Part shown: in pieces, positions 1 through 64,000 of the stretch
How the letters are laid out: the number at the start of each line of letters is the position of its first letter
How positions within the stretch are numbered: position 1 is the stretch's first letter
NCBI GenBank assembly: GCA_030644725.1
Contig: CP130629.1
Location: 4,169,501 to 4,233,500, forward strand
Reading direction: 5' to 3'
DNA length: 64,000 nt
Source of the DNA: Candidatus Electrothrix communis
Lineage (GTDB): Bacteria > Desulfobacterota > Desulfobulbia > Desulfobulbales > Desulfobulbaceae
The notes under the pieces: model-generated
Told to the model about the DNA's origin: nothing
The model's database searches: none
What the model saw: only the letters and a program-made list of their open reading frames with translations
Position numbers and translations under genes: made by a program

Positions 1-1662
1 ACGGGAAGTGCCTACTCTATGGAAATTGAAAAAAATGCCAGCTTCTGCCGCAGTGTTGCTGTCGGTTCTCGTCACCGTGATTGGTTTGCCTGGCAGGGCG
101 TACAAGCCGGTGCTTGTCCATTCGCCTGCATCGCTGAGGAGTTCCGTTGCTGTTCCGTTGGTTGTTGTCGGAAAGGTGTACATCTGACAGGTGCCGTCTG
201 TGACCAGCGATTTTTCACAGATAAAGGTGCCAAGATCTGGCTGGGCGGGATTGATCTGTCGGGTATAATAGACGCTCCAATCCGCAAAAATGCCTTGTGC
301 AAAGGTAGACAGCCCGGCTTGATCAATAGGATCCGGCTGGGCAATGGGATAGCTGATCGCCGGGGTCTGGGCATCCCCGGTGCGATATTTATCACCGAGC
401 AGCACCAAGGGCTTGAGCAGGCGGCTGCTGTCAGCGGCAAAGAGGTTGGACCCGGCTTTATCCGCCGCATTGATCGCCGTTCGCATTTGCTTCGCTCCCG
501 CTCCCAACTCAGCACCGAAGGTTCCTTGATCGGTACAGCTGTTGTAGGTCGATGCCTCACAATCCAATAAGTCAGCCGGAAAATTTTTATTGAGGAAATG
601 ACCCACCAAGGTATCAATATCAGCCAGTGCATTCTGTCCGTATAGGACGGAGGGATCATAGGTTGTTAACATCTCCTGTTGCCAGTAATTATCCGTTGTT
701 ACAAGACCAAAGAAGGACATCAAGGCATTACCGAGATCGTTTTGCCCGCCGTCAAACTGAACATATAAAACAGGAGTACCGTTGCCTTGAGCCGTCTGAA
801 CCGCCTGCATGGTGGCATCCAGATCAAAGGCGATTCCGTGATCGTCATCACTGCCGTTATCCCTCCCGATAATCAAAAGGTCAGCCTGGGTCAGACAATC
901 GGCTAGCAGGGTGTTTTCACAGCTGTCCTGCGCATTAATCGTTGCCAACGGATAGTTTGTGTCAAACCAGTCATGGGTGGTGGCATCATGTCTGAACCAG
1001 TACGAGTCTGATTGATGGGCAATAACAATGTTCAGATCGGCATTGGTCGTCGGGTCTGCCTGTTCTGTCAGCCAGGCAATCAGATTTTTCAGATAAGTGC
1101 CCAGTTGCTCATTTCCTGAACCGCCGGGTTCTGTGGTCCGGCTTAAATCATGAAAGGGATTCCCGCCCAATGCGGCAAAACGAGTATTTTCTATAATACC
1201 AGCCACAGCTAGGGTTTTCTGAGCAGAGCTGTCTTTTTTGAAAGAATCATTGGAAATAAGGATTGGAAACGATTTATCTAATTGCGAAGAGTCGAACCAG
1301 ACCGAATCGTGATTGGGGTTCCAGTCGATGGAGGTGAGCGATTGGGCTGTGGGGTTGCCGTTACTGTCAAGGTTGAGCAGGTCGATCAAAGCCTGCTTTC
1401 GTTTGTCATCATAGTCCCGGATGGCATCTTTAGCCTCATTCCACAGTGCTGTTTCTGTTGTCAGGCTGGCATCACCGGTGCGTAAGGCTTGCTCCAGGGG
1501 AGAGGTAGACGTGGACTTAAATAAGAGCAACGGATAAATAAAGGCGATGCTTTTATTTTCGCCCGCCGTAGCCGCATGTCCGGGGCAGGCAAGCAGGAAC
1601 AGCAGGACTCCGCTCATCACTGTCCTGAGTCCTCTTCCTTTAAGGTAGATTGTTTTTTTCAT
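1..1662 (-). CDS. IMPa-like secreted metalloprotease (peptidase M60 type), N-terminal part, cut by window edge
   Basis: The frame is open from an ATG at 1662, preceded by AAAGGAGATAACTT, to the first base of the window, giving 554 codons with no stop. It starts with a basic stretch and a hydrophobic core ending near GHAATAG, a signal peptide. The middle has a Rossmann-like pattern (LIIGRDNGSDDDHG, VLYVQFDGG). The last visible residues, WTSTGLYALPGKPITVTR, match the strand that precedes the catalytic domain in M60/IMPa metalloproteases, which cleave O-glycosylated or mucin-like proteins. The HEXXH zinc site would lie beyond the edge and cannot be checked. I infer a secreted glycoprotein-directed protease. 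Family call fairly sure, substrate unknown. Confidence 0.65.
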   Translation of the reverse strand, partial: MKKTIYLKGRGLRTVMSGVLLFLLACPGHAATAGENKSIAFIYPLLLFKSTSTSPLEQALRTGDASLTTETALWNEAKDAIRDYDDKRKQALIDLLNLDSNGNPTAQSLTSIDWNPNHDSVWFDSSQLDKSFPILISNDSFKKDSSAQKTLAVAGIIENTRFAALGGNPFHDLSRTTEPGGSGNEQLGTYLKNLIAWLTEQADPTTNADLNIVIAHQSDSYWFRHDATTHDWFDTNYPLATINAQDSCENTLLADCLTQADLLIIGRDNGSDDDHGIAFDLDATMQAVQTAQGNGTPVLYVQFDGGQNDLGNALMSFFGLVTTDNYWQQEMLTTYDPSVLYGQNALADIDTLVGHFLNKNFPADLLDCEASTYNSCTDQGTFGAELGAGAKQMRTAINAADKAGSNLFAADSSRLLKPLVLLGDKYRTGDAQTPAISYPIAQPDPIDQAGLSTFAQGIFADWSVYYTRQINPAQPDLGTFICEKSLVTDGTCQMYTFPTTTNGTATELLSDAGEWTSTGLYALPGKPITVTRTDSNTAAEAGIFFNFHRVGTSR

Positions 1663-2127
1663 AAGTTATCTCCTTTTGTTAGAAGTATTGAGTGGATTAT
1701 ATCAACCACCTGGCCTGTTCTCGTTGTTTGTTGTCTCGCCCCGCTGGCACTGGATGGAGGTTGTATGAAAATATCCAAGCTGATCGGGGAGGGATGTTCA
1801 TTTGTGGTGGGGGGAGGTAGAGTTGATAACTGCAAAATCCAACAAGGTAAAAAATATTTGTTGATAATAGGAATTATATATTTTTGTTTAGGTAAATAAA
1901 AGTTTTTTCGCCAATATCTTGAGATGAAAGTATTAAGAAACTCGTTCTGTTTACCGGGTCATTTTTGATTTTTCATTGTCCCGTCTCATCAAGCTGGGGG
2001 AAGATTATAAAATTCTAGCAATGTTTTCGTACCAGAAGATAATTTTTGGTATAGTGACAGCATGACAAGCGTCAGCAGCTCTTTCGCTGCTTTCATTCCA
2101 CCGTAAATTGTGCAGAGAAGAAGAAAT
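1663..2127. other. Intergenic region between divergent genes
   Basis: AT-rich 465-base gap between the divergent metalloprotease and DUF2339 genes. It must hold both promoters, but no clear -35/-10 pair stands out. A plus-strand frame at 1576-1899 crosses the start of the metalloprotease and has no ribosome-binding site, so I do not call it. Confidence 0.5.
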
Positions 2128-4971
2128 ATGGGCACGATCAAAACGATCATCAGTATCATTGCAGGCGGTATCCTGTTCGCTTGGATTTTCGATGATGCGG
2201 AAGGGCTGCTTGTCGGGATGACGCTCGGTTTCCTGCTGGCCCGAAGTTCGGGCCAGAAGAACTTGCTGAAGCGCATGGAAAAGCGGCTGGAGGAGCATGA
2301 AGCTCTGCTTCAATCTCTTGAAAAAAGCTCTGAAGATCATGCCGTTGTTCCTGCTCAATCTTCAGCAAAGAAACAGAAAGAACAGAGCGCAGCTCATCAA
2401 GTTCATCAGACAACCGAAGCCGCGAAGCCGGAGGAAGTATTCGTTCCGACTGAGAAAAAAACTGACGATAAAGCAGAGAAAAAACAGAGCGAGCAGGGGC
2501 AGAGCCGCCTGGAACCGGATAAGTCGGTAAGTACTCCTTCCTTTGTTCCTCCTTCAATACCCTCCAGTGCGCCGCCGACCGCTGACCCCTTTGAGCGGAT
2601 GCTTGCTTACCTGTGGAATTTTTTCACCCAGGGTAATGTGGTGCTGCGGGTGGGCCTGCTGGTTCTTTTCTTCGGGGTTTCTTTTCTCCTTAAATACGCT
2701 GCTGAACGCAATATGCTGCCCATTGAGCTGCGCCTGCTCGGTGTGGCCTTGGCAGGGATTGCCATGCTGCTCTTTGGCTGGAAGCTGCGGCTGAAACGAA
2801 GCGGTTTTGCTCTGCTGATGCAGGGCGGAGGAATTGGCCTGCTCTTTCTTGATGTCTTTGCGGCCTTTAAGCTGTATCATTTACTGCCTGCGCCCTTGGC
2901 CTTTGCCGTGATGGTGGGGCTGGTTTGCACCTCGGCGGCCCTGGCCCTGTTGCAGGATGCCAAGTCGCTGGCCCTGTTCGGAGCAACTGGCGGTTTTCTG
3001 GCCCCGGTCCTGCTTTCCACCGGCAGCGGCAACCATGTGGCCCTGTTTAGCTATTATGCCCTGCTCAATGCCGGTATCCTGATCATTGCTTGGTTTAAGG
3101 CCTGGCGGGAACTGAATTTGCTCGGCTTTTTCTTTACTCTGGGGATCGGTAGTTATTGGGGGGTGAGCAGTTATGAACCCCGTTATCTTGCCTCGACTGA
3201 GCCCTTTCTTGTTCTCTTTTTTGTGATGTTCACCCTGATCGGTGTCCTGTTCGCCTTTCGGCAACCGCCTAAACTGCGGGGCTATGTGGACGGCACCCTG
3301 GTTTTCGGCACCCCGATTATTTGTTTTTCCCTCCAAACTGGCCTAGTCAAGGATATGAAATACGGGCTGGCAATCAGCGCCCTGTTAGTCAGTCTTTTTT
3401 ATATCGGATTGGCACGGTTCCTTTGGAATAAGGGAGATGAGCGGCTGCGTCAGGGGATGCGTACCCTGACCGAGGCCTTTCTCGCTCTGGGGATCGTCTT
3501 TGTTACCTTAGCTGTGCCCTTGGCTCTGAGCGGCAGATGGACAGCTGTAACCTGGGCTTTGGAAGGGGCTGCTTTAATTTGGGTGGGTGTGCGCCAGAAT
3601 CGGCTGCTCCCTAGAAATTTCGGGATCCTGCTTCAGTTTGTTGCAGCCTTCTTTTTTCTAGCCAGCGGCTCTTTTTCTGGTGAACGGATGATTCTGTTCA
3701 ATGGGGTGTACCTGGGGTGCCTGATAATCAGTCTTTCCTCCCTTTTTTCCTCCTGGTATCTCTACCGGGCAGAGAACCTGCGCGGTTTTGAGCGTTATCA
3801 CCATCTCCTGCTTTTTATTTGGGGAAGCGTTTGGTGGTTCGGCGGTGGCATCAATGAACTGAATTACCAGCTTGTTCCTTATTATACCCATCAGAATTAT
3901 GCGGTTCTGCTCTTTATCGGGCTGAGCTGTGCCGCCATGATCACGCTGGCCCGGCGGATTTCCTGGCCCATAGCGGCCTGGCCGAGTTTGGGCTTCCTGC
4001 CCATGATGGTTGTAGTGAGTTTGGATACCTTTGGTTGGCAGGGCTTTTTCAGGAGCAGTCATTTCTTTGCCCATTTGGGTTGGCTGGCTTGGCCGGTGTT
4101 CTTTCTCCTGCTCCATTATTGCCTTCATCTAGGGTGCATAGGTGGGCGTATGGGGGGGAAAGGGTTGCCGACAGTACTGCTCCGCCTCACTCATGTCGGC
4201 GTGTATCTCCTCCTCGTTCTGATCCTGACCTCAGAGGCTGCTTGGCAGGTTTATCACTTGACCGGTGGAATCGGGGCCTGGAATCTGATTGTCTGGGGGC
4301 TGGTTCCAGCCGCTTTGTTACAACTTGTACAAAGCGAGCGTTTGACCCGATACTGGCCTCTTTCCGATTATGCTGTTCAGTATCAGGAGGAGGGTTCAGC
4401 CATCTTTGCGGTGTTGCTTTGGGGGTGGGTGCTGATGGGTTCCTTGCTCAGCTCCGGTAATGCTGCTCCCTTGCCTTTTGTTCCAATTTTTAACCCGCTG
4501 GAGCTGAGCCAGCTCATTGTGTTCCTCATTATTTGCCGTTGGCTGCTGCTGCGCAGGGAGTATGTCAGTTCCCGGATCCCATTGCCCATCTTTATCGCTA
4601 TAGGCGGGGCTACGGCCTTTCTTTGGCTCAATGCGGCGTTGGCCCGCGCTGTCCATCATTTTGCCGCAGTGCCCTTTGACAAAGGGGCTATGCTAGACTC
4701 CCAGCTCTATCAGGCCGCACTTGCTATTCTTTGGGGAACCCTTGCTTTGATCCTGATGGTGACAGCCCACCGTCTGAAACACCGTACTCTTTGGTTGGTC
4801 GGGGCAGGGCTGGTTGGTATCACGGTGACCAAACTTTTTCTGATTGATCTGGCGAACAGCGGTACTGTGGAACGGATCGTTTCCTTTTTAGCGGTCGGTG
4901 TTCTGCTGATGATCATCGGCTATTTTGCACCCTTACCCCCTGCGCGGATCGAACAGGAGAAAATATCATGA
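2128..4971 (+). CDS. DUF2339 family polytopic membrane protein
   Basis: About 947 residues. An N-terminal hydrophobic segment (IISIIAGGILFAWIF) is followed by a short coiled coil, a charged Lys/Glu/Gln-rich linker (about residues 80-160), then a very long run of predicted membrane helices to the C-terminus. This layout and length are typical of DUF2339, a family without a known biochemical function. I chose the ATG at 2128, behind purine-rich AGAGAAGAAG, over an in-frame GTG at 2110. The stop overlaps the next start by 4 bases (ATGA). The next gene is DUF3999, a pairing seen in many genomes, which suggests the two proteins work together in the envelope. Confidence 0.85.
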   Translation: MGTIKTIISIIAGGILFAWIFDDAEGLLVGMTLGFLLARSSGQKNLLKRMEKRLEEHEALLQSLEKSSEDHAVVPAQSSAKKQKEQSAAHQVHQTTEAAKPEEVFVPTEKKTDDKAEKKQSEQGQSRLEPDKSVSTPSFVPPSIPSSAPPTADPFERMLAYLWNFFTQGNVVLRVGLLVLFFGVSFLLKYAAERNMLPIELRLLGVALAGIAMLLFGWKLRLKRSGFALLMQGGGIGLLFLDVFAAFKLYHLLPAPLAFAVMVGLVCTSAALALLQDAKSLALFGATGGFLAPVLLSTGSGNHVALFSYYALLNAGILIIAWFKAWRELNLLGFFFTLGIGSYWGVSSYEPRYLASTEPFLVLFFVMFTLIGVLFAFRQPPKLRGYVDGTLVFGTPIICFSLQTGLVKDMKYGLAISALLVSLFYIGLARFLWNKGDERLRQGMRTLTEAFLALGIVFVTLAVPLALSGRWTAVTWALEGAALIWVGVRQNRLLPRNFGILLQFVAAFFFLASGSFSGERMILFNGVYLGCLIISLSSLFSSWYLYRAENLRGFERYHHLLLFIWGSVWWFGGGINELNYQLVPYYTHQNYAVLLFIGLSCAAMITLARRISWPIAAWPSLGFLPMMVVVSLDTFGWQGFFRSSHFFAHLGWLAWPVFFLLLHYCLHLGCIGGRMGGKGLPTVLLRLTHVGVYLLLVLILTSEAAWQVYHLTGGIGAWNLIVWGLVPAALLQLVQSERLTRYWPLSDYAVQYQEEGSAIFAVLLWGWVLMGSLLSSGNAAPLPFVPIFNPLELSQLIVFLIICRWLLLRREYVSSRIPLPIFIAIGGATAFLWLNAALARAVHHFAAVPFDKGAMLDSQLYQAALAILWGTLALILMVTAHRLKHRTLWLVGAGLVGITVTKLFLIDLANSGTVERIVSFLAVGVLLMIIGYFAPLPPARIEQEKIS

Positions 4972-6554
4972 AACTGTTGCGAGAGGTTGTGATGTATTTT
5001 GCAGGATGCTGTAGGGGCGAATCCCTGTGTTCGTCCTTTATATGGCGGGCAGGTCGGACAGACCGAGCAGGTCGGGCAGGCACAGGGGCTTGCCCCTACA
5101 ACCTTTCGTCGAAAAGGGAAAGGTCGTTTTTGCAAAATTTTCTTATTCAGGCCTTTGTTTTTGTATGCAGTTTTGTGTATGTCTTCCCTGTCCAAGCCAG
5201 TGGGAATGATAATAACCGACCCTTGCAGCGTGATGATTTTGCCTATGGCATGGATCTCACGATCAGCGGTAACCATGCCATTTACGGACTGACTATCCCG
5301 GCAGCAATCTATCAGGGCTGTACCACATCCGATCTCGGCGACCTGCGGGTCTTTAACGCCAGCCATCCCGTGCCCCATCTCCTTCGATCTCAAGTAAGTA
5401 AGGAAACAAAACGACCAGCCCAGGCTCTGCCTTTTTTCCCCCTGCTCAGCGATATACAGGGCGGCAGCGGTTCTCCTCCTGATCTCCATATCGCCACCAA
5501 TAGTCAAGGAACCATTATTGATATTCGGCAAAATGCTCCTGGCGGGAGGAGTCAGATGAACCAGATCATTACGGCTTATGTTCTCGATACCAGTGGCTTG
5601 GAGCAGCCTGCGGACTGGCTGGAGCTGGCCTGGGAGGGGCAGGGGGAGCAGTTTTCCACCTCGGTACGACTGGACAGCAGTGATGATTTGAATAGCTGGC
5701 AAACCCAGGTTCGTTCAGCAGCCCTGGCAGAACTTCGTTTCGGCAGCCATACTCTGCTGCGTAAAAGGATTAGCGTGCCCCAAGGCATTCATCGGAAGAC
5801 CTATCTCCGCCTGTCCTGGCCTGTTGGCAAGGACGGGGCGAGGGTGACCGGTGTCAGGGCCGGATATAATCGGGAGGAGCAGGCCCTGCCTCGCACGGCG
5901 CTCGCGCTGGTCGGTAAAGATTTGCCTGTTGCCGAGCAGGGAGCAGCGCGGTACCTGTATGACAGCAAGGGATTTTTTCCGGTGGATCAGCTCAATATTG
6001 ACCTGCCTGAACAGAACTCTCTCTCTCAGGTTTCTGTGTTTTCTAAGGCCGATGAAGAGTCCTCCTGGCAGCGGCGGGCCTCCTTGCTGGCCTATAGATT
6101 GACCGTTGAAGGCGTGAATATGGAGAGCGGGATGATCACCATCAATCGCACCACTGATCGCTATTGGCTGCTAGAGGTTGAGGATAACAGCGGTATTCAG
6201 CAGGCACCGACCTTGGAATTGGGCTGGCTGCCCGGACAGCTGGTCTTTATGGCGCAGGGAGAGAAACCATACACCGTGGCCTACGGACGTGCCGGTTTGG
6301 GAGCAGCACGCTCCCAGGTGGATCGTCTTCTCAAGGCCGTTGATCCGCAGAGCGCAAAGAAGCTGGTTGCGCCTGCACAGGCCGGATCGCAGAAAATTCT
6401 CGGAGGTAAGGAACTGCTTGAAGTTGCTGAGGGATTGCCTTGGCGTCGTTGGTTGCTCTGGATGGTTCTGGTTGCCGGGGTGTTGGTTGTCGGGATGATG
6501 GCTTTGAAGCTGTACAAGGAGATGAATGGGCAGCAACCGCCGCAGAATGTGTGA
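4968..6554 (+). CDS. DUF3999 family envelope protein, N-terminus extended by a repeat insertion
   Basis: Translationally coupled to the DUF2339 gene. The body has beta-rich DUF3999 character, and a single membrane helix near the C-terminus (WLLWMVLVAGVLVVGMMAL) is followed by a short basic tail, so most of the protein should be periplasmic. The first 54 codons are odd: codons about 15-44 are translated repeat DNA rich in Arg and Gly. A normal signal peptide (FLIQAFVFVCSFVYVFPVQAS) only begins near residue 57. A TTG at 5130, behind GGGAAAGG, would give a clean signal peptide starting MQNFLIQ and may be the working start. Function unknown. Confidence 0.8.
   Translation: MKLLREVVMYFAGCCRGESLCSSFIWRAGRTDRAGRAGTGACPYNLSSKRERSFLQNFLIQAFVFVCSFVYVFPVQASGNDNNRPLQRDDFAYGMDLTISGNHAIYGLTIPAAIYQGCTTSDLGDLRVFNASHPVPHLLRSQVSKETKRPAQALPFFPLLSDIQGGSGSPPDLHIATNSQGTIIDIRQNAPGGRSQMNQIITAYVLDTSGLEQPADWLELAWEGQGEQFSTSVRLDSSDDLNSWQTQVRSAALAELRFGSHTLLRKRISVPQGIHRKTYLRLSWPVGKDGARVTGVRAGYNREEQALPRTALALVGKDLPVAEQGAARYLYDSKGFFPVDQLNIDLPEQNSLSQVSVFSKADEESSWQRRASLLAYRLTVEGVNMESGMITINRTTDRYWLLEVEDNSGIQQAPTLELGWLPGQLVFMAQGEKPYTVAYGRAGLGAARSQVDRLLKAVDPQSAKKLVAPAQAGSQKILGGKELLEVAEGLPWRRWLLWMVLVAGVLVVGMMALKLYKEMNGQQPPQNV
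5011..5099. repeat. REP/MITE-type palindromic repeat inside the DUF3999 5' end
   Basis: The ends are an imperfect 26-base inverted repeat: the left end begins GTAGGGGCGAATCCCTGTG and the right end, reverse-complemented, begins GTAGGGGCAAGCCCCTGTG. A half-copy of the same motif (GGGCAGGCACGGGGCCC) lies at 26903-26931. The element keeps the reading frame open. Confidence 0.75.
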
Positions 6555-6752
6555 GCGTTTTGGATGGCAGAAAGAGATGCTTTTCTGTACCCGCTTTCAA
6601 CGGTCTTGCTGAATTTTGAGAATTTTTGCATCCTGAAAAATATCTTCAAACAGAATTTTATATAGTATTTCAATAAGAAAAATGAAATATTGTCAATGCG
6701 ATTGCAGTGCTGTCCCACCAATTGTCCCCAACATGTCCCGGAGTGCATACTG

Positions 6753-7148
6753 ATGAAAAACAATAACGGATTCACCTTGATCGAACTGACGGTTGTCATA
6801 GCCATTATTGGGATCCTCGCTGCTGTGGCCATACCCAACTTTATAGCGTACCGCGATAAAGCGTATCTCTGTGAAGGATATGCGCTGGCTGCACCGGTAA
6901 GAAAGGATGTGGCGGATTATTATGACCATCAAGGGATATTCCCGGCGGATAATGCCGTCCTTGGTTTTCCAGAAGCGATCAGGGGCAAATATGTTGGAAG
7001 TATAAAGGTAAAAAACGGCAGCATTGAAATAAAATATAAAGAAGAAAGCAGGCAGAGCAGGGTGACTCTAACCCTGCATCCTGTTGTGAGCAGCGAAGAT
7101 CCCACAGGACCGGTTACATGGGAAGAAAAACGTTCCGCAGTTAATTAA
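6753..7148 (+). CDS. Type IV pilin, short, lacking the usual C-terminal D-region
   Basis: 131 residues. MKNNN-GFTLIELTVVIAI is a classic class III signal: six-residue leader, Gly(-1), Phe(+1), Glu(+5), then the hydrophobic alpha-helix. PilD should cleave after Gly6. The globular part (GIFPADNAVLGFPEAIRGKYV) resembles PilA-type major pilins and the other two pilin-like genes downstream. It ends at VTWEEKRSAVN where the paralogues continue about 30 residues to an RTD...LP motif, so the D-region is missing. The ATG at 6753 is chosen because the 21 codons upstream do not fit a leader; GGAG lies 9-13 bases before it. First gene of a four-gene pilus cluster. Confidence 0.85.
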   Translation: MKNNNGFTLIELTVVIAIIGILAAVAIPNFIAYRDKAYLCEGYALAAPVRKDVADYYDHQGIFPADNAVLGFPEAIRGKYVGSIKVKNGSIEIKYKEESRQSRVTLTLHPVVSSEDPTGPVTWEEKRSAVN

Positions 7149-7160
7149 GGGAAGGTGGGT

Positions 7161-7640
7161 ATGCTTAAAACCATGCGATACATCCAGGAACTTATGTATG
7201 TCATTGCGATTATCGCTCTTCTTTCCGCACTTGCTATCAGGTCATATCGTCTCTCGCTGATGAAAGCGGAAGTAATGAGTGTGGTCAGCGGTGTTTTTGA
7301 ATCGGCCAAAAGGGACAGCCTTGTTTATCTTGCCCTGCATGGCGAATTCCCTGAAAATACTGCGCAGGCACTTTCATCGGGATTAACAGAAAGCTATGAA
7401 TCATTGGCAAACGATTATAAGACGGTCATTGAGCAGGGGGCGATCAATATCACCTTCAGGGAAGATCATAGACAGCTTCCAGGTAAAACCCTGACCATGC
7501 GCCCTGTGGTCCAGGATGATGATCCAGTGGGAGCTGTTCACTGGGTTTGCGGTAATAAAAAAGGCGAGAGCGGCTGGAAATTCTTCGGCGTTGACCGCAC
7601 CGACATTGACGACAGATATCTTCCTGCTGTCTTGAAATGA
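7161..7640 (+). CDS. Pilin-like protein with degenerate prepilin peptidase site
   Basis: Paralogue of the flanking pilins by order, length (159 residues) and C-terminal pattern (FFGVDRTDIDDRYLP, where pilins have TDI..YLP). At the N-terminus, MRYIQELMYVIAIIALLSALAI aligns with [18 protein letters not shown], but Gly(-1) and Phe(+1) are replaced (Met, Arg) while Glu(+5) is kept. It is therefore unlikely to be cut or methylated by PilD and may stay membrane-anchored, or it may be decaying. The ATG at 7161 is preceded by GGGAAGGTGGG; an in-frame GTG at 7155 lies inside that site. Confidence 0.7.
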   Translation: MLKTMRYIQELMYVIAIIALLSALAIRSYRLSLMKAEVMSVVSGVFESAKRDSLVYLALHGEFPENTAQALSSGLTESYESLANDYKTVIEQGAINITFREDHRQLPGKTLTMRPVVQDDDPVGAVHWVCGNKKGESGWKFFGVDRTDIDDRYLPAVLK

Positions 7641-7667
7641 AATTTTAAAAACCAAGCGGAGAAGCAG

Positions 7668-8702
7668 ATGATGCGCAGCAGATTATCCCCGGATGAACTC
7701 GGTATTTTTTATCGGCAGCTGGCAGTGATGCTCAGGTCGGGCGTAGCGTTGCCGGAAGCGGTGACGGCATTGAGTGCGGAAAAAGAATTGCCCCGGATCA
7801 AAAAAAGGGTCGGGCGCATCAAAAAGGACATGGCAGCGGGCTGTTCTTTTACAGAGTGTCTGACAGGGCAGCGTGATCTTTTCAATCCTGCTTTGGCGAA
7901 AATACTGGCTTTGGACCATAATGCACAGACAGCAGACATCCTGATACGATTCGCCGAGATAGAGGAACGATCCTCGGAGATCGGCAACACCCCAAAAACC
8001 CTTCTGAAATCATTATTGTTTTATCCTTCAATCGTGTTGTGTATTGTTATTACAATAACTTTCCTTATGCTCATCTTTGTTATTCCTGTTTTTGAGGAAA
8101 TGTTTGCAAGTATGGGGGGGGGCTTGCCCGCACCGACACAATTGGTTTTTGATATCAGCATGATGATCACAGGAAATTCTCTCAATCCGATCCTGCTGCT
8201 TATTATCATTATCGCCTTGCTGATTTCCGCCAAATTTTTTTTCTACTGGGCCGCCGGGAAAATACCGACTTTCAGAGCCCTTCTGGAAAAAATTGCTGTT
8301 GCGGAATTTGCTGAATATTTTTCACTTATGATAGCAGCAGGTCTTCCCTTCAAGGAGTCTCTTGCAGGTTCGGCTGACTCGGTTAAAAACCCCTGTTTTG
8401 CGGCACGGTTAAAAAAAAGTATCGCCAGGGTAGCGGATATCCCTGACCTGCAGATGGAGATGAAGAAAAGCGGGTTGTTCCCGGAAATGCTGATACAGGT
8501 CGTGACGGTCTCCTGCACACCGGAAAATATCGGTGCTGCAATGGGGGAAGCCGCAGCTTTTTACAGTAAGAATGCTAGAAAAACAGCGACGAAAAAATTA
8601 GCTCTGTTCGAGATGTTCATTTTGTTCTTTCTCAGCGTGTTCGTCGGCGGTCTGGTCATCAGTATGTACCTGCCGATTTTTACAATGGCCGATGCAATCT
8701 GA
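7668..8702 (+). CDS. GspF/PilC-family inner-membrane platform protein
   Basis: 344 residues against about 400 for most PilC/GspF proteins. Two T2SSF domains are visible: the first (about residues 8-140, FYRQLAVMLRSGVALPEA) is followed by a helix (SIVLCIVITITFLMLIFVIPVFEEMF), then a second hydrophobic segment near 170-195. The second domain (AEYFSLMIAAGLPFKESL) ends in a C-terminal helix (FILFFLSVFVGGLVISMYLPIF). Such proteins sit under the pilus and connect the assembly ATPase to pilin insertion. It lies between two pilin genes, and no ATPase is adjacent; a PilB is encoded at 58.9 kb. Possibly a dedicated platform for these pilins. Confidence 0.85.
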   Translation: MMRSRLSPDELGIFYRQLAVMLRSGVALPEAVTALSAEKELPRIKKRVGRIKKDMAAGCSFTECLTGQRDLFNPALAKILALDHNAQTADILIRFAEIEERSSEIGNTPKTLLKSLLFYPSIVLCIVITITFLMLIFVIPVFEEMFASMGGGLPAPTQLVFDISMMITGNSLNPILLLIIIIALLISAKFFFYWAAGKIPTFRALLEKIAVAEFAEYFSLMIAAGLPFKESLAGSADSVKNPCFAARLKKSIARVADIPDLQMEMKKSGLFPEMLIQVVTVSCTPENIGAAMGEAAAFYSKNARKTATKKLALFEMFILFFLSVFVGGLVISMYLPIFTMADAI

Positions 8703-8745
8703 AGGATAGTAAGCTGACTCAATAATGATCATCAGGAGTATGAAA

Positions 8746-9231
8746 ATGAAAAACAGCAGTCAGGGGTTTACGTTAATTGAGCTTATGATTGTAATCGCCA
8801 TTATGGGAATTCTTTCAACCATAGCCCTTCCCTCGTACCAGGACCGTGTCATCAGAGCCCAGATTCAGGAGGCGTTTCATCTGGCCGAATTCGCTAAGGA
8901 AGGGGTGGAGGAATATTATAAAACAGCACAGAAACTGCCGGGAGACAATGCGACGGCAGGGCTGCCCGCCCCAGAAAAGATCATCGGCAATTATGTGGAC
9001 GGCCTTGCAATCTCCAACGGCGGAGTCATTGAGATCAGCTTGGGGAGCAGAGGGAATAAAAATATCCAAGGAAAAACAGTTAGTCTTCGACCAGCCATTG
9101 TTGAGGATGCGCCTATGGTACCCATTGCCTGGGTGGTTGGCTATGCCTCGGTACCGAAGGGCATGACTGTACAGGGAGAAAACAGGACCGATGTTCTGCT
9201 CCGCCATCTCCCGATGAGCTGCCGCTACTGA
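8746..9231 (+). CDS. Type IV pilin
   Basis: 161 residues. [21 protein letters not shown] gives a standard leader and PilD site with Gly(-1), Phe(+1), Glu(+5). The globular domain has the PilA-like [12 protein letters not shown] and GNYVDGL motifs, and the C-terminus [15 protein letters not shown] resembles the usual NKTDI..LP..C end. Only one Cys is present in the mature chain, so the usual D-region disulfide cannot form within the subunit. I chose the ATG at 8746, seven bases after AGGAG; an in-frame ATG at 8740 is too close to that site. Last gene of the pilus cluster. Confidence 0.88.
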
Positions 9232-9309
9232 TCCTCGGGCGAAAAGCGCTCCGTCTAGGATCTGCGTATATGCTACGCGGCTCTGTTCTGGACTGCCTTC
9301 GCAGGTTAT

Positions 9310-9816
9310 CTATATTTCGTATTTTTTGAAAATTTCTTTGCGTACAGGGCAACCACAAAAAGAGTCACCACCAATTGAATAGTGGTAATTACAGCATTTT
9401 TGATCGTTAAATATTACGTAGAGTGCTGACTCAAGGATGCATTTTTTTGCTTCGCAAATTTCCCTTTCCCCCCCCTTCAGGCAAGATAATTTTTTTTTGC
9501 ATTTTGATGCCATGCTTTTTGATTTACGGCTGACAGTAACGTCTCTATTTTCTTTTTGAGGTATATTTAAAAAAATCTCTCCTGTTGTTGATTTTTTTTT
9601 GAGATAGCATATTAAATGATATTGATATATTGATTTTTTTGTGGCTAACGATAAGTTTTTTAACCATTTTATTTTTTGGTTAAAATCCTTTGTTCTTATG
9701 TCCTCTAGCGGGCAATTTGTTTTTTTTTGATTGCGAGGGCATGAGTAGATTAATTGAATAATTTTTTGGTTATAATCCTCTTCTTTTTTTAGGCGTAACA
9801 TGCTGTCTTTTTTCAT
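9310..9816 (-). CDS. Cys-rich hypothetical protein, AT-rich
   Basis: 168 residues, very Lys-rich, with 13 Cys. Two Cys-containing modules are visible: an N-terminal SCPRNQKKTNCPLEDIR followed by a helical stretch ending in HLICYLKKK, and a C-terminal CCNYHYSIGGDSFCGCPVRK. The spacing suggests metal binding, but I do not recognise the family. Base composition is much more AT-rich than the pilin genes next door and the strand is opposite, which hints at recent transfer. The ribosome-binding site is weak (AAATAAAG). Probably real because of the long frame and patterned Cys. Confidence 0.55.
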   Translation of the reverse strand: MKKDSMLRLKKEEDYNQKIIQLIYSCPRNQKKTNCPLEDIRTKDFNQKIKWLKNLSLATKKSIYQYHLICYLKKKSTTGEIFLNIPQKENRDVTVSRKSKSMASKCKKKLSCLKGGEREICEAKKCILESALYVIFNDQKCCNYHYSIGGDSFCGCPVRKEIFKKYEI

Positions 9817-10054
9817 CTTTATTTCGCTTAAGTTTTTGGATTTATAATGTTTGTTAAAAGATCAATGCGATAAGTGATATATTAAGAAAAGCATACTTAA
9901 GTGTCCACGTCAATCTTTCTATGTTAAGGGTACATAATTGATAATATTGCTTAATACAGAGAAGGTTTTTTTGGTTGTGGTGGAAGAAAAAACGTGAATC
10001 CCCCCCAGGGGAAAGTTACGGTGTTCAGGATATCGTGTTATGAGGCCGGAAATA

Positions 10055-10255
10055 TTAGTTCGGCATTCTGGATGCCTTCACCACATCAAACCTCTGCGGG
10101 TTGAGAAAAAATCCATCTGCCAGAAACATGCGCTGCCCCATGACATCCCGGAAATTTCCCTCTACCCACTGGCCCTTTATATACTGCTTTTTCCCTTTGA
10201 TTCCTTTCAGGAAAAAGTCTGATCTCACTCGACCAATATAAACGGTAGTATTCAT
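10055..10255 (-). CDS. Small hypothetical protein
   Basis: 66 residues beginning MNTTVYIGRVRSDFF, with a strong ribosome-binding site (GGAGGACGAT) directly before the ATG. No signal peptide or membrane helix. Not recognised. It lies downstream of the PilZ-like gene on the same strand with an 83-base gap and may share its transcript. Confidence 0.5.
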   Translation of the reverse strand: MNTTVYIGRVRSDFFLKGIKGKKQYIKGQWVEGNFRDVMGQRMFLADGFFLNPQRFDVVKASRMPN

Positions 10256-10338
10256 ATCGTCCTCCGTGGCAGTACAGAAATAAGTTTGAGCAGATGAGAA
10301 GTAGATTTAGTTTTTTAAGCCGAAACAGGTGCCTACGC

Positions 10339-10758
10339 TTAGTTGGGATCTGATATTCTTTGTTGAACAAAGAGCTTCCAGTCAGCAGAACTCTCTGAAA
10401 TTTCAAAACCAACTTCCATTAAATTGTTTTCTTTTCGTTGCCAGCGTGGATATGCTGTCACTGTGTAGATCTTGTTTTTTAGATTGTGATAAGATGTTGC
10501 TTTGCATTTCTTGCTGAGGATGTTTTCTGAAACAACAATTTGGAATTTTCTTTTACGCCAAGTCGATGGTTTATACTCTCGTAAAGCAGGTGATGTTGCT
10601 ATGATTTGCGATCCTATCGGGCAAATGTTCACCCTTAAACCGTTAAGAGAGATTTCTTTTAATGTTCCAGTGTAGTTGCAACTATCTTTCGTGAATATTG
10701 CAATATAGTCAATTAAATCTATTCGTTCCTGTTTACGTTTTTTTATTTTTATACTCAT
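10339..10758 (-). CDS. Possible divergent PilZ-domain protein
   Basis: 139 residues from the ATG at 10758, chosen because AAAAGGAG lies 8 bases upstream; an earlier in-frame start at 10779 precedes that site. The start (MSIKIKKRKQERIDLIDYIAIF) and the segment TGTLKEISLNGLRVNI resemble the opening strand and the D/N-x-S-x-x-G turn of PilZ c-di-GMP receptors, with Glu in place of Asp/Asn and an imperfect RxxxR. Nucleotide binding is therefore doubtful. A PilZ protein near pilus genes would be sensible, but the match is by eye only. Confidence 0.5.
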   Translation of the reverse strand: MSIKIKKRKQERIDLIDYIAIFTKDSCNYTGTLKEISLNGLRVNICPIGSQIIATSPALREYKPSTWRKRKFQIVVSENILSKKCKATSYHNLKNKIYTVTAYPRWQRKENNLMEVGFEISESSADWKLFVQQRISDPN

Positions 10759-11176
10759 CTCGAACTCCTTTTGCATCAATCTCTATCAAAAAAATCAGAA
10801 CATAGTTTCGTTTTTTATATGGCTATTGTGAGTTTAATAAGCTGCGACGACATTGTATGATCAAATAGTAATGCTTCTTCTTTAGAATAGCATAAAGGCT
10901 GTTAAAGTACAGTTTTTTTTACGTGAGAAATGAAAAGGTATGATTTTGATACGCCGTGTTTTTCGCATAGAGAATGGAGGTCAGGTGGAAGGAGGAACGA
11001 GTGGGAATGATAGCTCATTTAGAACAGAGAAGCGTTGACGTTCGAGGCGCTAAAGGCAAGGCAAAAAGAAACCGGGTCATGCGTGCAGCACAGGCCCGGT
11101 GAGCAGAACATCTGAAAATGAAACTGAAAATTAAAGAGAAGGAACTTTGTTCCGCAATGTTACAAATGAGCCGAGC
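10759..11176. other. Intergenic region with one copy of the repeated hairpin terminator
   Basis: No convincing gene in this 418-base stretch. It holds the purine-rich leader and hairpin described at 11069-11101, which closes the TAXI gene to its right. Confidence 0.5.
11069..11101 (-). terminator. Repeated hairpin, copy A (terminator of the TAXI gene)
   Basis: On the minus strand the hairpin ACCGGGCC...GACCCGGT is followed by TTCTTTTT. Loop bases GTGCTGCACGC are shared with copies at 12356, 13427 and 14421. Confidence 0.65.
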
Positions 11177-12097
11177 TCAACGCTGAACGGCATCATGAAT
11201 ACATCCATTCTTTTCCCAGCCTGCTAAGCTATCATTTAATCGCACATTGCTCCATTTTGAGTGCCCATTTTTTTTCAGCCAATCAATGTTGGTGTGTATA
11301 ATTTTACCGATTTCACATACGTCTCTTGAGTGCTGTTGCTTTTCATCATAGTCATATCCTGCAAGGACAGCTTTTACAGCAATTGTTGGTACAATATTAT
11401 CTTGCCACGTGTAGGTCCCTGCCGGTATGCAGGACATGATATAGGAGCCTTTGATCGGCCGACCCTCTATGGGGACGAGGTGTAATTTATCAGCAGCAAC
11501 AATTTGTGAAAAAAGGCTGACGGGATATCCAGAAACATACACCATGGCATCTATTTTCTTTGAGCGGAGTGCGCTCAGTCCTTGCTCGGCACCTGTGTAA
11601 ATTATCTCACTTGGGGTAACTTTTGATTTCTTCAATAAAAGGGATGCGGTCATTGCTGTACCGCTTTTTTCCGACCCTATTGAAATCTTTTTGCCGTTCA
11701 GGCCTGAAAGGGTTCTTATGGAATTATGGGCTAAGATATGCACTTCTTCATTGTAGAGGGGGATAATCATTTTTATATGCTCAGCTTTTGTCCGTAGCCT
11801 ATGATCATTGGACGACTGGAGGTATTCGAGGGTGTCTGATTGGACAATGCCTATATGCTTATAATTGCTTTCGTGAATTTTGCTGATATTATCCAGTGAG
11901 CCTTTTGATTCCTGTACTTCCAGTTCAAGTCCATGTTGTTTCGCCAACTTGGAAATATCAGAACCTATTTGAAAATAGGTTCCTTTTTTCCCGCCTGTCC
12001 CGATGCTCAATTCAGCGGACTGAACCAAGGAGAAGGTGAATAAGCACATGATAACTGTAAATAGAGAGGTGGCTTTACGGGGGTGAAATGTTGTCAT
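11177..12097 (-). CDS. TAXI-family TRAP transporter substrate-binding protein
   Basis: 306 residues. A signal peptide (LFTVIMCLFTFSLVQSAE) is followed by LSIGTGGKKGTYFQIGSDISKL, the typical opening of TAXI proteins, then IGIVQSD, LNGKKISIGSEKSGT and the central GLSALRSKKIDAMVYVSG region. These periplasmic proteins bind small organic anions or amino acids for a DctM-type permease. No TRAP membrane subunit lies nearby, so this is an orphan binding protein; its ligand cannot be told. Start ATG with AAGGAAAACACT upstream. Confidence 0.88.
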   Translation of the reverse strand: MTTFHPRKATSLFTVIMCLFTFSLVQSAELSIGTGGKKGTYFQIGSDISKLAKQHGLELEVQESKGSLDNISKIHESNYKHIGIVQSDTLEYLQSSNDHRLRTKAEHIKMIIPLYNEEVHILAHNSIRTLSGLNGKKISIGSEKSGTAMTASLLLKKSKVTPSEIIYTGAEQGLSALRSKKIDAMVYVSGYPVSLFSQIVAADKLHLVPIEGRPIKGSYIMSCIPAGTYTWQDNIVPTIAVKAVLAGYDYDEKQQHSRDVCEIGKIIHTNIDWLKKNGHSKWSNVRLNDSLAGWEKNGCIHDAVQR

Positions 12098-12355
12098 AGT
12101 GTTTTCCTTGTGGCTTCCTTTAAATATGAGATGCAGCTCCCGCCTATTCTGTTAAAGTCTTGCATTGTCCTTCCCTTAGAATTTTTTTAGGAGATATCAG
12201 GGGAATACCCTTCGCTTCATATGTAATTTTATCCCTCATTAGTATACAATCAAAACTTGTGTAAAAAGTAAACACTTGGTGTTTTTTTGCGGGTAAAAAA
12301 ATATCGCAGGCCGGACGAGAAGGAACTGGAGGTGGGAAGAGGGGATGGGGTGTGA

Positions 12356-12386
12356 AAACCGGGGCACGCGTTGCGCACGTACCCGG
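12356..12386 (-). terminator. Repeated hairpin, copy B
   Basis: Minus-strand hairpin CCGGG...CCCGG followed by TTTT, about 10 bases after the stop of the two-CW gene. A purine-rich block to its left on the plus strand, GGAGGTGGGAAGAGGGGATG, is identical to the one beside copy D. Confidence 0.65.
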
Positions 12387-12396
12387 AAAGATAGAT

Positions 12397-12768
12397 TTAT
12401 GCTAAAAAAAGGATCTGTTCTGATTTTTTAACTAAGCTGTAAAAATCACATTGATAGCATTCGATATTTTTCATACAACATCCTTTTCCTTTTTCTTCAT
12501 TGTAAATAAAAGGGTGTATAACCCAACAACAGCGCCCCCCATTTTTACCGTTATGAATGCCATCAACATCGGTTTCGACGGCTACGGGACAAACGCCATG
12601 TATTTGAACATGCTTTCCTCCGGGCTCTCTGCCGCATTCATTAAATTGCCAACAATTCAGATAAGTATCCACGTTCATATTTTTTTTAACATGTTCGCGA
12701 TAACGACGAGTCAACTGTATGTTATCGCGGTGTATTTCGGGGTAGGTGCAATGGCACAGAAAACTCAT
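12397..12768 (-). CDS. Two-CW domain protein
   Basis: The conserved core reads LNCWQFNECGREPGG, then GVCPVAVETDVDGIHNGKNGG, RCCWVI and C..CDFYSLVKKSE. This is the two-CW signature, a small Cys/Trp domain found alone or attached to chemotaxis and signalling proteins in sulfate reducers and relatives. Its role is unknown; the paired Cys suggest metal or redox chemistry. The start is uncertain: the frame opens at 12768, but family members begin close to the NCW motif, so the ATG at 12678 (93 residues) may be right. Neither has a good ribosome-binding site. Confidence 0.75.
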   Translation of the reverse strand: MSFLCHCTYPEIHRDNIQLTRRYREHVKKNMNVDTYLNCWQFNECGREPGGKHVQIHGVCPVAVETDVDGIHNGKNGGRCCWVIHPFIYNEEKGKGCCMKNIECYQCDFYSLVKKSEQILFLA

Positions 12769-12904
12769 TTAACCAGAATTCAAGACGAAAACAGCAAGTC
12801 GAGAGAAAAAATAATCAGAATTTTACTCGCATGACCTGAGGGGGAGGGATTTTAAGATGATGTCCCTTTTATGTGATCGCTTTGCGATTAACTATCGTGC
12901 TAAT

Positions 12905-13153
12905 TCAGTAACAAATGCGGCACTCAGGCATAGTCAGGCAGGACGGATCGGAGGAAATCTCCCGAATGGTCGCTTCAACCTTTTTCGTTATTGCTTGGTT
13001 AATAATCTCCAGTGTGTCCGCACCAAGCACAGTCGTTTGGCCCGAGACTACAACTTTAATGGGATGTATAGCTCTGCACTCCATGCAGGTTTTGACCACT
13101 GAAACACGTTTTCTTGCAGCTGTCATCACGAGAAGATTTCTTCCTTTTTTCAT
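12905..13153 (-). CDS. Small Cys-containing hypothetical protein
   Basis: 82 residues from the ATG at 13153, behind a strong AAGGAGCTAGTAAG. It has CMEC near residue 23 and CRIC at the end, which could form one zinc site, around a predicted helix (ADTLEIINQAITKKVEATIREI). Not recognised. It stands alone between repeats, close to the two-CW gene, another small Cys protein. Confidence 0.55.
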   Translation of the reverse strand: MKKGRNLLVMTAARKRVSVVKTCMECRAIHPIKVVVSGQTTVLGADTLEIINQAITKKVEATIREISSDPSCLTMPECRICY

Positions 13154-13287
13154 CTTACTAGCTCCTTCTGTTGTTCTATGGGGGACTGTTAACACAGTCT
13201 CTTTTTTACTATTATTTATGCTTTACTGTAACAGAGGATGGATTAATGTAAGATGAACGGAGGATTAAACAGGAGTTTTATAGGCAC

Positions 13288-13371
13288 GCTTGAAACAGAG
13301 CATCCAAAACTGCAAGCGACCCATTTATAAGTTACAATGAATAAGTTACAATGAGCCTGTCGAGGTTTAGA
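13288..13371. repeat. Dispersed repeat 2, copy 1
   Basis: Shares GCTTGAAACAGAGC, TGCAAGCGA, CCATTTATAA and TTACAATGAGCCTGTCGA in the same order with 19830-19900. This copy has an internal duplication (AAGTTACAATGA twice, 14 bases apart). Confidence 0.75.
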
Positions 13372-13426
13372 AGGAGAAGTAAATGGAGGCGGGGGAAGGA
13401 GGCAGAGGAGAGGGCCGGGCAAAAAG

Positions 13427-13458
13427 AAACCGGGTCACGCGTGAAGCACGGACCCGGT
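13427..13458 (-). terminator. Repeated hairpin, copy C
   Basis: Minus-strand ACCGGGTCC...GACCCGGT followed by TTCTTTTT, about 70 bases after the stop of the outer-membrane barrel gene. Confidence 0.65.
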
Positions 13459-13529
13459 CATCAAGACCCTAAAAAAGATGTGCTTTTCTCATCACCTCCT
13501 TGTGTGTTTTTCCGATCGTCAGGCGGTTA

Positions 13530-14216
13530 TTAGAAGAAGTACTTCAGCCCTATGTTCATTTCGTAGCGATCTAACGTGCTCTCATCTTCGAGCTGTATTG
13601 TTCCTGCCGGGCTTTGCGCATATCCCGTAATATCAGTATCACCGATGGTATATTGTCCTGCGAGAAAAACAGCGTAGTTATCGCTGAACGGGTACTCGAC
13701 GCCAGCTGTCAGGTAGTAAAACGGACTGTCGTCCACGTCCATGCTCATCCCTTGCTCGTTGATGAAGGCACTTTCTGAGAAATTATTAAAGGAGTACCCC
13801 ACGCCTGCACCAATATAAGGATCTATCAGGCTGGTGTCGAAATGATAATTCATGCCTAGGGAAACGGGGATATGGCTGTGCTCCGCAAGTTCATTGCCGT
13901 CTTCGTCGTGTACCGTTACCTCCTGCATGAGTTCTATCCCGAGGTTGAAGGAGAAGTTGTTGTAGTATTTACTGAGGATGAGCCCGACCTTATACGCCTC
14001 ATCAGAGTTCATGTCGTGTGACATTCCTGGCTGGTAGGGATCTGGTTTCTCCTCGCTCTCAAAATCTGCGACGCCGATATATCCGCTGAACGCCCAGTCA
14101 CGGGCCTGCGTTTCCTGTTGTGTCTCCTGTGTCGCTTGCAGCGCCTCTGCGTGCAGCACCTGGGCTCCTCCGTTGGTCAGCAGGAGAACAGCGCCTGTTG
14201 CTATCAGTTTCTTCAT
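13530..14216 (-). CDS. Outer-membrane beta-barrel protein
   Basis: 228 residues with a signal peptide (MKKLIATGAVLLLTNGGAQVLHA). Alternating polar/hydrophobic strands follow (WAFSGYIGVADF, NFSFNLGIELM, HIPVSLGMNYHF, DPYIGAGVGYSF, YYLTAGVEYPF, AVFLAGQYTIG), and it ends with YEMNIGLKYFF, a terminal Phe as expected for barrels folded by BAM. It fits the eight-strand OmpW/OmpX-like class; no ligand or function can be inferred. A GAGGG ribosome-binding site precedes the ATG. Confidence 0.8.
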   Translation of the reverse strand: MKKLIATGAVLLLTNGGAQVLHAEALQATQETQQETQARDWAFSGYIGVADFESEEKPDPYQPGMSHDMNSDEAYKVGLILSKYYNNFSFNLGIELMQEVTVHDEDGNELAEHSHIPVSLGMNYHFDTSLIDPYIGAGVGYSFNNFSESAFINEQGMSMDVDDSPFYYLTAGVEYPFSDNYAVFLAGQYTIGDTDITGYAQSPAGTIQLEDESTLDRYEMNIGLKYFF

Positions 14217-14420
14217 ATTTCCCTCTTGCGTTGAATTTCAGCGTTGACACCCAGTGCGTGAACTGCACTTCAATAACGCCCTTCTGTTTCTTATCTAATC
14301 AATCGAGATGACAGAATAGGCCGCAGGGGGATGAAAATGTTGTCATGTGGGTTGGGAGGGATGTTTGGTGGTTCTGGGTTTTGGAGGAGGAGGAGGTGGG
14401 AAGAGGGGATGAGATATAAA

Positions 14421-14452
14421 AAACCGGGTCACGCGCTGCGCATGGACCCGGC
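14421..14452 (-). terminator. Repeated hairpin, copy D
   Basis: Minus-strand CCGGGTCC...GACCCGG followed by TTTTTTAT, the best terminator of the four copies. The adjoining purine block is identical to that at copy B. Confidence 0.65.
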
Positions 14453-14468
14453 AAGTTGGCCATAAAAG

Positions 14469-14504
14469 AAAAGGGTCGCCAGCATAAACTGGCGACCCTT
14501 TTTT
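14469..14504. terminator. Bidirectional intrinsic terminator
   Basis: A 12-base perfect stem AAGGGTCGCCAG / CTGGCGACCCTT with loop CATAAA, flanked by A-rich and T-rich tails on both sides. Confidence 0.85.
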
Positions 14505-14673
14505 ATTCTCCACTTTGGGGAAGTGGGAGGTCTTCTAGAGTATTTATTTGGGAAAGAGTGAAAATGATTGTTGGTCCATCAAAAAAACCATAAGGATCAA
14601 AAGTATCTCCAAAATGATGCTGTTTTTTCAGCACTTTATATTCGCTGTCTCCAAATACAACCTCTTCTCCAAC

Positions 14674-16325
14674 ATTAGTATCTTAATTATTATTTTCGTG
14701 TTTTTTATGGCAAGACTTTTCTACAAAGCCCGTGCAGCAAGGCTCGGGATAATTACCATTTCTTTAAGTTTCAGCCCCATGGTTATAACTTGCTGTCCAA
14801 ACTTTGAAAGATAATATTTGTATGTGTGAGCAATTTTTTTTATCAGCCCATGCACATGAAGCCGTTTAAAAAGGCGAGATATTTGGCCTGAGTTTTTGCC
14901 ATCCCAATACTGACGGATATTTTTATTTTGGAATCCGCTGATGGTGAATTCGCCTCTGGCTATAATCTCAAACAATTTTTGGTCATCATCTGAGAAAAAG
15001 CTGAACCCTTTATAGGGACGATCATTATTCACTATCCTTTTTGTGAGTTTATTTAAATTTTTCACGCCGACTTTCCTGTCGTCTATGGCTGATATAAACT
15101 GTAGGTATCGTTGGTTAGCGGCACACATTAAATCTCGTAATGGGGATAAGCTGTAAATCCCTTTCTTCATAGGAGCCAATTTTTGAGATTCTGTACCATC
15201 TCGATGTTCTACCTTGCGGTAGTGTTTAAAAAAGGAAACATCATTAACCGTAGTTTCAATACGGAGGACTAAACCATGCTTGTCATACATTTTAACAGAA
15301 ACAGGACCCATTGAATGTTTTACTCTGGTACCTTCAATTCTGGTGTTGAAATTGTTGCCCATTTGCCCCTGATAATTACCGTGTAACTTTTTTCCGAAAA
15401 ATGTCGCTATATTGTCCGGTTTTACCGTATGAATTGCCGTCCTTATCAGATTATCGTATATATGTTTTAAATCCTGCTGTCTTTTGAAAACTATATCGGT
15501 GGCATATTCGGCCTGCATAATGCTCCAGTGATAATGCTGCTCAAGTTTTTTATAACAGGACAAAATTTATCCGCGAATATGTTCAGCTTCTCATGAATAA
15601 CATCTACAGTCAGTTGATTATTTATTTCTTGCGCATATTCAAACGATTCTAAATTGATAAACATATTATCAACTTGAGAATGTTTAACTGAGTGCTTTTC
15701 AAGTGCTGATGCAAGATAATTGTGACCATTAAAATATATTTGTAACCGAAAAGGACACCAAGTCGGCACCCTGACATAACAAAGGCCAAGGTCTTCATCA
15801 ATCAGGTAAAAATAATAGTGCAGACATTTACCCTGAGTAAACTTCAGAAAAGTTTTATGTGTTTTTTGTCATGCCACGGCCTGTAAGAGGCACATGGTTC
15901 CATGGCTGAAAAAATATGTACAACCCCTGGATGACGGCCTCGTTCAGTTATAATATCACGTACTCGTTGTTCTTTCCGAAAGTTATTTTTTCGAATGAAA
16001 TCAATGCTCAATTTGTTTTTATTGGCAATATATTCTGCATTGGATCTAATCTCATTACGAAGCGGCTCTGTAAATTTGGTGTAATCAAAAATTCTTATAT
16101 TATTTGCGTAGAGGTAACTTGTCATTCCCTCTGCATAACAAAATCCAGGCAATGTGCCATTGATAACAACTCGATCAAAGCATGAATAAACACCGGAAAT
16201 TTGCTGGTTATATCGTTCTACAAGGGACATGATTAAACCTCCAAGTGAATTTTACTTTCTCGGATAAAATTTAATCATGAGCTAATGTTTTGCCACCTTT
16301 TTGGTTCCGGCTTGTCCGGGTTAGG
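14674..16325 (-). mobile_element. Insertion sequence ISa, copy 1 (frameshifted)
   Basis: 1652 bases nearly identical to 25221-26873. Homology starts at ATTAGTATCTTAATT on the left and stops after GTCCGGGTTAGG on the right. No clear terminal inverted repeat. No target duplication is seen around this copy, whereas copy 2 has a 4-base one. Carries one long minus-strand gene. Confidence 0.8.
14721..16230 (-). pseudogene. ISa transposase-like gene, copy 1, broken by two frameshifts
   Basis: The reconstructed protein is about 500 residues. It starts MSLVERYNQQISGVYSCFD with GGAGGTTTAATC upstream and ends in a winged-helix-like region (SRLFKRLHVHGLIKKIAHTY). I know similar proteins only as putative transposases of unclassified elements; I see no certain DDE triad. 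Two breaks are located by comparison with copy 2: near 15853 (six T, copy 2 has seven) and near 15550 (six T, copy 2 has seven). The third homopolymer, near 15226, is intact here (six A) but short in copy 2. Each copy thus repairs the other's errors. Confidence 0.7.
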
Positions 16326-16481
16326 GTATGGATATGAGCTAAATTTTTTTTGAAATAGTTCTTCTCGCTCTTCATCTTGGAACAGTAGTGTTATTTTTTC
16401 CGACATAATAATTTGTTGTTTGTTGAATTTATCGGCTTGAGAAGCCGGGAGCCGGTTTTGTTTACAGCTCTGTTTTTATTC

Positions 16482-17887
16482 AACCTGTGCGGTTAGCCAT
16501 TTTTTAGTCTAAGCAGCCAGTTTAAAATCAATATCCTTTTCCTCAAACCACTTTCTGTATTCATTATTTTGCTTAAGGGCAGTAATCGTAGCCAAGGCCA
16601 CTGTTCCCTTTTTGGTCCAGCTCATCCCATTATGTTTTTGTCGTTCTGACACAATCAGATCATTCGCCTTTTCACCGACAGCACTCGAATTACAAAGTCC
16701 GAGTTCTTTTCGGGCAGCATAGCAGGGGATATAAGGTCGGTTCCTTTCCAGGTAGGCAATGAGTTTCTCTAATGATTGAACGTTCTTTATATCCTTCTCC
16801 GGGATCTCACGCAAAAACTCAACTGCTTTATCTGTGAGACCGTACCAAAGCAACGGCTTGAGTTTATTGAGAACTTCATTGCGTAATTTCCGACCGTTCA
16901 TTGTTTGACTCAGCAACTCCCCGCACTTCTTACCAAGGTGGTACCAGTCCAATATTATTCCCATATTTTCTTTCCAGGAATAAAAATTTATAATTGCTGT
17001 ATTCAGGACTGTATGACCATCAGTAAAAAACTGGAATCGTTTCCCGGAAAGACCGTTAGCAAGTAAAAAGACATTATAATAGGAAGAAGAGAGGTTATGG
17101 ACGCTCCGTTTAAGACATATTTTGTCCCGTTGTGAGAAAGACGAGCGATTGTGTTATGTGCGTATTTCCTTGTATGCGCGGTTCTTTTCTGCCCCGGAAT
17201 TCTGTTATCTTCCTGTCTTTTTACATTAACATCATCCACCGCTATGTTGATTGTTTCAGAAGGATCCTCGTAGCCTATCGGATTATCTATGTAACCATCA
17301 GAAAAGCCACATACTTCTGTACAAAGAGAGACTGCGTCGTCAATCTTCTCCTGATCCAGAAAAACAGGGACTGATTGAGTATACTCTGGATTCTCTTCTT
17401 GATATATCCCGGTCTCTTCAAAGAAAAAACATCTTGACCGGTGTTGTATCGCACGTCGGCACCCTTCAGGATACTATGAGTAAAGAATGCAAATCGTCCG
17501 GCTTCCCCATCAACTTTATATGGACAACTATTTTGAATTACTTGTTCTCCAGCTTCACTCATCTCACCAGCTTTTTTTTTGAGACACCCCGGTAAGGTGC
17601 TCGGATAAAGCAGACCGTATTGTCGGATATGCGGTTTGTAAAATGGTTTTTTCGCACTTGTCTATACTTACAGCATCTTTCTCACTGATAACCATATTGA
17701 AACTGCCATCTTGCTGCTTCGTCGGGCTATCGCTAATAGATTCGTTACACTCTACAAGTTCAACGCTTACTTTGACTTTATACCCAGTCATTCTGATCCC
17801 TCCACATGAAATATGAGTCTATCCTTCTATAATATTAATCGCATGTCACGCGTGAGGGTAGTGAAAATTAATCTAACCGCACAGGTC
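16482..17887 (-). mobile_element. Insertion sequence ISb, copy 1 (internally deleted)
   Basis: Terminal inverted repeat ACCTGTGCGGTTAG at both ends. A perfect 10-base target duplication GTTTTTATTC lies at 16472-16481 and 17888-17897. It matches 52096-53730 in inverted orientation but lacks about 229 bases, lost near 17428 within the transposase gene. Confidence 0.85.
16509..17791 (-). pseudogene. ISb transposase gene, copy 1, fragmented and deleted
   Basis: Pieces in order: N-terminal MTGYKVKVSVELVEC (17791), then SEAGEQVIQNSCPYKVDGEA, then a DDVNVKRQEDNRIPGQ piece, then GIILDWYHLGKKCGELL to the C-terminal KANDLIVSERQKHNGMSW region. The DWYHL motif and a 'serine-x-x-x-E...R...GMSW...G' end resemble the ISKra4/ISLre2 type of transposases, but I cannot fix the family. 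Frame breaks include a run of nine A and several short T runs, and a 229-base deletion removes the second quarter. Not functional as written. Confidence 0.7.
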
Positions 17888-17948
17888 GTTTTTATTCCGT
17901 TTGTGCGGTATCCTGTTTTTCGTTCTCCGCAGTATTCCCGATATGCAA

Positions 17949-17968
17949 CATAAAATCTCTTATGCGAC
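17949..17968. repeat. Short palindromic motif, copy 1
   Basis: CATAAAATCTCTTATGCGAC. Further copies at 18280-18299 and 36840-36859, each on the 3' side of a small minus-strand gene. The stop codon of the 88-residue gene adjoins it. Confidence 0.6.
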
Positions 17969-17969
17969 G

Positions 17970-18236
17970 TTATGTTGATTTAAAATCAGTAGTATATTCA
18001 ACAGGGAGTTGTTTAAGGTAAAAATCAAATCGCTCATTATTTATCTGACTGGTTTTATTTTCCGCAATTTCAGCCATCAACGCCATTACTAGCTGAGTTC
18101 TTACAAAATCATCATTACTTGTCTCTTTCATGAGTCGAGCATAGTGATACTCAACAATGGCGGGTTCTCTATTTTCAAGCATCTCGCTAATAATACCATC
18201 AAGCTTTTGATAAACCGCTTCCCTATCAATTTGCAT
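17970..18236 (-). CDS. Small hypothetical protein, possible cassette gene
   Basis: 88 residues, mostly helical, opening MQIDREAVYQKLDGIISEML and acidic overall. No signal peptide or membrane helix. Not recognised. It lies with two other minus-strand accessory genes (18353-18604 and 18773-19540) in a block that looks like captured cassettes. Just upstream, GTTATGT can pair with ACATAAC at its own stop codon, as in integron cassettes, but the site between it and the next gene is too short to be a normal attC. Confidence 0.5.
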   Translation of the reverse strand: MQIDREAVYQKLDGIISEMLENREPAIVEYHYARLMKETSNDDFVRTQLVMALMAEIAENKTSQINNERFDFYLKQLPVEYTTDFKST

Positions 18237-18279
18237 CTCAATTTATTCCACGTTGGCTTTTTCGATAAAGTGCATTGAA

Positions 18280-18299
18280 CATAAAATCCATTATGCGAC
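18280..18299. repeat. Short palindromic motif, copy 2
   Basis: CATAAAATCCATTATGCGAC, between the 83- and 88-residue genes. Confidence 0.6.
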
Positions 18300-18352
18300 A
18301 TAACGCAGCATATGTTAGTTAATTTTAATTCATTGCTTTGAAATACGATTCG

Positions 18353-18604
18353 TTAATTTATAGTTGTATTATCAGTTTTTATATTTTCGATATGCCTTTC
18401 ATCTTTTCTACGGAATCCTTCCTTTACTTTTTCTACAGCAGCTTCTTGCCCATGACTTTTTACTAGTGTTTCCCAAAGCTCTATATTGTCGTTTATGAAT
18501 CCCTCTGCGAACAATTCTAATTCTTCTTCAGTATAAGGAGTCTTCCTGTCATTTGCCGGATCCATCCAAGGAGGATCATCGTTTTTTTTGTTTTTCTTTG
18601 CCAT
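18353..18604 (-). CDS. Small acidic hypothetical protein, possible cassette gene
   Basis: 83 residues beginning MAKKNKKNDDPPWMDPANDR, followed by an amphipathic helical region (YTEEELELFAEGFINDNIELW). I recall the 'PPWMDPANDR-TPYT' opening only from uncharacterised proteins, and no function is known to me. Its ATG lies 19 bases after the right end (GTTAGCC on the minus strand) of the long attC-like hairpin, the position expected for a cassette gene. Confidence 0.55.
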   Translation of the reverse strand: MAKKNKKNDDPPWMDPANDRKTPYTEEELELFAEGFINDNIELWETLVKSHGQEAAVEKVKEGFRRKDERHIENIKTDNTTIN

Positions 18605-18623
18605 TTTTCAGTAATTTTATTTT

Positions 18624-18759
18624 GGCTAACGGTTGACGTGAGCTGAACAAAAGGCCGTTGACCGGGAAGTTCGCCCTACCTTGTAGCCAGTATGCGGGCT
18701 GGTGCGTTCGGAATTCCCGGTACCTTTGGGTTCAGCTCGACAGATTTGTTCAGTATCAA
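18624..18759 (-). other. attC-like recombination site (long imperfect hairpin)
   Basis: Read on the minus strand, TGATACTGAACA is followed by TGTCGAGCTGAAC, a long imperfect stem-loop (ACCGGGAA...TTCCCGGT inside), then GTTCAGCTCACGTCA and finally CCGTTAGCC. The outer arms GAGCTGAAC/GTTCAGCTC pair with an extra base on one side, as in integron attC sites. TGATACTGAACA is the reverse complement of TGTTCAGTATCA found just before the gene it follows (19551-19562), which is the hallmark of a gene cassette. Simple-site consensus is matched only imperfectly. Confidence 0.5.
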
Positions 18760-18772
18760 TTCCACATATTTC

Positions 18773-19540
18773 TTATGTTAGCTCTATAGCAGTTGACCAA
18801 ACTTGATCAAAGAAGGCTCGATCATTATGATCAGGCTCAACCCGCACGGCTTCATTTTTGTCGATTGCATTAAGTGACAGCCCAAGAATTAGAGATTGAT
18901 TTCCATTTAAGAGTAAAAATCTCCTATGCTCTTTAGATGGCATGATTCGGATTTGACCAGTAAAACCAAATTCAGAGGTCCAAGCATCGAATCCTGCGCG
19001 AGTAAGACGAGGAATCCGACCGCCTGTAGTCTTGCTGGTGCTAAGAACGCGAACTCCGTTACTAACTGATCCATTACCAAATGAAAGGATATTAATCAGG
19101 GTTACAAGTGAATTATTTGTTAAATACGGGTCGAACACGGCTTCAATCGAAGCACTACCAATCAATTTGGAAATCGTTGACAAATTGGTTGCCGGTGTCT
19201 TTTCTGATACTCGTGCAGTTGACGGCGTACGTTGCCATAGAGCACCAATGAGTTTTTGAGCTATTGCATCCACTGCTATTATAAGGTCAGACAGACTTGT
19301 GCAATCGACAAATTCAACGATATTATTCATAGAATACCCCTGCACCTGTATTTTTCCATTAGTGATTCTTGGAAATTTAATTATCCGAGACTCGTTAAGC
19401 ACGAGTTCAAAGCCTCCACTGGCATCGCCAATCTGGAAAACTTGATATCCCCTTTGTTGTTGTTGAAGCAAGTAGTCAACGACTTCTTCCTGAGTAATTT
19501 TAGTAATTGGTTTCTCTGGGAAAGGTGAATTATTGGACAT
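18773..19540 (-). CDS. PLD-like domain protein, possible cassette-borne gene
   Basis: 255 residues, AT-rich. The C-terminal half (FDPYLTNNSL..., KEHRRFLLLNGNQSLILGLSLNAIDKNEA) resembles the region of phospholipase-D-fold proteins in which 'HDRFL-ID...-GaSL-d-gk-' forms the active-site strand. Here the His-x-Lys is altered to KEHRR, so catalysis is uncertain. Such proteins occur in mobile and defence-related islands. The start ATG follows AAGGAGCAAAA. It is flanked by a 12-base inverted repeat and an attC-like site on its 3' side. Function unknown; family call tentative. Confidence 0.5.
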   Translation of the reverse strand: MSNNSPFPEKPITKITQEEVVDYLLQQQQRGYQVFQIGDASGGFELVLNESRIIKFPRITNGKIQVQGYSMNNIVEFVDCTSLSDLIIAVDAIAQKLIGALWQRTPSTARVSEKTPATNLSTISKLIGSASIEAVFDPYLTNNSLVTLINILSFGNGSVSNGVRVLSTSKTTGGRIPRLTRAGFDAWTSEFGFTGQIRIMPSKEHRRFLLLNGNQSLILGLSLNAIDKNEAVRVEPDHNDRAFFDQVWSTAIELT

Positions 19541-19682
19541 TTTTGCTCCTTGATACTGAACAGGATATTAAACGGACAAACATGGAAAACAGAGTCATCA
19601 TTCTGTATGAATCAACACTTAACCATATTGAATGAAAAGTAAACATGAAAATGCTGCCGATAGGATGAAATGTACCCACGCC

Positions 19683-19750
19683 GGTATCACAGGCCAAAAT
19701 CAAATCGCGCAGTGAAGAGGGTTACAGGTCGGGGTCGCGGGTTCGAATCT
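19683..19750 (+). repeat. tRNA T-arm-like repeat, copy 1
   Basis: Shares GGTATCACA, CCAAA, CGCGCAGT, GGTTAC and GGGTCGCGGGTTCGAATC in order with 37388-37455 and 53861-53939. The end looks like a TPsiC arm but no complete tRNA folds here. Confidence 0.65.
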
Positions 19751-19818
19751 CATCCTGCAACCCAGCAAAATAACTCACCTGTTTTTTGAAAATAACCCTC
19801 CAAAAGTACTCCGGCACT

Positions 19819-19905
19819 CCTCATTCCATGCTTGAAACAGAGCTCCCGAAATTGCAAGCGATCCATTTATAATTTACAATGAGCCTGTCGAAGTTTAGAA
19901 TGAGG
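19819..19905. repeat. Dispersed repeat 2, copy 2, with 8-base inverted ends
   Basis: Bounded by CCTCATTC and GAATGAGG. The inside matches 13288-13371, including TTACAATGAGCCTGTCGA. Confidence 0.7.
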
Positions 19906-20045
19906 CATTAGAAATCGACAACAAGGTCTTCCGAATAAAGAAAAGATATTTTAAAACAGCAGGGATAGGTGCTTTTGCACCGCTTCGGCTGAAGCATCCC
20001 GCCGAGCTGTATCAAAGATAACCCATTATTGCGCAGGGAGAAACT

Positions 20046-20900
20046 ATGGCAGAAGAAAAACAATACAGCTGGAATGCAGAAGACTATGCCCGGCATTCCT
20101 CTGCGCAGCAGGGGTGGGCCAGAGAGCTGATCAGCAAGCTGGATTTCCAGGGCTATGAGGCTGTGTTGGATATCGGCTGCGGTGACGGCAAGATAACAGC
20201 AGAAATCGCTGAACATCTGCCAGACGGTGAGGTCCTCGGTGTGGACAGTTCAGAAGCTATGCTGGATCTGGCCCGAGAAGAATTTCCTTGGGCAAAACAC
20301 CCCAATCTTTCCTTCCAGCAGCGGGACGCCAGAGAACTGGCCTATGAAGCAGAGTTTGACATCATCTTTTCCAATGCGGCCCTGCATTGGGTGCAAGATC
20401 ATCGCCCTGTGCTGATCGGCATCAGCAGGGCCTTAAAGCTGGAGGGACGTATTCTCTTGCAAATGGCTGGGAAAGGCAATGCGGCTTCTCTCCATGCCGT
20501 CCTTGACGAGCTCCTCGTTGCGGAAGAATGGCAGCAGTATTTTGTAGGTTTCACCTTTCCTTACGGCTTTCATGAACCTGATGCGTACAAGAAATGGCTG
20601 AAGGAGGTAGGGTTGCATCCGGTCCGGGTGGAGCTCATTGCCAAGGACATGTCGTATCCAGACAGGGCCGGATTGGAGGGCTGGCTGCGCACCACCTGGC
20701 TGCCTTATACGGAGCGGGTTCCGGTTGAGCGCAGAGAGGCCTTTATTACAGAGCTTGTTGATAGATATCTTGCAGAGCATCCCGTGGACAGCAAGGGTCA
20801 TGTGCATGTCGATATGATGCGTCTTGAGGTGGAGGCCAACCTGGGAGAGCGGAGAGATCTATGTCTTATTTCTCTGCCCAGTCCAGCAGGCGTTCCATAG
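20046..20900 (+). CDS. Class I SAM-dependent methyltransferase, trans-aconitate methyltransferase-like
   Basis: 284 residues. Motif I VLDIGCGDGKITAEIA (near residue 40), motif II GVDSSEAMLDLA, then QQRDARELAYEAEFDIIFSNAALHW and the GRILLQMAGKGN strand define a Rossmann methyltransferase. The NAALHWV segment and a C-terminal helical lid with WLRTTWLPYT resemble Tam (trans-aconitate 2-methyltransferase) and related enzymes. The natural substrate cannot be deduced. The ATG has GGGAG upstream. Its 3' end overlaps by 35 bases a convergent membrane-protein gene. Confidence 0.85.
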   Translation: MAEEKQYSWNAEDYARHSSAQQGWARELISKLDFQGYEAVLDIGCGDGKITAEIAEHLPDGEVLGVDSSEAMLDLAREEFPWAKHPNLSFQQRDARELAYEAEFDIIFSNAALHWVQDHRPVLIGISRALKLEGRILLQMAGKGNAASLHAVLDELLVAEEWQQYFVGFTFPYGFHEPDAYKKWLKEVGLHPVRVELIAKDMSYPDRAGLEGWLRTTWLPYTERVPVERREAFITELVDRYLAEHPVDSKGHVHVDMMRLEVEANLGERRDLCLISLPSPAGVP

Positions 20901-21282
20901 AAACCCTGGTGAACCAGCGCAGAAAGATAAGAGAATAGGTCCCGCCGGAAAGATACATGCCGAGCATAAAGACGAGATGGGAAAAGCCGTAGACCAGCGG
21001 GCCACCCACCGCAGCGATCCACGGGTTATGCATCCTGATGGAGAGCAGGCCGCATAGAGCAACAGCGGGCCAGCCCAGAACAAAGCTGAAGGTAATGGCA
21101 AAGACCCCGGCAAGGATCGCGGGCGTGGGTTTTTCTCTAAAGGCGGACAGATCAGCCTCCTCCACAATGGTGGAGCGCACATACTCGGTTGCCCCGATTT
21201 TTTTAATCCCCTGCCTGATCATTTGCGTCATATCGGTTTCAAAAAATAACGAACTATGTTCAATTGCGCGGTATGATGTCAT
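20866..21282 (-). CDS. Small membrane protein, hypothetical
   Basis: 138 residues with three hydrophobic stretches: AILAGVFAITFSFVLGWPAVALCGLLSI, WIAAVGGPLVYGFSHLVFMLGMYLSG and TYSLIFLRWFTRV. The cytoplasmic N-terminus carries a TEYVRSTIVEEADLSAF segment. I do not recognise the family. Convergent 35-base overlap with the methyltransferase. The start is uncertain: an in-frame ATG at 21231 is equally possible, and neither has a good ribosome-binding site. Confidence 0.6.
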   Translation of the reverse strand: MTSYRAIEHSSLFFETDMTQMIRQGIKKIGATEYVRSTIVEEADLSAFREKPTPAILAGVFAITFSFVLGWPAVALCGLLSIRMHNPWIAAVGGPLVYGFSHLVFMLGMYLSGGTYSLIFLRWFTRVSMERLLDWAEK

Positions 21283-21375
21283 CCTGCCGCGCGGTTTCCC
21301 TTCCCTTGCTCATGCAAGTTATGCAAGCATAACCCGAAAACAGCCCGGTATTCAACAAAGAACCGTTTTGAGAAC

Positions 21376-22116
21376 GTGAAACACGCTGTACACCCTGATT
21401 GCTGGGCCTTTTTTGACCGGATTTACTGCATCTCCCTGCGTGAGCGGGAGGATCGAAGGGCAGCAGCCCGGCAAGAATTTGCTGCGGTGGGCCTGCTGGA
21501 CCGGGTCGAGTTCGTCCTGGTGGAAAAGCATCCTTTATCCCCGGAAAGGGGGATTTTTGAGTCCCACCTGCTCTGCCTGTGCAAAGCCCTTAAGGAAAAC
21601 GCGACCAAAATTCTCCTCTTTGAGGACGATGTTTTTTTTCAGCGTTTTGATGCCCACGCCTTGCACGAAGCCTGTATTTCTCTGGAAAAGGAGGCCGACT
21701 GGAAGGCCCTGTTCCTCGGCTGCATCACCAACGGGAGCAGGAGAACCAAGGAGAGGCATCTGGCCCGGATCCGCTACCGCTGTCTTTCTCACGCCTATGC
21801 CGTGCAGCAATCCTTTGCTGAAGAGCTGGTTCAGGAGGAATGGCGGGATATTCCCTATGATATGCTCTTGCAGCAGTATAACCGTGCGCAACACCGGAAG
21901 CATTTTTACGCCCTCTATCCGCTCTGCGCCTTTCAAGGCCTGGAAGGCACAGATAATGAAACCCTGTACATTGATCGGGCACGGAGGCTCTTCGGAGGCC
22001 TGCCCTTTATCCAGAAAATGAACGAGCTGTACCAGAATCACAAGGTGCCGCTCCTGCTCTCCCATGCAGTAACCCTGCTCCTGCTTGCCCTGCTTATTTA
22101 TTCTTTATCCCAATGA
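21376..22116 (+). CDS. Glycosyltransferase family 25-like protein with C-terminal membrane anchor
   Basis: 246 residues from a GTG. FFDRIYCISLREREDRRAAARQEFAAVGL is the standard opening of GT25 (LPS-type) transferases; GIFESHLLCLCKALKENATKILLFEDDVFF contains the donor/metal-binding acidic motif EDD. Unusually it ends with a single hydrophobic helix (LLLSHAVTLLLLALLIYSL) that would anchor it to the inner membrane. The stop overlaps the start of the MMPL exporter by 4 bases (ATGA), so the two are co-translated and probably act on the same envelope molecule. Confidence 0.78.
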   Translation: MKHAVHPDCWAFFDRIYCISLREREDRRAAARQEFAAVGLLDRVEFVLVEKHPLSPERGIFESHLLCLCKALKENATKILLFEDDVFFQRFDAHALHEACISLEKEADWKALFLGCITNGSRRTKERHLARIRYRCLSHAYAVQQSFAEELVQEEWRDIPYDMLLQQYNRAQHRKHFYALYPLCAFQGLEGTDNETLYIDRARRLFGGLPFIQKMNELYQNHKVPLLLSHAVTLLLLALLIYSLSQ

Positions 22117-25100
22117 TCAATTATAGAAATCTCGTTGTTGTTTTCTGTGTGATTGCTGCGTTGACGGCCCTGGGGCTGTTGCGTGTGCATATTGATACGG
22201 ATGTGGTTCGCTCTCTGCCCTCGCAAGAAAAAATTATTGCTGACGGGCTTCATATCTTTGAGCAGCATCCTATCCACGATCAGATCGCTGTGGACCTCAT
22301 GCTGGAAAAGGCTGATCCTGATCGCTTGGTGGAAATCGGCAGGGTCCTGGAAGAGAAGCTGGAAAAGAGCGGCCTGTTTGCTCAGGTCGGCACGGATTCC
22401 CTTGGTGTCTTAATCCCTGAGCTGGCCCTACATGCGGCCCGCAATCTACCCCAACTCTTTACTGAGGAAGAGCTGAAGAGCGAAATTGCCCCGCTCTTGG
22501 AACCGGATCAGATCGCCCAACACCTCCACAAGCTGTATCAGGATCTCAGCGGCATGGAAGGGATCGGGCAGGCAGAATTCATGGGCATGGATCCTCTTGG
22601 CCTCAAGGATCTTGTCCTGGCCCGCATGGCCCCGCTTGCTCCTTCGCTCAACTCCCGTTTTTATCAGGGCAGCCTGCTTTCCAAGGACGAGCGCCATCTC
22701 CTGGTCACGGCCCGGCCCAAGTCTTCGGGAACAGACACTGCCTCGGCCCGCCAGCTTTCCCGGCTGCTTGCCCAGGCCGAGCAGGAACTTGCCCGGCAAT
22801 ATCCTGATGAGAAGATGCAGCTGACCCCGGTGGGGGGGTACCGAGCCGCCTTGGATAATGAGGAGATCATCCGTCATGATGTGAATCTGGCCCTGGTCCT
22901 GGCTACGGTGGGGATCGCCCTGCTGCTCTATTTCGCCTTTCCCCGCCCTTTGACCGGGTTGCTGGCCTTTGTCCCGGCCCTTGCCGGAACCGGTGCGGCC
23001 CTGTTTGTCTATTCCCTGCTTCATTCCTCCATCTCCATCATGGTGCTGGGCTTTGGTGGTGCCCTCATCTCCATTACGGTGGACCACGGTATTGCCTATC
23101 TCTTGTTTTTGGATCGCCCCCAAGCGACCAAGGGAAAAGAGGCCTCCCATGAGGTACGGGCTATTGCCCTGATGGCGGTTGTCACCTCCATCTGTGCCTT
23201 TCTCATCCTTAGCAGGAGCGGCTTCCCGATCTTTGTCCAGCTTGGCCAGTTCACGGCCCTGGGTATTCTGTTCTCCTATCTTTTTGTCCATACAGTCTTT
23301 CCTTGGGTTTGCCCGACCATGCCAGCCTCGGAGCATACCCGGTCTCTGCTCCTCCGTCGCCTGGTTGATCGCCTGTATAGCACCGGAAAACCAGGGGCTG
23401 TTGCGGCCCTGCTGCTCTTTGTCGGGCTGGCCTTCTTTGCCAAGCCCCAATTCCATGTGGATTTGCGGAGCATGAACACCATGAGTACGGAGACCCAAGC
23501 AGCAGATGCCCTCTTTACCAAGGTATGGGGGGATATGGGTGAGCGGGTTATCCTGATGCGTTCCGCTGACTCCCTTGCAGAGCTGCAAAGCAATAATGAC
23601 CAGCTTCTTGCCAAGGTGGAGGAGGATATCCGGGAGGATGTATTGAGCGGGGCCTTTGTCCCGTCCATGCTCTTTCCGGGCCGAGAACGGGCAGCGGAGA
23701 ATCTCACTGCCTGGCGGACATTCTGGACCGACGAGCGGGTGGAACAGACCCAGAGAGCGTTTAACAGGATCGGTGGGGAATTGGGCTTTTCCCCTACCGC
23801 CTTTTCAGCCTTCTTTACCCAGCTCCGGGTTTCTGAATCGGAATCCGTAGATCATCTTGAGGTGCCTGAGAAGTTTTATGAGTTGCTCGGAATCACCAAG
23901 GATGCGGGACAGAATACGGAGCAGGTGAGGCTGCTCCAATTCCTCACCCTGATTCCTGGAGAAAACTACCAGGCCCCTGCCTTGATGCAGCGCTACGGGC
24001 AGGATGCCAGTATCTTTGATGTGAAGTACTTTACAGAACGGTTGGCAGAGATTCTCTTTACAACCTTTACCAAGATGCTTGTGATCATTGCGGTCAGCGT
24101 GGCCGTACTGCTGGCCTTTTTTTATCTTAATCTGCGTCAGACCCTGCTTACCCTGTTGTCGCCTTTTTTCGCCTATGTTTGCACCCTGGGCACCTTGCGT
24201 CTTCTCGGTCATCCGCTGGATATCCCGGCACTCATGCTTTCCATTGTTATCCTGGGGATGGGGGTTGATTATTCGGTCTTCTGCGTCCGGGCCCATCAAC
24301 GCTATCGGGACCTTGCCCATCCTTCTTATGCCTTGGTGCGAACAGCCGTGTTTATGGCCGGGGCCTCAACTCTGATCGGGTTTGGGGTGCTATGCTTTGC
24401 CGAGCATGCTGTCCTGCGCAGCATCGGTATCACCTCCTTTCTCGGTATCGGCTATTCTCTGGTCGGCACCTTCCTGCTTTTGCCGCCTTTGCTGGATCGA
24501 TTTCTCTTTCCTGATCAGCAGGGAAAGCTCGCAGGTAGAGATACGGATACAGATGTTGATGCTCGCATCCGCCATCGTTACAGATTCTTAGAGGCGTATA
24601 CGAGAATGTTTTCCCGCTTTAAGCTGCGCTATGACCCCATGTTTGCCGATTTGCCGGACATGCTCACCCGTGGACAGCAAGGGCAGGGGGAAATAAGGAC
24701 GGTCATTGATATCGGCTGTGGCTACGGGGTTCCGGCCTGTTGGTGCCTTGAGCAATTTACCGGGGCCGAGGTCTTTGGTATTGATCCTGATCCTGAACGA
24801 GTACGTTCCGCTACTATCGCCTTTGCCGGACAGGGACGAGCGGTCTGTGGCTATGCTCCGGATCTCCCGCCTGTTCCGCGCCCAGCTGATCTTGTGCTCC
24901 TGCTGGATATGTTCCATTATCTTGATGACGAAACAGCGGCGGCGGTGCTACGCAACAGCTTTGCGGCCCTGGGTGAAAACGGCATCCTGGTGACCCGTTT
25001 TGTTATCCGTCCCTCTGGTAAGCTCTCATGGAATTGGTATCTGGAAGACGGGCGCATCAGGTTCGCAGGAGGGCAGGCGTATTATCGTGCTGCTGAAAAG

Positions 25101-25211
25101 ATGGCGGCCTTGATGCGTGAGGCAGGTTTTACGGTTGTTGTCAATGAGGTGTCAGCGGTGAACCGGGAGCTGATCTGGATGGTGGGGAGGAAGGAGAGTG
25201 ATGTCAGCTAG
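22113..25211 (+). CDS. MMPL/RND-family exporter fused to a SAM methyltransferase
   Basis: 1032 residues. Residues 1-800 follow the 12-helix MMPL plan: first helix, periplasmic domain, a five- to six-helix bundle (LVLATVGIALLLYFAF, then FGGALISITVDHGIAYLLFLDRP), a second periplasmic domain, and a second bundle with ILGMGVDYSVFCVRAH. Both bundles carry the acidic residue used for proton coupling. After a linker (about 805-850) a complete class I methyltransferase follows: VIDIGCGYGVPACWCL (near 863), GIDPDPERV, LVLLLDMFHYL. COG4258-type exporters of this kind are linked to lipid or aryl-polyene export; the fused cytoplasmic methyltransferase suggests modification coupled to export. Substrate unknown. 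Confidence 0.85.
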   Translation: MINYRNLVVVFCVIAALTALGLLRVHIDTDVVRSLPSQEKIIADGLHIFEQHPIHDQIAVDLMLEKADPDRLVEIGRVLEEKLEKSGLFAQVGTDSLGVLIPELALHAARNLPQLFTEEELKSEIAPLLEPDQIAQHLHKLYQDLSGMEGIGQAEFMGMDPLGLKDLVLARMAPLAPSLNSRFYQGSLLSKDERHLLVTARPKSSGTDTASARQLSRLLAQAEQELARQYPDEKMQLTPVGGYRAALDNEEIIRHDVNLALVLATVGIALLLYFAFPRPLTGLLAFVPALAGTGAALFVYSLLHSSISIMVLGFGGALISITVDHGIAYLLFLDRPQATKGKEASHEVRAIALMAVVTSICAFLILSRSGFPIFVQLGQFTALGILFSYLFVHTVFPWVCPTMPASEHTRSLLLRRLVDRLYSTGKPGAVAALLLFVGLAFFAKPQFHVDLRSMNTMSTETQAADALFTKVWGDMGERVILMRSADSLAELQSNNDQLLAKVEEDIREDVLSGAFVPSMLFPGRERAAENLTAWRTFWTDERVEQTQRAFNRIGGELGFSPTAFSAFFTQLRVSESESVDHLEVPEKFYELLGITKDAGQNTEQVRLLQFLTLIPGENYQAPALMQRYGQDASIFDVKYFTERLAEILFTTFTKMLVIIAVSVAVLLAFFYLNLRQTLLTLLSPFFAYVCTLGTLRLLGHPLDIPALMLSIVILGMGVDYSVFCVRAHQRYRDLAHPSYALVRTAVFMAGASTLIGFGVLCFAEHAVLRSIGITSFLGIGYSLVGTFLLLPPLLDRFLFPDQQGKLAGRDTDTDVDARIRHRYRFLEAYTRMFSRFKLRYDPMFADLPDMLTRGQQGQGEIRTVIDIGCGYGVPACWCLEQFTGAEVFGIDPDPERVRSATIAFAGQGRAVCGYAPDLPPVPRPADLVLLLDMFHYLDDETAAAVLRNSFAALGENGILVTRFVIRPSGKLSWNWYLEDGRIRFAGGQAYYRAAEKMAALMREAGFTVVVNEVSAVNRELIWMVGRKESDVS

Positions 25212-25220
25212 GGAAAAGGT

Positions 25221-26873
25221 ATTAGTATCTTAATTATTATTTTCGTGTTTTTTATGGCAAGACTTTTCTACAAAGCCCGTGCAGCAAGGCTCGGGATAAT
25301 TACCATTTCTTTAAGTTTCAGCCCCATGGTTATAACTTGCTGTCCAAACTTTGAAAGATAATATTTGTATGTGTGAGCAATTTTTTTTATCAGCCCATGC
25401 ACATGAAGCCGTTTAAAAAGGCGAGATATTTGGCCTGAGTTTTTGCCATCCCAATACTGACGGATATTTTTATTTTGGAATCCGCTGATGGTGAATTCGC
25501 CTCTGGCTATAATCTCAAACAATTTTTGGTCATCATCTGAGAAAAAGCTGAACCCTTTATAGGGACGATCATTATTCACTATCCTTTTTGTGAGTTTATT
25601 TAAATTTTTCACGCCGACTTTCCTGTCGTCTATGGCTGATATAAACTGTAGGTATCGTTGGTTAGCGGCACACATTAAATCTCGTAATGGGGATAAGCTG
25701 TAAATCCCTTTCTTCATAGGAGCCAATTTTTGAGATTCTGTACCATCTCGATGTTCTACCTTGCGGTAGTGTTTAAAAAGGAAACATCATTAACCGTAGT
25801 TTCAATACGGAGGACTAAACCATGCTTGTCATACATTTTAACAGAAACAGGACCCATTGAATGTTTTACTCTGGTACCTTCAATTCTGGTGTTGAAATTG
25901 TTGCCCATTTGCCCCTGATAATTACCGTGTAACTTTTTTCCGAAAAATGTCGCTATATTGTCCGGTTTTACCGTATGAATTGCCGTCCTTATCAGATTAT
26001 CGTATATATGTTTTAAATCCTGCTGTCTTTTGAAAACTATATCGGTGGCATATTCGGCCTGCATAATGCTCCAGTGATAATGCTGCTCAAGTTTTTTTAT
26101 AACAGGACAAAATTTATCCGCGAATATGTTCAGCTTCTCATGAATAACATCTACAGTCAGTTGATTATTTATTTCTTGCGCATATTCAAACGATTCTAAA
26201 TTGATAAACATATTATCAACTTGAGAATGTTTAACTGAGTGCTTTTCAAGTGCTGATGCAAGATAATTGTGACCATTAAAATATATTTGTAACCGAAAAG
26301 GACACCAAGTCGGCACCCTGACATAACAAAGGCCAAGGTCTTCATCAATCAGGTAAAAATAATAGTGCAGACATTTACCCTGAGTAAACTTCAGAAAAGT
26401 TTTATGTGTTTTTTTGTCATGCCACGGCCTGTAAGAGGCACATGGTTCCATGGCTGAAAAAATATGTACAACCCCTGGATGACGGCCTCGTTCAGTTATA
26501 ATATCACGTACTCGTTGTTCTTTCCGAAAGTTATTTTTTCGAATGAAATCAATGCTCAATTTGTTTTTATTGGCAATATATTCTGCATTGGATCTAATCT
26601 CATTACGAAGCGGCTCTGTAAATTTGGTGTAATCAAAAATTCTTATATTATTTGCGTAGAGGTAACTTGTCATTCCCTCTGCATAACAAAATCCAGGCAA
26701 TGTGCCATTGATAACAACTCGATCAAAGCATGAATAAACACCGGAAATTTGCTGGTTATATCGTTCTACAAGGGACATGATTAAACCTCCAAGTGAATTT
26801 TACTTTCTCGGATAAAATTTAATCATGAGCTAATGTTTTGCCACCTTTTTGGTTCCGGCTTGTCCGGGTTAGG
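25221..26873 (-). mobile_element. Insertion sequence ISa, copy 2, with 4-base target duplication
   Basis: 1653 bases nearly identical to 14674-16325. Direct AGGT at 25217-25220 and 26874-26877 brackets the shared segment exactly. It sits 9 bases after the MMPL-methyltransferase stop. Confidence 0.8.
25268..26778 (-). pseudogene. ISa transposase-like gene, copy 2, one frameshift
   Basis: The frame is open from MSLVERYNQQISGVYSCFD (26778) through about 335 codons. It then breaks near 25781, where GTTTAAAAAGG has five A and copy 1 has six. The rest (MAPMKKGIYSLSPLRDLMC to the C-terminus IIPSLAARAL) is intact in another frame. Adding one A restores a full-length protein of about 500 residues, with a C-terminal winged-helix-like end and no recognised catalytic triad. 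Transposase by context: two near-identical copies with sharp borders. Confidence 0.7.
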
Positions 26874-26902
26874 AGGTTAATAAGAAATATTATACCCATT
26901 AT

Positions 26903-26931
26903 GCCGGGCAGGCACGGGGCCCTGCCCCTAC
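26903..26931. repeat. Half-copy of the GTAGGGGC palindromic repeat
   Basis: GGGCAGGCACGGGGCCCTGC followed by CCCTAC matches the right end of the element at 5011-5099. Confidence 0.65.
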
Positions 26932-26954
26932 CCCGAAACCGGGGATTTTTTTTT
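26931..26954 (+). terminator. Intrinsic terminator
   Basis: CCCC-GAAACC-GGGG followed by A and nine T on the plus strand, pointing away from the MMPL/ISa region toward the convergent TVP38 gene. Confidence 0.6.
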
Positions 26955-26963
26955 GGAAATCCC

Positions 26964-27671
26964 TTATTGTTTTATGCCTTTTTTCTTAATAACATCAATT
27001 GCTTTTTTTGCCAGCAGCGGAAAAACACCGAGCAGGGCAAAGGAGAGCAGCAGGCCCGGTGATAAGATACCGCTTGCAGACTCAATTTTACCGAGCTGGG
27101 TGCCTGCGTTGACATAGACCAGGGTTCCTGGCAGCATGCCGATTTGACTGACCAGATAAAAGACCGCTGTGCGGATGGGGGTCAATCCCATGACCAGATT
27201 AATGATGAAAAATGGGAAGACAGGAACCAGACGCAGGGTGAACAGATAAAAGGCTCCGTCCTGCTCAATCCCCTTATTGATGGCGACCAGTTTTTCCCCG
27301 AATCGGCTCTGGATGGCATCCTTAAAAAGAAAGCGAGCTGCCAGGAAGGCAAGGGTTGCTCCAATGGTGCTGGCAAATGAAACCAGCAGGAAGCCGAGCC
27401 AAAGCCCGAACAGGGCTCCGCCGCCCAAACTCATGATCAAGGCACCGGGCAGGGAAAGGGCCGTGATAAGGATGTAGAGCGCCATGTAGCCCGTAATGGT
27501 GAGTAGCTGGTGCTCCATATAGAAGCTCTGCAAGAGCTGGCGGCTGGATTTGAGAGAGGCCAGGCTCAGGTACTGCTGCCCGTCAAAAATAATGAAAAGA
27601 ATTGCGAGAACTGCTGCAACGAGTAAGAGAGCGATTTTTCCTTGTCGTTTTTTATCCCGTGGCTGTTTCAT
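26964..27671 (-). CDS. TVP38/TMEM64 (DedA-like) family membrane protein
   Basis: 235 residues, about six hydrophobic segments. The core signature is clear: LSLPGALIMSLGGGALFGLWLGFLLVS, then GATLAFLAARFLF, FLRLVPVFPFFIINLVMGLT-like (LFTLRLVPVFPFFIINLVMG) and GMLPGTLVYVNAGTQLG. The family is thought to move or scramble lipids in the membrane; the bacterial substrate is not settled. A single gene with no operon partner, ending in a basic Lys-rich tail. Confidence 0.88.
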   Translation of the reverse strand: MKQPRDKKRQGKIALLLVAAVLAILFIIFDGQQYLSLASLKSSRQLLQSFYMEHQLLTITGYMALYILITALSLPGALIMSLGGGALFGLWLGFLLVSFASTIGATLAFLAARFLFKDAIQSRFGEKLVAINKGIEQDGAFYLFTLRLVPVFPFFIINLVMGLTPIRTAVFYLVSQIGMLPGTLVYVNAGTQLGKIESASGILSPGLLLSFALLGVFPLLAKKAIDVIKKKGIKQ

Positions 27672-27889
27672 GATGGGTATGGATTGGGTGTATATTTTTA
27701 AGGGTGATTGCAGGCTGGTATCAACAAAAGATCATGTTTAGCAGGCTATTGTAAACAATATAAACAAAAAATATCCTTGTCTCTCCTTTTGTACGCTTGA
27801 CTTTCTCCTGAAAAAGAAGAAGAAATAAAAATTATTCTTCCTGCCGGTGACCCGGTATTTTTATCACTGCCAAAACTTTATAAGAAAAT

Positions 27890-28087
27890 ATGAGCTCATC
27901 AAACGAAGCCTGGGAACACTTGGGTGAATTGACTGAAGAGGATGCAATGCACGTTCTGACCCGCCTGTTCTCCATGTATGAAGAAGAGGAACAACGTCAT
28001 CCTGGTAATAAAGAAACCACTCTTTTTTTTAGAAACCTGATAACAGCCCTCGGGCAAACCTCTGCATGTAACCTGAACAGACGATAA
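27890..28087 (+). CDS. Small hypothetical protein coupled to plsY
   Basis: 65 residues, acidic and helical (GELTEEDAMHVLTRLFSMYEEEE). No signal peptide. Its stop and the plsY start overlap by one base (TAATG), so the two are translationally coupled. Not recognised. The ribosome-binding site is weak (TATAAGAAAAT). The tight coupling argues that it is real. Confidence 0.6.
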   Translation: MSSSNEAWEHLGELTEEDAMHVLTRLFSMYEEEEQRHPGNKETTLFFRNLITALGQTSACNLNRR

Positions 28088-28695
28088 TGCATTTTTTCCA
28101 TTTTTTATTCATCATAATGTCCTACCTCATTGGTGCTATTCCCTTTGGTCTTCTGCTTTCCCGTGGTCGAGGGGTGAATATCCGTGAGCAGGGCAGTAAA
28201 AATATCGGTGCTACTAATGTTTCTCGCTTGCTGGGCAAGAAACTCGGTTTTTTAACCTTTCTTCTTGATTGCGCAAAAGGGTATCTGCCCATGTTTCTTG
28301 CCGGGCTCCTGCTTGGCGATACTCCGAATCGTCATGTGATAATTGCCCTCTGCGGTGCTGCTGCGGTGATTGGGCATATGTTTCCGATCTATCTTGGCTT
28401 TAAGGGAGGAAAGGGGGTGGCCACCGGCCTCGGCGTTTTTTTCTATCTGGCCCCCAAAGTGGTTCTCATCAGCTTAGCTGTTTTTATCGCCACTGTTGCT
28501 GCCACCGGGTTTGTTTCTCTCGGCTCTTTGCTGGCCTCGGCCGTGGTCTTGCCTTGCCTTTATTTTTTCACGGAACCGACCTGGAAGCTTTTACTCGCCA
28601 GCTTTGTCGTTGTTATGATCTGGGTCAAGCATCATGAGAATATCGGGCGGTTGCTGAAAGGGAATGAGAAGAGCTTTAAGGAAAAGAAGGTATAG
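28087..28695 (+). CDS. plsY: Glycerol-3-phosphate acyltransferase PlsY
   Basis: 202 residues, five membrane segments. All three PlsY active-site motifs are present: SKNIGATNVSR (about residue 37), GHMFPIYLGFKGGKGVATGLG (about 97) and the HHENIGRLLKGNE end. It transfers an acyl group from acyl-phosphate to glycerol-3-phosphate in the inner membrane, the first step of phospholipid synthesis (partner PlsX is not in the window). The C-terminus is Lys-rich. Confidence 0.97.
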   Translation: MHFFHFLFIIMSYLIGAIPFGLLLSRGRGVNIREQGSKNIGATNVSRLLGKKLGFLTFLLDCAKGYLPMFLAGLLLGDTPNRHVIIALCGAAAVIGHMFPIYLGFKGGKGVATGLGVFFYLAPKVVLISLAVFIATVAATGFVSLGSLLASAVVLPCLYFFTEPTWKLLLASFVVVMIWVKHHENIGRLLKGNEKSFKEKKV

Positions 28696-28725
28696 AGGTG
28701 GACGCAATCTGGTCGTGAATGGTGA

Positions 28726-29571
28726 TCAGTATCGATCATGCCTCTGAGGCATTCGTGTTCCCCTTATTGCGTTTGCTCTGTTTTTGCTTCGTTTGCCTGT
28801 CCCTGTCATTTGTGAAAGTAAGTTCCAGGAATGGATGTCGCATTGCAGAAGATACTTGGAGTAGCTGTGTAAAACATATAAGCACTCAGAAATAACGTTT
28901 TCAGGCATCTGCAAGCGGTGCATTTGCTTGGTTGTCATGCCTTGCGCTGTTTGGAGGAACTTAAGGCTTTGCAGCGAAAGGGTGAAGCGAGAGCGGCCTG
29001 TATTGCCGCTACAGCGACTACAAATAAGGGTGCCATTGCCTGGCTGAAGGGCAAAATTGAGGAGCGCCCTGTTTTTATCCGGCGAGCACGAGCAGGTCGC
29101 ACAATGCTCCAGCCGGGGCCGGTAACCACAGGCGTTGAGCAGGTGAAGATGGAAGAAAACAAGGGTGGCTAGAGGGGAAGCTCCGTTGTGAAGAGATTCT
29201 AGGAGCCAATGCAGTAAGGAGAAAATTCGACTGTCCGGATCATGCTCCCCAGTAAAACGGAGGACAAGTTCATTGGCCAGTATTGCCGCATAATATCGTT
29301 GCCAATTGGTCCGCAGGGAGAGAAAGGCTTCTTTCAGCTCCGCCTCACAGAGAAAATGGAGGCGGCTATGTTTAGCTGGTCGGTAGCTGATATCAAGCAG
29401 AGAAAACTCTTCCAGTTTGTTGACAAACCGTTTTTGCGAGCGTTTGGCCCCCTTGGCAATAGCAGTAAAGCGGCCTTTATCCGGGCTGTACAGGGTGATT
29501 ATTCTGTCCGATTCGCCAAAATCAACATTTTTCAGGACAATGCATCCGGTACGGCAGGTTTGGTACGGCAA
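28726..29571 (-). CDS. recO: DNA repair protein RecO
   Basis: 281 residues. The N-terminal OB fold (TGCIVLKNVDFGESDRIITLYSPDKGRFTAIAKGAKRS) is the hallmark of RecO. A helical region and a zinc site (CATCSCSPD...CSRC) follow. RecO loads RecA on SSB-coated gapped DNA together with RecR. It lies 5 bases after the RodZ-like gene and downstream of the SurA-like gene on the same strand, an operon order known from related bacteria. The C-terminal tail (KRSKNRANAIRGTRMPQ) is long and basic. Confidence 0.93.
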   Translation of the reverse strand: MPYQTCRTGCIVLKNVDFGESDRIITLYSPDKGRFTAIAKGAKRSQKRFVNKLEEFSLLDISYRPAKHSRLHFLCEAELKEAFLSLRTNWQRYYAAILANELVLRFTGEHDPDSRIFSLLHWLLESLHNGASPLATLVFFHLHLLNACGYRPRLEHCATCSCSPDKNRALLNFALQPGNGTLICSRCSGNTGRSRFTLSLQSLKFLQTAQGMTTKQMHRLQMPENVISECLYVLHSYSKYLLQCDIHSWNLLSQMTGTGKRSKNRANAIRGTRMPQRHDRY

Positions 29572-29576
29572 ATCTG

Positions 29577-30257
29577 CTACTCAGAGGCCGTATCGCTGTC
29601 GGTCTCTTTGAGCCCTTCTTGCGCTGTTGCCGGGATAGGTACCGTAACTGAAGGTGTTACGGCCTCTTCAAAGGTGTTTCCGTTGGCGAGCATCTCAGTA
29701 TCAGGTCCTGGCTCAGGCGTGGTGGCGGTGCTGATTGGAGCCGACTCTTGATCGGAAGAGTACGCGAAAGGATTCCAACCCGTATACCAGCTGAAGACAA
29801 CGAGAAAAGTTATGATCAACAAGAAAAGACTGATGCCCCAGGTCGCGGATGAGATATGGGCTGGCTCAGCGAGTTGCTTTGTCGACAACCCCTTTCCCTG
29901 TTGATTAAATGGGTTGCTTTCTTTGCGTGTTAAATGTTGAGCTCGTTCTTCAAAAAACAAACGTGCCGCCTCTTTTCCGTCAATACCGAGAAATTTGGCG
30001 TAAATAATTATCTGTCCTCGGATAAAGGTGTCTGCTGGCAGCTCATTATAGTTGCTCAGCTCAATGGAGGTCAGGTTGGAAGAAGAAATATTTGTTTCCT
30101 GCGAGATATCATGGATCGTCAGCGCCTTTTTTTCGCGTACCTGACGCAGGAGTTTGCCGATCGGCAGGTTTTCGCTTTCCTGATGGTCCTGATGGGGAGT
30201 GTGCTCTTCCAGTGTTTCTCTGGTATCTTGTGAATCACTCGTTTCTTGTTTGGTCAT
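29577..30257 (-). CDS. RodZ-like HTH-domain membrane protein
   Basis: An N-terminal helix-turn-helix of the HTH_25 type (PIGKLLRQVREKKALTIHDISQETNISSSNLTSIE..., LPADTFIRGQIIIYAKFLG) is followed by a basic linker, one membrane helix (WGISLFLLIITFLVVFSWY) and a Thr/Pro/Glu-rich periplasmic tail. This is the RodZ plan, in which the cytoplasmic domain touches MreB, but the usual C-terminal beta domain is replaced by a short low-complexity tail. The frame opens at 30353; the ATG at 30257 (MTKQETSDSQ) looks more natural. No start has a convincing ribosome-binding site. Confidence 0.75.
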   Translation of the reverse strand: MTKQETSDSQDTRETLEEHTPHQDHQESENLPIGKLLRQVREKKALTIHDISQETNISSSNLTSIELSNYNELPADTFIRGQIIIYAKFLGIDGKEAARLFFEERAQHLTRKESNPFNQQGKGLSTKQLAEPAHISSATWGISLFLLIITFLVVFSWYTGWNPFAYSSDQESAPISTATTPEPGPDTEMLANGNTFEEAVTPSVTVPIPATAQEGLKETDSDTASE

Positions 30258-30353
30258 TAACTGTTTGTCATTTAAAGTTATTGGTTTTCCCGTATATTGC
30301 ATGCAGGGCAGGAGAAAAAGTCCGTGCCACCCCATTGATTTTTTTTGCGGCAA

Positions 30354-31343
30354 TTAGAGAATTTTAATATATGCCTCACTCCGTATTTTCTCTAGCCATT
30401 TTTTGTAGCGTTCTTCTGCTTCCTGTTTATACAGTTTATTGCGAATTTCTTCTTTAATATTCTCGTCAAGCACTCTTTTTTTACCTTTTTCTTCCTGTCC
30501 GTTCGACAGAATTTTGAAAAACATATAGCTGTCAGGACGTTCAATGATAGGGCTGATTGCTCCGGGTTGCAGCGCTGTTACTGCGTCTCGCATGTACGCT
30601 GCCATCTCGTTCTTTTTAAAGAAGCCCAAGTCTCCACTATCTGCAGCAGAGGGTAAATTTGAGTATTGGCGGGCAAGCTCTTTGAATTCTTGTCCTTGGT
30701 TGGCAAGCTTATGTGCAGCCTCGACCTTTTTACGAGCATCTTCCTTCGCAGTCGGCAAGTCGGAGGTTTGAGCCGTATCGTTCCAAGATACGCCGAGCTG
30801 TAAAAGATAATATCCTTCTGCTTTGGTCTCACTATATTGCTGCTCAAAATATCTCTGTATTTCTTCGTCCGGGATAACGACCTTAGAGCGTACTTCATAG
30901 TTAATCAACTTGCTTCGAAGGATCTGTTCCCGAAGGGTCTCTCGGTATTGTGCTTGACTCAGTCCCATTTTTTTTAATTCGTCTTTGAAATCTTCGTTTG
31001 AGAAACCGTTTCGTTGCAGCACCTGCTCCTGTGCGCGATTAATTTCTGGTTCACTAACTGAAATATGGCGTGCGGTAGCTTGTTGGGTGAGCAGTTTATT
31101 TTCAATAAGCTGTGTTATAATTTTTTTTCGTGCCTGTTTCAGCGCTTCCTCTCGCTGTTCCGGCGGAGCTTCTTCGGCGATTTGTCGAAAAATTGCTTCG
31201 CCGATTGTATTGATATCAGAAAGCGTAATAACATCTTCATTCACCACCGCAACACTGGAATCAATAATTTCAGATTGGGCAACAGGAGCATGTGTGACGG
31301 ATAAAAAGGTCAGCAATATATATAATAACCAGCGTATTTTCAT
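30354..31343 (-). CDS. SurA/PpiC-type periplasmic peptidyl-prolyl isomerase
   Basis: 329 residues with a signal peptide (LLYILLTFLSVTHAPVAQSE). It begins IDSSVAVVNEDVITLSDI, the standard SurA N-terminal chaperone opening. A long helical domain with a GLSQAQYRETLREQILRSKLI segment is followed by a parvulin domain (QGQEFKELARQYSNLPSAADSGDLGFFKKNEM...ISPIIERPDSYMFFKI). It has a single parvulin domain; E. coli SurA has two. Likely helps outer-membrane proteins fold, fitting the several barrels in this window. First gene of the surA-rodZ-recO group. Confidence 0.88.
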   Translation of the reverse strand: MKIRWLLYILLTFLSVTHAPVAQSEIIDSSVAVVNEDVITLSDINTIGEAIFRQIAEEAPPEQREEALKQARKKIITQLIENKLLTQQATARHISVSEPEINRAQEQVLQRNGFSNEDFKDELKKMGLSQAQYRETLREQILRSKLINYEVRSKVVIPDEEIQRYFEQQYSETKAEGYYLLQLGVSWNDTAQTSDLPTAKEDARKKVEAAHKLANQGQEFKELARQYSNLPSAADSGDLGFFKKNEMAAYMRDAVTALQPGAISPIIERPDSYMFFKILSNGQEEKGKKRVLDENIKEEIRNKLYKQEAEERYKKWLEKIRSEAYIKIL

Positions 31344-31615
31344 AAGATACTGAGATGGTTCAGGTGAAAAGAAAAAGCTTAAAACGCTATTAGTTTATGT
31401 CGAAGGGCAGTAACTGGGCGACAAGATTTTCAAAGAATAATATGTAACCATTACACAAAACATTGTAAAGAAGCAATGGTTTTTAGAAGGAAGGCAGAGT
31501 AGGGTTTGGAGAAGAAGGGTGCGTAATTGAAGTGCCCCAAGTGAAGCGCTTGTTTGCGGCTTCAAACAGAGAATGTTTTTCTTTGTAAGAGAGTGTAAAT
31601 CGGATATGCTTCTTT
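31344..31615. other. Intergenic region, nothing certain
   Basis: AT-rich gap between divergent genes; apart from the tlpA promoter at its right side I see only a weak hairpin GAAGC...GCTTC near 31545-31561. Confidence 0.4.
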
Positions 31616-31616
31616 G

Positions 31617-31644
31617 TTGACAAATTTATGAGGATAGATATAAA
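31617..31644 (+). promoter_or_regulatory. Sigma-70-type promoter of the TlpA-like gene
   Basis: TTGACA (31617-31622), 16-base spacer, TATAAA (31639-31644), about 70 bases before the ATG. Confidence 0.6.
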
Positions 31645-31715
31645 TACTGATATAAACAAAAAAGTCGAGCTGATTCTCATTACGCGTCAAAATATATATC
31701 ATGCAGGAGATGTTC

Positions 31716-32267
31716 ATGAATTCAATAATCACGAAAAAGACGTTCGTTATGTGTGCCATCTTGTTGCTGGCTCTGAGCGGTAGAGTGCTGGCTACACCTA
31801 TGCCCGATTTCACCTTGCCTTCCGCTGTGGACGGGAAAGATATCAGCAGTGACGACTTTAAGGGTAAAGTTTTACTGGTGACCTTTTTTGCAACCTGGTG
31901 TCCTCCATGTCGCCAGGAAATTCCTTCTCTCATTCAGCTCCAGAACGATTTGTCTGCCAAAGGATTTTCCGTCCTCGGCCTTTCTCTTGACGAGGGAGAC
32001 GGGGGGATCGTCAATGATCTTGTCGAGCATGACAATATTAATTATCCGGTTTTAATGGCGGACAGTGATGTCGTGAGTGGCTTTGGTGGAGTGACAGGGA
32101 TTCCCACTTCTTTCTTGGTCAGTCATGATGGAAAGATGATACGATCCTATGCCGGATATGTTTCGCACGAGTTGCTGAAGCAAGATATTGAAGAAATCAT
32201 TCCGCCAGAGGTGAAAAAGGCTAAGGAAGGGAAAAAAGGCATAGAAACAAAGGGATCTGTCGAGTGA
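31716..32267 (+). CDS. TlpA/ResA-like thiol-disulfide oxidoreductase
   Basis: 183 residues from the ATG at 31716, behind AGGAGATGTTC. A signal peptide (MCAILLLALSGRVLA) is followed by a thioredoxin fold of the AhpC/TlpA type: FKGKVLLVTFFATWCPPCRQEIPSL with active-site WCPPC, then LSLDEGDGGI and the cis-Pro loop GVTGIPTSFLV. Periplasmic reductant of cysteine pairs, often for cytochrome c maturation; a CcsA-type protein is encoded at 34.1 kb. The tail is Lys/Glu-rich. Confidence 0.92.
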   Translation: MNSIITKKTFVMCAILLLALSGRVLATPMPDFTLPSAVDGKDISSDDFKGKVLLVTFFATWCPPCRQEIPSLIQLQNDLSAKGFSVLGLSLDEGDGGIVNDLVEHDNINYPVLMADSDVVSGFGGVTGIPTSFLVSHDGKMIRSYAGYVSHELLKQDIEEIIPPEVKKAKEGKKGIETKGSVE

Positions 32268-32276
32268 TTTTTCGTA

Positions 32277-32305
32277 TTGACAAGACGTTAAGAACGGTTT
32301 ACAGT
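32277..32305 (+). promoter_or_regulatory. Sigma-70-type promoter of the small secreted protein
   Basis: TTGACA (32277-32282), exactly 17 bases, TACAGT (32300-32305); the ATG follows at 32360. Confidence 0.65.
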
Positions 32306-32359
32306 ACAGATTATTAATATTTTTAATTTATTTTTAGTAATATATTTCAGGAGATTATC

Positions 32360-32572
32360 ATGAAAAAAATAGTTGCAGCCCTGATGGTAACGGCCTTCGC
32401 TTTCTGTATCGGTACCGCTTTCGCTAAAACAGAGAAATGCACAGTGAAAACAGTTGCGGTTGAAGGCGAAAAAGCCACTGTAACCATGGAATGCGATAAA
32501 GATGCCGAGCTGAAAGACGGTGACAGCGTAAAGGTTAAAGTAGCGAAGAAAAAAGTTGTTGAAGGCTGCTAG
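32360..32572 (+). CDS. Small secreted protein with two Cys
   Basis: 70 residues. The signal peptide MKKIVAALMVTAFAFCIGTAFA is followed by a 48-residue mature chain rich in Lys, Val, Glu and Asp that alternates like a small beta barrel (KCTVKTVAVEGEKATVTMEC, LKDGDSVKVKVAK). It has Cys near the start, middle and end. It has its own promoter, a good AGGAG site and a strong terminator, so it is a monocistronic and probably well-expressed gene. Function unknown; the fold suggests an OB- or SH3-like domain. Confidence 0.78.
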   Translation: MKKIVAALMVTAFAFCIGTAFAKTEKCTVKTVAVEGEKATVTMECDKDAELKDGDSVKVKVAKKKVVEGC

Positions 32573-32626
32573 TTCTACCAAAAGGTCTTTCTTGGGAACA
32601 TAGGAAGATCTTTGACTTTTTCATGA

Positions 32627-32662
32627 AAAAAGCCGATAGCGTCTATGCGCTGTCGGCTTTTC
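32627..32662 (+). terminator. Intrinsic terminator
   Basis: AAAAGCCGATAGCG, loop TCTATG, CGCTGTCGGCTTTT. Confidence 0.85.
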
Positions 32663-32751
32663 TGTTTTTATCGGGAAAATCACGACGCCTGTCTTTTCTT
32701 GAACGGAATACTAATATAGATACGGGTAGTCGTTAAAAAAAAGAGAATAAT

Positions 32752-33444
32752 ATGGATCCGCAGACGCTCCCCGCTGAGGCTCAGGAGCTTTACCAGAGAA
32801 TCAAACAGCAGTATCGAGTGGGCTTTGAATCGTTGAAGCTCGAAGATGATCTTCAATTGCACCTTTTGAAGATTACCGATATTGAACAGCTGCTGAAAGG
32901 CAAGGACCCACTGAAAAACCCTTCGGAATTTCCCTTTTGGGTGCGCCTCTGGGAAGCAGCTGTTGTTCTTTCGCGCTTTATGGTGAATTTGCGCCCTTCC
33001 CCTGGAACAACAGTGCTTGAGCTCGGCGCCGGTCTCGGTGCTCCCGGTCTAACCGCCGCAGCCTTGGGCTGTGCTGTTACCTTGTCTGATTATGAGGATA
33101 TAATTCTTGATTTTGGCAGGGTCAGTGCAGCGGCCTCAAAACTGGATCAGGTTCAGTTTTCCCTTTTGGATTGGCTGGATCCGCCGGAAATGGAACGCTA
33201 TGATGTCATCCTTGGCGCAGAGGTGCTGTTTCGAGAGGAGTTTTTTCAGCCCCTACTTGCTGTTCTTCGCCGAGCCTTAAAACCAGACGGAGTTGTTTAT
33301 CTCGCCCATGACATGAAGAGAAAATCTGTCCATCCTTTTCTGCAATTGGCAGAAAAAGAGTATGCCATCTCCGCCTCAAAACGAGTTTTAAAAAGCTTGG
33401 ACCAGGATAAAGAGATCCTGCTGACTCGTTTGACTCCCCGTTGA
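32752..33444 (+). CDS. SAM-dependent methyltransferase, METTL21/protein-lysine methyltransferase-like
   Basis: 230 residues. FPFWVRLWEAAVVLSRFM followed by VLELGAGLGAPGLTAAALGCAVTLSDYED is typical of the family-16 methyltransferases that modify lysine side chains; the next acidic strand reads LLDWLDPPEMERYDVILGAEVLF. Class I fold certain, substrate not. It starts the tetrapyrrole operon, 19 bases before the siroheme gene, which may be by chance or may point to a protein partner in that pathway. Confidence 0.75.
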   Translation: MDPQTLPAEAQELYQRIKQQYRVGFESLKLEDDLQLHLLKITDIEQLLKGKDPLKNPSEFPFWVRLWEAAVVLSRFMVNLRPSPGTTVLELGAGLGAPGLTAAALGCAVTLSDYEDIILDFGRVSAAASKLDQVQFSLLDWLDPPEMERYDVILGAEVLFREEFFQPLLAVLRRALKPDGVVYLAHDMKRKSVHPFLQLAEKEYAISASKRVLKSLDQDKEILLTRLTPR

Positions 33445-33463
33445 TTGCTTCTTTTCTTCTGCA

Positions 33464-34141
33464 GTGTACCCTGTCAGCTTAAATATCGAGGGCAAGCTCT
33501 GTGCTGTTGTGGGCGGCGGCAATGTGGCGGAACGTAAAGTTCTTTCCCTGCTCAATGCCCACGCCTCTGTGCGGATTATCAGTCCGCAGCTTACTGAGCT
33601 GTTGTCTGATCTGACAGCGAATGGTTCTGTTGAGTGGCAGAGCAGGGGGTATCAGCGCGGGGATCTTGACGGTGCCCTACTGGTGTTCGCTGCTACCGAT
33701 AATCGGGACGTTCAGGATGCTGTTGTCCGGGATGCGCAGAAGGCAGGGGTCTTGGTCAATGTGGCCGATGCCCCGGATCTTTGCGATTTTCAGGTGCCCG
33801 CTGTTGTCCGAAGAGAGAGTTTAAACATCGCTGTCTCCACCAATGGGACAAGTCCGGCCTTGGCAGCAAAATTGCGCCAGGAGCTGGAGGATAGGTATGG
33901 CTATGAGTACGCAGTCCTGCTGCGCTTGATGTCTCGCCTCAGGGAGCGAATTTGCAACGATTCTTCTTCAGACGGTACTGATCGGAAAATAGTATTCCAA
34001 AATATCCTCCATGAGGATATAATTGACTGGATACGAGGTGAGCAATGGGAACGCCTGTCACAGCATCTCGATACGGTCCTTGGCCCTGATATACATTTTG
34101 ATCTCCGTGAACTCACAGAAGAAGAGATAAAATCCCGATGA
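33464..34141 (+). CDS. Precorrin-2 dehydrogenase / sirohydrochlorin ferrochelatase
   Basis: 225 residues from a GTG. YPVSLNIEGKLCAVVGGGNVAERKVLSLLNAHASVRIISP is the NAD-binding opening of the CysG N-terminal/Met8 family; ALLVFAATDNRDVQDAV and VNVADAPDLCDFQVPAVVRRESLNIAVSTNGTSPALA carry the catalytic Asp region. It makes siroheme from precorrin-2, needed for dissimilatory and assimilatory sulfite reductases. It is a stand-alone Met8-type enzyme without the uroporphyrinogen methyltransferase half. Overlaps the next gene by 4 bases. Confidence 0.93.
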   Translation: MYPVSLNIEGKLCAVVGGGNVAERKVLSLLNAHASVRIISPQLTELLSDLTANGSVEWQSRGYQRGDLDGALLVFAATDNRDVQDAVVRDAQKAGVLVNVADAPDLCDFQVPAVVRRESLNIAVSTNGTSPALAAKLRQELEDRYGYEYAVLLRLMSRLRERICNDSSSDGTDRKIVFQNILHEDIIDWIRGEQWERLSQHLDTVLGPDIHFDLRELTEEEIKSR

Positions 34142-34953
34142 GCTATCTGCTTTTCCAAGCTGGCTTTGCAGTCTATTTTGTTGCTGCGGTCATTTATACG
34201 GTCTTTTTTTTTAGTCAGAAGGCCCAGATAAGAATTGTTGCACGCATCGTCTTTGTCCTTGCCGCCTCTCTGCATACGCTTAATATTATTTTTCGTTATA
34301 TAGAGGCAGGGCATACCCCTATTACCAGTATTCACGAGACAATTTCCTTCTTTGCCTGGTCAATCGCTTGCTGCCACCTTTCTTTTCGTTGGCGATATAC
34401 TGTAAAAAATTCCGGTACCTTTGCCTCGATTATTGTCCTGCTACTGATGCTGGCATCTTCGTTGGCATCTCGGGAGATCCTTCCTCTGCCGCCTGAGATG
34501 CGTTCGTGGCTATTGCCTGTGCATGCTTCGATTTCTATCATTGCTGATGCCTTTCTGGCCTTGGCTGCTATTGGCGGCATCATGTACCTGCTCCAGGAGC
34601 GGGAGTTGAAGCAGAAAAGATTTGGCTTTTTTTTCTCTCGTCTCCCTTCTCTGGATGCACTGGATAAGCTGAATCAGCACTGTATCAGTATCGGTTTTCC
34701 GTTGATGACCTTGGGCATGCTTGCCGGATATATCTGGGCGCGTCAGATATGGGGTGGTCGTCCTTGGCATTGGAATCCGAAGGTCGTCTGTGCCATGATA
34801 ACCTGGCTGTTTTATGCAGGCCTTATGCATCAGCGTTTCACGCTGGGTTGGCGGGGGCGGCGGGCTGCCTGGATAACCGTGATAGCTTTTTGTGCGGTTC
34901 TGTTGACCTTTTGGTTTGTGTTAAGCGGGGGGGTGGCGACTCATGGGGCATGA
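34138..34953 (+). CDS. CcsA/HemX-like haem-handling membrane protein
   Basis: 271 residues, eight predicted helices. The loop with GRPWHWNPKVVCAMITWLFYAGLMHQR is the tryptophan-rich haem-binding motif of the CcsA/CcsB/HemX group (usual form G..W.WDPK). His residues (SLHTL, SIHET, VHASI) sit near helix ends as in haem ligands. It lies between the siroheme and glutamyl-tRNA reductase genes with overlaps on both sides (4 and 11 bases). This placement fits either cytochrome c maturation (CcsA) or control of HemA level (HemX); the sequence alone does not decide. Confidence 0.85.
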   Translation: MSYLLFQAGFAVYFVAAVIYTVFFFSQKAQIRIVARIVFVLAASLHTLNIIFRYIEAGHTPITSIHETISFFAWSIACCHLSFRWRYTVKNSGTFASIIVLLLMLASSLASREILPLPPEMRSWLLPVHASISIIADAFLALAAIGGIMYLLQERELKQKRFGFFFSRLPSLDALDKLNQHCISIGFPLMTLGMLAGYIWARQIWGGRPWHWNPKVVCAMITWLFYAGLMHQRFTLGWRGRRAAWITVIAFCAVLLTFWFVLSGGVATHGA

Positions 34954-36232
34954 ATCCATAGTTCTCCTTGGAGTAAATCATAAGAAAACTCCTCTGGAAA
35001 TACGTGAGAAGATGGCTCTCACTGGAGGCTACGTTGAACCGCTGGAAAAACTGCGGGAATTGGATGGCCTCAAGGAATATTATCTCCTTTCCACCTGCAA
35101 TCGGGTGGAGATTCTGTTCATCTGTCAAGATCCAGAAGAGATGCGCCGCGAGGTGCTTGATTTGCTCTTTCTCGGTAAGGTGAGTCGTGAAGAGGTGGCT
35201 GGCTGTTTCTATGTCTATGAGAACGAGGAGGCGATACGGCATCTGTTCATGGTTTCCTCCAGCCTAGATTCCATGATTGTGGGCGAGTCCCAGATTCTCG
35301 GTCAGTTGAAAGAGGCCTTTCGGCATGCTACTGAGCAGAAAACAGCAGGGTTGGTTATTAACAAGCTGCTGCATAAGTCTTTTTCTGTGGCCAAACGGGT
35401 GCGGACGGAAACTCGGATCGGGGCCAATGCGGTTTCTATTTCCTATGCTGCGGTGGAATTAGGTCGCAAGATCTTCGGTGATCTCCGAGGTAAACGTGTC
35501 ATGTTGGTTGGGGCTGGCGAGATGGCCGAGCTTGCTGCCGAGCATTTGGTCGGGCAGGGGATTCAGGAGGTCGTGGTCGCCAACCGTACGCTGGAACGGG
35601 CCATGAAACTGGCTGCTCGTTTTAAGGGCAGGGCTGTTGGTCTGGATGAAGTGGTTGAGCAGCTTCTTGATGTTGATATTCTTATAAGTTCAACCGGAGC
35701 GGAAGGGTTGGTCCTGTTTAAAAAGGATATTGCGCCCCTTATGCCCCGACGACGCAATAGGCCGCTTTTCTTTATCGATATTGCGGTGCCCCGTGATTTG
35801 GACCCGGAAATCAATACCCTGGAGAATATTTATCTCTATGATATTGATGATTTGAATAATGTAGTTGAGATGAATCGCGAGCAGCGGGACAAAGAGGCGG
35901 TCAAGGCCCAACGCATTGTTGAAGAAGAAACCTTGAAGTTTCAGCGTTGGCTTGAGGGGATGGAGGTGACACCGACCATTGTTGATCTCAGAGCGGTTGC
36001 TGAAGCTATCTGTCAGGCCGAGTTAGCCAAAACCCTGCCCCGGCTCAACGGGATAAGCAGCAAGGAACGGAAATCCATTGAGCGTATGGCCTCCTCCATT
36101 GTCGGAAAGATGTTGCACCATCCCATGTGTTATCTGAAAGCCGACCACGGCTGTGTGGATCAGTCTGAACGGATCATGCAGGTTCGCGCGCTGTTCCAAC
36201 TCAATGAACAAAGCGATCAGGCTGACGATTGA
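34943..36232 (+). CDS. hemA: Glutamyl-tRNA reductase
   Basis: 429 residues. It has the active-site LSTCNRVEI (catalytic Cys), the GESQILGQLKEAF motif, the NADPH fold GKRVMLVGAGEMAELAAEHL, and the IDIAVPRDLDPEI signature. It makes glutamate-1-semialdehyde, the entry to the C5 pathway for haem, siroheme and cobalamin. The C-terminal dimerisation helix is complete. Overlaps the CcsA-like gene by 11 bases and is followed after 3 bases by a gene of unknown function. Confidence 0.97.
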   Translation: MGHESIVLLGVNHKKTPLEIREKMALTGGYVEPLEKLRELDGLKEYYLLSTCNRVEILFICQDPEEMRREVLDLLFLGKVSREEVAGCFYVYENEEAIRHLFMVSSSLDSMIVGESQILGQLKEAFRHATEQKTAGLVINKLLHKSFSVAKRVRTETRIGANAVSISYAAVELGRKIFGDLRGKRVMLVGAGEMAELAAEHLVGQGIQEVVVANRTLERAMKLAARFKGRAVGLDEVVEQLLDVDILISSTGAEGLVLFKKDIAPLMPRRRNRPLFFIDIAVPRDLDPEINTLENIYLYDIDDLNNVVEMNREQRDKEAVKAQRIVEEETLKFQRWLEGMEVTPTIVDLRAVAEAICQAELAKTLPRLNGISSKERKSIERMASSIVGKMLHHPMCYLKADHGCVDQSERIMQVRALFQLNEQSDQADD

Positions 36233-36235
36233 TTT

Positions 36236-36733
36236 ATGACTGAGCAGGACCGACGCAGTATTGTAGAAGACGAGCTCTTCCTCCTCAGAGACTCGGGAGA
36301 ACTGCCTGAGATCGCCTACCACTCCTCTCTTTACTATCTGACCGAAGATCAAGACGGCCCCGGCCTGTTCCTGAGCGAAGGGGAACAGCGGCTTTTGCAG
36401 GCGGCGGCTCTGGAACGTTGTCAACAGATCGTTTTGCGTGATTTACTGCCGGATAATCGAGATCTCGGGATCTATCGAGGTCCACAGCGCAGTATCTATA
36501 ATTGGCAGAGGTATTGCAGGTTTTGCCAACGGGTTGATCAGCGGCAGGATGATGCGTTCAAAGAGCGTGTCGCTCAAGCTCTGGTACGTTTTATCCGGCA
36601 GGAGGTGGCTGATGTGGAGGAAGGGTGCCGTGAGAGTTCCGTCAATTGCACGACCGAGGATCTGCTTGCCTTTGCTGAGGAGGTCGGTGTCTCAAGTTCG
36701 AATCCTGATCTCGGCAGGCTGTTTTTGCGTTAA
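36236..36733 (+). CDS. Hypothetical protein downstream of hemA
   Basis: 165 residues, acidic, soluble, with a Cys pair in YCRFCQRVDQRQDD (about residues 91-94) and two later Cys (EEGCRESSVNC). No recognised domain. It follows hemA after only 3 bases and ends the operon before a strong terminator, so it is very likely co-expressed with tetrapyrrole synthesis. I do not assign a function. Confidence 0.65.
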   Translation: MTEQDRRSIVEDELFLLRDSGELPEIAYHSSLYYLTEDQDGPGLFLSEGEQRLLQAAALERCQQIVLRDLLPDNRDLGIYRGPQRSIYNWQRYCRFCQRVDQRQDDAFKERVAQALVRFIRQEVADVEEGCRESSVNCTTEDLLAFAEEVGVSSSNPDLGRLFLR

Positions 36734-36798
36734 CGATTTTACCGGGAAAGAATAGGTGAAACTGTGCATCTCGGCTTATCGTGATGACGGGAGAAGTT

Positions 36799-36833
36799 AA
36801 AGGGCCACAAGCGTAAGCTGGTGGCCCTTTTTT
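36799..36833 (+). terminator. Intrinsic terminator of the tetrapyrrole operon
   Basis: AAAGGGCCACAAG, loop CGTAAG, CTGGTGGCCC then six T. Confidence 0.88.
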
Positions 36834-36839
36834 ATTTCA

Positions 36840-36859
36840 CATAAGATCCCTTATGCGAC
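36840..36859. repeat. Short palindromic motif, copy 3
   Basis: CATAAGATCCCTTATGCGAC; its reverse complement contains the perfect hairpin CATAAG-GGAT-CTTATG. 33 bases past the stop of a small secreted protein. Confidence 0.6.
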
Positions 36860-36892
36860 GTTATCGCTTTTATAAAAGTTATCAATTAGGTC

Positions 36893-37264
36893 CTAATTGA
36901 TAACTACCTTTTTATCTCTATCACATTTTCTTCGTTTTTTATTAAATTTATCGCATTTTGTTTGTATAAATACCTTTTGTTCCTGCTTAAATTCACATTT
37001 TGTTGAATACACGCATTGTTTAGTTTTTTTATTCCAATATTCGCATTTCTCTACGCATTGCCTCCCTTCTATAGCGTAAATAGTTTTTTCGTAAACACAA
37101 CGTTCGTTATTAAACCCACCCCAATGCTGACATTCCTTTGTTACTGTTGGAGTTATAGGTTGTTCTTTAACATAAATCGTATTTGGTTCACTGCTTTCAG
37201 CATTAACGGTGATTGCCAAAAAAAGTGTTAAAGAGGCTAGCAGAAACGTTTTGGTATGGTTCAT
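36893..37264 (-). CDS. Small secreted Cys- and Lys-rich protein
   Basis: 123 residues with a signal peptide (FLLASLTLFLAITVNAE). The mature part has eight Cys in a regular pattern (KECQHWGGFNNERCVYEK, GRQCVEKCEYW, KQCVYSTKCEF, TKCDKF, RKCDRDKK) separated by Tyr/Phe/Lys, suggesting four disulfides and a strongly basic surface. Not recognised. AT-rich compared with the operon before it, and ends next to a copy of the short palindromic motif also seen at 17.9 and 18.3 kb, so probably acquired. Confidence 0.6.
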   Translation of the reverse strand: MNHTKTFLLASLTLFLAITVNAESSEPNTIYVKEQPITPTVTKECQHWGGFNNERCVYEKTIYAIEGRQCVEKCEYWNKKTKQCVYSTKCEFKQEQKVFIQTKCDKFNKKRRKCDRDKKVVIN

Positions 37265-37810
37265 TTTTACCCTGTTTTTTTGATTAATTCAAAATCAATA
37301 GCATGTTACAATAAAGAGAAACATACTGAACCGAAAGGGGAAAAGCAAACAAAAATCCTCAGTTAACCACTGTAACGTAAGTAAACAGGTATCACAGGGC
37401 CAAATTAAACCGCGCAGTAATGCGGGTTACGAGGCGGGGTCGCAGTTTCGAATCCTAAAAAATTCCTTTTTCAACCTTCGCAGTCCCACGATCTCCCGAA
37501 AAATTACCGAGAATCATCAATGATTATGATGCACTCCGGGATATGATCCGTAATGACGACAGCGGCAGGCTGGTGGGTATCCTCAAGCTGGAGATGTAGC
37601 GCGATGCACTCTGGGAAAAACAAAAAGGATGGAGGAAGTTCCAAGCCGAATTGGGCGGATAAGGGGTGGCAGTCCCTCTGCCCTGCTGGGTCGGAAGGAG
37701 ACAGGCCGACTTTTCAGCAAGGCTGAAGGACTGCAGCAGTTCTTTTTGAGGGAGAAGGAGCCCCCGACTGAGAATAACCAGCCGAGGGCAGGAGGAATAT
37801 CAGAAGTACA
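37265..37810. other. Repeat-bearing intergenic region with a gene remnant
   Basis: Contains T-arm-like repeat copy 2 (37388-37455). From about 37500 to 37663 a plus-strand frame reads like protein (NDYDALRDMIRNDDSGRLVG, LKLEM, stop, RDALWEKQKGWRKFQAELGG), i.e. a fragment with an internal TAG. A longer plus-strand frame at 37629-37982 overlaps the OmpW gene and is not supported. Confidence 0.4.
37388..37455 (+). repeat. tRNA T-arm-like repeat, copy 2
   Basis: Diverged copy: GGTATCACA, CCGCGCAGTAATG, GGGTTAC, GGGGTCGCAGTTTCGAATCC. Confidence 0.55.
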
Positions 37811-38533
37811 TCAGAATTTATACGCAACGGCCACGTTGAAGACCCAAGGATCAATATCCACATCCACCTCATGGGTGGTTCCGATATCAGTGGTCAATTC
37901 GGCAGTTGTACTGATATCAATATACCATACTGCTGCGTTGACATACCAATTATCAGCAACCTTTACATCAACACCTGCTTGAGCTGCAAGACCAATTGAG
38001 GGGTCCAGCTCCATATTAACGGAATTAATTCCCCCCAGACCCGCAATGGTCGGGAGGGTATTCAGGGTATCAACAAGCTGCCCATCTACCTCTTCGGAGA
38101 AAAACATTGTGACGTTGAGCCCAACGCCGATATACGGATTAAAGACTCCATTTTCACTACCGAAATGATATTGCAAAGAAAGCGTGGGCGGCAGATGCTG
38201 GGTTTCCCCCACTGCAACGCCCTCAATATCACCCTGACCGATGATGTCGTGGGTGAAAGGTGTTGCGGCCAGCACCTCAAGACCCAAGTTGCTGGTCAGC
38301 ATATACGTTGCCGTCAAACTGAGCTGGGTGTTGTCTTCTACGTCAACCCGGGCGTTGTTCACGCCGTCGGGTAGACCGGAAACCGCCCCGCTCTCAGTGT
38401 CGGGCATAACCGTTACAGCACCGACGCGGAGCAAAATATCGCCCGGACTATGCGCGGCCATGGTTGTGGTACTCATTCCGCAAGACATCCCCAGCACGAG
38501 GGAAGCAACTCCGACTTTACTTAACACATGCAT
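37811..38533 (-). CDS. ompW: OmpW family outer-membrane protein
   Basis: 240 residues from the ATG at 38533, with a strong GGAGGAGAATT before it; an upstream frame extension to 38638 lacks such a site. Signal peptide VASLVLGMSCGMSTTTMAA. OmpW hallmarks: GDILLRVGAVTVMPDTESG, the strand LGLEVLAATPFTHDI, HLPPTLSLQYHFG, NPYIGVGLNVTMFF, and the terminal WVFNVAVAYKF with a C-terminal Phe. An eight-stranded barrel for small hydrophobic molecules. Confidence 0.93.
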   Translation of the reverse strand: MHVLSKVGVASLVLGMSCGMSTTTMAAHSPGDILLRVGAVTVMPDTESGAVSGLPDGVNNARVDVEDNTQLSLTATYMLTSNLGLEVLAATPFTHDIIGQGDIEGVAVGETQHLPPTLSLQYHFGSENGVFNPYIGVGLNVTMFFSEEVDGQLVDTLNTLPTIAGLGGINSVNMELDPSIGLAAQAGVDVKVADNWYVNAAVWYIDISTTAELTTDIGTTHEVDVDIDPWVFNVAVAYKF

Positions 38534-38767
38534 AATTCTCCTCCAAATTACGTAGTCTTGTTGATTATGTAATATGTTGCCAATAGTAACTATTATCTTT
38601 CTTTTATTGATTCTCCATGATGCTGGATAATGTGTCAAGAAATAAGTTTGGAAAAGTTGATAAACGTTGGTTGGGCAGCGGGTTAGTCTCTTTTTCTGTC
38701 GCGAGGAGGGGGCTTTCTAATGCAGCGTTTTTCCTGATAGAGGTGCGTTTATGATTTTTCGTTACCG

Positions 38768-39970
38768 TTACTCATCGTTCAAATAATCCTCAAACTCGGA
38801 AAAAACAAGACGGATAGGAACGGCAAAGCCCAGTCCTTCAAATTTTCGGGTGAGGAGTTTCTTGGTGTTTACTCCGATCACCCGACCTGTGCTGTCAATC
38901 AAGGGGCCGCCGCTGTTTCCGGGGTAGATTTGGGCATTGGTCTGGATGAAATTATCGCGAAAAGCAGAGAGGATCCCCGAGGTCACGGTGTTTTTCAGGC
39001 TGAGATCCGCAGGGCTGCCCACAGCAAAGACCTGCTGGCCCTGAACCAGATTTTTTTCTTGAACAGGCTGGAGGAATGGCGTCTTGTAGCCGCTGATCTT
39101 AAGCAGGGCCAAATCATGCTTATCGCTGACTCTATAGAGGCTGGCGTACAATTCGGTCTCATCGGCCAGGATGATCGTAAAGCTATCCTGGCTCGCTAAT
39201 TTTCGTTTGCTGCGATGAAACTTCCCCGCTTCTTTTTTAAAAACCTGTTTTTCGGCCCGGTACTTCTTTTTTGCCTTGGCTAAGCGTTTTTCCTCCTGCC
39301 GGAGGAGCTGCTCCGCAGTACCCAATTCCTGTTGCTTGGCTACGAAAGAGGCCTTGTCAATGCGCCCGGCTTTTTTTAGCTTCTTTAACAGGACTTCTTT
39401 TTTCTCCAAATCGTCTCGATAGCTCTTTTGCCGTTTTGAGGCCGTGTTCAGAGAACGTTTATATTGGCGGAGGTTTTGACGGCTTTGCGCAATCTTTGCC
39501 TCAACCTGCTGGAATTGCTTTTCGCTGCCCCGGACCACATGTTTATTGGTGATGATATAGCCGTTCTCGGAGATGAAAAAACCGGACCCGAATCCGGCAG
39601 CGGTCTTGACGGAAAGGGTACATAGAGAGGCCTGTTCCACAGGGTTTTTCGGGGACAGGGCCTTGTTCAATTTTGCAGCGAGATCTTTGTCAGGGGGTAC
39701 CTTTTTTTCAAAGCTCTGGTCAGTCTCCGTCTGCTGCTTGGTGTCCTCGCCTTCCTCCTTCTCAGATGTATCATAGACCACACCCTTGACCCTGCTGTAG
39801 GGGACGGAAATGGTGCCGCCGTACTGCTCGTAATGAACCGTATCTCCTTCCCGCCAGACATTATCGGTGGTAATGATGCTGCCATTTTTTAGGTGCAGCT
39901 CGTGGGCCGGGAGCAAGGGAACGGTACAGCAGAGGAAAAATAGGCAGGTAAGAAGAAAGCGTTTTATCAT
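38768..39970 (-). CDS. S1C (DegP-like) serine protease with a coiled coil inserted in the catalytic domain
   Basis: 400 residues from the ATG at 39970 (a TTG six codons earlier is possible). A signal peptide (FLLTCLFFLCCTVPLLPA) is followed by a small beta domain (LHLKNGSIITTDNVWREG). The trypsin fold has His144 (GYIITNKHVV), Asp286 (DKHDLALLKI) and Ser353 (YPGNSGGPL). In normal family members His and Asp are about 30 residues apart; here about 110 residues of charged coiled coil (EKQFQQVEAKIAQSRQNLRQ through KKKYRAEKQVFKKE) are inserted. No PDZ domain follows, so the inserted coil may be the regulatory or docking part. Periplasmic. Confidence 0.85.
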   Translation of the reverse strand: MIKRFLLTCLFFLCCTVPLLPAHELHLKNGSIITTDNVWREGDTVHYEQYGGTISVPYSRVKGVVYDTSEKEEGEDTKQQTETDQSFEKKVPPDKDLAAKLNKALSPKNPVEQASLCTLSVKTAAGFGSGFFISENGYIITNKHVVRGSEKQFQQVEAKIAQSRQNLRQYKRSLNTASKRQKSYRDDLEKKEVLLKKLKKAGRIDKASFVAKQQELGTAEQLLRQEEKRLAKAKKKYRAEKQVFKKEAGKFHRSKRKLASQDSFTIILADETELYASLYRVSDKHDLALLKISGYKTPFLQPVQEKNLVQGQQVFAVGSPADLSLKNTVTSGILSAFRDNFIQTNAQIYPGNSGGPLIDSTGRVIGVNTKKLLTRKFEGLGFAVPIRLVFSEFEDYLNDE

Positions 39971-40063
39971 GGTCTTGAATGCAGACAAATGAGGCGGAGC
40001 AGTATTAGGCCGGGTCGCATAGAGGCAGGCCCGGCCTTGTCGTGAGGAGAAAGTGGGTGAACG

Positions 40064-40480
40064 TTAGGGTGTGGAGGGTTCCTCTGTCTCCAAGTCAATA
40101 GAGAGAACAGCTGTATACTCGTTCTCTCCAATGCTGGTGCCTTCAGTAGGATAGGGCTTCAGTTCCTGCAAGGTGATGGTGTAGCCGTTATAGACCTCGG
40201 TGCGGGGGAATTGAGCCCCAGTGTTCAGATGCACCGTTTCAAGGTCTCCGCCGCTGAGCTCCAGCATGATCTCCGAATTGCCCTCCCAGGCGCATTGCAC
40301 GTCAGTGGGACAGCGGGAGTCCTCAAGAACCGAGGTCAAGCGGATGGTGAGATCGCTGCTTACTTTTTTAGAGGCTTGCGGTTGCAGATCCACGGTCTGG
40401 GGGAAGTCTTCGGGCTGTTTGGTTTTGGCGCAGGCAATAAACGTGACCAGGCAGACGCAGAGTATCAATAGTTTTTTCAT
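40064..40480 (-). CDS. Predicted lipoprotein
   Basis: 138 residues from the ATG at 40480, chosen for AAAAAAGGAGAAAAA directly upstream. MKKLLILCVCLVTFIACAKTK contains a lipobox-like FIAC, so Cys should be lipidated. The mature part is beta-rich with SRCPTDVQCAWEGNSEIMLEL, a pattern I know from small lipoproteins of unknown role in which the two Cys probably form a disulfide. It lies 93 bases after the protease gene on the same strand and may share its promoter. Confidence 0.72.
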   Translation of the reverse strand: MKKLLILCVCLVTFIACAKTKQPEDFPQTVDLQPQASKKVSSDLTIRLTSVLEDSRCPTDVQCAWEGNSEIMLELSGGDLETVHLNTGAQFPRTEVYNGYTITLQELKPYPTEGTSIGENEYTAVLSIDLETEEPSTP

Positions 40481-40641
40481 TTTTTCTCCTTTTTTTGTGG
40501 CGGGGTACATGTTCTTTCTCTTCATCTTTATTTGTTGTTGCCCAATCCCCGCTATCCATTGATAGCAAACGGATTGTTCTTATTTATGAACCCAGGAAAT
40601 ATATTTTTATGAGCGACGTAACATCTGCTGAGATGTGACAG

Positions 40642-41994
40642 TCATCGGGTTATCTGCAAGGCCTTTTCGTATCCTGGTAAGCTGGTAATCAACGGGTGGC
40701 TTTTCCAAAAATAATCACTATATTCAAGGAGGTTCAGGTTGTAGAGTAGCTCGTTGCTTTGTTCATCTGTGAAGTCATCAGGGGCGTCCGGGTGGAGGTC
40801 AATTTGGACGAGCCGGGTGTAATCACTGTCACTGATGAAACGGCGGTACTCGTTGGCCACCTGCTTCACCGCTTTTTCCGCTGCGGCTTGATCAATGCGT
40901 TCCTCCTCAGCAGAAGTAATCGCTACATTGAGGAGGCGCAGCAGATCTCGGGGATGCCCGCCACTATAGCGAACCAGATAGTCCAGGGTCTCCTGTTCAT
41001 CAAAAAAATGCTCCGGTACCCGGCGCAGGGCCAGCTCCCGCATCACGGCGATGTTTTCCGGCACATCTTCCCCGTCTCGATCGCGAACCTTGAGCATGGG
41101 GAGGCGAAAGGGCTGGCTGAAATCGGCATTAAGATTATTGAGTTGATCAAGGAGATGGATGGGGGCACAATAGATGAACAGGCCGTTGATTCGGGTGAGC
41201 TGGTGGACATCCTCGATAAAGAATTGAGACGCATCTTCCTGATCCAGCCGATCGGTGCCGTCTACGGTAAAGAGGATGCGTTTCCCTCTGCCTGCGGACC
41301 GAATTTTTTCCTCGCTGGCCAGGATGAGCTGATTAAAGGCCTCGGCAAACGCAGTGAAGTTATTACGTGCCACCAGGCGCAGTTCTTCCCGATAACTGGA
41401 TCCTGCGTTGATTTTATTGGTCAGCTCCCCGAGCAATGTACTCAGCCATGCCAGGCCGGTCTGTATTTTTGCCCCAGCCTTGACCTCAGCGACAAAATTA
41501 CAGAGGGCGGTATGTACCTCTACTCGTTCTTTGAACCAGTTTTCCAGGCGGGTGAGAAAGACTTGATCAATGATGATGCCCTCTTCCTGTTCCAGTCGTT
41601 CCAGCAGGGCCGCTGCCAAAGCCAGGAGCACGTCCGAGTATTTCAGGTTGTTGATGTCCAGTTTTTCCAGACAGTCGAGATGGATGACGTAATAGCGATC
41701 AGGATGGTCAAGAAAGGCGGCAGTGCGGAGAAGCTCAGTGCTCTTGCCGCAACCGCGATGTCCGGTAAAGAGGATGTACTGTTTGTGAGGCGCGGCGGGT
41801 GCTGTATGGGCGATGCCCTGGTTGTCCACATTCAGTTCCCTGTGCAGCCGTTTGAGGCTAAAATCGCCCCGAGCTGAGGTGGTATCAACAAAGAGGTGTT
41901 GGCTGAGCTCATCATCGGGTCGGAGCGGCTCATTATAGGCTAGTCGGTTCTTGGCTTCCCAGATAGAAATGTTTTCGTTCCTGTTGTCCGTCAT
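40642..41994 (-). CDS. P-loop ATPase, AAA/STAND-like
   Basis: 450 residues. Walker A FTGHRGCGKSTEL (about residue 82), Walker B KRILFTVDGTDRL (about 247), and a winged-helix-like region after the RYSGGHPRDLLRLL motif, which is the sensor-2 GxP segment typical of STAND and archaeal-type AAA ATPases. No effector domain is fused; the N-terminus has an EAKNRLAYNEPLRPDDELSQHLFVD segment that may receive a partner. Such ATPases act in signalling or defence; no role can be fixed. ATG at 41994 preferred over TTG at 42009. Confidence 0.72.
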   Translation of the reverse strand: MTDNRNENISIWEAKNRLAYNEPLRPDDELSQHLFVDTTSARGDFSLKRLHRELNVDNQGIAHTAPAAPHKQYILFTGHRGCGKSTELLRTAAFLDHPDRYYVIHLDCLEKLDINNLKYSDVLLALAAALLERLEQEEGIIIDQVFLTRLENWFKERVEVHTALCNFVAEVKAGAKIQTGLAWLSTLLGELTNKINAGSSYREELRLVARNNFTAFAEAFNQLILASEEKIRSAGRGKRILFTVDGTDRLDQEDASQFFIEDVHQLTRINGLFIYCAPIHLLDQLNNLNADFSQPFRLPMLKVRDRDGEDVPENIAVMRELALRRVPEHFFDEQETLDYLVRYSGGHPRDLLRLLNVAITSAEEERIDQAAAEKAVKQVANEYRRFISDSDYTRLVQIDLHPDAPDDFTDEQSNELLYNLNLLEYSDYFWKSHPLITSLPGYEKALQITR

Positions 41995-42164
41995 CTCTTG
42001 CGTATGCAATACGTAATGCTCTCCCGACGGTGCAACGAAAAATCTGTATCGGTGAGCTTATTTCATGGGTGTAATATATTGTCCTGTTCGGTATAGTAAC
42101 CAGTATAGCAGCATAAACCTTTATTTTTTTTCTTTCAATTACTTTTAGTTTGCTCTTCTTATCT

Positions 42165-42884
42165 ATGTTCCAGCTGAGAATTCATCCCAAGAAAACAGCG
42201 TATTTTTTTCTGGCAATCGTTGTCTCGTTAACCGTGCTGCACAGTATAGCTCTGACGATTTTTTTATCTACCGGGAATCAGGATTTGTTGGATATTACTG
42301 GGTATTTTGATTTGGATATTGAAAAAAATATTCCGTCTTTTTATTCGGCCTTTGCTATCTTGCTTTGTTCCCTTCTCTTTTTTTGTATCTCCTTATTGGA
42401 TAAAAAGCAAGGAAGAATAAGGTTTTATTGGCTTGGTCTGGCAGCGATTTTTCTCTTTCTCTCTCTGGACGAGGCCTTGGTTCTGCATGAGGGGCTTGGT
42501 GATTTAACAGAAGAATATATCCAGCGGACAGGGATTCTGCAGGTCAGTGGTTTGCTCTATTTTCCCTGGATTATTCCCTACGGTATTTTGACGGCTATTT
42601 TGGGTATGCTGTATTTTCGCTTCATTTTTCGTCTTCCCCGTAAGACCACCGTTCTTTTTATCCTTTCTGCAATTATCTTTCTTACCGGAGCTGTTGCCTT
42701 TGATATGTTCGGCGGAAGAGAGGCGGAATTGCACGGTTATTATAGCGTCGCCTATACGGTGCTGTATACCATTGAAGAGTTTTTAGAGATGAGCGGTATT
42801 GTTCTGCTTATGTACACCTTGCTCGATTATATTGAAAAGCAGTTCGGTCATCTCTGCCTTTCCCTTCAGATTCAGGAGTCGTAA
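42165..42884 (+). CDS. Six-to-seven-helix membrane protein, intact member of a duplicated pair
   Basis: 239 residues with hydrophobic segments YFFLAIVVSLTVLHSIALTIF, AFAILLCSLLFFCISLL, FYWLGLAAIFLFLSL, LYFPWIIPYGILTAIL, TVLFILSAIIFLTG and GIVLLMYTLL. A conserved loop LSLDEALVLHEGLGD and the segment AFDMFGGREAELHGY contain acidic and His residues at membrane borders that could bind metal. I do not recognise the family. A frameshifted paralogue lies at 43886-44604. No good ribosome-binding site is seen before the ATG at 42165. Confidence 0.7.
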   Translation: MFQLRIHPKKTAYFFLAIVVSLTVLHSIALTIFLSTGNQDLLDITGYFDLDIEKNIPSFYSAFAILLCSLLFFCISLLDKKQGRIRFYWLGLAAIFLFLSLDEALVLHEGLGDLTEEYIQRTGILQVSGLLYFPWIIPYGILTAILGMLYFRFIFRLPRKTTVLFILSAIIFLTGAVAFDMFGGREAELHGYYSVAYTVLYTIEEFLEMSGIVLLMYTLLDYIEKQFGHLCLSLQIQES

Positions 42885-43332
42885 AGAAGGTGTTCTGTAT
42901 GTTTTTGATATCCTGTCATTCTTGCATTCGTCGCATCGTCTGGGCAAAATAACGAGCAGCCTCTGGGGTTCAGCCCCAATGGAGGTGAACATAGCCCACC
43001 TAGGTATTGTCTCTGAGAAAGCCTTCCGTACGCCCGTTGTCCAGCACACGTCCAGCACATTTGATTCCCCTGTGTTCCCGTCGTCCAATGATATAAACAT
43101 TTCCGTCTATTGCCTCCCTTTTTTCCGGCAAGTTTCCCGTTCTGCTGAAAAAGGAGCAATTCCATCGCGGGAACCAACAAACGATCGTCGGAGAAGAAAT
43201 ATTTTTTCAAGGCAGCATAAAAAAGCGAAAAAAGTTTTTCAGGTTAATCTTCCGTTAATCTTTTCTTTGTTATCTTAGAATTATAAACAAGAGCAAATTG
43301 CTTTAACCATTATCACAGACGGAGGTTTCCCC
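42885..43332. other. Gap with a cobyrinate synthase remnant
   Basis: Holds the decayed 3' end of a cobyrinate a,c-diamide synthase gene on the minus strand (see 42916-43060). The remainder up to the repeat-protein gene shows nothing else certain. Confidence 0.5.
42916..43060 (-). pseudogene. 3' remnant of a second cobyrinate a,c-diamide synthase gene
   Basis: Minus-strand reading gives LDNGRTEGFLRDNT, stop, VGYVHLHWG, stop, TPEAARYFAQTMRRMQE. This aligns with the C-terminus of the intact gene at 44628-46043 (LDDGRTEGYLRDNT, AGYVHLHWGRTPEAARYF). Two in-frame stops show that it is dead. It sits directly downstream of the membrane-protein gene exactly as the intact gene sits beside the second membrane-protein copy, so it is part of a tandem duplication. 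Confidence 0.85.
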
Positions 43333-43650
43333 ATGAAAAAGACAACAGCAGCCCTGACCCTGATCGGTTCGTTTCTCGTACTGGGATTATTCGCAACTGC
43401 CCACGGCAGTGGAAACGGCAGTAGATACGGCAGTAGTTACGAGCGCGGTAGCCGTTACGAATATCGCGGTGGTGAGCGCGGTAGCCGCTATGAATATCGC
43501 GGTGGTGAGCGCGGCAGCCGCTACGAATATCGCGGAAACGAGCGCGGCAGCCGCTACGAATATCGCGGAAACGAACGCGGTAGCCGTTACGAATATCGCG
43601 GAGACGGGCGTTACTCCGATGATTATCGGTATGAATACAGAGGCCGATGA
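43333..43650 (+). CDS. Secreted Arg/Gly/Tyr repeat protein
   Basis: 105 residues. A signal peptide (LTLIGSFLVLGLFATAHGS) is followed by five tandem copies of an 11-residue unit ERGSRYEYRGG/N (residues 37-91) and a Tyr/Arg/Asp tail. The unit has alternating aromatic and charged residues, no Cys, and should be disordered or form a fibrous or RNA/polyanion-binding chain. Strong GGAGG upstream. It lies between the two halves of a segmental duplication. No homologue recalled; role unknown. Confidence 0.72.
   Translation: MKKTTAALTLIGSFLVLGLFATAHGSGNGSRYGSSYERGSRYEYRGGERGSRYEYRGGERGSRYEYRGNERGSRYEYRGNERGSRYEYRGDGRYSDDYRYEYRGR
43441..43605 (+). repeat. 33-bp tandem repeat, five copies
   Basis: Five units of 33 bases coding for ERGSRYEYRGG/N, with third-position changes only between most units and a Gly-to-Asn or Gly-to-Asp change at the last residue. 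Confidence 0.9.
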
Positions 43651-43885
43651 TTAAACGTGCTGACGCATGACAATAAGAAGCTGTCTTAAAAGGCTTATTT
43701 TTCGACAGTGCCTCGTTTAAGGGCAGTGACTTATTGAGTGGTTAAGCGCGAGGTTATTGTGTATAAGCCTCTGCTCCGGCCAGGAGCTGTTTTTTGAACT
43801 GTCTCCCTTTTCCAGACTTTAGGAACTGTCGGGAGGGAGACAGTTGACGCTCTGAGTTTTTAAACAGGATCTAAAGGGTTCTTCT

Positions 43886-44604
43886 ATGTTTCAACTAAAA
43901 ATTCATCCTCGCGAAACAGCTCTCTTTTTTCTGGCATTTGTCATTCTGTTGGCCGTGCTACACAGTATAGCCCAGGCAGTTCTTTTCTATACCGGGAATC
44001 AAGACTTGACGTACATTACAGGATATGTTGATCTGGATATAGAGAAGAATATCCCTTCCTTCTATTCAGGCTTTGCCCTCTTTTTCTCTTCCCTTCTCTT
44101 TTTTGTCTTTCCTCATTAGATAAAAAGCAGGGAAAGAAGTGCCGTTACTGGCTCGGTCTTGCCGGTGTTTTTCTTTTTCTCTCCCTGGATGAAACTTTTG
44201 TCCTGCATGAGAGACTCGGTGATTACACAGAAAAATACATCAAATCAACAGGGATTCTTGAGGCAAGCGGATTGCTTTATTTCCCCTGGATTATTCCCTA
44301 CGGCATCTTGATGACTATTTTGGGGCTGCTTTATTTTCGCTTTATTCTTCGCCTTCCCCGCAAGACAACCGTTCTCTTGATCCTTTCCGCGATTATCTTT
44401 CTTACCGGGGCAGCAGGGTTTGATATGCTTGGCGGAAGAGAGGCTGAGTTGCACGGCTATTACACTATCACCTATACCGTGTTGTATACGATTGAGGAGT
44501 TCCTGGAGATGATCGGGGTTGTCCTGCTCATCTACACCCTGCTTGATTATATCGAGCAGCGGTTCGGGCATCTTTGTTTCTCGCTTGAGGTGCAGGAACC
44601 GTAA
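43886..44604 (+). pseudogene. Frameshifted paralogue of the 42165 membrane protein
   Basis: Reads MFQLKIHPRETALFFLAFVIL to SLLFFVFPH (stop at 44119), then continues in another frame as WLGLAGVFLFLSLDETFVLHE to the end at 44604. The break is at CTCTTTTTTGTC, six T where the intact copy has seven; adding one T restores a 239-residue protein very similar to 42165-42884. Better ribosome-binding site (AAAGGG) than the intact copy. Either a recent pseudogene, a phase-variable gene or a sequence error. Confidence 0.8.
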
Positions 44605-44627
44605 AAGGGGATGTTCTGTCTGTCCCG

Positions 44628-46043
44628 TTACTCCTGCATCCGGCCCATCATCTGAACAAAATAACGAGCAGCCTCCGGGGTTCTCCCCCAATGGAGGTGG
44701 ACATAGCCTGCCAAGGTGTTGTCCCTGAGGTAGCCCTCTGTTCGGCCATCGTCGAGTAGATAACCCCGTTTGATTTCACCGGGCATTTTATCGATGGTTG
44801 AGTAATGGAATTCATGCCCATAGCAAGAGCTGCTAGCGCTTCCGAGAATGGTTTCAGCCTGCATTTCCACCTGCCGATATCCCAGTCTGCGCAGGCCCTT
44901 CTGCATCCTTGAAACCACGGGATACACCCCGGCCATAGAGTACTGCTGCTCCTCTGCGGTGACGATCGCCTCAGTCAAGTACATGAAACCGCCGCATTCG
45001 CCATAAACCGGTTTGCCGGAACGGGAAAAGGCCCGGATCTCGGCTCGCATGGAGGCGTTGGCTGCCAAGGTCTCGGCATGGAGTTCGGGATAGCCGCCGC
45101 CTAGATAGAGGCCGTCAAGGCCATCGGGCAGATTGGCATCATGGAGAGGGCTGAAGAAAATCAGCTCTGCCCCTTCTTTTTCCAGCAGGTCAAAATTATC
45201 TTGATAATAAAAGCAAAAGGCCTCGTCTCTAGCAACCCCTAGGCGTACCTTGGCCGGAGCAGATGATGCGGGGGCTGGTGATGAACGAGCTGGTAATGAA
45301 GACGATGTGGAAGGGGTCGGCTCAGTCGCTTCAGGTGGTGTTGCGCCTGTCTCAGGCTGTTGCGCTATTTGAAGAAGCAGATCCAGATCAAGATGCTCTT
45401 CTATGAGCTTGGTCAAGCGTTGTCGGTTGAGTTCAATCTCGGTGCCCATATGGAGCCCGAGATGACGAGAGGGCAGGGTGATGGTCTTGTCTCTGGGTAA
45501 GGCCCCGATAATTGTGGCCCGACAATGTTTCCTGACCGCATCGCTGATCATCTGCATATGCCGTTCGCTGCCTACCCGATTGAAGATCACACCTGCTACC
45601 TGCACCTGGGGATCAAGGGTCTCAAAGCCCTTGACCACCGCAGCCACACTTTCTGCTGCGGAACGTACATCCACCACCAAGAGAACGGGAATATCAAGAA
45701 GCCGGGCCAAAGTAGCAGCCGAGCCTTGGCCGCCGTCAAACAGGCCCATCGCCCCTTCTATCACTGATATCGCTTCATGGGGAGGATTTCCTGCCGGAGG
45801 TGCATGGGTGCGGAATAACCAGCGTACATATTCCGAGCCGCACATCCGTACGTCTAGGTTGCGTGAAATCTGATCGGTCATCAGGAGATGCAGGGTGGGA
45901 TCGATAAAATCCGGACCGCATTTAAAGGGTTGAACAGTCATGCCACGCTGCTTGAGGGCTGCCATGAGACCGAGGGTGACCGTGGTTTTTCCGCAGCCTG
46001 AATGGGTTCCGGCGATAATAAGAGCGTTTCTGTTGTGCGTCAT
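44628..46043 (-). CDS. cbiA: Cobyrinate a,c-diamide synthase (CbiA/CobB)
   Basis: 471 residues. N-terminal P-loop ALIIAGTHSGCGKTTVTLGLMAAL, then FKCGPDFIDP, and the C-terminal glutamine amidotransferase domain with YLGGGYPELHAETL and the catalytic Cys in KPVYGECGGFMYL. It amidates side chains a and c of cobyrinate or hydrogenobyrinate using glutamine and ATP. A Pro/Ser/Ala/Thr-rich linker (about residues 245-280) between the halves is unusual. No other cobalamin genes adjoin it. Confidence 0.95.
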   Translation of the reverse strand: MTHNRNALIIAGTHSGCGKTTVTLGLMAALKQRGMTVQPFKCGPDFIDPTLHLLMTDQISRNLDVRMCGSEYVRWLFRTHAPPAGNPPHEAISVIEGAMGLFDGGQGSAATLARLLDIPVLLVVDVRSAAESVAAVVKGFETLDPQVQVAGVIFNRVGSERHMQMISDAVRKHCRATIIGALPRDKTITLPSRHLGLHMGTEIELNRQRLTKLIEEHLDLDLLLQIAQQPETGATPPEATEPTPSTSSSLPARSSPAPASSAPAKVRLGVARDEAFCFYYQDNFDLLEKEGAELIFFSPLHDANLPDGLDGLYLGGGYPELHAETLAANASMRAEIRAFSRSGKPVYGECGGFMYLTEAIVTAEEQQYSMAGVYPVVSRMQKGLRRLGYRQVEMQAETILGSASSSCYGHEFHYSTIDKMPGEIKRGYLLDDGRTEGYLRDNTLAGYVHLHWGRTPEAARYFVQMMGRMQE

Positions 46044-46150
46044 GAGAAAGTGGAGGGGAAAAAGATGGATCTAGCTAGAGTCGGGCATGTTTTTCAGCCA
46101 GTTAAATCTCAGGGTGAAGGGGTAGCATGAAAGGATTTGTGTCAGCAGGG

Positions 46151-46191
46151 GCAAAAAAAAGGGGTACCGAGATAACCCGGTACTCCTTTGC
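46151..46191 (-). terminator. Intrinsic terminator of the FecR-like gene
   Basis: Minus-strand AAAGGAGTACCGGG, loop TTATC, TCGGTACCCC followed by eight T. Confidence 0.85.
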
Positions 46192-46228
46192 TCTGCTCAC
46201 GTAATGCTTCTATCCTCCCGGCGTACTG

Positions 46229-47272
46229 TTAAATAGAAGGGCTGGGGGGGGGGCAGCAGGGTGGTCTCACTATAGGCGGTGGACATGTTGGGCAGGGCAG
46301 TGGTGGCCTCACTATGGGCGGCGGACATGTTGGGCATGGTTGCCAAGGTGGTGGAGGAAGCGGTTGCCAAGGTCTTTGTATTATAATACCCTTCGATCCT
46401 TTGGGCGGCCATTTTGATCCTTTTGGACCCCACGGAGAGGTTACCTTGGTAGAGCCTTTTGTTTTGGTCTTTGTCTTGGTTGTTGTCGTTGTGGTGGTGG
46501 TCTTGGTGACTACCGTCCCTTTGCTCTTGTTTGATCCTTTTCTCTTTGACCCCTTGTAGGTTTTCTTTGATCCTTTTTTCTTGCTCACTATCGTGGTTGT
46601 GGTAACACCGATAACTGCACAGGATGTGAAAAGCGTGCCTTGGGTGAACCAGCCGCAGTACCAACAACTGGCGGCTCCAGCGCCTAGTCCTACTTCAGAA
46701 GCACTGACTCCTGGGATGGAGGAGTTAACTTCGGGCTCAGCTTTCAGCAAGATGTACTCGTTGCTGTTAACCGTTTTCGGGCCTTCGCCTGTGCTGAAGA
46801 CCATGCGGCCGTCATGAAGTCCTACCCGAGCACGACCGTCATCAGCTATTTGCATGTAGCCGCGAATAGCATTATCCGTGCTCGTGTTGAACATGGCATC
46901 ACCGACAGTGTACTGACCGCCTGCGGTATAAAAGGCTACCTTGCCTACCTGTTCTGTCAGGGAGAAATCAACGAGTCCATTCATGACCATCATGTTGAAT
47001 TGACCCTGACTTTTTTTGACAGACATCTCTGTTCCATCCTGCACGATGAGAGCAATGCCCTTTGTCTTGACGAGACACTTGCCTTCACAGACAAGCAAGG
47101 CATTTTCGGTAACAGGATTGGTACCGGATATCTTGTTGGCTAATTTTCCTTTTTGGTACACAGAAAAGTCGCCTTGGGCAATAATGCCAGAGGGCCCGGC
47201 AAAGGCACTCGAGCTTCCGGCAACAAGGAATAGAGCGACGATTCCTGTTGTCAGTAAAGAAATTTTTTTCAT
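46229..47272 (-). CDS. Secreted FecR-like protein with Lys/Gly/Ser, Thr and Pro/Cys low-complexity tail
   Basis: 347 residues, AAGGAGGTAGTAA before the ATG. Signal peptide ISLLTTGIVALFLVAGSSSAFA. Residues about 30-190 are a beta-rich FecR-like domain (LLVCEGKCLVKTKGIALIVQ, NGLVDFSLTEQVGKVAFYTA). A hydrophobic CWYCGWFTQGTLFTSCAVIG stretch follows, then KGSK repeats, eight consecutive Thr, alternating Lys-Thr, and a C-terminal PCPTCPPPIVRPP unit present twice. The tail looks structural or surface-exposed, with Cys spaced for cross-linking or metal binding. The family is unknown to me; the domain order is unusual. Confidence 0.75.
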   Translation of the reverse strand: MKKISLLTTGIVALFLVAGSSSAFAGPSGIIAQGDFSVYQKGKLANKISGTNPVTENALLVCEGKCLVKTKGIALIVQDGTEMSVKKSQGQFNMMVMNGLVDFSLTEQVGKVAFYTAGGQYTVGDAMFNTSTDNAIRGYMQIADDGRARVGLHDGRMVFSTGEGPKTVNSNEYILLKAEPEVNSSIPGVSASEVGLGAGAASCWYCGWFTQGTLFTSCAVIGVTTTTIVSKKKGSKKTYKGSKRKGSNKSKGTVVTKTTTTTTTTKTKTKTKGSTKVTSPWGPKGSKWPPKGSKGIIIQRPWQPLPPPPWQPCPTCPPPIVRPPLPCPTCPPPIVRPPCCPPPSPSI

Positions 47273-47778
47273 TTACTACCTCCTTGGTCTATTATCAGAT
47301 GGCCTGTCCATCTTGATGTGTATTATCATTTTGTTCTGTGGGGTATTTTTAGAGTTGGGGGTATGCTGGATCAGTTGTAATATGGAATTGCATCTTGGTA
47401 CCTCGTTCGTTTGAAACAATATTTGTTGCATTTTATTATGTGGAGTATACGGGAAAAAAACCCATATGTCACTTCTTTCTTTGGTGTCTTTTTATGAAGT
47501 AACCTTGCTGTTTCACCTGTATTTGTCCTTCCGGGATGTTCACTGCTCGTTCGTTGTAGCTATCATGGGTTAGGACTGTGAGATTGGCGTATTGGCGTAA
47601 TCATTGTCCATCCAGACAGTGTCTTTGCACGGTAACAGGAGCGAAACCTGATTGTCAACAGGGAGTTGCTCTGCACTCTTCAGTCTGAGCTGGACAATCC
47701 TTCTTTGCTGGTTTACTATATCGTATTTTCATCAAGTTATTCTGAATTAAAATATTATTCCTGATTTATTCTAAGCAA
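47273..47778. other. Intergenic region, no gene seen
   Basis: 506 bases between divergent genes, AT-rich. I see no open frame with a ribosome-binding site and no strong hairpin. Confidence 0.45.
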
Positions 47779-49491
47779 ATGGGCAAGCTGGTAAGGAAAT
47801 ACGTCCGATGCTATCGCATCGGTATAGATACTGGAGGCACCTGCACCGACGGGGTCCTCATAGATGATGCCACACTGGAAGTGGTGCATTCGGCCAAGGA
47901 GCCGACCACCCATCATAACCTGGGGATCGGTGTCGGGCGGGTGTTGAAGAAATTGCTTGCTTCGGACATTGCCCCGGAAGATATTATCGGGCTTTCCGTG
48001 TCCACGACCTTGGCCACTAATGCCGTGGTTGAAGATCGAGGGGCCCGAGTGGGCCTGCTGGTCTTCGGCTATGTCCGCCATTTCAAGCTCCCCATTACCG
48101 CTAATATCTTTCTGAAAGGCGGCCATAAGATCACCGGGGAAGAGGATGAGCCCCTGGATATTGAGGGCTTGGTTGATTCGGTCCACGGCCTGAAGAATGA
48201 GGTGGACAGCTATGCGGTTTGCGGCGGCATGTCCATCAAGAATCCGACCCATGAGCTGGTGGCTGAAGAGGCCATCACTATGATTGACCCTAAGCCCGTC
48301 TTTTGTTCCCATCAGGTCAGCGGTCATCCGGGCATGCGGGCCAGGGCTGCCACAGCCTGTCTGCATGCTAAGCTCATGCCCCTGATGATCAGCTTTCTTT
48401 CCTCCATCAAGATTTCCATGCTCAATGCGGGCTTGAATTGTCCGGTGACCATTATTTGCGGGAACGGCAAAGGGGCCGGGCTGGATACAGCGGTCCGGCG
48501 GGCCGCGATTACTATGGCCAGCGGGCCAGCAGCCACGGCTCGTTTTGGCTGTACAGCCGGAGAGCCCACTGCTTTGATTGTTGATGTGGGCGGCACGACC
48601 ACGGATGTCTGTATGATTCGGGATGGGCATCCGGTCCTCAGCGATGAAGGCTGCCGGATCGGGCAATGGAAAACCCATGTTGAAGCCATTGATATGTACA
48701 CCGCAGCGGGCGGCGGGGATTCCCATGTTATCTGTTCTTCAGATCATGATTGTTCTTTGGACCAGGGTGGCGGTTGCAAGCAGCGGCCAAAGATTCGTCT
48801 GGAAGCAACCAGGGTTCAGCCGCTCTGCATGACCGAGGATGTGCCGGATCCTGAGCAATGGCTGGGTTGCGGGCTGCGTAATGCCGTGGTTCTGCCGGTT
48901 GAGGGATTGAGCGATGAGGTCGTCAGTGAGGATGAAATCCTCTTCTGTCTCCGGGAGCATGGTCCGGCCAACTTAGAGACGCTGACGCAACAGACCGGCC
49001 TGTCCGGGATCCTTCTTGAAAAGCGGCTGGAGCGTTTAGCCTATCTCCAGCAGATCAGGATGGCCGGTTTTACCCCGACCGATGCCCTGCATGTCCTGGG
49101 TAAGCTGGATATCGGAAGCAAAGAACAGGCCGAGCACGGGGCCCGTGCCTTGGCCGCCTCCCTAGATATGAGTATTGAGTCCCTCTGTCTTCAGGTGGTA
49201 GCGGAAGCGGAAAAGACCATTGAGGGCATCATTCTTGATTATATCGGGCGTAAGGTCTGGCATGATATCGAGGCGGCTCCCTTTCTGAGCAGTATGGATA
49301 ACGAACTGTTCTCGCTCCGGGTTGCGGTGAAGGTGCCGATTATCGGGATTGGTGCGGCGGCACGCTGTTTTCTGCCTGCTGTGGCTGAGCGTTTGCACAC
49401 CACGGTCCGTTTTCCTGAGCATTATGAAGTGGGCAATGCGGTCGGCGCGGCTTTGATCAGCCGGGAAAATGACGGTGCGCGGCTGTTTTAA
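47779..49491 (+). CDS. Hydantoinase/oxoprolinase family protein
   Basis: 570 residues. YRIGIDTGGTCTDGVLID is the N-terminal phosphate-binding motif (ASKHA fold); GLSVSTTLATNAVVE and ALIVDVGGTTTDVCMI complete the actin-like ATPase signature of the HyuA/acetone carboxylase-beta group. The C-terminal third (about 390-480) contains a winged-helix-like insert, LLEKRLERLAYLQQI. No HyuB partner is adjacent. In anaerobes such lone proteins are of unknown substrate, some linked to cofactor or methyltransferase activation. ATG at 47779, weak ribosome-binding site. Confidence 0.82.
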   Translation: MGKLVRKYVRCYRIGIDTGGTCTDGVLIDDATLEVVHSAKEPTTHHNLGIGVGRVLKKLLASDIAPEDIIGLSVSTTLATNAVVEDRGARVGLLVFGYVRHFKLPITANIFLKGGHKITGEEDEPLDIEGLVDSVHGLKNEVDSYAVCGGMSIKNPTHELVAEEAITMIDPKPVFCSHQVSGHPGMRARAATACLHAKLMPLMISFLSSIKISMLNAGLNCPVTIICGNGKGAGLDTAVRRAAITMASGPAATARFGCTAGEPTALIVDVGGTTTDVCMIRDGHPVLSDEGCRIGQWKTHVEAIDMYTAAGGGDSHVICSSDHDCSLDQGGGCKQRPKIRLEATRVQPLCMTEDVPDPEQWLGCGLRNAVVLPVEGLSDEVVSEDEILFCLREHGPANLETLTQQTGLSGILLEKRLERLAYLQQIRMAGFTPTDALHVLGKLDIGSKEQAEHGARALAASLDMSIESLCLQVVAEAEKTIEGIILDYIGRKVWHDIEAAPFLSSMDNELFSLRVAVKVPIIGIGAAARCFLPAVAERLHTTVRFPEHYEVGNAVGAALISRENDGARLF

Positions 49492-49516
49492 GCAGGTCTT
49501 CATTCAATGCAAAAGA

Positions 49517-49552
49517 GAAGGCCGGGTCGGCAACATAAGTTGTCGGCCTTTT
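49517..49552 (+). terminator. Intrinsic terminator
   Basis: AAGGCCGGGTCGGCAAC, loop ATAA, GTTGTCGGCCTT then TTC-T. Confidence 0.75.
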
Positions 49553-49633
49553 CTTTGTTTCACATAGAATTTAACGGGGTACGTCCCCTATTTCCCCAGA
49601 GAGAATGGGCCGTTTTCTATTTTAAAGTATTAG

Positions 49634-49766
49634 CGGGCTTGGTTCTAACTTCGGCCATTGTGCAGAAAAAACCTGTGCCTCTACGGATATTCTGCTAATT
49701 TTGTGATCTTATTTGCGCATCAAATGTCAGTCGTAAATTAATTGGCCGAACTTAGAACCAAGCCCG
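49634..49766. mobile_element. 133-bp MITE with target-site duplication
   Basis: Terminal inverted repeats of 24 bases with one mismatch (CGGGCTTGGTTCTAACTTCG... and its complement). TATTAG is directly repeated on both sides (49628-49633, 49767-49772). No coding capacity. The parent transposase is not in the window. Confidence 0.85.
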
Positions 49767-49867
49767 TATTAGCGGGTGAGCACCAATTTTTCTCAGTGCT
49801 GGTATTTTCTTACTTGTCATAAGACCAGTGCAATGATATTATGAAAATACAATTATTTAATTTTACT

Positions 49868-49918
49868 CTGACCCTCTTTATCTACTGACCCTCTTTATCT
49901 ACTGACCCTCTTTATCTA
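49868..49918 (+). repeat. 17-bp tandem repeat, three perfect copies
   Basis: CTGACCCTCTTTATCTA three times, ending 26 bases before the start of the next gene, in its probable promoter or leader. Confidence 0.9.
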
Positions 49919-49944
49919 GCTGACTGTACATAACGGAGAATTTA

Positions 49945-50625
49945 ATGAGAAACGTAGTTATTGGATCATTCATTGCAATCACAGGGTTATTTTTTTGTCA
50001 ATATGACGAAGCCGAATCAAATACTCAAACAGCAGAGCTAAGAAAAAACTTTTTACGTGTAAATTATAGTGAAAGTGCCGAGAGACGTTTACCAGCAAAC
50101 TTGGCTTTCACATACAGAGTTATTGGTAAGATTGCCGCTCCTAAGTTAAATAACATATTGGCGAGTAGAGACTTTCGAGCATGTATGATCAAAAATGCAG
50201 AAGGGATGTTAAGAACAGATGACCAAGCTGATGTGGAAAACTATAAAAATTTGATCAATACCATGACTGATGTGTACAGGTTTAAGTGGCCAACGTATAC
50301 TATCAATTTTGGTCGAGCTTGGCTAAACGCTCATACGGTTCCAACCATAAATCACTTTAATCATTATACTCAAATCCCTTATATTTCAGATTTTGAAATG
50401 GATACTGCAGGGTCTCATTCCCAAATTATCAACTTTGATAGGGACCGTTGGTTGGAGCTTGCTACTCATGGCATGGGCGACCGTGAAAATTTCTCTAAAG
50501 TATTGACTCAGTTTTTAGCGACAAAGATTTTTTACGAAAGAAAGTTCCCAACTGCCAAGAGTAAGGATAAACCTGCTTCATTTGGTAATAGAGTGATTAC
50601 CTGTGTGGGTAAAACTTACAGATAA
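49945..50625 (+). CDS. Secreted hypothetical protein
   Basis: 226 residues. A short signal-like N-terminus (VVIGSFIAITGLFFCQYDEAES) may be a signal peptide or, with Cys18, a lipoprotein signal. The rest is soluble, mixed alpha/beta, without recognised motifs; Cys81 and Cys220 could pair. AT-rich compared with the oxoprolinase gene before it. ACGGAG lies 6 bases before the ATG. It sits between a MITE and decayed insertion sequences, so it is probably acquired. Confidence 0.65.
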   Translation: MRNVVIGSFIAITGLFFCQYDEAESNTQTAELRKNFLRVNYSESAERRLPANLAFTYRVIGKIAAPKLNNILASRDFRACMIKNAEGMLRTDDQADVENYKNLINTMTDVYRFKWPTYTINFGRAWLNAHTVPTINHFNHYTQIPYISDFEMDTAGSHSQIINFDRDRWLELATHGMGDRENFSKVLTQFLATKIFYERKFPTAKSKDKPASFGNRVITCVGKTYR

Positions 50626-50644
50626 CTTTCTTTGTCTTAATGTT

Positions 50645-50694
50645 ATGAAAACCCAATTGTTGCGGAAAAGTTGATGCGGCAGTTGGGTTTTTCT
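50645..50694 (+). terminator. Intrinsic terminator
   Basis: AAAACCCAATTG...CAGTTGGGTTTTTC, stem closing the gene at 49945. Confidence 0.7.
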
Positions 50695-51046
50695 TGGTGT
50701 CAACCGTACTCTTCCGCTTCTGGATATTCGACATAACCCAAGTTCGTGACACAGAAAAATAAAATTGTTTGATAACAGCAAGATAGGCGCTTTTGAACTG
50801 TTCCTATGGCACTACAAATTTTATTTTCCCCGAAATTTAACTTTTGATAAAACATTCCGAGTATATATGAAACATATATGAGCCTGTTGATTAAATGCGG
50901 TCAGCAAAACCAACTATAATCGACTATAGTCAGTAGTGATTCTCAGACAGTAATGATTTCGTGGCCTATTCCGAAAAAAAATTCTCGTAAAACAATATTT
51001 CCAGCATTTTTTACCCAAAACAGGAGAAAACAAGGCCAAAGCCCTC
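50695..51046. other. Intergenic region, probably outer end of the IS1182-type element
   Basis: No gene. An ACTATAATCGACTATAGT near-palindrome at about 50919 is the only structure noted; the element's end could not be fixed. Confidence 0.35.
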
Positions 51047-52095
51047 CTATGCGACCACATTTGATGGATTTTGGACGGAGTTCTGCGTAAAACGGATAAA
51101 TCGCTTCACATTACAACTTATTCCAGCCATCACTAACTGTAGCCGGGATCCTTTTTCATTTCGATGACGTGATTGCCTGCCGTCGTGTGCATTGGCAATT
51201 TCGTTTACAAGACTTTCGGCTCCTGCACGGATACCACATTTCCTGCGGTATTCTGGATCACCCATATACTGATGATGGCGAGCGGCTCCAGCATATTGTG
51301 CCTCGTCCACAGTTAATGTTGCTATTTTAACACCAATTTTAACCGGACAACGGTCACAGACGCCACAAGCTCTACAAACATCACTGTTGAAATGAACCAG
51401 GAGTTTGCCGGTTTTCTCACTGCGAGGCTGATCGATCGGAACTTGATTTTTCGGGCAGGACAAAACAGAAAGCTCTTTCGTCTCGTCATTAATTTGAACC
51501 TTAAAGTCAGCAATATCAAGAGGGCGGTCTATGTCAGCAAACCCTTCTATACTCTGTGATCGTCCTGAACTGGGACCTGCCAAGTCTATACCCCTTGCTG
51601 CCGCTTCCAGGATTGACTGTCCATTGACAAAACCAGCATCCGCATTCAGTTCTTTTGGTTTCAGATTGTTCTCTTCAAGTCGTTGTTCTATAAAAGATAT
51701 TTCTGTTGCATCAGCATGAGTTGCGGCTTCAAGGTTTACATCAGTAATAAATTGAACTTTGTTATCAGGATCGCAAGTTTCGGTAACAAATCCTTTATGA
51801 CCAACAACCGTTTGGTTCCTTTTACGCGTATATTCAGCATCGGTATTATGCGGAGTGGATATGATTTTATCACCCACCGGCTTCGCCCGCATTTCTATCT
51901 CAGGTTCAGCAGGAACAATATTTTTTGTACTGTCAGCTGATTCATCAGCAGGTGTCATGTTGCCAGACGATATTTCCTCTTCAGAGTCAACCGGAGCGGT
52001 ATTCCTTGCAGCTTCAACGAGTTCTTTGTCAGAGTCAACATCAGCAGGAGAAGAAGAAAGGTCATTTTCAGATTTAACAGCACACTGCTGATCAC
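51047..52095 (-). pseudogene. IS1182-type transposase, N-terminal half missing
   Basis: The frame is open from the ISb insertion point (52095) to a stop at 51047, about 349 codons without a start of its own. AAATHADATEISFIEQRL, LNADAGFVNG (the second catalytic Asp) and the Cys cluster CRACGVCDRCPV are typical of IS1182/DDE_Tnp_1 transposases. The N-terminal half with the first Asp should lie to the right of 53730 if ISb simply inserted, but I do not find it there, so a deletion accompanied or followed the insertion. Confidence 0.8.
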
Positions 52096-53730
52096 GACCT
52101 GTGCGGTTAGATTAATTTTCACTACCCTCACGCGTGACATGCGATTAATATTATAGAAGGATAGACTCATATTTCATGTGGAGGGATCAGAATGACTGGG
52201 TATAAAGTCAAAGTAAGCGTTGAACTTGTAGAGTGTAACGAATCTATTAGCGATAGCCCGACGAAGCAGCAAGATGGCAGTTTCAATATGGTTATCAGTG
52301 AGAAAGATGCTGTAAGTATAGACAAGTGCGAAAAAACCATTTTACAAACCGCATATCCGACAATACGGTCTGCTTTATCCGAGCACCTTACCGGGGTGTC
52401 TCAAAAAAAAAGCTGGTGAGATGAGTGAAGCCGGAGAACAAGTAATTCAAAATAGTTGTCCATATAAAGTTGATGGGGAAGCCGGACGATTTGCATTCTT
52501 TACTCATAGTATCCTGAAGGGTGCCGACGTGCGATACAACACCGGTCAAGATGTTTTTCGTGCCTGCATGGGAAAGAGTATTACCGAACCACAGGTTTCA
52601 AAGAAATAGCTTTGATTTACGGTGATACGGAAGAATCATACAGAAAAACAACACGATTAATCAATCGCATCCGGTACCAGGAAAAAGACGGCACCCCATC
52701 CCGTACACTTCATGAAGCTACAGAGCGGGAAGGAACTGCCCTGCTTGAGCATATAACAAAAAATCCGAACAAATATTATCCCGGCATGGCTTTGAAGAGA
52801 CCGGGATATATCAAGAAGAGAATCCAGAGTATACTCAATCAGTCCCTGTTTTTCTGGATCAGGAGAAGATTGACGACGCAGTCTCTCTTTGTACAGAAGT
52901 ATGTGGCTTTTCTGATGGTTACATAGATAATCCGATAGGCTACGAGGATCCTTCTGAAACAATCAACATAGCGGTGGATGATGTTAATGTAAAAAGACAG
53001 GAAGATAACAGAATTCCGGGGCAGAAAAGAACCGCGCATACAAGGAAATACGCACATAACACAATCGCTCGTCTTTCTCACAACGGGACAAAATATGTCT
53101 TAAACGGAGCGTCCATAACCTCTCTTCTTCCTATTATAATGTCTTTTTACTTGCTAACGGTCTTTCCGGGAAACGATTCCAGTTTTTACTGATGGTCATA
53201 CAGTCCTGAATACAGCAATTATAAATTTTTATTCCTGGAAAGAAAATATGGGAATAATATTGGACTGGTACCACCTTGGTAAGAAGTGCGGGGAGTTGCT
53301 GAGTCAAACAATGAACGGTCGGAAATTACGCAATGAAGTTCTCAATAAACTCAAGCCGTTGCTTTGGTACGGTCTCACAGATAAAGCAGTTGAGTTTTTG
53401 CGTGAGATCCCGGAGAAGGATATAAAGAACGTTCAATCATTAGAGAAACTCATTGCCTACCTGGAAAGGAACCGACCTTATATCCCCTGCTATGCTGCCC
53501 GAAAAGAACTCGGACTTTGTAATTCGAGTGCTGTCGGTGAAAAGGCGAATGATCTGATTGTGTCAGAACGACAAAAACATAATGGGATGAGCTGGACCAA
53601 AAAGGGAACAGTGGCCTTGGCTACGATTACTGCCCTTAAGCAAAATAATGAATACAGAAAGTGGTTTGAGGAAAAGGATATTGATTTTAAACTGGCTGCT
53701 TAGACTAAAAAATGGCTAACCGCACAGGTT
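52096..53730 (+). mobile_element. Insertion sequence ISb, copy 2 (fuller length)
   Basis: ACCTGTGCGGTTAG at 52097 and its complement ending at 53729. Inverted relative to 16482-17887 and 229 bases longer. No matching target duplication flanks it, consistent with a deletion or rearrangement at its right side. Confidence 0.85.
52192..53703 (+). pseudogene. ISb transposase gene, copy 2, several frameshifts
   Basis: Starts MTGYKVKVSVELVEC with GGAGGGATCAG upstream. It runs to a nine-A run (52405-52414), where the frame must shift to continue into SEAGEQVIQNSCPYK. It then shifts near 52590 into TTGFKEIALIYGDTEES, again near 52800 into DDVNVKRQEDNRIPG, and near 53185 into GIILDWYHLGKKCGELL. This copy retains the RACMGKSI...NKYYPGMALK part missing from copy 1. 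Relative to copy 1 it has one T fewer at 53183. The family resembles ISKra4/ISLre2-type transposases, not certain. Confidence 0.7.
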
Positions 53731-54167
53731 GATAATTTTTAGCACACATTACAACATGAACATCTCCATCGCAAGCTCTAAAGCCGATAAAACGTCAGAT
53801 ATGGCAGGTGTTGTCGATTTGACCAGATCTTCATTGGTCAAACTGCTTACTGCTCATTTTGGTATCACACCCCAAAATCAAGCCGCGCAGTGATGCAGGT
53901 TACAGGTCAGGGTCGCGGGTTCAAATCCCGACTACACCAGTTTCGTAGCTTCACGCTGACCCGAAAAAGAAAAACCCGCCAGGTTTCCTCTTGAAATTTC
54001 CGATAACATGCGATAGTTGTCTGTGCTTTTCCTTGAGAAGAAGAGCGATCAGTCTTCGGGGCAAGAAGAAGTTCTCCTAAGATAAAACCTTGATGCGTGT
54101 CAGCAGGGCATATGCCGTCTGCAACGTGCCTCTTCACGCCTTTCTAAATAATAAAAATTCCAAGCCT
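53731..54167. other. Intergenic region with T-arm-like repeat copy 3
   Basis: No supported gene. A minus-strand frame at 53907-54137 ending in RDLNPRP is the usual false translation of a tRNA 3' end. Confidence 0.6.
53861..53939 (+). repeat. tRNA T-arm-like repeat, copy 3 (best preserved)
   Basis: GGTCGCGGGTTCAAATCCCG forms a proper 4-base T-stem with a 7-base loop and is followed by ACTACACCA. The 5' half is not tRNA-like. 130 bases right of ISb copy 2. Confidence 0.65.
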
Positions 54168-55100
54168 ATGAAAATCATCAACCCCTCCTATGAAATTCTT
54201 GACCATCTTGATCAAGAAAGCCTGGCCGTTCGTATAGAACTCTGCGGTCGTATCTGTTACAAGAGTGAAGACCGAATTGACCGGGACTCCGCCATTCCCT
54301 TTGTTGCCAAAATGGCCGAGCACGGCCATAATTCTGTGATGGAAATGGGTGTTGTCACCCTGGAGGTAATCTGCGCTGATGAGGAACAGGTTACTGATTT
54401 TTTTCTGCTTCGTCCCCGTTACCTGCATATTGATCGGGATGCAAATACCTTGCTGGTCACCGGCAGTATCCGCAGCTTTCGGGAGTTGCTCAAATTTCAT
54501 CCAGAAAATGTTGTCGTTAGAGCCGCCTGTGCCCTGATTAATGAACGCCATCCCTATTTTTTCAAGGGCGTTCTGCCGGAAGGAGGTTTGAGTGCTGATT
54601 CTTCGATAACGGTACGCAAGGTCGAGTTGGACGAGGTGGATCAACTTCCCCCGGAAAGCCTGCTCAAGCACCGCTATATCGCGGTCAAGTTCATCGTCAA
54701 TCGGGCGGTCACCCATGAGATCGTTCGTCATCGCCCCTGTTCCTTTCTCCAGGAATCGCAGCGCTATTGCCGCTACAGCGAAGATAAATTCGGCAGCGAG
54801 GTCAGCTTTATCAAGCCCATGTTCTTTGCGGAAGAGAGCCCGGAATATGTACTCTGGGAAAAGGCCATGGTCGAGACAGAGCAGCTCTATCTCAAGCTGT
54901 TGGAGACTTCCACCCCTCAGGCAGCGCGGACTGTTCTACCTAATTCCTGTAAGACCGAACTGATCGTCTATACCAATCTCAAAGAATGGCGGCATATATT
55001 CAGCCTGCGTACCACCAAGGCTGCTGAGCCCTCCATGCGGGAGGTTATGATTCCTTTGCAGGAGGATTTTCAACAGCGTTTTTCCGGTATCTTCTCCTGA
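54168..55100 (+). CDS. thyX: Flavin-dependent thymidylate synthase ThyX
   Basis: 310 residues from the ATG at 54168 (MKIINPSYEILD), preferred over an upstream in-frame start at 54090 that adds a non-conserved stretch. The ThyX signature RHRPCSFLQESQRY is complete; HGHNSVMEMGVVTLEV and VLPNSCKTELIVYTNLKEW are further family motifs. It makes dTMP from dUMP with methylene-THF and FAD, releasing THF. It lies next to formate-THF ligase, which feeds the same folate pool. The chain is longer than many ThyX proteins (about 220-250). Confidence 0.93.
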   Translation: MKIINPSYEILDHLDQESLAVRIELCGRICYKSEDRIDRDSAIPFVAKMAEHGHNSVMEMGVVTLEVICADEEQVTDFFLLRPRYLHIDRDANTLLVTGSIRSFRELLKFHPENVVVRAACALINERHPYFFKGVLPEGGLSADSSITVRKVELDEVDQLPPESLLKHRYIAVKFIVNRAVTHEIVRHRPCSFLQESQRYCRYSEDKFGSEVSFIKPMFFAEESPEYVLWEKAMVETEQLYLKLLETSTPQAARTVLPNSCKTELIVYTNLKEWRHIFSLRTTKAAEPSMREVMIPLQEDFQQRFSGIFS

Positions 55101-55161
55101 TTTTCTTCTGATAACATTGTTCTGCCCAGAGCACTGGAATGTTGACCTGTTGACTAATCTA

Positions 55162-55190
55162 TTGACAATAGGTTCTAAATCCGTTAAAAG
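55162..55190 (+). promoter_or_regulatory. Possible promoter of fhs
   Basis: TTGACA (55162-55167), 17-base spacer, TAAAAG (55185-55190); the -10 is weak. The leader to the ATG would be about 135 bases. Confidence 0.35.
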
Positions 55191-55331
55191 GATTATTTCT
55201 TTTCTGTGCAGGATGCACTGCTCAGGCTTATACGTATCAACTATGCCTCCGAGCCTTTATTTTTCGGTTGTGTCCGCTCTCTGATTTAATTATTTGTAAC
55301 CTTTAAATATTCAACTTTACAGGAGACCCTC

Positions 55332-57095
55332 ATGGTTCTGGATCCGACGAAACATGCAGACTGGGAAATCGCCGAAGAGGCGGAAAGCCGGATGAAAACA
55401 GTGTACGAGCTGGGAGAACAGCTCGGCCTGGAAAAAGAGGAACTGCTGCCGCACGGTCATTATTTGGCCAAGCTGGATTACCGCAAGATCCTTGATCGGC
55501 TGAAAGATAAGCCGGATGGAAAGTATGTTGATGTAACTGCTATCTCTCCGACCCCCTTGGGTGAAGGAAAGTCCACCTGCGCCATGGGACTGGTTCAGGG
55601 TCTGGGGAAACGCGGCAAATCCGTTGTCGGTGCTATCCGCCAGCCTTCCGGCGGCCCGACCATGAATATCAAGGGTTCCGCAGCAGGCGGCGGTCTGGCT
55701 CAGTGTATTCCGCTGACCCCGTTTTCTCTCGGCATGACCGGCGATATTAACGCCATCATGAACGCCCATAACCTGGGGATGGTGGCTCTCACCGCCCGGA
55801 TGCAGCATGAGTCTAATTACACCGACGAGCAGCTGGCTATGCGTAAGCTGAGACGGCTGGATATCCATCCCAAAAAGGTGGAGTTCAACTGGATCATGGA
55901 TTACTGCGCCCAGGCCCTGCGGAACATCACCATCGGTCAGGGCGGAAAAATGGACGGCATGACTATGCAGTCCAGCTTTGCCATTGCGGTCAGCTCCGAG
56001 ATCATGGCTATCCTCTCCATTGCCAAGGATCTGAAAGATATGCGCGAGCGTATCGGTAAGATCGTGGTTGCTTATGATAAGCAGGATCGTCCGATCACCA
56101 CGGAAGATTTGGAAGTCGCCGGTGCCATGACCGCTTGGATGGTCGATGCCATCAACCCCAACCTGATGCAGACCTTGGAAGGACAGCCCGTAGTTGTTCA
56201 TGCTGGCCCCTTTGCCAATATCGCCATTGGGCAGTCCTCAGTTATTGCCGATCGCGTCGGCCTGAAGCTGGCAGATTATAACGTCACTGAGTCTGGCTTT
56301 GGTGCGGATATCGGTTTTGAGAAATTTTGGAACCTCAAATGCCGTTATTCCGGTCTCAAGCCCAACTGCGCAGTGGTTGTTGCCACCATCCGGGCACTTA
56401 AATGCCACGGCGGGGCGCCGATTCCGGTTCCAGGTAAGCCCATGCCCAAAGAGTATGACGGAGAGAATGTGGGTTGGGTTGAAGAAGGTTGCGCAAATCT
56501 TATTCACCACATTGAGACCGTTAAAAAAGCGGGTATCAATCCGGTTGTTTGCATCAACGCATTCTACACCGATACCGATAACGAGATTGCAGCGGTTCGT
56601 CGCCTGTCCGAAGCTGCCGGTGCCCGAGTTGCTCTGTCCCGTCATTGGGAGCATGGTGGCGACGGTGCTCTGGAATTTGCTGACGCTGTGGCTGACGCCT
56701 GTGAAGAGCCCAATGACTTCAAGTTCCTCTATGATCTGGAAACCCCGCTTTCCGAGCGCATTGAGTTGATTGTTAAAGAGGTGTACGGCGGCGACGGTGT
56801 AAGCTACTCTCCAGAAGCGGCTGCCAAGCTGAAACGGATGGAAGCGGATCCTGAGATGAAGGAGATGACCACCTGTATGGTTAAGACCCATCTCTCTCTG
56901 TCTCATGATCCCAAGCTCAAGGGAACACCCAAGGGATGGACCCTGCCTATCCGTGACATCCTCACCTATAAGGGAGCTGGTTTTGTCGTGCCCGTGGCTG
57001 GTGCTATCAGCCTGATGCCGGGAACAGCCTCTGATCCTGCTTATCGTCGTATTGATGTTGATACGGATACCGGTAAGGTGAAGGGCGTATTCTAA
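55332..57095 (+). CDS. fhs: Formate-tetrahydrofolate ligase
   Basis: 587 residues. [27 protein letters not shown] contains the P-loop; [32 protein letters not shown] and [23 protein letters not shown] are the family signatures. It forms 10-formyl-THF from formate with ATP, the second step of the methyl branch of the Wood-Ljungdahl pathway and a source of C1 units. The length is slightly above the usual 555-560, mostly from the N-terminus. ACAGGAGACCCTC precedes the ATG. Confidence 0.97.
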
Positions 57096-57168
57096 AGCAC
57101 TCTAGGGTAATTTAGAGCACTTTAAAATACTTGGGGCGGCTCGCGAACCGTCTCTGTATATTGAAGTA

Positions 57169-57210
57169 AGAACGGGCCGGAGGGAGAAATCCTTTCGGCC
57201 CGTTCTGTTT
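57169..57210 (+). terminator. Intrinsic terminator of fhs
   Basis: AGAACGGGCCG / CGGCCCGTTCT, an 11-base perfect stem followed by GTTTTG. Confidence 0.85.
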
Positions 57211-57317
57211 TGTGGCGGGATAACTTTGTTGCGGGTATAGTTCTGAGGTTTTGAGCGTTATACCGGAGAAGACTTGAACTGTAGAAGGAGGATGTCATTT
57301 CGTTTTTCGGCACCGTA

Positions 57318-58439
57318 TTGACCTGTCTGGTGACAGGTCTGCACCTCTATGTTTTTATGAGGCTGGCTTCTCTGCCGCTATGCAGTAGGGGAAATGGACC
57401 CCGGATGTTGACAGGCCTCGGTGTGGTGATCTGGTTGGTCTTTCTCTTGGGGCGGATCGTCCACAGGCAGGAAGGGGGGCTGCTGTTAGACGTGTTCGAG
57501 GTCTTGGGAATGCAGTGGATGGGAAGCCTGTTCCTGTTTGCAGTGCCCCTGCTCGTTGCCGACTTGCTCAGTGGCTTTGGTTTGTTCCTGCCCAAGGCGG
57601 TTGTGCTTCGCCTTCGTGCAGCAGCTCTGATCTGCGGTGCCGTTTTGGTGTTGATTGCCCATGTGCAGGGCTTGCGCCCTCCGGCTGTCGAGCAGTATGA
57701 AATGCCTGTCAGCGGGTTGCCAGCTAACTTGGACGGTATCAAAATCGCTGTGCTTTCGGATTTGCATATTGGAGAAATGCTGCTGGACGCAGCCTGGCTC
57801 AATGCCCGCGTCCAACAGGTGCAGGCTCTGAAACCGGACGGCATCGTTCTGGTTGGTGATCTGTTTGAACGGGGCAGCTCTCCCGTGATGCTGTCCCAGG
57901 CTCTGCGGCGTCTTTCTGCCCCCTTTGGTGTGTTTGCGGTTCGGGGCAATCACGATGCACTTCGTTCTGGTCGCCCCGATCTTGCCGGGGAAATCTTGGC
58001 GGATTCCGGCATCCGTCTGTTGAGTAATGAGTGGACGGAACTGACTAACGGGCTGGTGCTTGCCGGGATTGATGATCTGACTTCCTCTCGTCGTCGCGGA
58101 GGGAAAGGGCAGGATAACCTCACTCGTGCCCTGACTGATCGACCTGCCGGAGCGACGATCCTTCTTTCCCATACGCCTTGGTTGGTCGAACAGGCCGCAG
58201 CTGGTGGCGTCAGCCTTATGCTCTCCGGGCACACCCATAACGGGCAGATCTGGCCCTTTAACTCTTTGGTCCGCACCCGCTATCCTTATCTTGGTGGCCA
58301 GTATGCGATTGAGGATATGAACCTGTTTGTCTGCCGGGGCACAGGAACCTGGGGGCCGAGAATGCGCCTCTGGCAGCGCGGTGAAATTGCACTGATCAGC
58401 TTGCATAGTCGAGATTACGTTGCGCCGGTGAGGGAATGA
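57318..58439 (+). CDS. Membrane-anchored metallophosphoesterase, start codon unusual
   Basis: About 373 residues from TTG at 57318. Three or four membrane helices (VVIWLVFLLGRIV, SLFLFAVPLLVADLL, AALICGAVLVLIA) are followed by a calcineurin-like domain with the full metal set: KIAVLSDLHIGE, DGIVLVGDLFER, AVRGNHDA, ILLSHTPW and LMLSGHTHNGQIWP. The family (YkuE/YaeI-like) hydrolyses phosphoesters at the membrane. AAGGAGG lies at 57284-57290, well placed only for an in-frame ATT at 57297; no ATG or GTG fits. Either ATT or TTG is used, or an indel follows the out-of-frame ATG at 57293. Confidence 0.88.
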   Translation: MTCLVTGLHLYVFMRLASLPLCSRGNGPRMLTGLGVVIWLVFLLGRIVHRQEGGLLLDVFEVLGMQWMGSLFLFAVPLLVADLLSGFGLFLPKAVVLRLRAAALICGAVLVLIAHVQGLRPPAVEQYEMPVSGLPANLDGIKIAVLSDLHIGEMLLDAAWLNARVQQVQALKPDGIVLVGDLFERGSSPVMLSQALRRLSAPFGVFAVRGNHDALRSGRPDLAGEILADSGIRLLSNEWTELTNGLVLAGIDDLTSSRRRGGKGQDNLTRALTDRPAGATILLSHTPWLVEQAAAGGVSLMLSGHTHNGQIWPFNSLVRTRYPYLGGQYAIEDMNLFVCRGTGTWGPRMRLWQRGEIALISLHSRDYVAPVRE

Positions 58440-58890
58440 GCAGTCTTGCAGGATAAAGAGGTAGTTGTTATATATGTTGATATTCGCCGGAAGCCAGCTA
58501 GGGATGAGCTCAGTACGTTGAAGAGAAAGGGCTGAGCCTGCTCTTGTACAAATTTTATATCCACCATAATTTTATCAAAAAAAACAGAGCAAGAGGGGAA
58601 ATTGCTTTTGGCCGGTTTTTTTTTGTAGTAAGTTGTAGTAAAATAAGAAACCGTAGTTTGGCAAAGCACTTAAAAAAGTGAGCGATTGAAACGGCGTAAA
58701 AAAGACCACGGACTATTCCTCGTTAAAAAATATAAGATATGTCCTCCCATGAAAAAAAAAGTCACAGGGGATGGCAAGGTGTCCGTCATAAAGTTTATTC
58801 GGCAATCATCATAATGATGTATGTGATGTGTCCCTGAAGAAGTAACTTTGTAATTTATTCCTGTGACCGGAAATTTTTTCCCGAGATATT
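58440..58890. other. Leader region of pilB, no gene seen
   Basis: 451 bases, AT-rich. A minus-strand frame at 58415-58669 has no ribosome-binding site or family features. A small hairpin CACTTAAAAAAGTG lies near 58667. Confidence 0.45.
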
Positions 58891-61146
58891 ATGGCAAAGA
58901 AAACAACGGGCCTTAAAGCACCACAAAAAGCCTCTCTGAAACGAACCGTTAAGGATCAATCCGGCGCAGGCAGACTTAAGATCGGTGAATTGCTGCAAAA
59001 GGCGGGCTATATCACAGCGGCAGAGTTCAATAATGCCAAGGGTATTAATAAGAAAAGCGGTGAAAGATTAGGGAAGATTCTGGTTGAAAACGGGACGATC
59101 GAATCCGATACGATCCCTAATTTTCTCAGTAGGCAGCATAATTACACCATGGTGAATATTGCTGAGGAGGTGCCGAGTCAGGACGCTCTGAAGCTGGTTC
59201 CTTATGAAATTGCTAAGAAGTATCTCGCCTTCCCGCTCAGAATTGCCGGTGATACGTTGCAGCTCACCATGGCCGAGCCCACCGACGCTCTTGAGGTGGA
59301 AGAGCTGCAAAATGCGGTGAAGAAAGGGCTTGATGTCTGCGTCTCCACGGCTAGAGATATCATTGATGCCTATAAAACCTATTACAAGATTGATGAGGCG
59401 GAATACAAATCCTTTTTTGCTGAGGATGAGGACCAGGATGTTCAGGTCGAGCAAGTTGAGGACTGGGGCGCCTTGGTTTCCGATGTTGCGGATGAGTTTG
59501 AATTTGAAGACACCAGCGACGACGATGAAGGCATGGCCGGGCAGTTTTCCGCCAATGATGCACCGATTATCAAGTTGGTTAACGGTATCCTGGTTAAGGC
59601 AGTGCAGGACGGGGTCAGCGATATTCATATCGAACCTTTTGAAAAGACCATGCAGGTCCGCTACCGTAAGGACGGTTCCCTGTTCAAGTCAATGAACCTC
59701 CCGCTGACCATCAAAAACGCCCTGATTGCCCGTTTGAAAATTTTGGCTGATTTGAACATTACCGAGCGTCGAATTCCGCAGGATGGACGTATCAGTATTC
59801 GTTTGGGGCGCAATAAGGCTGTGGACTTCCGTGTCTCCACCTTGCCCCTGCTCCACGGCGAAGGTACGGTTCTCCGTATTCTGGATAAGGGCTCTCTTAA
59901 TGTTGACTTGACTAAACTCGGTTTTGAACCAGAAACCTTCGAGATCCTGAAAAAATGTTTGTCCAGCCCCCAAGGATTGCTTCTGGTTACCGGGCCCACC
60001 GGTTCCGGTAAAACGGTTACTCTTTACTCGGCATTGAACTCCCTGAACAGTGAGGATATCAAAATCCTGACCGCAGAAGATCCGGTGGAGTTCAACTTTA
60101 AGGGCATTAATCAGGTCAATGTTAACGTTGAAGTCGGCATGACCTTCCCTGCTGCGCTCAAGGCTTTTCTCCGTCAGGATCCCGACATCATCATGGTTGG
60201 TGAGATCCGTGATATCAGTACAGCGGAGATTGCCATGAAGGCCGCTATGACCGGCCATTTAGTTTTCAGTACCCTCCATACCAACGATTCTCCTTCAACG
60301 GTCGGTCGTATGGTGGATATCGGTATTCCACCTTATCTGTTGGCAGGCTCTCTGACCATGGTTTTGGCTCAGCGTTTGGGCCGAAGGCTTTGTGCAAAAT
60401 GTAAGCAGCCTGCCACTTATGAGCGGCCATACCTGCTTAATGTCGGTTATACCGAGGAACAAATTGACGCAGAAGGCTTTCAGCTCTACGAGGCCAAGGG
60501 TTGTGCCGTCTGTAACGGTCTGGGGTATAAGGGCCGGGTAGGTTTTTTCGAACTGTTAGAGGTTACCGAGGAAGTCGGTCAGGCTATTCAGGCTGAGGTG
60601 CCGGAAGAACAGCTTCGTAAGGTTGCCGTCCAGGCAGGGATGGTTCCTCTCAGGCAGGCGGCTATTAAGAAGACACTTCAGGGGGTTACCAGTGTTGATG
60701 AGGTCTTGCGTCGAACCGTAGCACATGGAGATACCCTGCCCGCCTATTTGGTCAATCCAGATGTCGAAGAATATGAGGACGGCGATGTTATCATTCAGGA
60801 AGGAAATGAGGATGATAGGAATTTTTATCAACTCGTTCGAGGAAAAGTCGGGGTTCTGAAGCAGGGGAAGAAAATTGCTGAAATAACCGAGCCTGGAGAG
60901 TATTTCGGGGAAATGGCTTGTATCATGAATGAGGCGAGGTATGCCTCGGTTGTCTCCATCGGGCGTTGCAAGATAAAACGATATCCGGGCGATAAACTGA
61001 ACGAGCTCATTGAAAAGTACCCTGAGATTGCGAGAAAGCTTTTTAAAACCATGGCCAAACGACTGCGCAAGACCGATAATATTGTTATCCAGCTTGCTGG
61101 CGGAAAAAGAACTCCGAAACCCTCCATTCCCCCACGTATGCGATGA
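58891..61146 (+). CDS. pilB: Type IV pilus assembly ATPase PilB with C-terminal cyclic-nucleotide-binding domain
   Basis: 751 residues. An N-terminal MshEN/GspE_N domain (about 30-160: KIGELLQKAGYITAAEF and RLGKILVENGTIE, matching the two RLGxxLxxxG motifs that bind c-di-GMP in MshE) precedes an acidic linker and the ATPase core: Walker A GPTGSGKTVTLYS (about 367), Walker B DIIMVGEIRD, HTNDSPST, and the zinc tetracysteine CAKC...CAVC. Residues about 628-735 are a CAP-like domain (GDVIIQEGNEDDRNFYQLVRGKVGVL, PGEYFGEMACI, ARYAS). That tail is unusual for PilB and suggests control by a second nucleotide. Overlaps the next gene by 4 bases. Confidence 0.93.
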   Translation: MAKKTTGLKAPQKASLKRTVKDQSGAGRLKIGELLQKAGYITAAEFNNAKGINKKSGERLGKILVENGTIESDTIPNFLSRQHNYTMVNIAEEVPSQDALKLVPYEIAKKYLAFPLRIAGDTLQLTMAEPTDALEVEELQNAVKKGLDVCVSTARDIIDAYKTYYKIDEAEYKSFFAEDEDQDVQVEQVEDWGALVSDVADEFEFEDTSDDDEGMAGQFSANDAPIIKLVNGILVKAVQDGVSDIHIEPFEKTMQVRYRKDGSLFKSMNLPLTIKNALIARLKILADLNITERRIPQDGRISIRLGRNKAVDFRVSTLPLLHGEGTVLRILDKGSLNVDLTKLGFEPETFEILKKCLSSPQGLLLVTGPTGSGKTVTLYSALNSLNSEDIKILTAEDPVEFNFKGINQVNVNVEVGMTFPAALKAFLRQDPDIIMVGEIRDISTAEIAMKAAMTGHLVFSTLHTNDSPSTVGRMVDIGIPPYLLAGSLTMVLAQRLGRRLCAKCKQPATYERPYLLNVGYTEEQIDAEGFQLYEAKGCAVCNGLGYKGRVGFFELLEVTEEVGQAIQAEVPEEQLRKVAVQAGMVPLRQAAIKKTLQGVTSVDEVLRRTVAHGDTLPAYLVNPDVEEYEDGDVIIQEGNEDDRNFYQLVRGKVGVLKQGKKIAEITEPGEYFGEMACIMNEARYASVVSIGRCKIKRYPGDKLNELIEKYPEIARKLFKTMAKRLRKTDNIVIQLAGGKRTPKPSIPPRMR

Positions 61147-61937
61147 GCAAGATTTCCGTCTATATTATTGCGTGGAACGAAGCTGATAAGATTCGTTCCG
61201 CTATTAACTCCGTGCTCTGGGCAGATGAAATCATCTTAGCAGATTCATATAGTGAAGATGAGACTGCTGCCATTGCCACAGAAATGGGTGCTCGGGTCGA
61301 GCAGATTACATTCTGTGGTTTTGGTGATTTGCGGAATAGGGCTATGGCATCCTGCACCCATGACTGGATTTTTTCCTTGGATGCGGATGAGCGCTGCACC
61401 CCGGAGGCACGGGATGAGATTCTGGCCACCGTTGCTCTCGCTGACACTGCGGATGCTTATTATATTCCCCGGCGAAATTATTTTATGGGCCGTTGGATCA
61501 AGCATTCAGGATTTTATCCAGACTATCGTCAGCCCCAGCTTTTTCGAAAAGGGGCCTTGCATTTTAAGACCGATGATCCTGTGCATGAGGAGTATGCAAT
61601 TCGATCTGACAAGCCAGCGAGCTATCTCTGTCAGCCCATTTGGCAGTTTCCCTATAAAAATCTGGAAGAAATCGCTCGGAAAGCAAATCGATACTCCACC
61701 TTGGGGGCAAAAAAGCTGCAACAGCGTGGGCGGCGTGGAGGGATGCTAAAAGCCCTCGGGCGCGGTCTCTGGTCATTTTTTCATATGTACATCCTGAAAA
61801 AAGGCATTTTGGATGGCTGGCCTGGAGTAGTTATTGCGATCGGTAATTTTGAAGGGACTTGGTACAAGTATGCCAAGCTGCATGAGCTGGAAGAAAACTG
61901 GCAGCCGCCTGATTCTCCCCCGTTACGAAGAGAGTAA
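61143..61937 (+). CDS. Glycosyltransferase family 2, WaaE/KdtX-like
   Basis: 264 residues. ISVYIIAWNEADKIRSAINSVLWADEIILADSYSEDETAAIA is the GT-A opening; WIFSLDADERCTPEARDEI holds the DxD motif, and YYIPRRNYFMGRWIKHSGFYPDYRQPQLFRKG is typical of WaaE-like enzymes that add glucose to the LPS inner core. Coupled to pilB by a 4-base ATGA overlap, an unexpected partner; it could modify pilin or LPS. A terminator follows. Confidence 0.88.
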   Translation: MSKISVYIIAWNEADKIRSAINSVLWADEIILADSYSEDETAAIATEMGARVEQITFCGFGDLRNRAMASCTHDWIFSLDADERCTPEARDEILATVALADTADAYYIPRRNYFMGRWIKHSGFYPDYRQPQLFRKGALHFKTDDPVHEEYAIRSDKPASYLCQPIWQFPYKNLEEIARKANRYSTLGAKKLQQRGRRGGMLKALGRGLWSFFHMYILKKGILDGWPGVVIAIGNFEGTWYKYAKLHELEENWQPPDSPPLRRE

Positions 61938-61942
61938 CAAAC

Positions 61943-61970
61943 AAAAATCACCCCCGAGAGGGTGGTTTTC
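61943..61970. terminator. Intrinsic terminator
   Basis: AAAATCACCC, loop CCGAGA, GGGTGGTTTT. Works for the pilB-side operon. Confidence 0.75.
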
Positions 61971-62034
61971 TACAAATGCAGCCGATAAAAGAAAAGCAAA
62001 GGGGATAAAAAAGAAAGGAGAAGGTAAAGAATGC

Positions 62035-62820
62035 TTATAAATATGCATTTACTCCCCTTTCACACCATATCCTCTTTTTTTCAATGGTTTCCTCCAGCAG
62101 CCGGTCATTCTCCGGTAAATGGCTGCGGTCATTTCTTGAGTGATAGAGATGATAGGCCAGGGCGTTGAATTTAACACTTCTGCGCATAAGTCCGTAATTC
62201 AGAAGTCTTGCCGTAAATTCTGAGTCTTCTCTGCCCCAGCCGATAAAATCTTCATTAAAGCCGTTAACTGCAAGGGCATCTTTGCGCCAAAAGGCAAAAT
62301 TGCAGGTCCTCACCCCGTTCATTCCCCGGTTTTTAAAAGAGATCAAGCGCGAGAGGAAAGCCGAGCGCAAGCAGTTCTTTCTGTTTTCAACCCCTTTTTT
62401 ACAGAGGGTTTCCGGCATTTTTTTTCGGGTCAGTACCTCTTCTGACAACCCCTCTTTGAGGAGTACTCTGGTTCCCTGGGCAAAGCAGCCTGGCTGGGCG
62501 AAATGGATATGGTCGGCTATAAAATGCTCTTCCATGATAATATCGCCGTCAATCAGGACGATGTAATCACCAGATGTCTTTGCTATTGCCTTATTCCGGC
62601 TTGCTGAAAGTCTGAACCCATTATCCTCCTGCCAGGAGTGGATCACCGGGATAGGTGAATGTGCAGCAATTGCTGCAATCATTTTTCCTGTATCCGGCCG
62701 TGAGCCGTCATCGGCAACAACGATCTCAACGGGTTTTTCTTTTTGGTTTAGTCCACTCAGCAAAGAAAGCTCTAAGGCCTCTTTCCAGTTATAGGTGGTT
62801 ATAATTAAGCTAACCTTCAT
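62035..62820 (-). CDS. Glycosyltransferase family 2 with C-terminal galactosyltransferase-type segment
   Basis: 261 residues. VSLIITTYNWKEALELSLLSGLNQ and IVVADDGSRPDTGKMI give the GT-A donor site, YIVLIDGDIIMEEHFI the DxD. The C-terminal part (NGVRTCNFAFWRKDALAVNGFNEDFIGWGREDSEFTARLLNYG) is the glyco_transf_7C segment that sets the acceptor. Likely acts on LPS or a surface polysaccharide. It overlaps the upstream GT9 gene by 11 bases. Confidence 0.9.
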   Translation of the reverse strand: MKVSLIITTYNWKEALELSLLSGLNQKEKPVEIVVADDGSRPDTGKMIAAIAAHSPIPVIHSWQEDNGFRLSASRNKAIAKTSGDYIVLIDGDIIMEEHFIADHIHFAQPGCFAQGTRVLLKEGLSEEVLTRKKMPETLCKKGVENRKNCLRSAFLSRLISFKNRGMNGVRTCNFAFWRKDALAVNGFNEDFIGWGREDSEFTARLLNYGLMRRSVKFNALAYHLYHSRNDRSHLPENDRLLEETIEKKRIWCERGVNAYL

Positions 62821-63961
62821 GGTATGTCATGGGAGTTTGTTCTGCGGTTCTGCTGCACTTTGGATGCGCTCCCCCAGGGGTGAGACGTAAGTGCAAAAAG
62901 GCGATAGCTGCTTCGTAGACCATTTCCGGGGAGATCTTTCGCATACAGGAGAGATGTGAGCAGCTGCGCTTTCTGCATTCAAGGCAGTCAAGCTCGTCTG
63001 CCTGGACAATGCGATGTTCGCTTCCTTCTGTGCTATAGGGGCCAACTCTATTTGGATGGGTAGGGCCGAACAGGGCCACCACAGGGGTATGAGCCAAGGC
63101 TGCTATGTGCATGGGGCCGGAATCAAGACCGATATAGAGAGAGGCATGCTGAATCAGAGCAGCTGACTGGGGAAGTGTGAGGCGATCGGCTGCAATGATC
63201 GGATCAGTCTTCATCAATCGAGCGATGGAGGTGATATATTCCGTGTCCTGGGGGCTGCCGCCGAATACCACCGGTAGACCTTGTTGATGCAGTTTATCAG
63301 TGAGAGCGGCCCAGTGCTCAATCGGCCAGAATTTGGTCTGCCAACGTGCTGCAGGATTGGCATAAATAAGGGGAGAGGTATCAGTAACCCTGTACGACTG
63401 AAGGAATTGTTGCAGAGCCCGGCGATCTTTTTCTCCGGTGCAGAGATGAAAATCTTCATCTGCCGCTCTGATCCCCAGATAGGTGCAGAAGAGCAGATTT
63501 TTATCCTGAGCATGCTCTGTTGTCTTGGGAATATCGATGAGATGTTCCTGAAAAAAGGTATTCAGCTCCTTGGCCCGGCTAAAGCCCACTCGTCGACCGC
63601 CAGGGTTGGTGCGCCCCAGCAGGCCGCTGCGAAAAGAGGCATGCAGGTCAAGGATCAGATCATACGGCTTCTGCTGAAATTCTCTGTGTAATTTTTGTAG
63701 GGTATTGATTGTTGCCTTGAAGGCCTTGGGCAATGCCCAGCGACCTGCCTGAGGGTCGCTGGTAGAAGGAATTTGAATAGGGTGGACGGCATCAATGCTG
63801 TCATCTGCTTGTAATAAAGGAGCAAAGGGTTGTTGAGCAATCCAGCCGATAAAGCAGTTAGGAAAGCAACGTTTAATGGCATGGGCAACCGGCAGGGTAT
63901 GCACGATGTCCCCCAACGAGCTGGGTTTAATAATCAGGATGCGTTTATTGTTTAGCAACAT
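62810..63961 (-). CDS. Glycosyltransferase family 9 (heptosyltransferase-like)
   Basis: 383 residues. ILIIKPSSLGDIVHTLPVAHAIKRCFP is the GT9 opening; YDLILDLHASFRSGLL, WPIEHWAALTDKLHQQGLPVVFGG and the late LYIGLDSGPMHIAALAHTPVVALFGPTHPNRVGPY (nucleotide-heptose binding) are all present, placing it with WaaC/WaaF/RfaQ. A CLECRKRSCSHLSCMRKISPE stretch with four Cys near residue 335 is common in this family. It builds the LPS inner core. First of a two-gene operon with the GT2. Confidence 0.92.
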   Translation of the reverse strand: MLLNNKRILIIKPSSLGDIVHTLPVAHAIKRCFPNCFIGWIAQQPFAPLLQADDSIDAVHPIQIPSTSDPQAGRWALPKAFKATINTLQKLHREFQQKPYDLILDLHASFRSGLLGRTNPGGRRVGFSRAKELNTFFQEHLIDIPKTTEHAQDKNLLFCTYLGIRAADEDFHLCTGEKDRRALQQFLQSYRVTDTSPLIYANPAARWQTKFWPIEHWAALTDKLHQQGLPVVFGGSPQDTEYITSIARLMKTDPIIAADRLTLPQSAALIQHASLYIGLDSGPMHIAALAHTPVVALFGPTHPNRVGPYSTEGSEHRIVQADELDCLECRKRSCSHLSCMRKISPEMVYEAAIAFLHLRLTPGGAHPKCSRTAEQTPMTYHEG

Positions 63962-64000
63962 GTTGCAGTCTTACCCTCAAGTCCCTTCAGCTAATCCGAT

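Follow-up and report, generated by a model that had tools for sequence, protein, structure and literature searches.

Two kinds of outer-membrane pigment, the aryl polyenes and the flexirubins, have final steps and an export route that PMC8253772 and PMC3992019 leave unsettled. There, ApeM, the RND transporter in the aryl-polyene cluster of E. coli CFT073, is proposed as the aryl-polyene lipid transporter (PMC8253772), and flexirubin export is ascribed, also as a proposal, to deacetylase, acyltransferase, LolA, glycosyltransferase, and predicted exporter genes (PMC3992019). A third source reports a Desulfotalea psychrophila cluster that is syntenic with anammox genes (PMC2649909), through which a ladderane link of the radical-SAM pair discussed below was considered. 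Among protein records, WP_264793640.1 from Aureispira anguillae is annotated as a trifunctional MMPL family transporter/lysophospholipid acyltransferase/class I SAM-dependent methyltransferase, and its homolog WP_338399298.1 from Persicobacter psychrovividus merely as an acyltransferase.

The window, by which we mean the whole 64,000-nucleotide stretch of Candidatus Electrothrix communis DNA under analysis, encodes a protein in which a short linker joins a 12-helix MMPL/RND exporter to a complete class I SAM methyltransferase (Table 1). Its order, Desulfobulbales, consists of sulfate reducers. With a tailoring enzyme fixed to an exporter in this way, the order of methylation versus export becomes directly testable with one protein.

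Table 1. Coordinates of the fusion gene, its parts, and adjacent genes in the window
Feature	Coordinates	Strand	Basis or remark
Separate class I methyltransferase	20046..20900	+	trans-aconitate-methyltransferase/BioC-like below cut-offs; adjoins fusion only in genus
Small conserved membrane protein (c4), divergent from GT25	20866..21282	-	below DUF2938 cut-off; in 30/49 order loci
GT25-like protein, 246 aa, hydrophobic C-terminus	21376..22116	+	PF01755 30.4 bits (cut-off 24), its one Pfam match
MMPL exporter-class I SAM methyltransferase fusion, 1032 aa	22113..25211	+	open frame; Pfam; AlphaFold model, mean pLDDT 85.9
Residues 1-440: TM1, first periplasmic domain, TM2-TM7	22113..23432	+	model helices, hydropathy; boundaries by our reading
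Asp324, TM4 proton-relay candidate	23082..23084	+	Asp in 78/78 aligned exporters
Residues 441-798: second periplasmic domain, TM8-TM12	23433..24506	+	model helices
Asp719, TM10 proton-relay candidate	24267..24269	+	Asp in 76/78 aligned exporters
Linker, residues 799-827	24507..24593	+	pLDDT <50 only at 803-808
Methyltransferase domain, residues 828-1026	24594..25190	+	Pfam; own model pLDDT 95.1; Z 18-20 to solved class I methyltransferases
SAM motif I DIGCGYG, residues 866-872	24708..24728	+	alignment of 36 of 66 fused ORFs
Asp932-His935 (DMFH), candidate catalytic pair	24906..24917	+	Asp, His invariant in 36 aligned

An intact exporter-methyltransferase gene

The fusion gene is a single stop-free frame, and frame 1 of the reverse complement of the same interval is interrupted by stops. 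Pfam and the structural model agree on an unbroken chain with both MMPL bundles, a linker, and a methyltransferase, as the earlier note had read it; the GCGYG motif named there lies within motif I, and its acidic motif is GIDPD at residue 889. The MMPL profile (PF03176) matches the exporter half in two stretches (51.4 bits; cut-off 20.5), and the model places 12 membrane helices, by our count, ahead of a Rossmann-type domain. The two MMPL halves, the 12 helices, and two large periplasmic loops are the features of an MMPL/RND lipid exporter, and the fold matches include HpnN and MmpL, with 5khn the best. Asp324 and Asp719 are candidate proton-relay sites, a role that we carry over from the RND family. 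The linker (residues 797-825 in this comparison) is 29-80% identical to that of four relatives, below the identity of either half.

Full-length homologs occur in 57 of the 193 genomes of the order, with fragments in four more (G060, G126, G165, and G181; 61 in total), G165 showing the first exporter half only. The fusion is also present elsewhere in the phylum. The gene is neither unique nor broken, the outcomes that the earlier note had named as telling against it. In the tree, from which the fused ORFs L132 and L145 were left out as too short, the fused forms make up one clade with one apparent loss; an exporter from outside the order (L144) lacks the methyltransferase. Loci L079-L088 were picked for being without the methyltransferase, and c15, the gene next after the unfused exporters, matches no Pfam family. 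Purifying selection acts on both halves (dN/dS 0.05-0.11, a rough figure for two of the three genus-mates because dS exceeds 1 there). Two readings were set aside on inspection: the hit in Hyphomonas (L006) is a chance match whose frame reads as another kind of transporter, and an internal TGA in the G230 homolog, in the second periplasmic loop by our reading, aligns with Asn and not Cys, which argues against selenocysteine.

An assembly error, a pseudogene, or a chance fusion would be an exceedingly improbable account of these data. Nothing was found in its support; two insertion-sequence-like copies of 1654 bp (14674-16325 and 25221-26873, 99.8% identical) lie in the flanks. The open frame, the many homologs in order and phylum, and the purifying selection contradict an artifact. 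Genome G115 keeps these genes although both copies are absent from the corresponding positions, and delivery by a composite transposon was rejected on that ground as well. The fusion is genuine and old, and no accident.

In the methyltransferase half, Pfam places Methyltransf_25 at residues 864-957 (44.6 bits; cut-off 27) and Methyltransf_23 at residues 862-1009. The domain modeled separately has a Rossmann fold that aligns with 9fce_B over 189 residues (Z 20.2, rmsd 2.7), which together with motif I places it in class I. The 50 structure matches listed (VIA-align) are near-tied class I enzymes at Z 18.3 to 20.2 and single out no subfamily or substrate class; no specific methyltransferase subfamily exceeds its NCBIfam cut-off on the fusion, and no chain identifiable as AmxMT1 is among the fused-domain matches, which excludes nothing. 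Asp866, Gly868, Gly870, and Gly872 of motif I are invariant in the alignment, and Asp932 and His935, equally invariant, may have a catalytic role; the equivalents of this motif in the two Bacteroidota relatives read DMLHY and DVLHY. A domain without activity, retained for structure or for ACP docking, is very unlikely: L144 does without it and the comparisons name no substrate for it, but the invariance of all six residues and a dN/dS of 0.05-0.07 for the domain against the three genus-mates speak against such a role.

Conserved neighbors and co-occurring genes

Of the 61 genomes in the order that have the fusion, 49 provided neighborhoods, and 18 of the 19 outside the order were fetched (17 fused, L144 unfused); the view spans about 8-10 kb per side and less at contig ends, and the counts are lower bounds. 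ORF calling kept the longest frame, and antisense frames masked GT25 in L044-L046 and L048, by our reading, and the fusion in G032 (L054, L146). Among the 49 fused loci of the order, at least 37 have a polysaccharide deacetylase (PDA), at least 34 a GT25-like gene, at least 31 a PKS-type dehydratase, at least 30 the small membrane protein, at least 29 a ketosynthase (KS), at least 23 a radical-SAM gene, and at least 21 a thioesterase, and ACP genes also recur. The 17 fused loci from outside the order include at least 12 with GT2, at least 12 with an LpxL-like acyltransferase, at least 11 each with a thioesterase and a KS, and at least 10 with an aromatic ammonia-lyase. LolA-like genes adjoin the fusion in none of the 49 order loci and in 4 of the 17 outside.

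GT25 is the gene immediately before the fusion in 32 of the 49 order loci, and the deacetylase is the one immediately after it in 28. In the window, the TGA stop of the GT25-like gene sits in an ATGA that overlaps the fusion start, and this overlap and the hydrophobic C-terminus agree with the coupled, membrane-anchored partner described before. The upstream methyltransferase pointed out alongside it exists, but among the fetched loci it adjoins the fusion only in the window and three genus-mates; because it is a genus-only neighbor we rejected it as a fusion partner, and it is probably outside the conserved unit.

Genes elsewhere in the genome track the fusion as well. Of the 193 genomes, 59 have both the fusion and a 332-aa radical-SAM core protein, 2 the fusion only, 8 the radical-SAM protein only, and 124 neither (Fisher p 4e-38, not corrected for the tree), and the two genes are about 0.93 Mb apart in the window genome (G000). 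The searched protein is 81-93% identical across the order to its L036 relative. It is one of two highly conserved radical-SAM proteins of the core cluster, which score 24.4 and 28.4 bits, just under the Pfam cut-off of 29.5; their naming also leans on a CxxxCxxC motif seen by eye. DarB exceeds its cut-off in 17 of 19 fusion-bearing genomes, our choice out of the 61, versus 0 of 19 genomes without the fusion, most of which were taken from the top of the list and 17 of which belong to the window's family; it was not found in G055 and G011 despite the fusion, and G063, with neither fusion nor DarB over cut-off, was kept out of this count. In G000, DarB (NF005293, 520 bits; cut-off 450), DarG (NF053536, 102 bits; cut-off 70), and DarH (NF053550, 461 bits; cut-off 300) are present, although the narrower models are missed for DarB (NF053539, 423 under 550) and for flexirubin DarG (97 under 170). 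The flavodoxin-like gene of L063, which we took to be DarA and which itself matches no DarA model, found a partial match only in G000 (31% over 163 residues), which is no convincing DarA. These neighbors and co-occurrences suggest a flexirubin/aryl-polyene-type lipid pathway, spread over four loci in the window genome.

No aromatic ammonia-lyase (PF00221) was matched in G000, which leaves an aryl head made from tyrosine without support, and the pathway may yield something other than an aryl polyene. The same absence would suit a glycan or a glycolipid unrelated to polyenes as the cargo, with KS and Dar co-occurring through shared ancestry only, as would the overlapping GT25-like partner, the adjacent deacetylase, and co-occurrence tests uncorrected for ancestry. 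We consider this unlikely, given that KS, thioesterase, and dehydratase recur near the fusion inside and outside the order, that DarB tracks it, and that even within the window's genus 4 genomes have both the fusion and the radical-SAM marker and 3 have neither.

A proposed route of methylation and export

We favor, at a probability of roughly 0.6, a reading in which the fusion serves a flexirubin/aryl-polyene-type lipid pathway as its exporter in the inner membrane and, through its built-in tailoring methyltransferase, methylates the pathway lipid before exporting it. The data show an intact and conserved fusion, a single clade, purifying selection, co-occurrence with the pathway, and conserved SAM and relay residues; from these we infer transport, methyltransferase activity, one molecule as both cargo and methyl acceptor, the topology, and what the product is chemically. 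Soluble KS, ACP, and dehydratase enzymes, the two radical-SAM proteins, and DarB, DarG, and DarH would build an acyl lipid of the polyene type on the cytosolic face of the membrane, and its anchor could be attached or trimmed by GT25, the deacetylase, and acyltransferases. Tethered below TM12 by its short linker, the methyltransferase would lie in the cytosol, which contains the SAM, and methylate the lipid-bound product, and the MMPL part, proton-driven via Asp324 and Asp719, would move the lipid out of the inner membrane toward the outer membrane. The eight genomes that have the radical-SAM marker and no fusion count against this reading. The earlier idea of a unit that modifies and exports an envelope lipid or glycan is partly supported: it agrees with the context (neighbors, an ApeM-related exporter half, radical-SAM/KS and DarB co-occurrence) as a sequence-based proposal of function, without the upstream methyltransferase and without an architecture new to the databases.

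Clearly less probable, at perhaps half the weight or less, is that the exporter moves the pathway lipid and the methyltransferase targets another acceptor (a soluble precursor, an ACP-bound intermediate, or a sugar anchor), the fusion fixing only stoichiometry and place. The long joint retention of the halves, with one apparent loss, is compatible with this; acyltransferase-inserted forms within the clade would be expected of an exporter that acts as a multi-enzyme scaffold, and the fold matches include MmpL-AcpM complexes, by their entry titles, in which an MmpL transporter is paired with acyl carrier protein. A membrane tether would, however, do little for a precursor that is freely soluble. 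Beyond methylation followed by export of the pathway lipid, a more speculative and on balance doubtful extension is that a subset of Desulfobulbales runs a lyase-free flexirubin-type pathway in which the two radical-SAM proteins replace tyrosine ammonia-lyase for the starter or the polyene, and the exporter's methyltransferase marks the product as finished, making methylation and export one checkpoint. Two loci outside the order (L135 and L141) that hold the radical-SAM pair together with a lyase run counter to such a replacement.

Comparison with described systems

The hopanoid RND transporter HpnN resembles the exporter half by fold, 5khn being the top match, and its family model scores 67 bits on the fusion, far under the HpnN cut-off of 752 bits; HpnN is not known to carry a methyltransferase. 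In a set of 13 cluster proteins, ApeM matches the exporter profile at E 8e-30, and at E 1e-3 it finds 78 ORFs in the fetched loci; it has 772 aa and no methyltransferase, ApeB being a separate gene there. ApeB, a Methyltransf_2 protein with a dimerization domain, shows no close relation to the fused domain (a profile score of 16 bits, as low as that of controls) and has no relative at E 1e-3 in the fetched loci, and was rejected as its source. Since the fused domain is not an ApeB ortholog and Persicobacter has an ApeB-like methyltransferase in addition to the fused one, the fused methyltransferase need not act on an aryl ring. ApeN (DUF3261) likewise has no relative at E 1e-3 in the fetched loci, and the E. 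coli-type partners, LolA-like ApeL and ApeN, do not stand beside the exporter in the order.

The two Bacteroidota proteins share the order of MMPL then methyltransferase, match the MMPL profile at 290-294 bits over nearly the full length and the methyltransferase profile at 75 bits versus 16-18 for controls, and fall in the clade of fused forms with support 1.0; they differ in their length of 1267-1292 aa and in a PF01553 acyltransferase between both parts. The Persicobacter gene is part of a polyene-type cluster that also includes ammonia-lyase, KS, chain length factor, ACP, PDA, and LolA. Pfam finds no PF01553 (PlsC-type acyltransferase) in the window fusion, and a separate PF01553 gene is present in the G000 core cluster (L103:14380-15129). 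By domain content, the window protein is a form without acyltransferase of an already named architecture, contrary to the earlier impression of an unknown fusion; literature searches aimed at an MMPL-methyltransferase fusion found no paper on it.

With the flexirubin pathway (flx/dar, Chitinophaga pinensis), G000 shares members of the DarB, DarG, and DarH families, together with KS, thioesterase, deacetylase, glycosyltransferase, and a predicted exporter, as given for flexirubin in PMC3992019. It differs in lacking an ammonia-lyase, in its two conserved radical-SAM core proteins, in the spread over four loci, and in lying outside the Bacteroidota. This distribution points to a flexirubin-like pathway in Desulfobulbales with radical-SAM proteins of its own and, in the window genome, no ammonia-lyase, and the new element may be the link of the fusion to such a scattered pathway in sulfate reducers.

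Frame, domains and predicted structure of the fusion protein

As the earlier note had read from the sequence, the MMPL exporter and the class I SAM methyltransferase are encoded as a single unbroken frame of 1,032 residues, with both domains scoring above their Pfam cut-offs. The end of the GT25-like gene and the start of the fusion share an ATGA. An AlphaFold model built with a 33-row alignment has a mean pLDDT of 85.9, falling below 50 solely in the linker (residues 803-808), and by eye it contains twelve membrane helices, with a large loop following each of TM1 and TM7. By analogy with RND topology, these loop positions would place both ends of the protein, and hence the methyltransferase, in the cytosol. 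Modeled on its own (pLDDT 95.1), the methyltransferase domain resembles many solved class I enzymes, and because the best 50 rows are nearly tied (Z 18.3-20.2) the acceptor is not readable from the fold.

In comparisons with three genus-mates, dN/dS was 0.09-0.11 in the exporter part and 0.05-0.07 in the methyltransferase; two of the three comparisons had dS values above 1. Asp324 is Asp in all 78 exporter sequences and Asp719 in 76 of them; all 36 aligned methyltransferase domains retain the SAM motif, Asp932 and His935.

Two insertion-sequence-like copies also lie in the window (Table), their frames split differently; the two frames scanned, one per copy, matched no Pfam or NCBIfam family. 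Both are missing from the corresponding place in another genome (G115) and so look recent.

Table. Features of the window, its genome (contig C1) and one fetched locus
Location	Strand	Feature
Window 14674-16325		Insertion-sequence-like copy, 1,654 bp; direct orientation and 99.8% identical to 25221-26873
Window 16509-16964		Fragment resembling C-terminus of ISKra4/ISLre2 transposases, below cut-off
Window 20866-21282	-	Site 1: small membrane protein, 138 aa, conserved, divergent from GT25
Window 21376-22116		Site 1: GT25-like gene
Window 22113-25211	+	Site 1: fusion
Window 25221-26873		Second insertion-sequence-like copy
C1:3251-3262k		Site 2: KS, PlsC, B12-radical-SAM, SPASM radical-SAM, two radical-SAM, two KS, thioesterase, dehydratase
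C1:3256348-3258362		Adjoining radical-SAM pair (L099/L100)
C1:3413-3417k		Site 4: ABC-2 permease, B12-radical-SAM, DarB
C1:3914-3918k		Site 3: deacetylase, PagL-like, DarG, DarH
L080 18236-19600	-	B12 radical-SAM, TIGR04072 (rSAM_ladder_B12), 604 bits vs cut-off 360; in unfused LolA-MMPL cluster

Distribution and phylogeny of the fusion

With the window's protein as query, the full-length fusion was found in 57 of 193 Desulfobulbales genomes and fragments in 4 more (1 without the methyltransferase part), giving 61 fusion genomes in the order. Across the phylum, a 33-row profile matched 30 of 395 genomes at E <= 1e-100; 19 of these lie outside Desulfobulbales. Of the 78 ORFs that the exporter profile matched among the window and fetched loci, 66 also carry a methyltransferase; the other 12 are loci picked as unfused (L079-L088), one half of a broken gene (L132), and L144. 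The break is an in-frame TGA that interrupts an otherwise full-length fusion in G230 (L123/L132), in the second periplasmic loop as read by eye.

In a tree of 78 exporters (64 fused, 2 from Bacteroidota and 12 unfused), with the root taken at E. coli ApeM, one clade of 67 (support 1.0) unites all fused and Bacteroidota forms. Outside it fall ApeM and ten unfused exporters, nine of which are adjoined by LolA. The clade's sole unfused member is L144, an 807-aa exporter from G238 with no methyltransferase remnant found across the 20 kb, which has probably lost the domain. The simplest reading of this topology is one old fusion and at least one loss.

A dispersed pathway in Desulfobulbales

The typical array in the order, with genes named by Pfam, runs: FabA/ApeI-like dehydratase, ACP, two radical-SAM proteins (just below the Pfam cut-off), two KS, thioesterase, PKS-type dehydratase, the small membrane protein on the opposite strand, GT25, fusion, and polysaccharide deacetylase. 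In 32 of 49 order loci GT25 immediately precedes the fusion, and in 28 the deacetylase immediately follows it. The small membrane protein, present in 30 of the 49, matched no family above cut-off. The 17 fused loci outside the order include aromatic amino-acid lyase (10), GT2 (12), LpxL-like acyltransferase (12) and thioesterase (11).

In the window's genome, the pathway genes are spread over four places (Table). Across the order, the second protein of the radical-SAM pair shares 81-93% identity with its L036 relative, a conservation exceeding that of the fusion; no NCBIfam name reaches cut-off for it, and at E 0.01 it has no relative in the PDB. G141 carries two copies.

A 332-aa radical-SAM protein served as the marker: of the 193 order genomes, 59 contain both it and the fusion, 124 contain neither, 2 have the fusion alone and 8 the marker alone (Fisher p 4e-38, shared ancestry uncorrected); within the window's genus, 4 genomes have both and 3 neither. 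DarB passes its cut-off in 17 of the 19 fusion-bearing genomes tested, the exceptions being G055 and G011, and in none of 19 genomes that lack the fusion. The pathway parts travel together despite their split loci. Four genomes (G061, G067, G163, G171) have the marker, yet the same contig holds an unfused MMPL match alone, ~15-28 kb off; the exporter type was possibly exchanged there.

Working model and named relatives in Bacteroidota

A protein search of plasmid records gave matches in 9 of 72,556, seven of them to parts of the exporter only. The other two are Aureispira anguillae WP_264793640.1, annotated as a "trifunctional MMPL family transporter/lysophospholipid acyltransferase/class I SAM-dependent methyltransferase", and a Persicobacter homologue encoded in a cluster of polyene type, whose other genes specify aromatic ammonia-lyase, FabG, KS, chain length factor, ACPs, lipid A-type acyltransferase, a separate methyltransferase, thioesterase, polysaccharide deacetylase and LolA. 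Both proteins match the MMPL profile (290-294 bits) and the methyltransferase profile (75 bits); ApeB, the separate Persicobacter enzyme and the window's upstream methyltransferase score 16-18 bits with the latter.

In our working model, a flexirubin- or aryl-polyene-type lipid would be produced at the cytosolic face; the tethered domain would methylate it and the MMPL part would export it. According to the available part of PMC3992019, the polyene portion of flexirubin bears a methyl group derived from methionine, and export is proposed to proceed through deacetylase, acyltransferase, LolA, glycosyltransferase and exporter genes; that of PMC8253772 puts forward ApeM as the transporter without settling when methylation takes place. 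The earlier guess of a modification-and-export unit for an envelope lipid or glycan is reasonable, and we infer the export, activity and acceptor of the fusion protein. Several points count against a simple version of the model: the window's genome has no ammonia-lyase and no convincing DarA match, LolA adjoins the fusion in 0 of 49 order loci, and no ApeN relative occurs anywhere in the fetched loci. The second, ApeB-like methyltransferase of Persicobacter also counts against it, and the fused domain there may therefore use an acceptor other than the aryl ring.

What may be new is the tight association of the fusion with a dispersed Desulfobulbales pathway bearing DarB, DarG, DarH and two unnamed radical-SAM proteins, in the window's genome without the lyase. 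Literature searches aimed at the fusion architecture found no study of it. Given the trifunctional annotation and the profile matches of both halves, the architecture itself is already known by annotation, and the fusion that had seemed unfamiliar becomes a bifunctional variant of it: the Bacteroidota proteins carry a middle acyltransferase, whereas the window's protein joins exporter and methyltransferase without one.
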